From: Clostridia bacterium
Lineage (GTDB): Bacteria; Bacillota; Clostridia; Christensenellales; Aristaeellaceae
Direction: 5' to 3'
Assembly (NCBI GenBank): GCA_017470095.1
Contig: JAFUFC010000080.1
Span: forward strand, 1 to 33,525
Length of the DNA stretch: 33,525 bases
Shown here: in pieces, positions 1 to 33,525 of the stretch
How positions within the stretch are numbered: the stretch's first letter is position 1
How the letters are laid out: each line of letters opens with the position of its first letter
The notes under the pieces: generated by a model
What the model was told of the DNA's origin: nothing
The model's database searches: none
Seen by the model: the letters and a program-made list of their open reading frames with translations, nothing else
Made by a program: the position numbers and the translations under genes

Positions 1-6
1 CTCCCT
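1..6 (-). promoter_or_regulatory. Ribosome binding site of the next gene (probably infA), gene itself outside the window
   Basis: Read on the minus strand the last six bases are AGGGAG, a good Shine-Dalgarno core, with no start codon left inside the window. In Clostridia the gene after map and the KOW-domain gene is usually infA (IF-1), so this is probably its ribosome binding site. The identity of the gene is inference from gene order only. Confidence 0.55.
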
Positions 7-90
7 GTTTTCTTTTGGCGAACTTTCGCCGTTGGTCGGATTGATGATTGGGTACAGCACCCTGCGACTATCACTGTCGTTCAATTGTCC

Positions 91-303
91 TTAGCTGTAT
101 AGGGCCAGCAATTCGGGAAATTCATGGGGACAGGCAGCCAGGTGTTTCCGCCGTTTTTTCTTCAGATGATCCAATTTTCGGGTGTCTCCATCCGAAATCA
201 TCACAAAATCGGCGTCCACCGTATATAATACCACAAAGTACCTGCCTTTGTCACGCCCTTTTTTTGAAAAAACTGCGTAACCGGGCAAAATTGGCGGTTT
301 CAT
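91..303 (-). CDS. KOW-domain RNA-binding protein (L14e/L27e-like small protein)
   Basis: A 70-residue basic protein. The N-terminal part (GYAVFSKKGRDKGRYFVVL, about residues 6-24) is a KOW-type motif like those in ribosomal proteins L14e/L27e and L24, suggesting RNA or ribosome binding. The C-terminal half is rich in Lys, Arg and His. The start is placed at the ATG whose first bases overlap the map stop codon (ATGA, 300-303); a longer frame with an extra glycine run upstream would lie inside map and is less likely. A small KOW gene between map and infA is a recurrent arrangement in Clostridia. Its exact role is not established. The coupling implies co-expression with map and the translation machinery. 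Confidence 0.85.
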   Translation of the reverse strand: MKPPILPGYAVFSKKGRDKGRYFVVLYTVDADFVMISDGDTRKLDHLKKKRRKHLAACPHEFPELLALYS

Positions 304-1079
304 GCCTCCGCCTCCTCCCATTTGAAGCCGGGAAGCGTCAAAATTTCAGGAAGACCCTTCGGCGTCACCGCGATGGTGTGCTCATAATGGGCCGCAGGAG
401 AATGATCGTTGGTCACGATGGTCCAGCCGTCGCTGAGCTGATGCACCTGCCACCGGCCCATGGTGATCATGGGCTCTATGCAGAAGGTCATGCCCGGGCG
501 GATGCGGGCGCCGTGGCCCGGTTCGCCGAAGTTGGGCACAGAAGGATCCTCATGCATTTCCCGGCCGATGCCGTGGCCGGTCAAATCCCGCACCACGCCG
601 CAGCCGTGCTGCTCCGCGTAGGTCTGCACCGCGTGGCTCACATCGCCGATGCGGTTGCCGTTTAAAGCAGCCCGGGCGCCCTGCCAGAAGCAAGCTTCCG
701 TTACGTCGATCAGCCGCTGTTTTTCCGCGCTGATCTTGCCCACCGGCGCCGTAAAGCAACTGTCAGACTGCCAGCCGTTCAACGCCAGCGTCACATCGAT
801 GGAAATGATGCTGCCTTCCTTGAGCTCCACATGCTTGGAGGGAATGCCATGCACCACCTCATCGTCAATCGATGCGCAAATAGAGGCCGGATATCCGCAG
901 TAGCCCAGCTCCGTGGGAATGCCGCCGCCCTTGCGGATGCGCTCATCCACGAAAGCGTTAATATCCATCGTGGTGATGCCGGGGCGGATGAACGCCCGTG
1001 CCTCGCACAGCACATCATGCAGCAAATGGCCTGCGGAACGCATCTTTGCCAGCTGGTCAGGATTTTTGATACTGATCAT
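300..1079 (-). CDS. map: Type I methionine aminopeptidase
   Basis: A 259-residue cytosolic metalloprotease that removes the initiator methionine from new proteins. The five metal ligands of the family are all visible: Asp95 (SIDVT), Asp106 (WQSD), His169 (TGHGIG), Glu202 (CIEPM) and Glu233 (HYEHT), with the substrate-contacting His77 in VVHGIP. It lacks the N-terminal SEC-type zinc extension found in some Firmicutes MetAPs. The start codon overlaps the adk stop (ATGA at 1076-1079) and the stop overlaps the next start, so adk, map and the KOW gene form a tightly coupled unit. Confidence 0.97.
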   Translation of the reverse strand: MISIKNPDQLAKMRSAGHLLHDVLCEARAFIRPGITTMDINAFVDERIRKGGGIPTELGYCGYPASICASIDDEVVHGIPSKHVELKEGSIISIDVTLALNGWQSDSCFTAPVGKISAEKQRLIDVTEACFWQGARAALNGNRIGDVSHAVQTYAEQHGCGVVRDLTGHGIGREMHEDPSVPNFGEPGHGARIRPGMTFCIEPMITMGRWQVHQLSDGWTIVTNDHSPAAHYEHTIAVTPKGLPEILTLPGFKWEEAEA

Positions 1080-1708
1080 TCGATGCCCAAAGCCTTTCGT
1101 ACCTTCTGGTAGTTAACTTCGACGGAAGCGCTCGCGTCGCATTCCACGGTATGAAGCAGCCCCTTCTGCTGATAGTATTCGATCAGCGGGGCGGTTTGGG
1201 CCGCGTAAACGCTCAGGCGGTTCTGGATGGTTTCGGGGGAATCATCCTTGCGCTGCACCAGCTTTTCCCCGCAGTTGGCACAGTCTTCCCGGCCATTGAG
1301 GGTGCTGATGTGGTAGGTGCCGCCGCATTTCAGGCAAACGCGCCGGCCACTGAGCCGCTGGATGATCACATCGTCCGCCAGGGACAGATTCAACGCCACG
1401 TCGATATGGGCGAATTTGCTCAGGGCTTCTGCCTGGGCCACCGTCCGGGGGAAGCCGTCCAGAATGTAGCCATTCTTGCAGTCATCCGCCTTCAGGCGCT
1501 CTTCCACAATGCCGATCACCACTTCATCAGGCACCAGCTCGCCTGCCTCGATGAATTTCTTGGCAGACAGGCCCAGGGGCGTTTCCGCCTTCATGGCCTG
1601 GCGCAGCATATCGCCAGTGGAAATCTGGGGGATGCCCAATTCATTCATCAGCCGCTGGGCGTGGGTTCCTTTCCCTGCTCCGGGAGGGCCTAAAAAAATG
1701 AGATTCAT
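1076..1708 (-). CDS. adk: Adenylate kinase, zinc-binding lid type
   Basis: A 210-residue enzyme for ATP + AMP = 2 ADP. The P-loop GPPGAGKGT lies at residues 7-15, the NMP-binding region follows (STGDMLR, 30-36), and DGFPRT is at 84-89. The LID domain carries two CxxC pairs (Cys125/128 and Cys143/146), the zinc-binding form typical of Gram-positive bacteria rather than the E. coli hydrogen-bonded form. The ribosome binding site GGAG precedes the ATG by about 8 nt. It follows secY after a 149-nt gap that may carry its own promoter or an attenuating hairpin. Confidence 0.97.
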   Translation of the reverse strand: MNLIFLGPPGAGKGTHAQRLMNELGIPQISTGDMLRQAMKAETPLGLSAKKFIEAGELVPDEVVIGIVEERLKADDCKNGYILDGFPRTVAQAEALSKFAHIDVALNLSLADDVIIQRLSGRRVCLKCGGTYHISTLNGREDCANCGEKLVQRKDDSPETIQNRLSVYAAQTAPLIEYYQQKGLLHTVECDASASVEVNYQKVRKALGIE

Positions 1709-1857
1709 AGCAGCATCTCCTCATCTGAAATTGCTTTTTTATACCGATTGATCGTCAGAAATCAGTATAGTTTCAGAACATCAAAGCGGGAATGCGACCC
1801 CTGGCGGGCATCTTGCGCTCCCACCAGGGGTGCATTCCTGTTTTTCCCGGGGTCGAA
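1709..1857 (-). other. secY-adk intergenic region with a strong hairpin
   Basis: This is one of only two sizeable gaps in the cluster. On the minus strand 1830-1820 pairs with 1808-1798 in an 11-bp stem (CCCCTGGTGGG with CCCGCCAGGGG, one G-U pair) around an 11-nt loop. No U-tract follows, so it is not a standard intrinsic terminator. A TATAAA box lies about 30 nt before the adk start but I see no convincing -35. It may mark the end of the spc transcript, a processing site, or a separately controlled adk-map-infA unit. Confidence 0.5.
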
Positions 1858-3129
1858 TTAACCCAGGAAACCTTTGTAATTGCGCATCACCAGCTGGCTC
1901 TCCACCTGGCGCACCGTTTCGATGGCCACGCTGACAGCGATCAGGATGGAAGAGGCGCCAAAGGGAATGGCCACCTGCTGCCACACCGACAGGATGGAGG
2001 GAACCGTGCTCAGGATGGCCAGGAAGATGGCGGCAAACAGGGTCAGGCGGTTAGAAGTCCGGGTGAGGAATTCCACCGTTTTGCTGCCGGTACGGATACC
2101 GGGAATGTGACCGCCCTGCTGCTGGATATTCTTGGCGATATCCTGGGGGTTGAAGGTGATGGAGGTGTAGAAGTAAGAGAAAGCGATGATCAGCAGCGCG
2201 CACACGATCATGTACCAAGGAGAAGTCTGGTTCATGTTCGTGCTCCACCACTTGTAGGCGCCGGAATTGGTGCCAAACATGGCGAAGATGGTGCCCGGGA
2301 ACGCCATGAAGGAATAGGCGAAAATCAGGGGCAGCACGCCGACAGACAGCAGCTTCATGGGAATGTGGCTGCTCTGGCCGCCATACATCTTCCGGCCCAC
2401 CACGCGCTTGGCGTACTGAACGGGAATGCGGCGCTCGGCCAGGTCCACAAAGGTGACGACCACCAGGATGATCAGGGTGGTGAGCAGGATGGTGACCAGC
2501 TGACCAACCGCCTGCATGCCGCCGCCGTTGAACACATTCTGGACGGAAGCCAGGATGCCGTTGAACAGGTTGGACACGATGCCCGCGAAGATCAGCAGGG
2601 AAATACCGTTGCCAATGCCGTTCTTGGTGATGCGTTCACCGATCCACATAGCCAGGGCAGTACCGCCAGCCATGATGATGCCGATGGTCACATAGCCAAA
2701 GAAGTTCTGATAGCTGGGGTTGATGGCCCGCAGACCGGCGATGATGCCGATGGCCTGCAACGCGGCCAGGCCCACAGTGACATACCGGGTGATCCGGTTG
2801 ATCTTTTGCTTGCCTTCTTCGCCGCCATCCTTCTGCAGCCGCTCCAGCGCCGGGATGGCGATGGTGAGCAGCTGCATGATGATGCTGGCGTTGATGTAGG
2901 GTGAAATACCCATGGCCATAATGGTCATCTGGGAAAACGCGTTACCGGTCATCATGTTCACCAGGCCCAACATATCGTAGGTGCCCATGGCGGACTGGAT
3001 GGCCGCCCGGTCAATGCCGGGAACGGGAATCACGCCGACCAACCGGTAAATCAGAAGCATGAAGAACGTGTAGAGCACCTTTTTCCGGAGCTCCGGGACC
3101 CGCCACACGTTACGCAGGGTTTCCCACAT
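1858..3129 (-). CDS. secY: Protein translocase subunit SecY
   Basis: A 423-residue polytopic membrane protein forming the channel of the Sec translocon with SecE and SecG. About ten hydrophobic segments are visible. Family landmarks are the N-terminal cytosolic helix (VWRVPELRKKVLYTF), the TM2 segment with MGISPYINASIIMQLL, the GIGNGISLLIF segment near residue 180, and a C-terminal cytosolic tail ending in a basic, glycine-containing peptide. It starts 2 nt after the rplO stop, so the two are translationally linked, as in the spc operon of most bacteria. Confidence 0.98.
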   Translation of the reverse strand: MWETLRNVWRVPELRKKVLYTFFMLLIYRLVGVIPVPGIDRAAIQSAMGTYDMLGLVNMMTGNAFSQMTIMAMGISPYINASIIMQLLTIAIPALERLQKDGGEEGKQKINRITRYVTVGLAALQAIGIIAGLRAINPSYQNFFGYVTIGIIMAGGTALAMWIGERITKNGIGNGISLLIFAGIVSNLFNGILASVQNVFNGGGMQAVGQLVTILLTTLIILVVVTFVDLAERRIPVQYAKRVVGRKMYGGQSSHIPMKLLSVGVLPLIFAYSFMAFPGTIFAMFGTNSGAYKWWSTNMNQTSPWYMIVCALLIIAFSYFYTSITFNPQDIAKNIQQQGGHIPGIRTGSKTVEFLTRTSNRLTLFAAIFLAILSTVPSILSVWQQVAIPFGASSILIAVSVAIETVRQVESQLVMRNYKGFLG

Positions 3130-3131
3130 CG

Positions 3132-3572
3132 TTACTTCACCTCGACTTTCCCGCCGACCTTCTCGATCTTTTCCTTAGCGGAATCGGTGACCTTGTCCAC
3201 AGACACGGTGAGCTTCTTGGTCAACTCGCCGCCGCCCAGCACCTTCACGCCGTCCAGGGTCTTTTTGATCAAGCCCGCTTCGACCAGCGCTTCGTTGGTC
3301 ACCACAGTGCCGTCCTCAAAGCAATTGAGGGAAGACACGTTCACAATGGCATATTCCTTGCCAAAGATGTTGGTAAAGCCGCGCTTGGGCAGACGGCGGG
3401 TCAGAGGCATCTGGCCGCCTTCGAAACCGGGGCGCTTGCCGCCGCCAGAGCGGGCCTTGGCACCCTTGTGGCCTTTACCGGAGGTTTTGCCCAGCTGAGA
3501 GCCTACGCCTCGGCCGAGGCGCTTCGGGGCAGTCGTCGAACCGGCAGCCGGTTGCAACTCATGCAATTTCAT
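3132..3572 (-). CDS. rplO: 50S ribosomal protein L15
   Basis: A 146-residue large-subunit protein with the usual bipartite build: an unstructured, glycine- and lysine-rich N-terminal arm ([18 protein letters not shown], about residues 20-37) that reaches into 23S rRNA, and a globular C-terminal domain. Length matches the family. It lies between rpmD (19-nt gap) and secY (2-nt gap). Confidence 0.98.
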
Positions 3573-3591
3573 GGGGTTTTCCTCCCTTATC

Positions 3592-3774
3592 TTATTCGTT
3601 CACTTCTTCGACCTTGACCATATGCTTCACCCGGAAGATCTGGCCACGGACGCAGGGGTTGTCGTTCTTAATCACGGTCTGGCCAACCTTGCGCAGGCCC
3701 AGGGCCTTCACGGTGTCCTTATGCACCTGCAGGCTGGCAATGGGGGATTTAGTCAAAGTGATTTTCAGTTTCAT
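3592..3774 (-). CDS. rpmD: 50S ribosomal protein L30
   Basis: A 60-residue protein of normal length for bacterial L30, starting [12 protein letters not shown] with the conserved [12 protein letters not shown] stretch about residues 23-34. It is read with rpsE upstream and rplO downstream, with gaps of 15 and 19 nt that hold purine-rich ribosome binding sites. Confidence 0.97.
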
Positions 3775-3789
3775 TTTTCCTCATCCTCC

Positions 3790-4377
3790 TCAGCCAATGA
3801 TTTCCTCTACGCTCTTGCCGCGCATCTTGGCAACGGTTTCGGCGTTGCGCAGGCCCTTGAGGCCTTCCAGCGTGGCTTTCACGGTGTTGATACGGTTGTT
3901 GGTGCCGAAGGTCTTGGTGCGGATGTCCTTCACGCCGGCCAGTTCCAGCACAGCACGGGCACCGCCGCCGGCGATAACGCCAGCACCTTCTTCAGCGGGC
4001 AGCAGCACCACTTTGGCGGTGCCGTACAGGCCGTCGATGGCGTGGGGAATGGTGGTGCCTTCCATGGGCACGGTCACCAGGCGCTTCATAGCGGCTTCCT
4101 TGGCCTTACGGATGGCTTCGGGCACTTCCTTGGCCTTGCCAATGGCGGCGCCGACCTGGCCCTTTTCGTTGCCAACCACGACCAGCGCGGCAAAGCGGAA
4201 ATTCTTACCGCCCTTAACAACCTTCGTTACACGGTTGAGGGCGACCAGACGCTCTTTCCATTCGCTGACGGGCTCTTCGGCGCGATCCCGGCGGTCCCGG
4301 CGATCCCGGCGTTCGAAAGGACGATCCTGACGATCGTTCTGGCGTTCGGTGGGACGTTCGTTTTCATTTACAGGCAT
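3790..4377 (-). CDS. rpsE: 30S ribosomal protein S5 with an Arg/Asp-rich N-terminal extension
   Basis: A 195-residue protein. The conserved S5 core (double-stranded RNA-binding fold, then the C-terminal domain) begins around residue 40 at [19 protein letters not shown] and includes the [10 protein letters not shown]-type loop. The first 35 or so residues are an extension of charged repeats ([10 protein letters not shown]), encoded by imperfect 9-nt repeats near 4281-4311, not present in typical S5. The start is supported by GGAGG 8 nt upstream of the ATG. S5 takes part in decoding fidelity and mRNA unwinding at the ribosome entry site. Confidence 0.97.
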
Positions 4378-4391
4378 GCTCTTCGTCCTCC

Positions 4392-4760
4392 TTAGAAGTT
4401 CAGTCCGGCTTCACGGGCGGCAGCGGCCAGAGCGGCCACGCGCCCGGTGTACAGATAGCCGCCGCGGTCGAAAACGACATCCTTGATGCCCTTTTCGATG
4501 GCGCGCTCGGCCACGAGCTTGCCCACCAACTGGGAAGCGCCGGTCTTGGTCTGGTCATCCAGCTGGCCCTTGATGGCGGGATCCAGGGTGGAGGCGGAAA
4601 CCAGGGTGATGCCCTTGGTATCGTCAATGACCTGCGCATAGATGGATTTGTTGCTGCGATACACACACAGGCGCGGCATTTCGGGGGTGCCGCTGATCTT
4701 TTTGCGGACACGGGCGTGACGGATCACGCGCACTTCATTACGGTCGCGCTTATTGAACAT
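4392..4760 (-). CDS. rplR: 50S ribosomal protein L18
   Basis: A 122-residue 5S rRNA-binding protein. It shows the basic N-terminus ([18 protein letters not shown]), the [16 protein letters not shown] core, and the C-terminal [20 protein letters not shown] signature. Normal length and normal position between rplF and rpsE. Confidence 0.98.
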
Positions 4761-4778
4761 TTGCGTTCACTCCCTTTC

Positions 4779-5327
4779 TTATTTCTTACCGGCCTTGCCT
4801 TCCTTGCGGCGGATATGTTCGCCCTCATACTTGATGCCCTTGCCCAGATAGGGTTCCGGCTTCCGGATGGCGCGAATATCGGCGGCAAGGTTACCTACCT
4901 GCTGCTTGTCGATGCCCTTGACCACGATCTTGGTCTGCACGGGCGTTTCAAAAGTGATGTTTTCAGGGGCATCCAGGATCACGGGATGAGAGAAACCGAT
5001 AGCGATGTTCAGCTTCTTGCCGTTTTCCTCGGCAGCGGCACGATAGCCGGTGCCCACCATTTCCAGCGTCACGGCAAAGCCTTCGGTCACGCCCACCACC
5101 ATGTTGTGGATCAGGGCGCGGTACAGGCCGTGCAGCGCGCGATGGTTCTTGTCGTCGCTGGGACGGGTCACCAGAATTTCGGCGCCCTCCTGCTTGACGG
5201 TGATATCAGAATGTACCTGCTGAGACAGGGTGCCCTTGGGGCCTTTTACGGTCACCAGATTGTTTTCATCGATGGTAACCGTCACGCCCGCGGGAACGGC
5301 AATCGGGAGCCTTCCGATACGAGACAT
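4779..5327 (-). CDS. rplF: 50S ribosomal protein L6
   Basis: A 182-residue protein near the sarcin-ricin loop and the factor-binding site. It begins [15 protein letters not shown] and ends in the typical [11 protein letters not shown] tail plus a lysine-rich end. Both tandem L6 domains are present, judging by length. Confidence 0.98.
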
Positions 5328-5352
5328 AGTTTTTTACCTCCTGACGTGATGA

Positions 5353-5751
5353 TTACCAGATGTAGCAGAGCACTTCGCCGCCCATGTTTTCTTTCCGGGC
5401 TTCCTTATCGGTCATCAGGCCTTTGGAAGTGGAAACAATGGCGATACCCAGGCCGCCCAGAACCTTGGGCAGTTCTTCGCAGGTGGCATACACCCGCAGG
5501 CCGGGCTTAGAGATGCGCTTGAGGCCAACGATAACGGGCTGCTTCTTGTCCAGATACTTCAGACCGATCTTGATGCTGCCCTGCAGGCCATCGGCGATAT
5601 TTTCAACCGACTTCACATAACCCTCATCCAGAAGGATCTTGGCGATAGCCTTCTTGATGTTGCTGGCGGGGATCACCACGCTGTCATGACGGGCGATCTG
5701 CGCGTTGCGAATGCGGGTAAGCATATCGGCAATGGGATCATTCACAACCAT
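5353..5751 (-). CDS. rpsH: 30S ribosomal protein S8
   Basis: A 132-residue primary 16S rRNA-binding protein, beginning with [13 protein letters not shown] and ending with the conserved GGEVLCYIW. In E. coli S8 represses the spc operon by binding near the rplE start; no comparable site was identified here by eye. The gap to rplF is 25 nt. Confidence 0.98.
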
Positions 5752-5769
5752 GATAGAACCTCCTTTAAC

Positions 5770-5955
5770 TTACCAGCTCGCTTTGCGCACGCCGGGGATC
5801 TGGCCCTTGTAGGCCAATTCGCGGAAGCAGATGCGGCAGATGCCGTACCGCCGGAGCACAGAATGGGGACGACCGCACAGGCGGCAGCGGGTGTAGGCAC
5901 GGGTAGAGAACTTGGCAGGCCGCGCCTGACGGATCTTCATGCTGGTTTTTGCCAT
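5770..5955 (-). CDS. rpsN: 30S ribosomal protein S14, zinc-binding short form
   Basis: A 61-residue S14 of the C+ (type Z) form: Cys24, Cys27, Cys40 and Cys43 make the zinc knuckle (CRLCGRP and [14 protein letters not shown]). The short zinc form is typical of Gram-positive bacteria and Thermus. No zinc-free paralogue is visible in the window. Confidence 0.98.
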
Positions 5956-5970
5956 TTTTCTTCTCCTCCC

Positions 5971-6513
5971 TTATTGCGCGAAGGGCATGCCCAGCAGCCG
6001 CAGCAGCTCCTTGGCTTCTTCGTCGGTCTTAGCGGTGGTCACGAAAATCATTTCCATGCCACGGATCTTTTCCACCTTATCGTACTCGATTTCGGGGAAG
6101 ATCAGCTGTTCCTTGATGCCCAGGGCATAGTTGCCGCGGCCATCGAAGGCCTTGGCGGATACGCCGCGGAAGTCGCGCACACGGGGCAGAGCGATATTGA
6201 CCAGCTTGTCGATGAATTCTTCCATCCGGGCGCCGCGCAGGGTCACTTTCGCGCCCACGTTCATACCCTGACGGAGCTTGAAGTTGGCAACGCTCTTCTT
6301 GGCCTTGGTGACCAGGGGCTTCTGGCCGGCGATCTGGGTCAGTTCAGCAACGGCAGATTCCAGCGCCTTGGCGTTATCCTTGCAATCGCCCAGGCCCATG
6401 TTGATAATGACCTTTTCCAGCCGGGGAATTTCCATCACGTTCTTATAGCCGAACTTTTGCTGCAAGGCAGGCACAGCTTCGGCCAGGTACTTTTCCTTAA
6501 TACGGGTAGCCAT
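5971..6513 (-). CDS. rplE: 50S ribosomal protein L5
   Basis: A 180-residue 5S rRNA-binding protein of normal length. The [20 protein letters not shown] segment (about residues 96-115) and the central [15 protein letters not shown] region are family hallmarks. Read after rplX with an 18-nt gap. Confidence 0.98.
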
Positions 6514-6531
6514 TTTCCTGTGTCCTCCTTA

Positions 6532-6873
6532 TCAGTCGATTTGGGCGCCGCACTTTTTGCAGGCGCGGACGCTCTTTAAGGCAGTCTTGCCATCCTTGCC
6601 GGTCACTTCCACCGCCTTGTGGGCGACGCGGGTGGCCTTGCCGCACTTGGGGCAGATCAGCATCACGTTGCTGGCATCAATGAAGGCTTCCTTCTTGATG
6701 ATGCCGCCGGGCTGGCCCTGAGCGCGGGATTTTTGATGCTTGGTAACCATGGCGACGCCTTCCACCACGATCTTGCCAGTCTTGGGGGCGGCGGTGATCA
6801 CTTTGCCTTTGGTTCCCTTGTCCTTGCCGGAGATGACAACGACCTGATCCTTGGATTTTACAAACATCTTCAT
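6532..6873 (-). CDS. rplX: 50S ribosomal protein L24 with two CxxC pairs
   Basis: A 113-residue assembly-initiator protein. The KOW motif sits at the N-terminus (DQVVVISGKDKGTKGKV, residues 9-25). The C-terminal half carries Cys74/Cys77 (CPKCGKATRV) and Cys105/Cys108 (CKKCG), a likely zinc ribbon found in many but not all bacterial L24 proteins. The gap to rplN is only 8 nt. Confidence 0.98.
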   Translation of the reverse strand: MKMFVKSKDQVVVISGKDKGTKGKVITAAPKTGKIVVEGVAMVTKHQKSRAQGQPGGIIKKEAFIDASNVMLICPKCGKATRVAHKAVEVTGKDGKTALKSVRACKKCGAQID

Positions 6874-6881
6874 TGTCCTCC

Positions 6882-7250
6882 TTACAGCACTTCGGGAGCG
6901 AGGGACACGATCTTCATGTAGTCCTTCTCGCGCAGCTCACGGGCAACCGGCCCAAAGATGCGGGTGCCGCGGGGCATTTTGTCGTTGCCGATGATGACGG
7001 CGGCGTTATCGTCGAAACGAATGTAGCTGCCATCGGGGCGGCGCTGGGGCTGATGCACGCGGACGATAACGGCCTTGACCACATCGCCCTTCTTCACCTG
7101 GCCACCGGGAGTAGCGGTCTTGACGGAGGCGACGATCACATCGCCAATCGAGCCGGTACGCCGGAAGGACCCACCCAGCACGCGGATGCACATGATTTCC
7201 TTGGCGCCGGAATTATCGGCTACCTTGAGTCGCGTTTGCGGCTGAATCAT
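6882..7250 (-). CDS. rplN: 50S ribosomal protein L14
   Basis: A 122-residue protein, exactly the usual length when started at [18 protein letters not shown]. An in-frame ATG 33 nt further upstream would add 11 residues ([11 protein letters not shown]), but GGAGGAAA lies just before the internal ATG and the family alignment supports the short form. The gene is separated from rpsQ by an unusual 271-nt stretch, so its translation start sits behind a long untranslated segment. L14 contacts L19 and the 30S subunit in an intersubunit bridge. Confidence 0.98.
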
Positions 7251-7521
7251 AGGGGTTTCCTCCTTTATAGGTTCCTCATTCATGGTGGGTACGCAATGCC
7301 CCCATGAGAGGTCGGATACTTGCTTACGCTCCGTCTGCTTTCGGGAAAGTCCCCACAGGAGGAGCGAGACTGCTGAGGTTCAATGGAATTACGCTGAATC
7401 CGGAATGAGATTCCCGTGATAAGGGCCGCCGGCGCAGCAGCGCTACGTCAAGGCCCGCAGAGCGGGAAGATCGCCCGGAGGCGGCGCAAAGCCGTGAACC
7501 GAAGCCGTCGAGCGACGACGC
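7251..7521 (-). other. Structured non-coding insert between rpsQ and rplN
   Basis: Other gaps inside the S10-spc run are 2-29 nt, yet 271 nt separate these two genes, with no convincing ORF on either strand. Several hairpins are visible: CATGGTGGG with CCCCCATG (7281-7306) shortly before the rplN ribosome binding site, a 13-base palindrome at 7402-7414 (GGAAT-GAG-ATTCC), CCCGC-agag-GCGGG near 7454-7466, and CGTCG-agcga-CGACG near 7507-7520. It could be an inserted palindromic repeat element, an RNA regulator of the downstream spc genes, or an RNA processing region. I do not recognise the family. Confidence 0.6.
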
Positions 7522-7782
7522 TTACTTGGCTTTTTCGACGATTTCCACCAGCCGCCAATGCTTATCCTTGGACAGGGGCCGGCACTCCATCACCTTCACG
7601 GTATCGCCGACGCCGCAAGCATTTTCTTCATCATGCACCTTGATCTTGCTGGTGCGGGTGATGAACTTGCCGTACAGCGGATGCCGCACGCGGGTGGACA
7701 GGCTCACAACGATGGTCTTATCCATCTTATCGCTGACGACCACGCCAATGCGGGTCTTGCGAATGCCTCTTACTTCAGACAT
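7522..7782 (-). CDS. rpsQ: 30S ribosomal protein S17
   Basis: An 86-residue OB-fold protein binding the 5' domain of 16S rRNA. The conserved [19 protein letters not shown] stretch (residues 8-26) and [17 protein letters not shown] end are clear. It ends the S10 part of the cluster here, followed by the long insert before rplN. Confidence 0.98.
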
Positions 7783-7811
7783 GTGTATTGACTCCTTTCA
7801 CGGCTTATCGG

Positions 7812-8003
7812 TCACGCCTTGCTCTGCTGGCTCTGCACGGTCATCGCACGGGCGATATCGCGCTTCACAGCAGTGATCTGCATGGTGTTATCCAGCTGAC
7901 CGGTGGCAAGCCGGAAACGAAGGTTGAAGAGCTCTTCTTTAAGCTCGGCGATCTTCGCGGTCAATTCTTCAGGCTTCATGGCTGCGAATTCCTTGGCCTT
8001 CAT
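7812..8003 (-). CDS. rpmC: 50S ribosomal protein L29
   Basis: A 63-residue, mostly helical protein with the family pattern [20 protein letters not shown] (about residues 20-39). It sits near the exit tunnel with L23. Its ATG overlaps the rplP stop (ATGA at 8000-8003). Confidence 0.97.
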
Positions 8004-8452
8004 TTGCTTTCACCACCCGCTTCAATATCTTTGGGATTGGGAGCGTCTTCCCGCTTCACAATCTTGGTCTTCAGGGGAAGTTTACCGGAGGCGAGACGCA
8101 GGGCTTCCCGGGCGATGGTCTCATCAATGCCGCCGATTTCAAACAGGATGCGGCCGGGCTTCACGACCGCCACCCAGTATTCCGGAGTACCTTTACCGGA
8201 ACCCATGCGGGTTTCGGCGGGCTTTTCGGTCACGGGCTTATCAGGGAAAATTTTGATCCAAACCTGGCCGCCGCGCTTGGTGTAACGGGTCAAAGCGATA
8301 CGGGCGGCTTCGATCTGCTGAGAAGTGACCCAGCAGGGTTCCATGGCCATCAGGCCGATATCACCGTAAGCGATGAAATTGCCGCGATGGGCAGCGCCCT
8401 TCATGCGGCCGCGGAACTGCTTGCGGTGCTTCACTCTTTTCGGCATCAGCAT
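8000..8452 (-). CDS. rplP: 50S ribosomal protein L16
   Basis: A 150-residue protein near the A-site tRNA elbow. It starts [19 protein letters not shown] and contains the [20 protein letters not shown] and [19 protein letters not shown] signatures. The C-terminus is about ten residues longer than the E. coli protein, which is common in this phylum. The stop codon is shared with the rpmC start. Confidence 0.98.
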
Positions 8453-8456
8453 AGGA

Positions 8457-9143
8457 TTACTTGCCTCCTTCGATCGCGGCAGCGGGCTGCGCGGACTTCT
8501 TGGGCTTGGGAAGAACCTGGCCCTTGTATACCCACACCTTCACGCCCAGGCGGCCATAGGTGGTCTTGGCTTCGGAGAAACCGTAGTCAATGTTGGCGCG
8601 CAGGGTCTGCAGGGGGATGGAACCTTCGTGATAGTGCTCGGTGCGGGCGATATCAGCACCGCCCAGACGGCCTGAGATGGCAATCTTGATGCCCTTCACG
8701 TTCCGGGGATCGGCCTTGTAGGCACGCTGGATGCTCTGCTTCATGGCCCGGCGGAAAGCGATGCGCTTTTCCAGCTGCTGGGCAATGTTTTCAGCGATCA
8801 GCTGAGCATCGGAATCGGGGGTGGCTACGGCCTGAACGCGAATGTTCACCGCGTGACCCACGAACTTTTCCACTTCGGCAGTCAAATCTTCAATGCCCTT
8901 GCCGCTGCGGCCAATGATCATGCCGGGCTTGCCGGCGAACAGCGTCACCGTCATGCGGGAAGCGCTGCGCTCGATATCGATCCGGCTGATGCCGCAGGAA
9001 TAATACTTTTCCTTGAGCATCTTGCGGAGTTTAAAATCTTCATTCAGGTTGTTGGCAAAATCTTTTTTCCCGGCGTACCAGCGGGTGTTCCAATCATAGA
9101 TCACGCCGACGCGAGCGCCATGGGGATTAACTTTCTGACCCAT
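8457..9143 (-). CDS. rpsC: 30S ribosomal protein S3
   Basis: A 228-residue protein at the mRNA entry channel. The N-terminal part has the KH type-2 RNA-binding loop ([17 protein letters not shown], about residues 73-89), and the C-terminal domain has [14 protein letters not shown] and the [13 protein letters not shown] signature. It is 13 nt from rplV and 4 nt from rplP. Confidence 0.98.
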
Positions 9144-9156
9144 TTGAATCCTCCCT

Positions 9157-9543
9157 TTACTTCTTCTGGTCCAGCACCACGCTGATATGGCAGGTGCGCT
9201 TGAGCATGGGGGAAGCGCTGCCGCGGCTGCGGGCTACGTAGCGCTTGAGGGTCGGGCCGGGGTTGGCGTAGCACTCGGCAACATACAGGGTGCTGCGGTC
9301 CAGATCCTGGTTGTTCACCGCGTTGGCGATGGCGCTGGAAAGCACCTTCGCGATCACGGGAGAAGCAGCCTTGGGGGTAAACTGCAGGATGGCGAGCGCC
9401 TGATCCACATTCTTCCCACGGATCAGATCGAGAACGATCTTGGCCTTGCGGGAGGACAGGCGGATGTGCTTGGCGTGCGCCTGGGGCCGCTTATCCCGGC
9501 TTTCAGCACGGGCAGCGCCCTTTTCACGGGTACGAGTAGCCAT
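9157..9543 (-). CDS. rplV: 50S ribosomal protein L22
   Basis: A 128-residue protein whose long beta-hairpin lines the peptide exit tunnel. The family core begins around residue 22 ([20 protein letters not shown]); the first 20 or so residues are a charged extension ([15 protein letters not shown]). The C-terminal hairpin has the [20 protein letters not shown] pattern. The hairpin tip is where macrolide-resistance changes arise in other species; nothing unusual is seen. Confidence 0.98.
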
Positions 9544-9564
9544 CTTATTTTTTCTCTCCTTCCC

Positions 9565-9843
9565 TTATTTACGGCCGGTAGCCTTTTCGCCCGCGTGGCC
9601 GCGGAACGTCCGGGTGGGGGCAAATTCGCCCAGCTTGTGGCCCACCATGTCCTCGGTAATGTACACCGGCACATGCTTGCGGCCATCATGCACCGCGATG
9701 GTGTGGCCGACGAATTCGGGGAAGATGGTCGAGGCGCGGCTCCAGGTCTTGAGGACTTGCTTAGCGCCGGTTTTGTTCATATCGACGATGCGCTTATACA
9801 GCGCTTCCTGTACAAACGGGCCTTTCTTTACGGAACGGCTCAT
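9565..9843 (-). CDS. rpsS: 30S ribosomal protein S19
   Basis: A 92-residue head protein of the small subunit, beginning [19 protein letters not shown], with the conserved [20 protein letters not shown] block. Normal length and location between rplB and rplV. Confidence 0.98.
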
Positions 9844-9869
9844 GGGATTTCCTCCTTCCTATCCGCGCC

Positions 9870-10703
9870 TTACTTCTTGCTGGCACGCTTTACGATCAGG
9901 TTGTTGGAATACTTCTTGTGCTTGCGGGTCTTCAGGCCCAGTGCGGGCTTGCCCCACGGAGTCACAGGAGCGGGCATACCAACGGGGCTCTTGCCTTCGC
10001 CGCCGCCGTGGGGATGATCGCAAGGATTCATCACCACGCCGCGAACGGTGGGACGGACGCCCATGTGCCGGGTGCGGCCGGCCTTACCGATGCGCACATT
10101 GCTGTGGTCAGTGTTGCCAACCGTGCCGATGGTGGCCATGGCCTTCATGGAAATCTTGCGGAACTCGCCGGAGGGCATACGCACCTGGGCGTAATCCGTT
10201 TCCTTACCCATCAGCTGGGCATAAGCACCGGCGGACCGGACCAGCTGGCCGCCCTTGCCGGGCTTGATTTCGATGTTGTGGATCAGAGTACCAACGGGGA
10301 TGTTGGCCAGGGGCAGCGCGTTGCCAGGCTTGATGTCGGCATTCTCGCCGGACACCACGGTGTCGCCCACCTTCAGATCCAGAGGAGCCAGGATGTAGCG
10401 CTTTTCGCCATCCACATACTGCAGCAGGGCGATGAAGGCGCTGCGGTTGGGATCGTATTCGATGGCCACCACTTTGGCGGGCACGTCTTTCTTATCCCGT
10501 TTGAAATCGATAATGCGGTACTTCCGCTTGTTGCCGCCGCCCTGGTGACGAACGGTGATCTTGCCCTGCTTGTTGCGGCCGGCGTTCTTCTTGAGAATTT
10601 CGGTCAGAGCCTTTTCAGGGGTTTTCTTGGTGATTTCTTCGAACGTCAGCACCGACATGAAGCGGCGGGCGGACGAAGTCGGCTTATAAACTCGAATGGC
10701 CAT
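9870..10703 (-). CDS. rplB: 50S ribosomal protein L2
   Basis: A 277-residue core protein near the peptidyl-transferase centre. It starts [19 protein letters not shown] and ends with the glycine-rich [18 protein letters not shown] region, containing the conserved histidine discussed for catalysis, and a basic tail. Full length. Confidence 0.98.
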
Positions 10704-10718
10704 TTCGCTTCTCCTCCC

Positions 10719-11015
10719 TTACACCATGCCCTCGAAAAATTCGATGGGCTTGGAATCTTCCGTCAAGATGACGTAGGCCTTTTTCACCTCGGGGGTGCGG
10801 CCAGCGTGGACGCCCTGGCGCTTGATTTTGCCCAGGGTGCGCAGGGTGTTCACCCGTGCTACTTTAATGGAAGGAAATACTGCTTCCAGCGCCTTTTTGA
10901 TTTCGATCTTGTTGGCATCGATAGCCACTTCGAAAACGTAGCGCTTATCGGCGATCCCATCGTAGCCCTTTTCGGTCAGGACGGGGCGCAGGATGATGTC
11001 ATGAGGGTTTTTCAT
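10719..11015 (-). CDS. rplW: 50S ribosomal protein L23
   Basis: A 98-residue protein at the tunnel exit that docks trigger factor and SRP. It shows DIILRPVLTEKGYDGIADKR and the internal IKKALEAVFPSIKVARVNTL block. The start overlaps the rplD stop (ATGA at 11012-11015). Confidence 0.98.
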   Translation of the reverse strand: MKNPHDIILRPVLTEKGYDGIADKRYVFEVAIDANKIEIKKALEAVFPSIKVARVNTLRTLGKIKRQGVHAGRTPEVKKAYVILTEDSKPIEFFEGMV

Positions 11016-11635
11016 GCGTACACCTCCTGAATGTTTTCCATGGCCGCCTTCAGCACGATGATCTTGTCGGCGTTGAGCAGGTCATACACATTGATGGTGT
11101 TCACGTAGGCGTCCTTCACGGTGGGGATGTTCTTGCTGGCGCGGATGACGCTCTCATCCTTGCCGGCCAGAACCAGCAGAGCCTTCTTTTCCGCACCCAG
11201 ATTCTTGAGCACTTCGGCCATCAGCTTGGTCTTGGCATCCTTGAGCTTGATTTCGTCCACCACGACGATGCTGCCTTCGTTGTACTTGCTGGTCAGGGCG
11301 CTCTTCATCGCCAGGCGGCGAACCTTCTTGGGCACCTTGATCACATAATCCCGGGGCTGGGGAGCAAAGACCACACCGCCGTGACGGAACTGGGGAGCGC
11401 GGTTGCCATGATGGCGAGCGTTACCAGTGCCCTTCTGGCGATAGATCTTCCGGCCGCCGCCGCGGACCATGCCGCGGCTCAGAGCGCTCTGCGTGCCCTG
11501 ACGCTGAGCGGCCAAAATGGAGCGGACGACCAAATGCATGGCGGGGACGTTGACGGGCGCGGCGAAGATTTCTTCGCTCAGCTCCATGCTGCCCACTTTC
11601 TTGCCCTGCATGTCGACGACATCGATGTTAGGCAT
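11012..11635 (-). CDS. rplD: 50S ribosomal protein L4
   Basis: A 207-residue protein with an extended loop reaching the exit tunnel (RGGGRKIYRQKGTGNARHH, about residues 60-78). In E. coli and some other bacteria L4 binds the S10 leader mRNA and represses the operon. The structured leader upstream of rpsJ makes a similar role possible here, by inference. Coupled to rplW by a 4-nt overlap. Confidence 0.98.
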   Translation of the reverse strand: MPNIDVVDMQGKKVGSMELSEEIFAAPVNVPAMHLVVRSILAAQRQGTQSALSRGMVRGGGRKIYRQKGTGNARHHGNRAPQFRHGGVVFAPQPRDYVIKVPKKVRRLAMKSALTSKYNEGSIVVVDEIKLKDAKTKLMAEVLKNLGAEKKALLVLAGKDESVIRASKNIPTVKDAYVNTINVYDLLNADKIIVLKAAMENIQEVYA

Positions 11636-11653
11636 AATTGTCTTCCTCCTTCA

Positions 11654-12295
11654 TCAGGCCTTGCAGGTGTTGCGGATGAGCAGCAGGCCTTCCTTGGGGC
11701 CGGGCACGGCGCCGTGCACCAGCAGCAGGCTACGTTCGGCGTCCACCTGAACGATGCTCAGGTTCTGAACAGTGACCCTCTCCACGCCGTAATGGCCAGG
11801 CATGTGCTTGTTCTTGAACACGCGGGAAGGATCAGAGTTGGCGCTCATGGAACCCACGCCGCGGTGATACTTGGAGCCGTGGGCCATGGGGCCGGTGTGC
11901 TGATTCCAGCGGTAGATGGCGCCGGTGTAGCCGCGGCCCTTCGTAATGCCGGTGATATCAACGGCTTCGCCCGCTTCGAAAATGTCAGCCTTGATTTCCT
12001 GGCCGATTTCGTAGGAAGCGCAGTCTTCCAGGCGGAATTCCCGCAGCTTGCGCATGGGGGCCACGCCCGCTTTCTTGAAGTGACCGGCTTCGGGCTTGTT
12101 GACCAATTTGGCGGCCCGGTTCTCGGGAACCTTGTCAAAGCCCAGCTGGATGGCTTCGTAGCCGTCCTTTTCAATGGTCTTCTTCTGCACCACAGTGCAG
12201 GGGCCTGCCTGAATGACCGTCACAGGAACCAGACGGCCGTCGGGCAGGAAAATCTGGGTCATGCCCAGCTTTTTGCCAACGATTGCCTTTTTCAT
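11654..12295 (-). CDS. rplC: 50S ribosomal protein L3
   Basis: A 213-residue early-assembly protein beginning [16 protein letters not shown] and carrying the [16 protein letters not shown] and [20 protein letters not shown] signatures; the latter is the loop that approaches the peptidyl-transferase centre. Normal length. Confidence 0.98.
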
Positions 12296-12310
12296 AATTG
12301 CCCTCCTGCC

Positions 12311-12619
12311 TTACAGTTTGATTTCGATCTCGACACCGGCCGGCAAGTCGAGCTTCATCATGGCGTCCACGGTGCGGGGATTGGGGTTGTGCACGTCGAT
12401 GAGGCGCTTGTGGGTGCGGCGCTCAAACTGCTCGCGGCTGTCCTTGTACTTGTGGGGCGCGCGGAGGATCGTGACGATCTCCTTTTCGGTGGGCAGCGGG
12501 ATCGGGCCGGAGACCCGAGCGCCCGTGCGCTTGGCGGTTTCCACAATGCGCTCGGCGGACTGGTCGATCAGGTTGTGCTCGTACGCCTTGAGCTTGATGC
12601 GGATTTTCTGGCTGGCCAT
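12311..12619 (-). CDS. rpsJ: 30S ribosomal protein S10 (NusE)
   Basis: A 102-residue protein, first gene of the cluster. It begins [19 protein letters not shown] and has the [20 protein letters not shown] loop. S10 is both a 30S head protein and the NusE partner of NusB and NusG in antitermination. The ATG is preceded by AAGGAGG at about 6-nt spacing. No rpsL-rpsG-fusA-tufA genes precede it, so the str cluster is elsewhere. Confidence 0.98.
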
Positions 12620-12844
12620 GGTTTTTCCTCCTTGATTTCGTACTCTTGGCTGTCACGGGGGGAGTCTTCCTTTTTTCCGGACGGCAGCGTTTCGCAGGTG
12701 GCGCTGCCCGGGTGGAAGCCCGTCGCCTTTGCGGGGTAACCGCATTTCGAGTCCGTTCGTCGGGGTCGTGCCCCGGCTGGTCCACGATAATTACCCGTTC
12801 TGGCCGGAACGGCAACTTACCGCTTCATCCCATAAACAGACAAC
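12620..12844 (-). promoter_or_regulatory. Long structured 5' leader of the S10 operon
   Basis: About 225 nt lie between the predicted transcription start (near 12844) and rpsJ. On the transcribed strand at least four hairpins are visible: CCGTTC-cggcca-GAACGG (12795-12812), CGGGG-cacga-CCCCG (12761-12775), GCGG-ttacc-CCGC (12731-12743), and a 7-bp GGCAGCG/CGCTGCC stem with a 12-nt loop (12684-12709). No intrinsic terminator is evident. Such leaders often serve autoregulation by a ribosomal protein, classically L4, but I cannot match it to a known leader family by eye. Confidence 0.55.
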
Positions 12845-12850
12845 AGATAT

Positions 12851-12879
12851 ATTATAAAGCATCCTTTTGATTATTGCAA
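12851..12879 (-). promoter_or_regulatory. Sigma-A promoter of the S10-spc operon
   Basis: On the minus strand the -35 box TTGCAA (12879-12874) and the -10 box TATAAT (12856-12851) are exactly 17 bp apart. Initiation is expected near 12844. It is the only strong promoter seen upstream of rpsJ and is backed by phased A-tracts. Confidence 0.85.
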
Positions 12880-12882
12880 GCA

Positions 12883-12960
12883 TTTTTCCGTCCTTTTTCA
12901 AAATTTTTTTCATCTTTTTTTAGTTTTTTTCTTTGTAAAACCGGCCTTTTCCGGCCCTTT
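12883..12960 (-). promoter_or_regulatory. Helically phased A-tracts (UP element-like) upstream of the S10 promoter
   Basis: On the minus strand, runs of five to seven A occur at 12883-12887, 12894-12898, 12904-12910, 12915-12921 and 12924-12930, with centres 9-11 bp apart. They are followed by two 10-bp units (12941-12960) that keep an A run once per turn. Phased A-tracts bend DNA, and A-rich sequence just upstream of -35 acts as an UP element for the RNA polymerase alpha C-terminal domain. Strong activation of a ribosomal promoter is the natural reading. Confidence 0.65.
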
Positions 12961-13126
12961 CCGGCAATAGATCATGACAACTGTGCCGGGCGTATCGCAT
13001 TGTCTCAATCGGTAACCAAGATTGCCATGACGCGTTGAACGCGGCACAGCATTCCGCGGAATAAACCGTAATGAAAAGGTGCGCCGCGCCGGTAAAACAA
13101 AGTCCCCCTCCCCAAGAAGGGCACAC
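12961..13126. other. Non-coding spacer with an 8-bp inverted repeat
   Basis: No convincing gene is seen between the S10 promoter region and the phn terminator. CTGTGCCG (12981-12988) and CGGCACAG (13042-13049) form a perfect 8-bp inverted repeat 53 nt apart, and a 13-nt palindrome CGCGTT-G-AACGCG (13031-13043) lies just inside it. Role unknown. Confidence 0.4.
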
Positions 13127-13175
13127 AAAAAAGCGAGCGTTGGCAAGAACTACGGCCCTTGAACGCTCGCTTTTT
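13127..13175 (-). terminator. Intrinsic terminator of the phn operon
   Basis: A 14-bp perfect stem (13128-13141 with 13162-13175, core AAGCGAGCGTT/AACGCTCGCTT) is followed on the minus strand by a run of T. It lies about 40 nt past the last phnE stop. The plus strand also shows a T run, so it may work in both directions and shields the ribosomal cluster from read-through. Confidence 0.9.
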
Positions 13176-13212
13176 AATAATAATTGGTGAATCTTCTTTT
13201 TACGCCTGTCCA

Positions 13213-13989
13213 TTACCGCAGCTTTTTCCGGATCCAGCCCGTGAGCAGGTCCAGCAAAAACACGGTCATGATCACGGTTAGCAAAATAATGCTCACCCGG
13301 GACCAGCGGGCGGCCTGGATGGCGAAAATCAGGGTGGCGCCAATGCCGCCGGCGCCCACCAGGCCCAGGGTAGAGGCGCTGCGCACGGCAATTTCAAAAT
13401 GGTTCAGGGCCAGGGAAGCATAAATGGGCATGAGCTGGGGAATACGGGCGAAGAACATGGTCTGCACCCCATTCGCGCCCACGGCATGGCAGGCTTCCAC
13501 CGCCGTTTCATCCATGCGTTCCATTTCCTCTGTGAACAGTTTGCCCATCATGCCCACCTGGTGGATGCCGATAGCCAGCACCCCCGCGAAGGGCCCGGGG
13601 CCCACCACTTTGATGAAAATGATGGCGTACACCAATTCCGGGAAGGCCCGCAGCACATCCAGGATAAACTTGCCGATCCGAGGAACCACCGGGTTTTTCC
13701 ACAGGTTCCGCGCGGACAGCAGCGTAAAGGGGATGGCCAGCACGGTGCCGATGGAGGTGCCGAAAAAGCCAATAGCGATGGTCATGATCATCAGGGAAAA
13801 AATGTCTTCCGTGCTGCCGGTATAAAACGCGCTCCAGTCAGGCTGGAACAAGCTGGCCATCGTGCCCCGGAAGCTGCCCCAGGAGAAATAACGGAAGGTG
13901 CTCCAATCAATATCCGCCGCGCACCATACGAGCACCGCCAGCACGATCAGCGCGGTCATCCAATGCTTGCATTTGGCCGAAACTTTCAT
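13213..13989 (-). CDS. phnE: Phosphonate-type ABC transporter permease (second PhnE)
   Basis: A 258-residue membrane protein with about six hydrophobic segments. The EAA-type loop that docks the ATPase reads EACHAVGANGVQTMFFARIPQLMP, and the ASTLGLVGAGGIGATL segment near the C-terminus is typical of PhnE. It begins 1 nt after the upstream permease stop, so the two permeases are translated together and probably form a heterodimeric pore. Last gene before the terminator. Confidence 0.92.
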   Translation of the reverse strand: MKVSAKCKHWMTALIVLAVLVWCAADIDWSTFRYFSWGSFRGTMASLFQPDWSAFYTGSTEDIFSLMIMTIAIGFFGTSIGTVLAIPFTLLSARNLWKNPVVPRIGKFILDVLRAFPELVYAIIFIKVVGPGPFAGVLAIGIHQVGMMGKLFTEEMERMDETAVEACHAVGANGVQTMFFARIPQLMPIYASLALNHFEIAVRSASTLGLVGAGGIGATLIFAIQAARWSRVSIILLTVIMTVFLLDLLTGWIRKKLR

Positions 13990-13990
13990 C

Positions 13991-14770
13991 TTATTTCAGC
14001 CTCCTTCGTATGGCTTCCGAGATGGCGTCCACCACCACCACCACCGCAAAGATGAACAGGATGATGATTGACACCCGCTCATACCGGAACAGGCCCAGGG
14101 CCTCATTCAGCTTGACCCCGATGCCGCCGGCGCCCACATACCCCAGCACCGTGGACGCGCGCACGTTCAGCTCAAAGGCGTAAAACGTGTAGCTGGCCAC
14201 GCTGGACGCCACCTGGGGCCACACCGCCCACACGGCAATTTTCAGCTTATTGGCCCCCACCGCCATGGCCGCTTCGAGGGGGCTCAAATCGATGGTTTCA
14301 ATGGCCTCGAAAATCAACTGGGAGGTGACGCCGAAGGTGAAAATGGCGATGGTGACCACACCGGTGGCTTCTCCGATGCCGATAATGGCCACCAGCAAAG
14401 CGGCCAAAAGCAGATTGGGAATGGTGCGGATAATATTCAGGAAGAAGCGGAAGATGTGGGTAACGATGGGGTTATCCGTCACCACGGTCGTGGCCAGGAA
14501 AGCGAAGGGAATGGCCAGCAGCACGCCGATCACCGTGCCCAGGGCAGACATTTTCAGCGTCTTGACCATTGGGTCCACCAGCCGGTTCAGGTAGTTGAAA
14601 TCAGGGTTGGCCAATTTGCGCAGAAACACGCTCACCTGGCCGATATTGCCCGCCAGCTGCTTAAAATCGGCGTTGGTATACCAAATAGAGCCAAACAGGC
14701 ACAGCGCCAGGATGACCACCACAAACAGGCTTTTATACCATTGAAAATGAACGGTATCTTTGATTTTCAT
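13991..14770 (-). CDS. phnE: Phosphonate-type ABC transporter permease (first PhnE)
   Basis: A 259-residue inner-membrane protein with about six transmembrane segments. The cytoplasmic coupling loop EAAMAVGANKLKIAVWAVWPQV and the RASTVLGYVGAGGIGVKL segment mark it as a PhnE family permease. It is paralogous to the next gene, a pattern seen in many Gram-positive phn/ptx importers. It starts 2 nt after phnC. Confidence 0.92.
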   Translation of the reverse strand: MKIKDTVHFQWYKSLFVVVILALCLFGSIWYTNADFKQLAGNIGQVSVFLRKLANPDFNYLNRLVDPMVKTLKMSALGTVIGVLLAIPFAFLATTVVTDNPIVTHIFRFFLNIIRTIPNLLLAALLVAIIGIGEATGVVTIAIFTFGVTSQLIFEAIETIDLSPLEAAMAVGANKLKIAVWAVWPQVASSVASYTFYAFELNVRASTVLGYVGAGGIGVKLNEALGLFRYERVSIIILFIFAVVVVVDAISEAIRRRLK

Positions 14771-14772
14771 CG

Positions 14773-15534
14773 TTACCGCTCGCTTTCTTTCAGGAAAGAA
14801 TCGCCCTTATAGACCATTTCCAGCACATCATTGGTCAATTCCCCCGGCGTTCCGTCAAAGACCAGCCGGCCATCCTGCAATGCCAGAATCCGGTCCGAAA
14901 ACTGCTTGGCCAGGCCGATGGAATGGATGTTAACGATCACGGTCTTTCCCATGGTGGTATTGATATTTTTGAGTTCGGACAGAATTTCCTGGCTGGTCGC
15001 CGGGTCCAGGGAAGCAACGGGCTCATCCGCCAGGATGATGCTGGCTTCCTGAAACAGCGTGCGGGCAATAGAAACCCGCTGCTGCTGACCGCCGGACAGG
15101 TTGTCGCAGCGCTCGTGCAGCTTATCGGACAATTCCACCTTTTGAAGCACCTGGGTGCACAGGGCATAATCTTCCTTGGAGAAAATGCCAAAGATGCTTT
15201 TCAGGGTGGAATAATATCCCAGCTTGCCCGACAGCACATTTTTTTGCACCGTGGAGCGCTTGACCAGGTTGAACTGCTGGGAAATCAGGCCGATGGTGCG
15301 GCGGATGCGCTTCAATTCCCGTTTGTTGGCTTTGGTAATGGATTTTCCATCGATGGTGATATCGCCTTGGGTAATATCGTTAAGCCGGTTGATCGAGCGC
15401 AGCAGCGTGCTTTTGCCAGCCCCACTTAAACCAATGATGGAGACAAAGTCTCCATCATTGATTGTGAGGTTAACATCGATCAGGCCCTTCACCCCGTTGG
15501 GATAGGTTTTGGAGACGTGATCAAATGTAATCAT
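14773..15534 (-). CDS. phnC: Phosphonate-type ABC transporter ATPase
   Basis: A 253-residue ATPase. Walker A GLSGAGKST is at residues 35-43, followed by the Q-loop (GLISQQFNLV), the signature NLSGGQQQRVSIAR, Walker B with ILADEPVASLD, and the switch histidine in VNIHSI. The start is set at MITFDHVSKTYPNG; an upstream in-frame ATG would overlap phnD by 65 nt and add a non-conserved tail. No good Shine-Dalgarno is seen in the 10-nt gap after phnD, so translation may depend on coupling. Confidence 0.93.
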   Translation of the reverse strand: MITFDHVSKTYPNGVKGLIDVNLTINDGDFVSIIGLSGAGKSTLLRSINRLNDITQGDITIDGKSITKANKRELKRIRRTIGLISQQFNLVKRSTVQKNVLSGKLGYYSTLKSIFGIFSKEDYALCTQVLQKVELSDKLHERCDNLSGGQQQRVSIARTLFQEASIILADEPVASLDPATSQEILSELKNINTTMGKTVIVNIHSIGLAKQFSDRILALQDGRLVFDGTPGELTNDVLEMVYKGDSFLKESER

Positions 15535-15544
15535 ATGCTTTTTA

Positions 15545-16456
15545 TCAGTCGGCAGCCAGCGCAATGTATTCGGCGATGGTGTCATAGTCGGATTCGATGG
15601 CGGGCACATAGCCGGTGTGGCCCCAGGTGCTCATGATGGCCCGGCCAGCTTCATCAGAAGCCATCTTAAGGAACGCGTCGGTGACGGCGGCCTTGGTGGC
15701 ATCGCTCAGCTTGGGGTTCACCGCCACAGCGTCATTGGGGATGTCGCCGTCGGACAGTTTGGCCACTTTCAGCACTTCGTACAGGTCATAGGGATTGCCG
15801 TTTTCATCCAGCACAGCTTTAGCAAACACAAAGCGGCTGCCTTCGAAAGTGAAGCAGGCGTCCACCTGGCCGTTCACCACCGCCAGAATGGCGCTGGGGA
15901 TAGAGGTGATGTTGATCCAGGTGCACTTTTCGGTGTCGATACCCAGCTTCTTCATTTCAGCCACAGGATAGATATAGCCGGAAGCGGAGGAAGCGCCCAG
16001 GTAAGCAATGGTCTTGCCGGCCAGGCCTTCATAGCCGTCGATGCCGCTGTCAGCGCGCACCAGCACTTCCGCCTTGAAGTTGCCGGTCACACTGCCGGGG
16101 ATGGGCTGTTCAGTTTCCTGGTCATAATCGCCCAAAGTGGAGGACAGGATGGCCTGCGCCACGCCCATATCCCGAGCCTGGGCATAGGTGGCGGGGGGCA
16201 TGATGCCCACGTCCACGGTGCCGGATTCCATGGCTTCCACAATGCCGTTATAGCTGGTGGCCACGGTGACGGTCACGGGAATGCCCAGCAGATCGCTCAT
16301 GTAAGCGGAGAAATCGGCGGTAGCGGCGTCAGCGGTTTCGGTGTTGGTGGGCACGAACTGGATGCGCAGGGTATCCACGTCGATGTTTTCCGCCAGCGCG
16401 GAAACGCTGACCAGCAGCAGGGCCAGAACCATGATCAGAGCGACAATTTTCTTCAT
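15545..16456 (-). CDS. phnD: Phosphate/phosphite/phosphonate-binding protein, PhnD family
   Basis: A 303-residue secreted periplasmic-binding-type protein. The signal peptide (MKKIVALIMVLALLLVSVSA then LAEN) ends in an A-x-A site and has no lipobox cysteine, unusual for a Gram-positive binding protein. The mature part shows PhnD features: the LRIQFVPTNTETADAA start, VDVGIMPPATYAQA, and a GKTIAYLGASSASGYIYP ligand loop. The first in-frame start codon is TTG just before the ATG; AGGAGGG lies 7 nt before the ATG, so the ATG is preferred. The true ligand (phosphonate, phosphite, phosphate) cannot be read from sequence alone. Confidence 0.9.
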   Translation of the reverse strand: MKKIVALIMVLALLLVSVSALAENIDVDTLRIQFVPTNTETADAATADFSAYMSDLLGIPVTVTVATSYNGIVEAMESGTVDVGIMPPATYAQARDMGVAQAILSSTLGDYDQETEQPIPGSVTGNFKAEVLVRADSGIDGYEGLAGKTIAYLGASSASGYIYPVAEMKKLGIDTEKCTWINITSIPSAILAVVNGQVDACFTFEGSRFVFAKAVLDENGNPYDLYEVLKVAKLSDGDIPNDAVAVNPKLSDATKAAVTDAFLKMASDEAGRAIMSTWGHTGYVPAIESDYDTIAEYIALAAD

Positions 16457-16495
16457 CAAAAATCCCTCCTATATGATATATGGTTTTCCTGCATT

Positions 16496-16524
16496 ATTAT
16501 ATAATAATTGACAGCATCCTTCAA
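16496..16524 (-). promoter_or_regulatory. Promoter of the phnDCEE operon
   Basis: On the minus strand TTGAAG (16524-16519) and TATAAT (16501-16496) are 17 bp apart, about 40 bp before the phnD start. A near-consensus sigma-A promoter. No Pho-box-like direct repeats were obvious. Confidence 0.8.
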
Positions 16525-16562
16525 TCAAATAGCAAAAGATTTCATTAAATTGTAAAAAATGA

Positions 16563-17282
16563 TCAGGCGATATCCGGCTGGACAATGGAAAAGCCCATTG
16601 CCCGTGCCTTCTGCATGCATTGATGGGAATTGAAGTGCATCAGAAACGTTTTTTGCATCAGTTCCTTGGGAACCGCCGCGGCCAGCTGGTCCAGCGGCAA
16701 ATGAACGTTGCCGGGGTAATCCTCATCGGTGGCTTCCATATACAGCGCGTCGATCTGCTCATGGCGCTTCAAAAAGGCGGTCAGTTCCATCGTCCGGTTG
16801 GTATCAGCGGAATAGAACACGCCGCCCTTGGGCGTTTCAAACACGAAAGAGAAACAGGCCATATGGGGATCGTGAACCGTTTCCACATAATCAAAGGCGG
16901 TAAAAGATTGAAACCCCGCCACATCATGGGGGCTTACCTGCTGATAACAACACTCCCCCACGCCAAAGGTATCCAGCAGGCGGAAAACCGCCTGGGCATA
17001 GGCATCCTGCCCCTTGGGCAGTACCAGCTTCAGCTTCGTGCCCAGCCGGAAAAAGCAGTACAGCGCCAGCGTGCCCAGGGAAGCGCAATGATCGCCGTGC
17101 AAATGGGAGACGGCCACAAACACCTCCTGAACGCCCTCCAGCGCCCCGGCGCAGATCAGCCGGGCAAACACCGTTTCCCCGCAATCCAGCAGGAGCAGCC
17201 GCTCCCCTTCCCGGATATACGCCGCCGTATTCCCCTCCGTTGGGAAAAATGCCGCCCCACGGCCCAGAAAATGCAGCTCCAC
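16563..17282 (-). CDS. MBL-fold metal-dependent hydrolase (RNase Z-like)
   Basis: A 239-residue cytosolic metallo-beta-lactamase-fold protein. The zinc motif SHLHGDH gives His60, His62, Asp64 and His65; further likely ligands are the Asp in FYSADTN and the His in FLMHFNS. The overall build is closest to ribonuclease Z and related phosphodiesterases (PhnP belongs to the same fold). It starts with GTG behind a GGGGGA ribosome binding site, 35 nt after the HAD gene, and ends just upstream of the phnD promoter. A role with organophosphates is possible by location but unproven. Confidence 0.8.
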   Translation of the reverse strand: MELHFLGRGAAFFPTEGNTAAYIREGERLLLLDCGETVFARLICAGALEGVQEVFVAVSHLHGDHCASLGTLALYCFFRLGTKLKLVLPKGQDAYAQAVFRLLDTFGVGECCYQQVSPHDVAGFQSFTAFDYVETVHDPHMACFSFVFETPKGGVFYSADTNRTMELTAFLKRHEQIDALYMEATDEDYPGNVHLPLDQLAAAVPKELMQKTFLMHFNSHQCMQKARAMGFSIVQPDIA

Positions 17283-17317
17283 TTTTGCCCTGTCCCCCTT
17301 TCCAAGGAAGGCGCCAA

Positions 17318-18151
17318 TCAGCCGATCAGCCCCAGCCTTTCAAACGCCCAGGACAGTCCATCCTGGTCCACCGCGGGGCAAACCAGGCTGCTCTTGCTTT
17401 TGAGCAAGGGACTGCCGTTTTCCATGCACACGCTGGTGCCCACCGTTTCAATCATTTCCAGGTCGTTCATGCTGTCCCCAAAGCCGATGGTGTCTTCAAT
17501 GCCCACGCCCAACGCCTCAGCCACGGCCCGCACGCCCCGGCCCTTATCAAACTTCCGGTTAATCATTTCCCCGTTTAGGCAGCCGTGATGGCGCCCATCC
17601 TGCACGACGAAGTTGAACGCCTCCCCCAGCGCCTTCTCCGCCGGGGTCAATTGGGCCGATTCGTTGCACATGAACACGATTTTGTATACCGGCGCGCCAT
17701 CATACGCGCTCAAGGGCTGGATACGCAGCTGCTCCGCCAGCGCTTTGCGCCACCGTTCCAGTTCGCTGTTGCCGCCGCCCATCAAGGAAAGAAAATCCCC
17801 CAGGTTTTCATCGCTGTAAGTATGATCTTTGGTTTCGATGGTGCGGAATACGCCGCCGTCCTTGAGCAGCCGCATGGCGGTATGAAACTGGTCATCGGTC
17901 ATAGGGCAGTCAAACAGCACCCGGTCCCCCATGAACACATAGCCCCCCGCGCTGGCCACCGCGCCAGAAAAATCCTCCAGCGCCAGCACAGGAGACAGCA
18001 TGCCCTTGTTCCTTCCCGTGCATAAAAACACCTTGTGCCCGTTGTGAAGGGCCCGGCGGATGGCCTCCCTGGCGCTGGCTGGGGGCATGTTGCTGCCGGG
18101 CGGCGTCAGGGTGCCGTCAATATCCAGAAAAATCAGCTTCCGCTTCATCAT
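17318..18151 (-). CDS. HAD-superfamily phosphatase, Cof/YidA type
   Basis: A 277-residue enzyme of the Cof-type HAD phosphatases (class IIB cap). Motif I is LDIDGTL near the N-terminus (nucleophile Asp10, Asp12 in this start), the motif III lysine is in NRKFDKGRG, and motif IV is GFGDSMNDLEM. Members dephosphorylate sugar phosphates, flavin or PLP precursors; the substrate here is unknown. Two ATG codons in tandem begin the frame. It has its own promoter and is read away from the sugar transporter. Confidence 0.88.
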   Translation of the reverse strand: MMKRKLIFLDIDGTLTPPGSNMPPASAREAIRRALHNGHKVFLCTGRNKGMLSPVLALEDFSGAVASAGGYVFMGDRVLFDCPMTDDQFHTAMRLLKDGGVFRTIETKDHTYSDENLGDFLSLMGGGNSELERWRKALAEQLRIQPLSAYDGAPVYKIVFMCNESAQLTPAEKALGEAFNFVVQDGRHHGCLNGEMINRKFDKGRGVRAVAEALGVGIEDTIGFGDSMNDLEMIETVGTSVCMENGSPLLKSKSSLVCPAVDQDGLSWAFERLGLIG

Positions 18152-18210
18152 GTACCGCCTTTCTTTTGCGTAAAAATTACAAAGAAAAAAATAAGAAGGA
18201 ACGCCGTATG

Positions 18211-18239
18211 ATTATATCATCCGCCCCGGCCAAAAGCAA
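18211..18239 (-). promoter_or_regulatory. Promoter of the HAD-MBL gene pair
   Basis: On the minus strand TTGCTT (18239-18234) and TATAAT (18216-18211) are 17 bp apart, about 60 bp before the HAD start. It is divergent from the sugar transporter promoter, whose -35 lies about 36 bp away, so the two could share regulators. Confidence 0.7.
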
Positions 18240-18274
18240 ACGGCGCAAAAAAAGAAGGAAGCAAAGATTGTATA

Positions 18275-18304
18275 TTGACAAATCTGGTTCAAATGTAATA
18301 CAAT
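18275..18304 (+). promoter_or_regulatory. Promoter of the carbohydrate ABC transporter operon
   Basis: TTGACA (18275-18280) and TACAAT (18299-18304) are 18 bp apart. The ribosome binding site GAGGAGGG (18325-18332) follows 8 nt before the ATG. The segment AGGAG-gga-CTCCT (18328-18340 region) could fold back on the Shine-Dalgarno and reduce translation. Confidence 0.8.
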
Positions 18305-18340
18305 ATGTCCATCCAAATTTTATAGAGGAGGGACTCCTAT

Positions 18341-19555
18341 ATGAAAAAGTTCCTGGCCCTGTTGCTGGCGGCAATGATGCTGCTGTCCGTCGCTTCATTC
18401 GCTTCCGCGGATGACGTGGTGGAATTGGAATTCCTGTATCACAAGTCTGAAACGGACGCAATGAACGCCATGCAGGCTGTGATCAACCAGTTTAACGAAG
18501 AAAACCCCGGCATTAAAGTGAACTTCGTGCAGATCCCCGACGCGGCCACCGTTTTGCAGACCCGCGCCACCCAGAACGACCTGCCCGATATGTTCGGCGT
18601 CACCACTTCCACCACCTATGAATTGATGTTCGAAAACGGCCTGATCATGGATCTGACCGGCCAGCCTTTCCTGGACAACGTGGAAGCTTCCACCCTGGCG
18701 CTGTCCGCCTATCAGGGCAAGATCTACCGCATGCCTTACAGCCTGAGCTGCTATGGCCTGTATGTGCGCACGGACATCTTTGAAGAAAACAACATCGAAC
18801 TGCCCGAAACCTGGGAAGACCTGATGGCCGCCTGTGAAAAGCTGCAGGCCGCCGGCATCTACGGCTTCGGCCTGCCGGATAAGGACATGGTCTATCAGCG
18901 CATGGAGCGCATGATGTCCATGCTGGCTAACAACGATGATGAATTCAAGGCCATTGCCGCGGGCGAAATGGATCCCCATGATTCCAAGGTGCTCAAGGGC
19001 TATGCCGAAGCTTCCCTGGATATCGCCAAGTACACCAACCCCGAATCCAAGGGCGCCGGTTACGACGAATCCTACCAGCTGTTCCTGAACAAGCAGGCCG
19101 CCATGACCATCAACGGTCAGTGGTCCCTGGGCACGCTGCTGGGCTTCGATCCCGATCTGAAGATCGCCATGATCCCCTTGCCCAATCCCCTGGGCGAACA
19201 GAGCAACGTGATCGTGTCCATCGACACCAGCTTCTGCATCTCCGCCAACACCAAGCATCCCGAAGAATGCCTGAAGTTCATGGAATTCCTCAGCAAGACC
19301 GAAACCGCCCAGACCTATACCGACACCGAAGGCAGCCCCAACGTGATCAAGGGCGTTGTCTACAACGTGAAGGAACTGGAAAAGATCAATGACGCCATGG
19401 CTGCCGGCCACACCGCGCTGAGCCTGAACGCCGTTTGGCCCTCCGGCCTGCGCAAGGCCCTGGGCGACGCCGCCACCAATTTGATCCTGGACGGCGATCT
19501 GGAAGCCTTCTATGCCGATGCTCAGCTGACCATCGAAGACTACTACAACAACTAA
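18341..19555 (+). CDS. Carbohydrate ABC transporter substrate-binding protein (family 1)
   Basis: A 404-residue extracellular sugar-binding protein. The signal peptide (MKKFLALLLAAMMLLSVASF then ASADD) has an A-S-A cleavage site and no lipobox cysteine. The mature protein follows the MalE/MsmE pattern: an early NQFNEENPGIKVNFVQIPD block, DLPDMFGVTT, YRMPYSLSCYGLYVRTDIFEE, and the LPETWEDLMAACEKLQ stretch. It is the first gene of the importer operon. The sugar cannot be deduced; the convergent glycosidase suggests an alpha-glucoside. A stem-loop follows the gene and could raise its transcript level over the permeases. Confidence 0.92.
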   Translation: MKKFLALLLAAMMLLSVASFASADDVVELEFLYHKSETDAMNAMQAVINQFNEENPGIKVNFVQIPDAATVLQTRATQNDLPDMFGVTTSTTYELMFENGLIMDLTGQPFLDNVEASTLALSAYQGKIYRMPYSLSCYGLYVRTDIFEENNIELPETWEDLMAACEKLQAAGIYGFGLPDKDMVYQRMERMMSMLANNDDEFKAIAAGEMDPHDSKVLKGYAEASLDIAKYTNPESKGAGYDESYQLFLNKQAAMTINGQWSLGTLLGFDPDLKIAMIPLPNPLGEQSNVIVSIDTSFCISANTKHPEECLKFMEFLSKTETAQTYTDTEGSPNVIKGVVYNVKELEKINDAMAAGHTALSLNAVWPSGLRKALGDAATNLILDGDLEAFYADAQLTIEDYYNN

Positions 19556-19572
19556 TTTGCGCCTTTCTTCCG

Positions 19573-19605
19573 GTGGGGCCGCTGCCGTATGGACAGCGGC
19601 TCCAC
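19573..19605 (+). other. Stem-loop between binding-protein and permease genes
   Basis: GTGGGGCCGCTG (19573-19584) pairs with CAGCGGCTCCAC (19594-19605), 12 bp with one G-U pair and a 9-nt loop. No T run follows. In other sugar importers similar structures protect the binding-protein mRNA or cause partial termination, giving more binding protein than permease; that is the likely reading. Confidence 0.6.
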
Positions 19606-19642
19606 TTATACCCAGCGTATTATCAAAGGAGGGTGACCCCGT

Positions 19643-20551
19643 ATGACCGCTGTGCCGCGCAAAAAAGCGCGCCAACATACCATGCGCCGTGAGCAGGCCA
19701 TCGCATACACCATCATGACGCTGCCCGGCTTGGTGCTGTATTGTGTGTTCCTGATCCTGCCGATCCTGATGGGCCTGTACTATTCCTTGACGGATTGGAC
19801 CGGCATTGGCAACAAATTCAATTTCATCGGCCTGGATAACTACATCAAAGTATTCACCAATGATAAGCGCTTTGGCAACGCGCTGGTGTTCAACCTGCGC
19901 TACACCGTCTACCTGGTGATCGGCATCGTGGTCATCGGCTTCATGCTGGCCATGCTGCTCAACCGGGAAATGAAGGGCCGCTCCTTCTTCCGCACGCTGT
20001 ATTTCATGCCGGCCGTGCTTTCCATGATCACCATCGGCCTGGTATTCAAGCAGGTGTATTTCTACGTGCTGCCCTCCATCGGCAAGGCCGTGGGCAGCGC
20101 CACCTTCTCTGAAAACATCATCGCCAACCGGCAATTAGCCATTTACGGCATTTTGTTTGTGCACTTGTGGCAGGGCGTGGCGCTGCCCACGCTGCTGTTC
20201 CTCTCCGGCTTGCAGACCATCCCGGTGGACCTGTACGAGGCGGCTTCCATCGATGGGGCCAACGCCTGGCACCAGTTCAAGTCCATCACCGTGCCCTACA
20301 TCCTGCCCACGCTGTCGGTGGTGCTGGTGCTGGCGGTGAAGCAGGGCCTAAATGTGTTCGACTATATCAACTCCATGACCAAGGGCGGCCCCGGCGGCGC
20401 TACCACCTCCATTTCCATCCTGATCTGGCAGAACGCCTGGGAGCGCAACCGCTTCAGCTACGCCATCGCCCAGGCGGTTATCACTGGCCTGATCATTGCT
20501 TTGATCTCCTTTGTGCAGATCAAGTACACCGATAGAAAGAAGGTGGACTAA
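19643..20551 (+). CDS. Carbohydrate ABC transporter permease, MalF/MsmF type
   Basis: A 302-residue membrane protein with about six transmembrane segments. It shows the family's LPGLVLYCVFLILPILMGLY first helix, a FIGLDNYIKVF loop, and the ATPase-docking EAA loop at residues 199 on (EAASIDGANAWHQF). AAAGGAGGG precedes the ATG by about 9 nt. Works with the next gene as the transmembrane pore. No dedicated ATPase is encoded in the operon, so a shared MsmK-like ATPase elsewhere is expected. Confidence 0.93.
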   Translation: MTAVPRKKARQHTMRREQAIAYTIMTLPGLVLYCVFLILPILMGLYYSLTDWTGIGNKFNFIGLDNYIKVFTNDKRFGNALVFNLRYTVYLVIGIVVIGFMLAMLLNREMKGRSFFRTLYFMPAVLSMITIGLVFKQVYFYVLPSIGKAVGSATFSENIIANRQLAIYGILFVHLWQGVALPTLLFLSGLQTIPVDLYEAASIDGANAWHQFKSITVPYILPTLSVVLVLAVKQGLNVFDYINSMTKGGPGGATTSISILIWQNAWERNRFSYAIAQAVITGLIIALISFVQIKYTDRKKVD

Positions 20552-21391
20552 GTGAGGCAAAGCAAACGCAATATGAACGTATTGGCGTACGTGATCCTGA
20601 TTCTGGGCGCGCTGCTGATCCTGTTCCCCATGTACATTACGGTGATCACCACCTTCAAAACCTCCGGCGAAAGCGCCAGCAGCTTCTTCACTCTGCCCCG
20701 CTCCTTCTACCTGGGAAATTACCAGACGGTGCTGCAAAACCCCACCCTGTGGTACGCCTACGGCAACACCATCTATATCACCCTGTTCTCCCTGGTGCTG
20801 GAATTGCTGGTCATGCCGCCCATGTCCTTTGCGCTGTCCCGCGGCATTTTCCACAACAGCAAAATGTTCAAGGGCCTGTACTTCTTCTTCCTGCTGGGCA
20901 TTTTCCTGCCCTTCCAGGTGCGCATGATGCCCCTGGTCAAGCTGCAGAGCGCGCTGAACATGATGAACCCCACCGGCATGGTGCTGCTGTATCTGGCCCA
21001 CGCCACGTGCGAGAGCATGTTCCTGTACGTAGGGTATTTGGCCAGCATTTCCCCGTCTTTGGAAGAAGCGGCCTATATCGACGGGGCCACCACCTTCCAG
21101 ACCTTCTATAAGATCATCCTGCCGCTGATGAAGCCCATCCTGGCCACCGTCATGATCCGGGAAGGGCTGGCCATCTGGAACGACTATATGCTGCCCCTGC
21201 TGTGCCTGAACCGCTCCAACACCATGTGGACGCTGACGCTGTTCCAGTACAATTTCCAGAGCGAATTCAATGTGGACTACAACCTGGCCTTCTCCTGCCT
21301 GGTCATCGCGTCGCTGCCCATCATCGTGTTGTATTGCTTCATGCAAAAGCAGATCATCGGAGGCTTGACCAACGGCGCCGTCAAAGGTTAA
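20552..21391 (+). CDS. Carbohydrate ABC transporter permease, MalG/MsmG type
   Basis: A 279-residue membrane protein, partner of the preceding permease. It starts with GTG immediately after the upstream TAA, with AAGGTGG as ribosome binding site. The EAA loop is near residues 172-182 (EAAYIDGATTFQTF), and the C-terminus ends with QKQIIGGLTNGAVKG, a very typical ending for this family. Confidence 0.94.
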   Translation: MRQSKRNMNVLAYVILILGALLILFPMYITVITTFKTSGESASSFFTLPRSFYLGNYQTVLQNPTLWYAYGNTIYITLFSLVLELLVMPPMSFALSRGIFHNSKMFKGLYFFFLLGIFLPFQVRMMPLVKLQSALNMMNPTGMVLLYLAHATCESMFLYVGYLASISPSLEEAAYIDGATTFQTFYKIILPLMKPILATVMIREGLAIWNDYMLPLLCLNRSNTMWTLTLFQYNFQSEFNVDYNLAFSCLVIASLPIIVLYCFMQKQIIGGLTNGAVKG

Positions 21392-21392
21392 T

Positions 21393-22217
21393 ATGAAATT
21401 GCTTACATTGAATACCCACAGCTGGCAGGAGGCGGATAACGCCTCCTGCCTCCTGTATACGGCCAGCGCCATCGAAGCAGAGCAGCCGGATGTGATTGCC
21501 CTACAGGAAGTGAACCAGCGGGAACAGGGCGTGATCGCTTCCCCCGGCCGGCTGGCAAGCAGCGGGTATGTGGACGGCGGGTTCCCCATTGAGGAAAAGA
21601 ACTGGGCCTTGCTCCTTGCGGAGCGGCTGCGGGAGGATGGGCACCCGTATTCCTGGAGCTGGAGCTTCTCTCACGTGGGCTACCGCACCTGGGCGGAAGG
21701 AGTAGCGCTGCTGAGCAAAAGCCCCATCCAGGCGGTGCGCTGCGCGGATGTTTCCGCTCCGAGCCTGCCCGCCGACAGCTGGCGTCGCCGCCGGATTCTG
21801 GCCATCCATAACGAGATGGGCTGGTTTGGCTCCGCCCATATGGGCTGGTGGAACGACGAAGCAGACCCCTTCCAGGGCCAGTGGGAAAGGCTGAACGCCT
21901 TCACCAAAACCCTGGGCGTCCCTTGCTACTTGATGGGGGATTTCAACTGCCCTGCCCATGTGCGCCAGGAGGGCTACGACCTGATGCTGTCCTCCGGCTG
22001 GCAGGACTGCTACGCCCGGGCGGAAGAAAAAGATTGCGGCGTTACCGTGCCCGGCCAAATCGACGGCTGGCGCAGCCAGCAGGTGGACGGCTTCCGGCTG
22101 GATCTTTGCCTGGCCGCCCAGACGGGCAGAACGGCCCGCTCCCGGGTGATCTTCAACGGGGATTTTTATCCCAGCGTGTCCGATCACTTTGGCGTTTTGA
22201 CCGAAGAAATCCTATAA
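21393..22217 (+). CDS. Endonuclease/exonuclease/phosphatase-family hydrolase
   Basis: A 274-residue metal-dependent phosphodiesterase or phosphatase fold. Active-site landmarks in order: Asn7 (LTLNTHSW), Glu39 (VIALQEVN), the MGDFNCP motif in the middle, and Asp264-His265 near the C-terminus (SDHFGV). No signal peptide is seen, so it acts in the cytosol. Its ATG overlaps the permease stop region, making it the fourth gene of the sugar importer operon. Relatives cleave nucleic acids, inositol phosphates or phospholipids; the operon location suggests a phosphorylated small molecule, by inference. Confidence 0.85.
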   Translation: MKLLTLNTHSWQEADNASCLLYTASAIEAEQPDVIALQEVNQREQGVIASPGRLASSGYVDGGFPIEEKNWALLLAERLREDGHPYSWSWSFSHVGYRTWAEGVALLSKSPIQAVRCADVSAPSLPADSWRRRRILAIHNEMGWFGSAHMGWWNDEADPFQGQWERLNAFTKTLGVPCYLMGDFNCPAHVRQEGYDLMLSSGWQDCYARAEEKDCGVTVPGQIDGWRSQQVDGFRLDLCLAAQTGRTARSRVIFNGDFYPSVSDHFGVLTEEIL

Positions 22218-22222
22218 AAATG

Positions 22223-22264
22223 AAAAATGCCTGTCGCTGCAAACCCAGCGGCAGGCATTTTTTT
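22223..22264. terminator. Bidirectional terminator between the sugar operon and the GH13 gene
   Basis: The stem AAATGCCTG-t-CGCTG with CAGCG-g-CAGGCATTT (one internal mismatch) is flanked by T runs on both strands: seven T on the plus strand and TTTTT plus a further T run on the minus strand. It serves both convergent units, which are only 54 nt apart. Confidence 0.9.
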
Positions 22265-22271
22265 GTTGACT

Positions 22272-23906
22272 TTATACCATCATCGCGCAGCCTTCATAGG
22301 GCCGAAGCACGATTTCATCGGCAGTCATTTGGGGCGGCTGCTCATAGCTGCCGATGAGGAAATGGACATTGCCCGGGCAGGGCACGCGCTTTTCCCGAGC
22401 GGAGAAATTGCAGTACACAAAGAGCTTTTTCCCATCCAGGCCACGGCAATAAGCGATCACATCCTGCGCGTCGGGGCAAAGGAAGCGAATATCGCCCCGG
22501 GCAATGAGGGGATATTCCTTGCGCAGGCAGATCAGCCGCTTGTAAAAACTCAGGATGGAAGCAGGGGCCTGGGCCTGGGCCTGCACATTAGCCTCCGGCT
22601 TGTACTGAGGCAGAGGAATCCAGGGGGTACCATCGGTGAAACCCGCGGTGGGCGATTCATCCCACTGCATGGGCGTGCGGCTGTTATCCCGAGAGCGGGC
22701 CTGCAAAAGGGTACGCACCTCCTGCTCCGTCCGGCCCTGGGCCGTCAGGATCCGATGGTAATTCAGGCTTTCCACATCCCGGTACTGGCCAATATCCTCA
22801 AAATAAGCGTTGGTCATGCCCAACTCCTCGCCCTGGTAAATATAGGGCGTGCCCCGCATGAAGTGGATGCACAGCGCCAGCATCTTGGCCGATTCCTGCC
22901 AGTATTGCCGGTCATCGCCCAGGCGGGACACAATGCGCGGCTGATCGTGATTGCACCAGAAAACGGCGTTCCAGCCGTTTCCCTGCTGCATGCCGGTCTG
23001 CCAAACGTCAAACAGCTGGCGCAATTGGCCAATATCCGGCGATTGCATGGCCCATTTATCGCCGTTTTTATAATCGATTTTCAAGTGGTGGAAATTGAAC
23101 ACCATGGATAATTCCCGGCGATCGGGATTGGAATAGCGAATGCACTGCTCCAGCGTGGTGGAGCTCATTTCTCCCACCGTCAGCATGCTATCCATGCCGG
23201 TGTCCCGCGTCAATTCCTGCAAGAACTGGTGCACATGCCGGCCATCGGTATACATCCGGCGGCCATCGCCCTGCAAATCATCAGTCATGGTTTCCGGCTT
23301 GGAAATCAAGTTCACCACATCAAAACGGAAGCCCTTCACGCCCTTGCCCTGCCAGAAACGGATGACTTGCTTCAATTCCTCCCGCACGGCGGGGTTTTCC
23401 CAGTTCAGGTCGGCCTGGGTAACATCAAACAAATGCAGGTACCATTTTTTCAGCTTGGGCACATATTCCCACGCGCTGCCGCCAAATTTGGACTGCCAGT
23501 TGGTGGGCGGCGCATCCGGAGCGCCATCCCGAAACAGGTAATAATCCTGATATGTTTTGTCTCCCGCCAGCGCCCGCTGGAACCAGACATGCTGGGTGGA
23601 TGTATGGTTGAACACCATATCCAGCATCAGCCCGATGCCCCGCTGATCCGCTTCCCGCAGCAGCCGTTCAGCGTCCTCCATGGTGCCAAACACCGGATCC
23701 ACGCTGCAATAGTCCGCCACATCGTAGCCGTTGTCCCGCTGGGGCGACCGGAAAAAGGGCGTCAGCCACAGGTAATCCACCCCCAGAGACGCCAGGTAAT
23801 CCAATTTGCTGGTAATGCCGTTTAAATCGCCAATCCCATCGCCATTGCTGTCGCAGAAAGAACGGGGATAAATTTGGTAAACCACTTTGTCCTGAAAATT
23901 CAGCAC
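22272..23906 (-). CDS. GH13 alpha-glucosidase, closest to phosphotrehalase (TreC-like)
   Basis: A 544-residue glycoside hydrolase of the oligo-1,6-glucosidase/TreC group. From the chosen start the catalytic residues are Asp196 (GFRFDVVN), Glu246 (LTVGEMSST) and Asp321 (CNHDQPR). The stretches VGEMSSTTLEQCI, VFNFHHLKIDY and WNAVFWCNHDQPR follow my memory of trehalose-6-phosphate hydrolases more than of MalL-type oligo-1,6-glucosidases. The ATG at 23912 touches the AGGAGG (zero spacing), while GTG at 23906 has 6-nt spacing, so GTG is chosen. No PTS gene accompanies it, so a non-phosphorylated alpha-glucoside remains possible. Confidence 0.85.
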   Translation of the reverse strand: MLNFQDKVVYQIYPRSFCDSNGDGIGDLNGITSKLDYLASLGVDYLWLTPFFRSPQRDNGYDVADYCSVDPVFGTMEDAERLLREADQRGIGLMLDMVFNHTSTQHVWFQRALAGDKTYQDYYLFRDGAPDAPPTNWQSKFGGSAWEYVPKLKKWYLHLFDVTQADLNWENPAVREELKQVIRFWQGKGVKGFRFDVVNLISKPETMTDDLQGDGRRMYTDGRHVHQFLQELTRDTGMDSMLTVGEMSSTTLEQCIRYSNPDRRELSMVFNFHHLKIDYKNGDKWAMQSPDIGQLRQLFDVWQTGMQQGNGWNAVFWCNHDQPRIVSRLGDDRQYWQESAKMLALCIHFMRGTPYIYQGEELGMTNAYFEDIGQYRDVESLNYHRILTAQGRTEQEVRTLLQARSRDNSRTPMQWDESPTAGFTDGTPWIPLPQYKPEANVQAQAQAPASILSFYKRLICLRKEYPLIARGDIRFLCPDAQDVIAYCRGLDGKKLFVYCNFSAREKRVPCPGNVHFLIGSYEQPPQMTADEIVLRPYEGCAMMV

Positions 23907-23932
23907 AGGCATCCTCCTTATCCGAAAGACCG

Positions 23933-23952
23933 ATGAAATAGATTGTTTTCAT
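23933..23952. promoter_or_regulatory. Possible operator upstream of the GH13 gene
   Basis: ATGAAA (23933-23938) and TTTCAT (23947-23952) form a dyad with an 8-nt centre, about 27 nt upstream of the GH13 start and before its ribosome binding site. It could bind a regulator, but no matching regulator gene is adjacent and the promoter itself is not clear. Confidence 0.3.
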
Positions 23953-23961
23953 TCCAGTTTG

Positions 23962-24131
23962 GCGTGTGTTTCTAAAATGAGGAATATGCAGTTTCGAGCG
24001 GTCCGGCCTGCAATGCAAGGCGCTTTGACGATGGTTGACTGGGGCCCAAGAGTAAATCGAGGAACAGCAGCGCAGATATGCTGGCCCAGATACCGAAAAT
24101 GCATCTTTCCGATTTTAGGAACAGACGCTAT
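23962..24131. repeat. Small inverted-repeat element, copy A
   Basis: Imperfect 30-nt terminal inverted repeats (23968-23997 and, inverted, 24093-24122; 23 of 30 match) bound a 170-nt non-coding segment. The right arm and an internal block (GGGGCC, then AATCGAGGAA and AGCAGC, 24041-24070) recur at 26548-26672 in the opposite orientation. This fits a MITE-like element or a structured RNA repeat. It abuts the 3' end of the decayed GGDEF gene, whose last codons run into the repeat. Confidence 0.65.
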
Positions 24132-24433
24132 CACCAGAGGGAATCCACGGGCCTTTGAGGCTCGCTTTATTTTCATGCATCCGGCTGTCCGCCCGTTCAA
24201 ACACGTTGGTCAGGCACGTATCCTGGGCCGGATCAACCCCCGCCGGGCCGCTGGTCACCATCACGGTGCCCGCCGCCTGCGCTGCCGGATTGCCTCCATG
24301 GCCTGCCGCCCAGCTGCGGCGGTCAGAATCTCGTATTCATCCTGCTGCGCCAAGCCAAGCAATTCCCAGTTAATCGATCCATCCTCCACGATCAGCGCCA
24401 GGCGTTTCCCGTTTCCAGAATGGAATTTTGCAT
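24115..24433 (-). pseudogene. Remnant of a REC-GGDEF response regulator (diguanylate cyclase)
   Basis: Two short, recognisable pieces remain in different frames. The first (about 24264-24410) reads RLALIVEDGSINWELL and continues like a response-regulator receiver N-terminus. The second (24115-24260) reads NVFERADSRMHENKASLKG, the typical C-terminal helix of GGDEF domains (ADxRMYxxK). The GGDEF active site and most of both domains are gone, and frames shift at the start and in the middle. A promoter and an ATG (24433) survive upstream. Clearly a decayed gene rather than a working cyclase. Confidence 0.7.
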
Positions 24434-24539
24434 AGGTTTAGGGTATGCTGCTTCTCCGCTTTCTATTGTCTTTCCCGGCAGCGACGCTTTGGGCAGTGCC
24501 TGTCCTGTATATCCGTTTTTCGCAGAAGAACACACAACC

Positions 24540-24567
24540 ATTGTACCACAGATTCCTCATTTTTCAA
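24540..24567 (-). promoter_or_regulatory. Promoter upstream of the REC-GGDEF remnant
   Basis: On the minus strand TTGAAA (24567-24562) and TACAAT (24545-24540) are 16 bp apart. Transcription would run through about 100 nt of leader into the remnant. I see no known riboswitch in that leader. The 24,568-24,683 stretch upstream shows no gene. Confidence 0.55.
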
Positions 24568-24683
24568 GGGAGAAACAGCACCCCCCATTCCTTCGCGCCC
24601 TTCTCCACGGAAGATTGCCGTCGGAAGAGGCTTCCAAAAGCATGCTTTCCCTTCGCCGGACGCGCATGGACGCCTTATATGGA

Positions 24684-24720
24684 AACAACCGGCCCTTCTC
24701 AAAAAGACCGGTTGTTTTTT
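24684..24720. terminator. Terminator after the CMD-cupin gene
   Basis: AACAACCGG (24684-24692) pairs with CCGGTTGTT (24708-24716). The T run is longer on the plus strand (TTTTTT); on the minus strand, where the gene ends 16 nt earlier, only TTT follows. Likely functional as a terminator, with uncertain direction. Confidence 0.65.
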
Positions 24721-24731
24721 GTAATCATGGC

Positions 24732-25478
24732 TCAAGGCAGCTGGCCATACTGGGCATCATCCACAGGTTCGCACCATTCGGTCCGTCCGCCCTCTCCAGG
24801 CACCTCGATAGCCAGGTGCTGGAACCAGCTGTCCTTCGCCGCGCCGTGCCAATGCTTCACCCCGGCGGGGATATTGACCACATCGCCGGGATGCAATTCC
24901 CGGGCTTCCTGCCCCCACTCCTGATACCAGCCCCGGCCATACACGCACACCAACATCTGGCCGCCGCCCTGGGCCGCATGATGGATGTGCCAATGGTTGC
25001 GGCAGGCAGGCTCAAAAGTCACATTAAAGGTGGGCACCTGCTGGGTAGTCAGCGGGGCTAAATAGCTCTGACCGATGAAATACCGGGCATAGGCATCGTT
25101 CTTTTTTCCCACCGGGAACACCGACAACTGGGACGGCGCGCCGTCCTCCCTGTCCTCCCCTTCCCCGTACGCCTCGGCAATCAGGGGAAAGGCGCTCCAC
25201 GCCTTGGGCCAGCCACAATAAAACGCCAGCTGCGTCACAATTTCCACGGCCTCCTGCCGAGTGATGCCATGGTCCTTGCCCAGAGCCAAATGGGCCTTTA
25301 ATTGGGGATACAGCCCAGCAGAAAACAGCGCGGCAATGGTAACCATGCTCCGATCCCGGGCGGATAATTCCGTCTCCCGGGCCCATACCTGCCCAAAGAG
25401 CACATCGTCATTCAGCGCCGCAAATTGGGGCGCCAGGCTGCCCAAGCGCTCCCGGCCTGCTGTTTGCTTCTTTGCCAT
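24732..25478 (-). CDS. Carboxymuconolactone decarboxylase-like and cupin fusion protein
   Basis: A 248-residue two-domain protein. Residues 1-110 are a CMD/AhpD-like helical domain (RDRSMVTIAALFSAGLYPQL, then HGITRQEAVEIVTQLAFYCG) with only one cysteine, so no AhpD-type CxxC redox pair. Residues 135-245 are a cupin with a histidine-rich metal site (NHWHIHHA, then HPGDVVNIPAGVKHWHG). Such fusions occur near reductases in gut Firmicutes and may handle quinones or lactones; the substrate is unknown. The start at MAKKQ is chosen because GGAAGG precedes it by 6 nt; an ATG 6 nt upstream is possible. Confidence 0.85.
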   Translation of the reverse strand: MAKKQTAGRERLGSLAPQFAALNDDVLFGQVWARETELSARDRSMVTIAALFSAGLYPQLKAHLALGKDHGITRQEAVEIVTQLAFYCGWPKAWSAFPLIAEAYGEGEDREDGAPSQLSVFPVGKKNDAYARYFIGQSYLAPLTTQQVPTFNVTFEPACRNHWHIHHAAQGGGQMLVCVYGRGWYQEWGQEARELHPGDVVNIPAGVKHWHGAAKDSWFQHLAIEVPGEGGRTEWCEPVDDAQYGQLP

Positions 25479-25574
25479 ACCCATCCTTCCCTTCTCATCA
25501 ACACATGTTTTCATGGTGCATTTTTCCCGCGGCAGACCGGCGCCATGCGCGCCTCTCCACGGGCCGTTTTTTTC

Positions 25575-26462
25575 TCATTCTTTCCGCTCATCGCCCCAGA
25601 AAAACAGGGCCACGGTGCCGGGGCCGGTGTGGCTGCCGATGGTGGTGCCGATGGAATTGATGAGCACCTTGCCGTTGAGCTTGGGGAACGTGCGCTCCAC
25701 CAGCGCGGCCACGGCCTGGGCGTCCTCCAGGCAGGCCGATTCGGAAATGAAGCACTTGCCGCTGTAATCAGCCCCGCCCTGCACATGGGCTTGCATTTGC
25801 TCCACGATGCGGGCAATTACCTTTCTCTTGGTGCGGATCTTTTCTCGGGGAATCAGGCGGCCCAGGTTGTCCATATTCAGCAGCGGGCAGATGCGCAGCG
25901 CCGTGCCGAACCAGCCGGCAGCCTTCGAAATGCGACCGCCCTTCACATAGAAAGTCAAATCTGTGGAGAAGAACCAATGGTGCAGCCGCAGGCGGTTCTC
26001 CATCGTCCACTGGTATAGGTCATCGATGCCCATACCCTCGTCCCGCTTATCCGCCAGGGTGTCCATGATCAGGCCGTAGCCCGAAGACGCGCCCAGAGAA
26101 TCCACAATGTAGATTTTCCGGTCCGGGTACTTGGCGGCAAGGGCCTTCTGGGCCAGAACAGCGGAATTGTATACCCCGGAAATGCCGGAGGACAAGGTTA
26201 CGTGCAAGATATCCTTTCCCTGCTCCAGGAAGGGCGTAAAATAGGCCACGAATTCATCCTCGTTCACCTGGCTGGTCTTGGTTTCCGCGCCCGCTTCCAT
26301 GGCCTTGTAAAAATCCGGAAAGGAGATGCTCTTGCCCAGGTCGTCGGCGTAATGCTTTCCGTTCAGGTAGAAATGAAAGCAGATATAATGAATATCCCGC
26401 GCTGTGAAATGCTCGGCGCTCAGGTCGGCAGTGGAGCAACAGCTGATGATGTAATCGCTCAT
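25575..26462 (-). CDS. DegV-family fatty-acid-binding protein
   Basis: A 295-residue cytosolic protein. It begins SDYIISCCSTADLSAEHF, the DegV N-terminal phosphate/fatty-acid loop (STADL), with the LSSGISGVYNSAVLA motif near residue 95 and the YVKGGRISKAAGWFGTAL motif later on, both standard for DegV. FakB members present fatty acids to the kinase FakA; no fakA is adjacent. The ATG is fixed by AAAGGAG 6 nt upstream, so an upstream in-frame start (10 more residues) is rejected. It has its own consensus promoter. Confidence 0.93.
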   Translation of the reverse strand: MSDYIISCCSTADLSAEHFTARDIHYICFHFYLNGKHYADDLGKSISFPDFYKAMEAGAETKTSQVNEDEFVAYFTPFLEQGKDILHVTLSSGISGVYNSAVLAQKALAAKYPDRKIYIVDSLGASSGYGLIMDTLADKRDEGMGIDDLYQWTMENRLRLHHWFFSTDLTFYVKGGRISKAAGWFGTALRICPLLNMDNLGRLIPREKIRTKRKVIARIVEQMQAHVQGGADYSGKCFISESACLEDAQAVAALVERTFPKLNGKVLINSIGTTIGSHTGPGTVALFFWGDERKE

Positions 26463-26505
26463 GGCTTTCTCCTTTGATATAAATTTGATCATTCAATCCC
26501 ATTTG

Positions 26506-26534
26506 ATTATAAAAAAATCAGCGCCCCCTGTCAA
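26506..26534 (-). promoter_or_regulatory. Consensus promoter of the degV gene
   Basis: On the minus strand a perfect TTGACA (26534-26529) and a perfect TATAAT (26511-26506) with 17-bp spacing. It begins only a few bases after the end of repeat copy B, so the repeat lies directly upstream of the -35 box. Confidence 0.9.
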
Positions 26535-26539
26535 GGGAT

Positions 26540-26700
26540 GAGCGTCTGTTTCTAAATTTGGAAAGATGCATTTTCGGTGTTTCATACTATTTGACGTCTA
26601 AAAGATTGAAGGATTCGGGACCGATTTTTCGCCCTGGTTCAGCTGCTTTTCCTCGATTGATCCTTCGGCCCCGGGCTTCCGCCCGCAAAAAAAGCCCCGC
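26540..26700. repeat. Small repeat element, copy B (opposite orientation)
   Basis: The end motif at 26541-26577 (AGCGTCTGTTTCTAAAT..., 27 of 30 core bases equal to the right arm of copy A) and the internal block at 26648-26672 (RC: GGGGCC, AATCGAGGAA, AGCAGC) match copy A. Between them lies about 45 nt absent from A. GAAGGAT (26608-26614) and ATCCTTC (26660-26666) bracket the conserved block, and a GC-rich hairpin (CCCGGGCTTCCGCC with GGCGAAAGCCGGG, 26670-26713) follows. The rest of the 26,463-26,799 gap shows no gene. Confidence 0.6.
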
Positions 26701-26799
26701 GGCGAAAGCCGGGTATCCATAAAACAGTATTAGCCAGAAATTCAGAAAAGGCATCTGCGTGCTGGATTGGTCAATACTGAATTATGGAGGAAAAGCACA

Positions 26800-27176
26800 A
26801 TGAGATCCCTGTTTGAAGAGCTTGGCGGCACTATACCCTAGGCAAAGACGGTATGTATTACCCGAACCTGGCGATTGAGGAAACTGATCAGCGCCCCATT
26901 GGGAAATGGGGACGGGTGCACAGGGAATACCTGAAAGCGCAGCATCCGAGCCTATATCATCGTCTCATATTGAACGGATCTTTGAGCAGACATCTGGCCG
27001 ATGCAAACGAAAGAGCGATAACGATGCTTGACAGCCTTATAGCACAAATGGTCAGGCAAGAAGGCGTTACCGAGCAACTCAAGGCAGAGCAGCCCATGTT
27101 ATGGATAGGCAGAATGAACAATATTCACTGCCGGGCAGAGGAGATCGTCAGAGAAGAAGTTATTAACACCCTGTAA
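26800..27176 (+). pseudogene. tnpV: Frameshifted transposon-encoded protein TnpV
   Basis: The ATG at 26800, behind GGAGG, opens MRSLFEELGG and then hits a TAG at 26839. Shifting frame at 26830-26832 restores TYTLGKDGMYYPNL and runs 107+ residues to 27176 with the TnpV hallmarks (GKWGRVHREYLKAQHPSLY, and a C-terminal HCRAEEIVREEV). One base appears missing in the eleventh codon. TnpV is a small protein of unknown function carried by Gram-positive transposons. The intact part is normal, so the lesion may be recent, a sequencing error, or programmed. Confidence 0.85.
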
Positions 27177-27184
27177 TTGACATT

Positions 27185-27225
27185 GCTGTCAGCAAGATCA
27201 AGCAGATCAAGCTGACAGCTTTTTA
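27185..27225 (+). terminator. Intrinsic terminator after tnpV
   Basis: GCTGTCAGC (27185-27193) pairs perfectly with GCTGACAGC (27211-27219), followed by TTTTT. The loop holds two copies of GATCAAGC. A good rho-independent terminator 8 nt past the tnpV stop. Confidence 0.88.
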
Positions 27226-27246
27226 TATTACCTGGATGGGAGTAAA

Positions 27247-28026
27247 ATGGCTCATCCTGCAGCATATAATACAAATGATTTCTATCTTCATTTATCGTTC
27301 AACCAGAAAAGGAGACGCTTCGATATGTGCGGCAAGACAAGCAATGAAAGCATTTTGATTGGCAAGACAAGGAAGAAAGGCAAAATTACTGTATGTGATC
27401 AGTGCCAGCTATATTTGACTCCGCATTTTAACTACTCATGGGGAAAAGGCCAGGAAAAAGCTTTATTTTTCGATGAGGCGCGACTGGTGGATGATCTGGG
27501 AAATTTGACGCTGAATCGGCGTCAAGACCTTCAATCTTTTTTGACAGCGCAGAATTGGAAAAAAATGATAGATACTTGGAATGCTCATAACCAGGAACAG
27601 ATTTCACCGGATACGCATGTGCCTTTTTATATCAATTTGCTGCAATACCGGGATATAGCTTGCGCTGCCACTCAGCCAGAAAGAGAACAATTTGGGGGCA
27701 TGGTTTACATTGTTGTAGATGATGAGGAAGCTCGTCCGCACTTCCATTTCCGCAAAAATGACAGCGAAGGAGAATGGGCGATCAGCCTGACGGAACCCAA
27801 GTATCTGAAACCGATGCCGAGGAAACTGCAACAGGGAGAAATTGATGCGCTGATCGCTCATTTGCAGACCCGAAGCAGGATTACTTCCCGGACCCGTTAT
27901 CAGAGCCTTATTTCGCTTTGGAACGATCAGAACTGTGAGCTTTCAACTCGTTATCAGAAGCTGAACGAAGACCGAGTAATGCCAAACTATCTTCTGCTGG
28001 CCGACGATGGGGAAAGAAACCGCTAA
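27247..28026 (+). CDS. Unknown protein with N-terminal cysteine motif and PHFHF segment
   Basis: A 259-residue protein that I do not recognise as a whole. An early cysteine (MCGKT, about residue 28) and a CDQC pair (residues 50-53) could bind zinc. The middle is charged. Near residues 158-185 it reads VYIVVDDEEARPHFHFRKND followed by an acidic/hydrophobic stretch, which resembles the PPHFHV core of small DUF4160-type proteins. It starts behind GGGAG; an internal ATG at 27325 also has GGAG ahead and would leave a 233-residue form. It ends 10 nt from the convergent next gene. Confidence 0.6.
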   Translation: MAHPAAYNTNDFYLHLSFNQKRRRFDMCGKTSNESILIGKTRKKGKITVCDQCQLYLTPHFNYSWGKGQEKALFFDEARLVDDLGNLTLNRRQDLQSFLTAQNWKKMIDTWNAHNQEQISPDTHVPFYINLLQYRDIACAATQPEREQFGGMVYIVVDDEEARPHFHFRKNDSEGEWAISLTEPKYLKPMPRKLQQGEIDALIAHLQTRSRITSRTRYQSLISLWNDQNCELSTRYQKLNEDRVMPNYLLLADDGERNR

Positions 28027-28036
28027 AAACAATATG

Positions 28037-28612
28037 TCAGAAAAAACAACGCTTTCCCCAATGGAAATCAGCATAGTTGCAGGGAAACAGAGCGCCTTCG
28101 TAGGCATACAAAGGATCAGGTAATGCTTCATGACACATTACATATTCAAAAGCAGCGGCAAGTTCTTCAATGTAAACCCGTTCGCAGGTACTGGCAATCA
28201 TATGGCACCACAAAAGTCGAACGGTTTGCATTTTTCTGAAAATATCCGAAGCAACGGCAAGAATGGATTCACAGTCGGGAAGTCTTTCAAGGATGAGCAG
28301 CACTTCATCTGCGTTTTCGGCATAGCCGTCAAAAATTCTTTGGTTATATTGCTGCGCTGACAGCTTCTTCATTTCTCCATCGCTATTATACATCAGTTTG
28401 CTGATCCAACACAGGGAACTGCAAATATCATACAAAACAAGTTCATATTTTGGATGTTCAGGGCCTTTTGCAAGACAGAACACTGTTCTTTTCGTGATCT
28501 TGCTGTCATAGATCATCAACTGCTGACAGATGTTTCTCCGCGTCGTGATGATTCTGTTCCAAAGGTCATACTTCTGCTTACTCACCTTGCTACTCCCCCC
28601 TTTGTTGTTCAT
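28037..28612 (-). CDS. Unknown helical protein
   Basis: A 191-residue protein, predicted mostly helical from its pattern, with several cysteines and no recognised motif. The start is fixed by AGGAGG 5 nt before the ATG (MNNKGGSSK); a longer frame starting 33 nt earlier has no such site. It is read toward the preceding gene and divergently from the WYL regulator, with about 125 nt between them, so the WYL protein could control it. Base use is AT-richer than the ribosomal region, as expected of accessory DNA. Confidence 0.6.
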   Translation of the reverse strand: MNNKGGSSKVSKQKYDLWNRIITTRRNICQQLMIYDSKITKRTVFCLAKGPEHPKYELVLYDICSSLCWISKLMYNSDGEMKKLSAQQYNQRIFDGYAENADEVLLILERLPDCESILAVASDIFRKMQTVRLLWCHMIASTCERVYIEELAAAFEYVMCHEALPDPLYAYEGALFPCNYADFHWGKRCFF

Positions 28613-28737
28613 GTTATCCTCCTGGATGAGAGAAAAACAGCGCATCCATCAGGCGATCATTCATGTACTGAAAATATCCCATCGTGCCTTGCTAAATGGC
28701 TTCTTCTATGATAAACTTCCTATATGAGGTGATGGGT

Positions 28738-29799
28738 ATGTATACGGCTCAGCCCAAGAAGCTATTGATCCTGCAAATCCTGGATATTCTACGGAAATAC
28801 TCCGATGAGAACCATCGGCTGTCCCAGAAGGAAATCGCTGATCTTCTGGAAAAGGAATACGGGACCACAGTCGAGCGAAAATCCATCAAGCGCAACCTGA
28901 TGGATTTGATCGACTATGGGCACTTGATTGAATATACCGAAGTGAAGAGAAGCACGTCGAATCGTGCAACCGGCAATCGGGAAGATACCAGCAAGCTGTC
29001 TGATTTCTATTTGGTACACGATTTTTCAGAGGGGGAATTGCGGCTGCTGATTGATAGCGTGCTGTCCTCCCGCCAGTTGCCTTATCAGCAAAGCCAGGCA
29101 TTGATCCGAAAGCTGGAGGGACTGGCAAGCCAGTATTTCTCCGCCAAAGTCAGACATATCCATCCCTTGCCAGAGAGCGTTCCCCGCAGCCAGCAAATTT
29201 TTCTGAACATTGAGGTACTGGATGAAGCAATAAGCAAAAACCGACAGGTGGAGTTCTTCTATAACGAATTTGGGCTGGATAAGAGGCTGCATCCCAAGCA
29301 GGACAAGCACCGCCGGCCTCGGCGATATGTGGTCAATCCCTATCAGATGGCGTCAACCAACGGACGGTATTATCTGATCGGCAATGACGATTATTTCAGC
29401 GACGTGGCACATTTCCGGATCGACAGGATTTCGGAAATACACCTGCTGGACACCGCCCGAAAGCCAATGAAAGATGTGGCGGGTTTGGAAAAAGGGCTCA
29501 GCCTGCCCCGGCATATGGCAGAGCATATTTACATGTTCTCCGGCGAAAGCGGCCGGGTGGTTTTCCGGGCGAAGCGATTTTTACTCAACGATGTGATCGA
29601 CTGGTTTGGAACAGAAATATCACTCAAGGCGGAGGATGAAGAAAACGTGGTTGTTACTGTACCCTCCGTCAACCTCCAAGCTATGCGGATGTGGGCCTTG
29701 CAATATGCGCTGTATACGGAAATACTGGAACCGACGGAATTGGTGGAAGGGGTGAGAGAAGATATCAGGTTGGCGTTGAAGAACTATAAAAACATATAA
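28738..29799 (+). CDS. WYL-domain transcriptional regulator
   Basis: A 353-residue regulator. Residues 1-70 form a winged helix-turn-helix (LSQKEIADLLEKEYGTTVER, then KSIKRNLMDLIDYG). A central linker is followed by the WYL domain: RRYVVNPYQMASTNGRYYLI around residues 195-214 (YYL in place of WYL) and HFRIDRIS at 225-232, the basic residues thought to bind nucleic acid or nucleotide ligands; a WCX-like C-terminus follows. GAGGTG 6 nt before the ATG at 28738 favours this start over an ATG 42 nt upstream. WYL regulators often sit beside defence or DNA-damage genes; its neighbours here are unknown proteins. Confidence 0.92.
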   Translation: MYTAQPKKLLILQILDILRKYSDENHRLSQKEIADLLEKEYGTTVERKSIKRNLMDLIDYGHLIEYTEVKRSTSNRATGNREDTSKLSDFYLVHDFSEGELRLLIDSVLSSRQLPYQQSQALIRKLEGLASQYFSAKVRHIHPLPESVPRSQQIFLNIEVLDEAISKNRQVEFFYNEFGLDKRLHPKQDKHRRPRRYVVNPYQMASTNGRYYLIGNDDYFSDVAHFRIDRISEIHLLDTARKPMKDVAGLEKGLSLPRHMAEHIYMFSGESGRVVFRAKRFLLNDVIDWFGTEISLKAEDEENVVVTVPSVNLQAMRMWALQYALYTEILEPTELVEGVREDIRLALKNYKNI

Positions 29800-29834
29800 G
29801 TATCTTTCCAACAAATGAAAGGAGAAAATCAATC

Positions 29835-30602
29835 ATGGAAAGAATTGAAGAATTGTATGGACAATTATATCAAGACATGAAGCCGTATTTCAAAAAATAC
29901 TCTCTCTCCACACTTGTTCCAATGGAAGGTTCACAATATAAGAACCAGACAATAAAACTGATGCTTATAGGACGTGCCCTAAACGGCTGGTTTATGCAGG
30001 ATATGGATTGCGCAGATACATGCAGCCAATATGCCAAGGATGCAATGGATATGCTGAAAAACAAGGGTCGGTTTGTGTGGATGCAGAATAAAGAAGAAAA
30101 TAACAATGCAATTATACGGCCTTTTTGGAATTATACGAAAGACATTCTGAAACGATTGAGAAATTGTGACGAAATCGAAACAGACTGGTATGAAACAATT
30201 GTATGGGCAAATCTATTCCCTATTTCGTTTGCAAATAAAGGAAATCCATCCAATGAAATCAAATATGCTCAATTTCAGGCTGCAAAGAATTTGTTAAATG
30301 CCCAAATAGAGTACTTTAAGCCAACGCATATATTGATTATTAGCGGATGGAAAGACTGGTTTGTTTTGCAGAGAAGAAAGAATTGTCTCGAACAAGATAC
30401 TCCGTTTCTCCCAAATGTTTATGAGCGAAATGTGAATAAAGAAGTTGTTAAAGGAAGCGGAACTTACGAAATTACGGGAAGCAGCACTTCTGAGATTATC
30501 CATATTCCTGTTGTAATAAGCCGTCGACCGGAGTTTTTCAACAAAGAGATATTTGTTAACGATGTTGTTTTAGCATTTCAGCACCCGGAAGGCGCGAAAT
30601 AG
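29835..30602 (+). CDS. Unknown protein with uracil-DNA-glycosylase-like motifs
   Basis: A 255-residue protein from an AT-rich gene, 35 nt after the WYL gene and likely co-transcribed. Its order of motifs resembles the UDG superfamily: IKLMLIGRALNGW (residues 40-52, position of the first active-site loop), IVWANLFPIS (122-131), and a strand FKPTHILIISGW (161-172). The usual catalytic Asp/Asn and the HPSP loop are not clearly present, so activity is uncertain. No signal peptide. If the fold is right, a WYL regulator paired with a base-excision-like protein would suggest DNA repair or anti-phage work, by inference. Confidence 0.5.
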   Translation: MERIEELYGQLYQDMKPYFKKYSLSTLVPMEGSQYKNQTIKLMLIGRALNGWFMQDMDCADTCSQYAKDAMDMLKNKGRFVWMQNKEENNNAIIRPFWNYTKDILKRLRNCDEIETDWYETIVWANLFPISFANKGNPSNEIKYAQFQAAKNLLNAQIEYFKPTHILIISGWKDWFVLQRRKNCLEQDTPFLPNVYERNVNKEVVKGSGTYEITGSSTSEIIHIPVVISRRPEFFNKEIFVNDVVLAFQHPEGAK

Positions 30603-30707
30603 TAGGAATCGTTATTTGAGATGCCCCCTTTTTCTCCCATCCAATTTGGTATTTATTATTTATAAAGCGTTCCATCGTAAGGAATAATCGGATTGGAGGA
30701 AAAGACC

Positions 30708-30911
30708 ATGAAAAACAAAATCCCTTCCAACTGGAAAAACTGCGCTACCTGCTCCCGCTGGTGCGGCTGGAAGAATCCGGACGCCTTCTGCAATTTTGTA
30801 GAATACGACATGAACGAAAAAGCCCGCTGCGCCGGCGGCGGCTTCAACAACGCCAAGATGAACGGACAGCAGAGCTGCAGCAAGTGGACGCAGCAATTTT
30901 TCCGCAAATAA
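30708..30911 (+). CDS. Small six-cysteine protein
   Basis: A 67-residue protein with Cys at 12, 15, 19, 28, 41 and 57, including a CxxC, and several Trp residues (W9, W18, W21, W60). It may bind zinc or an iron-sulfur centre. GGAGG lies upstream of the ATG with about 8-nt spacing; a GTG/ATG-like earlier frame start (five residues more) is less likely. It is followed by a strong hairpin and then the phosphatase gene. Function unknown. Confidence 0.65.
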   Translation: MKNKIPSNWKNCATCSRWCGWKNPDAFCNFVEYDMNEKARCAGGGFNNAKMNGQQSCSKWTQQFFRK

Positions 30912-30918
30912 CCTGAAC

Positions 30919-30955
30919 GGAAAGGCCGGGCATTGGCGTCAAGCCCGGCCTTTCC
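30919..30955 (+). terminator. Strong hairpin between the cysteine-rich gene and the phosphatase gene
   Basis: A 13-bp perfect stem GGAAAGGCCGGGC (30919-30931) with GCCCGGCCTTTCC (30943-30955) and an 11-nt loop. Only three T fall in the descending arm and no U run follows, so termination may be partial. The phosphatase start is only 21 nt further on and no promoter fits there, so the hairpin may modulate read-through. Confidence 0.6.
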
Positions 30956-30976
30956 CTGCCGAGGGAGGATGAACCC

Positions 30977-31693
30977 TTGATCTATGCGACTTCTGATCTG
31001 CACGGCTATCCCTTGGACCAATTTCAAAAACTGCTGAAACAGGCAAATTTCAGCACTCAGGATTTCCTGTTCGTGCTGGGCGACGTGATCGACCGGAACG
31101 GGGATGGCGGAGTCGGCTTGCTTCAATGGATGATGGGACAGCCCAACGTGGAATTGATCCTGGGCAATCATGAAGCTATGCTGCTTTCCTGTGCCTTTCT
31201 TTTCGATGAAATCACCGATGATTCCGTCGCCTCTCTGGATGAAAAACAGGTGAGGCTTCTGCTGAACTGGATGAACAATGGGGCGGAACCCACCATTCGG
31301 GCGCTGCGCGATCTGAGGCAGAAGAATCCTGAAGCCCTTGATGATTTGCTGGAATATTTGCGGGAAGCGCCGCTGTATGAGAGCGTAAGTACAGAAAAGC
31401 AGGATTTCCTGCTGGTTCATTCCGGGCTGGGTGGTTTTTCCCTCGAGAAAAAGATCAACGAATATACTGCTGACGAACTGCTTTGGCATCGGCCGCAGCC
31501 GGATGAACGGTATTTTGACGACATTCTCACTGTATTCGGCCACACGCCCACGCGGTGTGTTGGAAACGCTGGCTGGATGTTTCAAACAGAAACCTGGATT
31601 GACATTGACACCGGGGCCGGCCATGGCGGAGCGCCTATGCTTTTGTGTTTGGATGATTTACGGGCTTATTACGCTCATCAGGAGGAAACATGA
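30977..31693 (+). CDS. PP2A/lambda-type calcineurin-like phosphoesterase
   Basis: A 238-residue metallophosphatase of the serine/threonine phosphatase (bacteriophage lambda) type. Metal-binding motifs: SDLHG (Asp7, His9), GDVIDR (Asp36, Asp39, Arg40), GNHE (Asn64, His65, Glu66), and later histidines in LLVHSG and VFGHTP. It starts with TTG; GGGAGG lies 8 nt upstream and an ATG just before it runs into a stop. Its stop overlaps the ATG of the PolC-like gene (31690-31693), implying coordinated production. The substrate could be a phosphoprotein or a nucleotide such as Ap4A. Confidence 0.88.
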   Translation: MIYATSDLHGYPLDQFQKLLKQANFSTQDFLFVLGDVIDRNGDGGVGLLQWMMGQPNVELILGNHEAMLLSCAFLFDEITDDSVASLDEKQVRLLLNWMNNGAEPTIRALRDLRQKNPEALDDLLEYLREAPLYESVSTEKQDFLLVHSGLGGFSLEKKINEYTADELLWHRPQPDERYFDDILTVFGHTPTRCVGNAGWMFQTETWIDIDTGAGHGGAPMLLCLDDLRAYYAHQEET

Positions 31694-32958
31694 CATACGA
31701 CATCTGGTCCCTTGCGGAAGAAAGAATGCACACGCTGTACAGAACTGAAATCCCGTCGTTGATTCTGGCGTGGTATCAAAGAGAAAAATCACGCTTGCAA
31801 AATACAGACGTGGAAATGCTGCTGGCGTTTCTGTGCCATTTGGCGAAGCACTTTGATACTTTGAATGCGGCGTTCACTTTGCGCGGCAGGATTGGCGCGT
31901 CCTTGGTTTGCTGGCTGCTGGGCATTTCGGAAGTGAACCCGCTGCCGCCCCATTATTACTGTCTGCGTTGTCAATACGTTCAATTCATAAAGCAAAAGAA
32001 GTATGGATGGGACCTGCCGGAGAAAACTTGCAGCTGCGGTGAAAATATGCTGCATGATGGCATGAACACCGTTTATTTGGCGGAAATAGATCTGAAAAAG
32101 AGAATTCAAATTGACGTGGATATTCCGGATGAATTGCAGGAGGATGTTCAGCGGCAGCTTTTAACTTTTTTCCCCGATCAACTGTTTATCCGTGCCGGCT
32201 TTATGGACGATGAGATGGTGAAGTATGTTTTCCTGCCCAAAACAGATAAAGCCACCGTTGACCCGCCGGACAAAATGATCCGCATGAATTATCGCGACGC
32301 CCAGCCGGAAGTATATCCTTATCCTTCGATCCAGTTTTATAAATCCCGGCAGGATACGCTGCTCTGGCAGCTGTGCAAGAAAAGTAACGTTAGTCCGCAG
32401 CAAATACCCTGGCGTTCTCCTGATAATACTCGGTCGTATCTTCAATATGAGCTGCCGGGAATTTTGTACGATAATGTGTGTGACAACGCCGCCTTGATCA
32501 AGGATGCCCATCCCGGTGATTTTTCCGGCTTGCTTCTTTTTCTTGGCTTTGATCATGCTACCATTGAAGGATATGACGAGATCAAAGCGGCTGTACGGAG
32601 CCACCCCCAGACAATCTATGAATTGGATGTTTTCTGTGAGGACATTTATGATCGCATTCATTCTCATTTAGAACAAAAAGGGATAGCGGACGACAGTTTA
32701 GCCGTTCATGTAGCGGATCAGGCGCGATTGGGAAAGTACATCCGCTCCGGCGTCGGAAAAGAAACCCAAACGAAATTATTATCAATCGGTATTTTAGAGG
32801 AGTACTTTCATTACCTATCAAAAGTTCGTTATCTGTTTCCCAAGGGTCATATGCTTACCCGGCTTGTACGCAACCTGCGCCTTGCCTGGTTCTGCCTGAA
32901 TATGCCAGTTACGTGGGAGGAAACACAAGCAGCCCGTTATGCGGAAGAACGCGAATAA
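31690..32958 (+). CDS. Miniature PolC-like protein, probably catalytically inactive
   Basis: A 422-residue protein that aligns by eye with the polymerase core of PolC (about 1,440 residues). Residues 64-72 (LRGRIGASL) match the RGSVGSS loop; 80-91 (SEVNPLPPHYYC) match ITEVNPLPPHY; Cys91/94 and Cys114/116 make a zinc knuckle (CxC instead of CxxC); IQIDVDI (139-145) replaces the catalytic PDIDLNF, with the first Asp now Gln. The stretch holding the third catalytic Asp is deleted. ALIKDAHPGDFSGLL (268-282) matches the region before the HhH segment, and VRYLFPKGHM (379-388) matches KYMFPKAHA. PHP, exonuclease and OB parts are absent. Probable role: DNA or clamp binding or signalling, not synthesis. 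Confidence 0.8.
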   Translation: MTYDIWSLAEERMHTLYRTEIPSLILAWYQREKSRLQNTDVEMLLAFLCHLAKHFDTLNAAFTLRGRIGASLVCWLLGISEVNPLPPHYYCLRCQYVQFIKQKKYGWDLPEKTCSCGENMLHDGMNTVYLAEIDLKKRIQIDVDIPDELQEDVQRQLLTFFPDQLFIRAGFMDDEMVKYVFLPKTDKATVDPPDKMIRMNYRDAQPEVYPYPSIQFYKSRQDTLLWQLCKKSNVSPQQIPWRSPDNTRSYLQYELPGILYDNVCDNAALIKDAHPGDFSGLLLFLGFDHATIEGYDEIKAAVRSHPQTIYELDVFCEDIYDRIHSHLEQKGIADDSLAVHVADQARLGKYIRSGVGKETQTKLLSIGILEEYFHYLSKVRYLFPKGHMLTRLVRNLRLAWFCLNMPVTWEETQAARYAEERE

Positions 32959-33007
32959 TGACAGAAACACGTCCATCATGAAGCCTCATATTATTTCCAA
33001 AAAGCAC

Positions 33008-33036
33008 TTGATGTCACCCTCTTGACATGATATAAT
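33008..33036 (+). promoter_or_regulatory. Promoter upstream of the DUF3847-like gene
   Basis: TTGATG (33008-33013) and TATAAT (33031-33036) are 17 bp apart. A second TTGACA within the spacer (33023-33028) is too close to the -10 to serve. Transcription should start near 33043. Confidence 0.7.
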
Positions 33037-33045
33037 GTATTTGTG

Positions 33046-33073
33046 AAAGTCTGAGAAAATGTTCTCAGACTTT
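33046..33073 (+). terminator. Perfect 12-bp hairpin at the 5' end of the transcript
   Basis: AAAGTCTGAGAA (33046-33057) pairs with TTCTCAGACTTT (33062-33073) around a 4-nt loop, followed by T-rich TCTTTG. It begins within a few bases of the predicted start, so it could cap the RNA, end a very short transcript, or act from an upstream read-through transcript as the terminator of the PolC-like operon. Confidence 0.65.
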
Positions 33074-33258
33074 TCTTTGTGTCCTGATACGAGGATAACC
33101 TTGTATTCCTTCTTATGAAATTCGTACTGGTGAAGCATGCGAGAAAGACGAGGAGATGTCATGTATTTTCTTTTTGAGTCTGTCGGTGGTTTTTCATGAT
33201 TTTTGAAGGTTTCAACATAATTATTGTGAAGGATCAATGGACTTTCTCATATACTGCA

Positions 33259-33283
33259 GCGTCACAGAAATGTGGCGCTTTTT
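33259..33283 (+). terminator. Small terminator or attenuator before the DUF3847-like gene
   Basis: GCGTCAC (33259-33265) pairs with GTGGCGC (33272-33278), seven bp with one G-U pair, followed by TTTTT. It lies about 45 nt before the next gene and could attenuate it. Confidence 0.6.
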
Positions 33284-33328
33284 GTATGCCATTTTTCAAC
33301 AGGCAATGGAAAGGAGGTGAAGGAACGT

Positions 33329-33525
33329 ATGAGTACCCAGATGGAAAAGCTGTTGGCTGCTCAGGAGAAGACCCAGGAGAAGCTGCGCCGGGCACAGGAG
33401 GAAGAGAAGCAGCTCAAGAAGCGGATCGCAGAGCTGAAGCGGAACGAGCGCACCCATCGGCTGTGCACCAGGGGCGGATACGTGGAAAAGCTGCTTGCTG
33501 AGCTTGGCGCGCCGGAGCTTTTGGA
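33329..33525 (+). CDS. DUF3847-like mobile-element protein, cut by the window edge
   Basis: The first 65 codons of a protein starting MSTQMEKLLAAQEKTQEKL; the 3' end is outside the window. It is a charged coiled coil followed by ERTHRLCTRGGYVEKLL, which matches the RTHRLxxRG pattern of DUF3847, a small protein encoded upstream of MobA/MobL-type relaxases in mobilisable and conjugative elements. A perfect GGAGGTGA lies 8 nt before the ATG. It is more GC-rich than the DNA just before it, marking entry into an integrated element. Confidence 0.75.
   Translation, partial: MSTQMEKLLAAQEKTQEKLRRAQEEEKQLKKRIAELKRNERTHRLCTRGGYVEKLLAELGAPELL

Follow-up and report, generated by a model that had tools for sequence, protein, structure and literature searches.

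Introduction

C-family replicative polymerases are regarded as enzymes. In excerpts of PMC12592400, the palm of PolC is described as split by the thumb (Fig. 2 legend), PolC inhibitors such as ibezapolstat are described as occupying the PolC pocket, and roles are given for the PolC sites H1185, F1276, H1280 and Y1284. The open-licence literature, in the extracts available to us, yielded no description of PolC-derived regulators or short PolC paralogues.

Here we consider the window, a 33,525-nucleotide stretch of clostridial DNA, and a 422-aa protein encoded in it in which an earlier note had seen a polymerase paralogue that is dead as an enzyme but keeps a role in structure or binding. We refer to this protein and its relatives as mini-PolC.

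Results

A short protein with homology to PolC

The mini-PolC reading frame is uninterrupted, and its start codon, read in the sequence, overlaps the stop of the upstream metallophosphoesterase gene (Table 1). The hairpin downstream came from a scan that returned 12 such sites, where shuffled sequence gave 6.7. The same genome also encodes a full-length PolC of 1445 aa.

Table 1. Features of the window around the mini-PolC gene
Feature	Position	Strand	Basis or remark
WYL-domain regulator	28696..29799	+	80% identical in L087, 53% in L224
255-aa protein	29835..30602	+	a PADLOC PDC-S02 match stands at this position in L087
Small Cys-rich protein, 68 aa	30705..30911	+	78% identical to its counterpart at the equivalent position in L087
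Metallophosphoesterase (PF00149), overlaps mini-PolC start, also in L087 block	30977..31693	+	Pfam, NCBIfam
AGGAGG ribosome-binding site	31680..31685	+	read directly in sequence
Mini-PolC, 422-aa catalytically dead, thumbless PolC-derived protein (predicted)	31690..32958	+	ORF (ATG at 31690, stop ends at 32958), profiles, tree, alignment
GS-loop relic RGRIGAS (PolC: RGSVGSS)	31882..31902	+	sequence, alignment
NPLPPHY motif	31936..31956	+	sequence, alignment
Zinc knuckle CxxC...CxC, four Cys	31960..32037	+	alignment
Asp1/Asp2 strand IQIDVDI	32104..32124	+	Gln for Asp1 at 32107-32109; Asp2 at 32113-32115
Shortened Asp2-Asp3 segment, thumb lost	32116..32331	+	alignment; thumb position from excerpts of PMC12592400
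Codon at Asp3 position, Gln	32332..32334	+	alignment
Fingers region aligned with PolC	32491..32916	+	second stretch of PDB PolC match
YLFPKGH, counterpart of PolC nucleotide/inhibitor pocket motif YMFPKAH	32830..32850	+	alignment, excerpts of PMC12592400
Intrinsic terminator-like hairpin, 13 pairs, downstream of mini-PolC	33045..33074	+	scan

Profile searches bore out the suggested resemblance to the PolC core. The 422-aa protein matched NCBIfam PRK00448 (E 1.7e-32; 112.1 bits against an equivalog cut-off of 873) and TIGR01405 (E 5.3e-32; 110.5 bits against 1043.45), as well as PDB PolC chain 9qpc_A over two stretches, residues 11-172 and 268-409 (E 1.8e-24). Of the two profiles that had been proposed as a check, TIGR01405 was thus strong, whereas Pfam PF07733 alone was weak (E 4.4e-4; 20.4 bits, below its 23.9 cut-off). 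A profile of the mini-PolC family aligned with PolC cores in hhalign over 388 columns (probability 100, E 2.4e-75), and against the PDB it matched PolC at E 5.7e-75 and the E. coli DnaE chain 2hnh at E 1.7e-5. Judged by these scores, homology to PolC is far above chance, and the similarity runs across both palm and fingers, as in the C family.

The motifs that the earlier note had named were found in part. NPLPPHY is present, together with the four cysteines of the zinc knuckle, which are retained in 15/15 aligned family members and, by analogy with PolC, would bind zinc. The GS loop, in contrast, reads RGRIGAS instead of RGSVGSS, and the FPKAHA-like motif is FPKGHM.

Loss of catalytic residues and of the thumb

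The sequence IQIDVDI aligns to PDIDLNF of PolC, so that the reported replacement of the first catalytic Asp holds: Asp1 is Gln at residue 140, and Asp2 is retained as D142. The part carrying the third Asp had been called missing, but its strand is present as PSIQFYK, aligned to LKLDILG, with Gln for Asp3 at residue 215 in a register taken from a MAFFT alignment of a variable stretch. Only one of the three catalytic Asp residues of PolC is therefore left. Among the 15 aligned members (L123 excluded), Asp1 and Asp3 are lost in 15/15 each, and Asp2 is retained in nine.

The Asp2-Asp3 segment, including the Asp3 site, measures 73 residues, against 123 in the PolC ruler row; on this alignment, about 50 residues are gone from where the thumb sits, and the palm is not split by a thumb as it is in PolC. 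Across the 15 members the segment spans 45-77 residues and retains 10% of its PolC-invariant residues. The absence of PHP, exonuclease and OB segments, also noted earlier, was upheld: Pfam found neither a PHP domain with inserted exonuclease nor an OB domain in the protein, which has just 62 residues N-terminal of the GS loop. Everything C-terminal of the PolC fingers helix is missing, as is the KRTTGQHPGG stretch.

Could the core have kept some other nucleotide chemistry, such as nucleotidyl transfer or hydrolysis, while giving up polymerisation? We consider this very improbable. Asp2 persists in 9/15 members, the GS loop is partly retained, and a metallophosphoesterase gene adjoins, all of which would suit such an activity. 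Two-metal chemistry, however, requires at least two acidic residues; Asp2 is missing from 6/15 members, and the acidic residues that are invariant in the 16-row family alignment (E32, D108 and D318) lie outside the Asp1-Asp3 strands.

Sites of the PolC pocket are retained to varying degrees among the same 15 members (L123 excluded): the K position of FPK holds Lys or Arg in 15/15, and the H1280 site is kept in 13/15, H1185 in 12/15, F1276 in 11/15 and Y1284 in 8/15. As these sites overlap the pocket of PolC inhibitors, members might bind or respond to these compounds too. In the window protein the pocket of the fingers shows partial erosion, with C for the R of RDD, G for W and R for Y1284, and its fingers part is less conserved than its palm-zinc part (46% against 63% identity with the L087 relative); an intact nucleotide pocket is therefore disfavoured in this protein.

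Relatives form a family under purifying selection

We searched for relatives with a degenerate pattern based on the CxCG spacing common to the window protein and G020, which biases the search to that spacing, one frequent in PolCs. Mini-PolC members were recognised at 23 of the 116 pattern-scan loci listed, a ratio that describes pattern-selected loci and not prevalence. One relative, at locus L087, has 421 aa, is 51% identical to the window protein and lies within a matching gene block, so that the check for same-size homologues suggested by the earlier note came out in its favour.

In the tree, 15 of 16 mini-PolC rows formed one clade (99/98) beside a PolC clade (96/98). The very long branch of L123 lowered support for a grouping of all 16 to just 68/72; falling outside the mini-PolC clade, L123 was also excluded from the 15-row site counts. 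Neither the tree nor the site counts included L167, which is short and degenerate, the broken L099 and L154, or the contig-cut rows L088, L098, L137, L153 and L179, although L154 and L098 are shown in one alignment and L098, L137 and L153 were used for dN/dS. These ratios were 0.096-0.189 across ten pairs of members fused to a helix-turn-helix (HTH; see below), about 0.21-0.22 for the window/L087 pair, and 0.089 for the polymerase part alone in the pair L111/L141. At the level of sequence, these data establish that the 422-aa protein descends from PolC and belongs to a distinct family maintained by purifying selection. The loss of Asp1 and Asp3 throughout, the single clade and the low dN/dS support a dead paralogue, as had been proposed, over a random fragment.

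A decaying, functionless polC copy is accordingly an explanation that is already largely refuted and retains a minimal probability. It would account for the lost catalytic residues, for the window copy standing alone in its genus sample and for the two broken copies, L099 and L154; it is at odds with dN/dS of 0.1-0.2 in ten pairs and 0.089 for the polymerase part of L111/L141, with a same-size relative in a matching block, with the one clade formed by the mini-PolC rows and with a conserved palindrome upstream of fused members.

Mini-PolC is rare, with one carrier in 29 genomes of the genus and two in a family sample of 300, the window's own genome being included in both. A two-row profile of the C-terminal half, run against 396 genomes of the order, returned mainly ordinary PolC, with the window's protein the sole mini-PolC among the matches listed; a 16-row profile run against 391 genomes of the class likewise returned mainly ordinary PolC plus two compact PolCs, and no other mini-PolC among the matches listed. 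The window protein back-translated directly against genome contigs gave 12 pattern matches and no relative. Viral contigs gave no match with P0001 or the GxDLPxKxCxCG DNA pattern, and a viral origin was rejected. Nowhere in the phage and plasmid collections did coverage of the query reach 80%, the matches listed covering at most 42%, at the PolC-like part.

Full PolC (frames of 1275-1518 aa) is also present in 17/19 carrier genomes searched. This coexistence, also seen in the window's genome, and the descent from a polymerase core would fit a replisome modulator that tunes PolC or DnaE through direct contact with primer-template, zinc-linked partners or further replication proteins. We regard this as distinctly improbable, given that the thumb, the KRTTGQHPGG stretch and all beyond the fingers helix are missing and that the gene is a rare accessory one in both genus and family samples.

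HTH fusion and an upstream palindrome in relatives

By reading and alignment, 15 of the 23 scan members listed carry an XRE HTH fused at the N terminus; two of the fused members, L111 and L166, were scanned with Pfam, and both showed HTH_3 (PF01381), at E 1.9e-14 and 8.2e-12. The window protein gave no Pfam match to HTH_3 and so lacks the domain that marks XRE regulators.

A palindrome like TCTACCNNNGGTAGA begins 80-91 bp before the start codon of the HTH-fused genes at 13/13 loci scanned, at a near-constant distance upstream of promoter-like sequence. Nine copies are exact, two have a single mismatch, one has two and one has three. The motif was derived from the very loci on which it was scored, and the 13 do not amount to 13 independent cases because several are near-identical in DNA. 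These were 13 of the 15 fused loci; L126 had no upstream DNA and L153 just 43 bases. The L150 copy is too degenerate to count alone, as 72 of 1000 shuffles were equally good. Across 19 genomes we found 13 exact sites, against one for the reversed control. Eleven precede mini-PolC, either as the gene itself or as a copy of its HTH at the end of a contig, and the other two precede other genes resembling XRE regulators. In the fused relatives, a palindrome at the gene's own promoter is a putative operator of the kind expected for an XRE regulator. Upstream of the window mini-PolC, the scan found no palindrome.

The gene block of the window and its counterparts

The window block sits in a low-GC island and is shared with L087, with identities of 80% for the WYL regulator, 78% for the Cys-rich protein, 72% for the phosphatase and 51% for mini-PolC, the most diverged gene. 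That mini-PolC has diverged faster does not indicate positive selection, because its dN/dS in the window/L087 pair resembles that of the phosphatase. Judged from the L224 homologue, the WYL regulator more likely starts at 28738; the protein matches PADLOC models of CRISPR-associated WYL signalling. The metallophosphoesterase resembles ApaH and Ser/Thr phosphatases and scores below their cut-offs. No PADLOC model was matched by mini-PolC, the phosphatase or the 255-aa protein, and the last gave a best Pfam E of 0.13, nothing in NCBIfam and no PDB hit below E 0.7.

That mini-PolC has a fixed partner in the phosphatase was rejected as a general rule. It occurs in 44/300 family genomes, and at 11 other phosphatase loci examined mini-PolC and the small Cys-rich protein were absent within about 1.5 kb; at one of the phosphatase loci, L295, a stretch of 101 aa matches WYL at 36%. 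Pairing of phosphatase and mini-PolC is weak evidence because the phosphatase is common without mini-PolC. An L087 host without PolC, which would exclude PolC-linked roles, was dropped as an argument because its genome data are incomplete: DnaE is not found there either, and one sampled stretch reads as N.

Some neighbours are of defence type: the L087 block has matches to PDC-S02 and, marginally, to PDDEXK_4, and L224 has GmrSD with a compact PolC and a WYL regulator. They raise the alternative of a decoy or guard, in which the dead core mimics PolC and captures phage proteins or small molecules directed against it, with the fused HTH, or in the window the WYL regulator, triggering a response. 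The mostly retained aromatic inhibitor-pocket sites of the family, the divergence of mini-PolC within the block and the co-localisation of WYL regulators with defence systems (reported in excerpts of PMC9122601) agree with it. We nevertheless think it unlikely. Of ten neighbours of HTH-fused members scanned, Pfam named five, all ordinary (PrmA, acyltransferase, VanY, DHHW, AraC-type), the rest having no match; mini-PolC itself has no PADLOC match; its dN/dS is like the phosphatase's; and no defence regulon is visible, because the exact palindrome occurs almost exclusively at the mini-PolC gene.

Discussion

With moderate confidence, we read the family as one in which a PolC core, dead and without thumb, has become the sensor part of a transcription factor that controls its own gene. 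The HTH-fused relatives would be autoregulated one-component factors whose sensing or oligomerising half is what remains of the polymerase (zinc knuckle, GS-loop side and fingers pocket), the likeliest predicted ligand being a nucleotide-like molecule in the old incoming-nucleotide pocket. HTH fusion and an operator-like palindrome in many relatives thus give direction to the binding role proposed earlier. For the window protein this reading is indirect, because it has neither HTH nor palindrome. In its branch the core is encoded in the low-GC island, adjoining WYL, Cys-rich and metallophosphoesterase genes, and probably serves the island's response by binding a partner or by sensing the nucleotide state.

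More tentatively, we suggest a path on which a replicative C-family core became a ligand-sensing domain by dropping catalysis and thumb, keeping zinc module and pocket, and gaining a self-controlling XRE domain. Such a protein might report nucleotide supply or PolC-directed inhibitors, and the window would hold a derived form moved into a WYL-linked island. If this is true, it is an instance of a replicase core put to new use as a sensor in regulation, and its putative operator is clear.

Comparison with known systems

Mini-PolC is collinear with PolC (TIGR01405/PRK00448; PDB 9qpc, 3f2b) in palm-N, GS loop, NPLPPHY, zinc knuckle, Asp strands and fingers. It differs in its core of about 390-420 residues without PHP, exonuclease, OB, thumb or C-terminal part, in the loss of Asp1 and Asp3, and in scores far below the PolC cut-offs. 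Two compact PolC paralogues found here, of 728 and 756 aa (L224, L225), are likewise PolC-derived and lack exonuclease, OB and C-terminal part; unlike mini-PolC, they retain PHP and thumb, L225 with all three Asp and L224 without Asp1 only.

The WYL-regulated defence loci described in excerpts of PMC9122601 are comparable in the WYL regulators of the window and L087 blocks and beside the L224 compact PolC, but PADLOC gave no match for mini-PolC, the phosphatase or the 255-aa protein. We know of no HTH fusion for ImuB or other inactivated Y-family polymerases. These too are dead polymerases with a non-catalytic role (excerpts of PMC12926913 and PMC3919608), although they belong to the Y family and act in mutagenesis complexes. 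XRE one-component regulators (HTH_3, PF01381) share with the family the N-terminal HTH of its fused members and a palindrome upstream of promoter-like sequence; the window protein has no HTH, and what sets the fused members apart is their partner domain, a dead replicative polymerase.

A PolC-derived protein that has lost catalytic residues

The query, mini-PolC, is an open frame preceded immediately by AGGAGG, and its ATG shares bases with the stop codon that ends the preceding metallophosphoesterase gene (coordinates in the table). It matched the NCBIfam PolC models PRK00448 (E 1.7e-32) and TIGR01405 (E 5.3e-32). Two PDB PolC chains, 9qpc at E 1.8e-24 and 3f2b at E 2.4e-20, matched in two significant stretches apiece, covering query residues of about 10-172 and 268-410; against PF07733 alone the query scored below the cut-off. 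At the level of sequence, these matches establish descent from PolC. The same genome also encodes an ordinary PolC of 1445 aa and a second, DnaE-like PF07733 protein, which its unbroken match suggests is DnaE.

Positions of the genes and regions described
Record	Position	Strand	Feature
Window	26800-33525		low-GC part with the mini-PolC block
Window	26853-27176		TnpV gene, left flank of the block
Window	31690-32958	+	mini-PolC (query), 422 aa
L224	471-5460	+	GmrSD-type gene, 728-aa compact PolC and WYL gene, head-to-tail
L135	655-918		gene directly 5' of HTH-less mini-PolC, 87 aa as called
L174	4941-5798		similar gene in the same position, 285 aa as called
L225	2725-4995	-	compact PolC, 756 aa

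Retained sites were counted after aligning 15 mini-PolC rows (the divergent member L123 excluded) with 17 PolC cores. All four zinc cysteines and the His of NPLPPHY were present in every mini-PolC row, and the GS loop was retained only in part. Asp1 (E. faecium D972) and Asp3, the Asp of LKLDILG, were absent from all 15, while Asp2 (D974) persisted in nine; the query has Q140, D142 and Q215 at the three sites. The Asp2-Asp3 segment, 123 residues in the PolC ruler row, spans 45-77 in the family (73 in the query). Of the PolC-invariant residues, an average of 10% survive in this segment, against 62% between the GS loop and Asp2, 40% between Asp3 and the SHGT motif, and 55% within the fingers. 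PMC12592400 describes the PolC palm as split by the thumb, and places the inhibitor pocket at H1185, F1276, H1280 and Y1284, which were retained in 12, 11, 13 and 8 of the 15 rows, respectively. This pattern indicates that loss has struck catalysis and the thumb segment, sparing the zinc module and a large part of the fingers. In the query, three fingers positions conserved in all 17 PolC rows are changed (R to C, W to G and Y1284 to R), which weakens the reading of an intact pocket for this member.

An accessory family, often fused to a helix-turn-helix

Mini-PolC is an accessory gene, found in 2 of 300 family-sample genomes and 1 of 29 genus genomes (the window's own included in both); no other was among the matches listed for 396 order and 391 class genomes, samples that overlap. 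The second family-sample carrier, G020, encodes a full-length relative with an N-terminal XRE-type HTH before the core. A degenerate DNA pattern for GxDxPx(K/R)xCxCG, run over genome_contigs, identified at least 116 loci, including L150 (the G020 record). Sorted by ORF and a family-built profile, the 116 loci listed comprised, in our own split of the table, 23 mini-PolC, 78 PolC or PolC-like and 15 unrelated; profile scores are not independent here, as 15 of the 16 profile sequences came from these loci. GSRGS, DID or TTGQHPGG-like motifs occurred in none of the 23. Fifteen carry the HTH, five lack it (L087, L123, L135, L167 and L174), two are broken (L099 and L154), and the L098 contig ends right behind the HTH. 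Both fused members scanned (L111 and L166) matched Pfam HTH_3.

In a tree of 35 rows, one clade (99/98) took 15 of the 16 mini-PolC rows and the 17 PolC rows formed another (96/98); L123, whose branch is very long, lay outside the mini clade, and support for the 16 mini rows as one group was only 68/72. The query and its 421-aa relative L087 were sisters (100/100), joined next by the HTH-fused L150 (96/82), so that under midpoint rooting the more economical account is that the query's branch lost the HTH.

Nei-Gojobori dN/dS was 0.096-0.189 for ten HTH-fused pairs and 0.22 for the query against a partial L087 gene; the L135/L174 pair was saturated. The whole L087 gene gave dN 0.392 and dS 1.895, a rough estimate since dS exceeds 1, with a ratio similar to that of the adjoining phosphatase (0.199/1.020). 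Judged by these rates, mini-PolC is under purifying selection and is not decaying.

Among L088, L095, L111, L115, L137, L141 and L179, dS of the HTH (first 80 codons) was 3- to 19-fold below that of polymerase codons 83-200 in all six pairs with L111, and some contigs stop at the HTH segment. The 5' end seems either to be swapped among copies or to be more tightly constrained.

Of the 19 carrier genomes searched, 17 had a PolC frame of 1275-1518 aa; none was found in G1041 or G1051, and in the latter no DnaE was found either. Other PolC forms were encountered. In L118 and L188 the PolC frame runs to 1180 and 1171 aa, respectively, against the usual 1440 aa, and its motifs are intact. The L225 protein has PHP, palm, thumb and fingers without exonuclease or OB, retains the three catalytic Asp, and adjoins a metallo-beta-lactamase-fold protein and an unknown protein of 338 aa; it is possibly an active small polymerase. 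PolC-like stretches in phage-collection records OR846608 and OR846977 (labelled Enterococcus or Listeria phage) are probably bacterial DNA in phage preparations.

A palindrome upstream of the fused genes

Upstream DNA was scanned for 13 of the 15 HTH-fused loci, several being near-identical in DNA; L126 offers none and L153 only 43 bases. Each of the 13 carries a match to TCTACCNNNGGTAGA that starts at -80 to -91 relative to the start codon. Nine matches are exact; the others have one mismatch (two loci), two (one locus) or three (L150, at the same position, but equalled by 72 of 1000 shuffles). A TTG...TATAAT-like promoter lies downstream, with 10-11 bases, read by eye, from palindrome to TTG. 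Nothing similar preceded the query or the HTH-less L123, L135, L174 and L263 (best matches, 4-6 mismatches).

Across the 19 whole genomes, the exact palindrome occurred in 13 places in 11 genomes, and a reversed control pattern in one place. Eleven of the 13 lie upstream of mini-PolC, either the gene or a copy of its HTH at a contig end, an association partly built in because the pattern was derived from loci of these genomes, which leaves its rarity elsewhere unaffected. The other two precede genes whose N-termini look XRE HTH-like by eye. G1035 carries two mini-PolC genes, and G1039 has one, together with an HTH copy at a contig end. Placement and rarity together point to autoregulation by a solitary regulator.

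Gene neighbourhoods and the possible role of the dead core

The mini-PolC block has a GC content of 46%, against 53-59% elsewhere in the window, and with its TnpV flank is probably an acquired island. L087 (labelled Anaerolineaceae) has the same order: WYL gene, another gene, small Cys-rich protein, phosphatase and mini-PolC, with identities of 80% (WYL), 78% (Cys-rich), 72% (phosphatase) and 51% (mini-PolC). The post-WYL genes are unlike, the window's encoding a 255-aa protein without known family and that of L087 a PDC-S02 match. A search of the window's genome at E up to 0.001 gave a single WYL protein of this type. Tetranucleotide correlation of the L087 contig with its own genome was 0.89-0.93 (four readable contigs) and with the window's right part 0.87, so composition lends the label little support. 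In L224, the compact PolC has Val for Asp1, and the WYL protein is 53% identical to the window's. The similar genes directly 5' of the L135 and L174 mini-PolCs had no Pfam match; the L174 gene had none in NCBIfam.

The neighbours in L087 and L224 are of defence type, and the PDC-S02 match and the GmrSD, compact PolC and WYL trio would suit a decoy or guard, in which the dead core imitates PolC, is bound by phage proteins or small molecules that attack PolC, and an HTH or WYL regulator triggers the response. However, ten scanned neighbours of HTH-fused members (six loci) comprised five from ordinary families and five without a match, and the phosphatase gene often occurs with no mini-PolC beside it. 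We regard the decoy or guard as a plausible but less likely alternative.

We favour a regulatory reading, in which the HTH-fused proteins would bind the palindrome and control their own gene, the dead PolC core serving as the sensing or oligomerising part for a ligand that may be nucleotide-like. In the open-licence literature, we found no description of PolC-derived regulators or short PolC paralogues. Extended to the HTH-less query, the same reading would give it a sensing or partner-binding role within a WYL-linked island.
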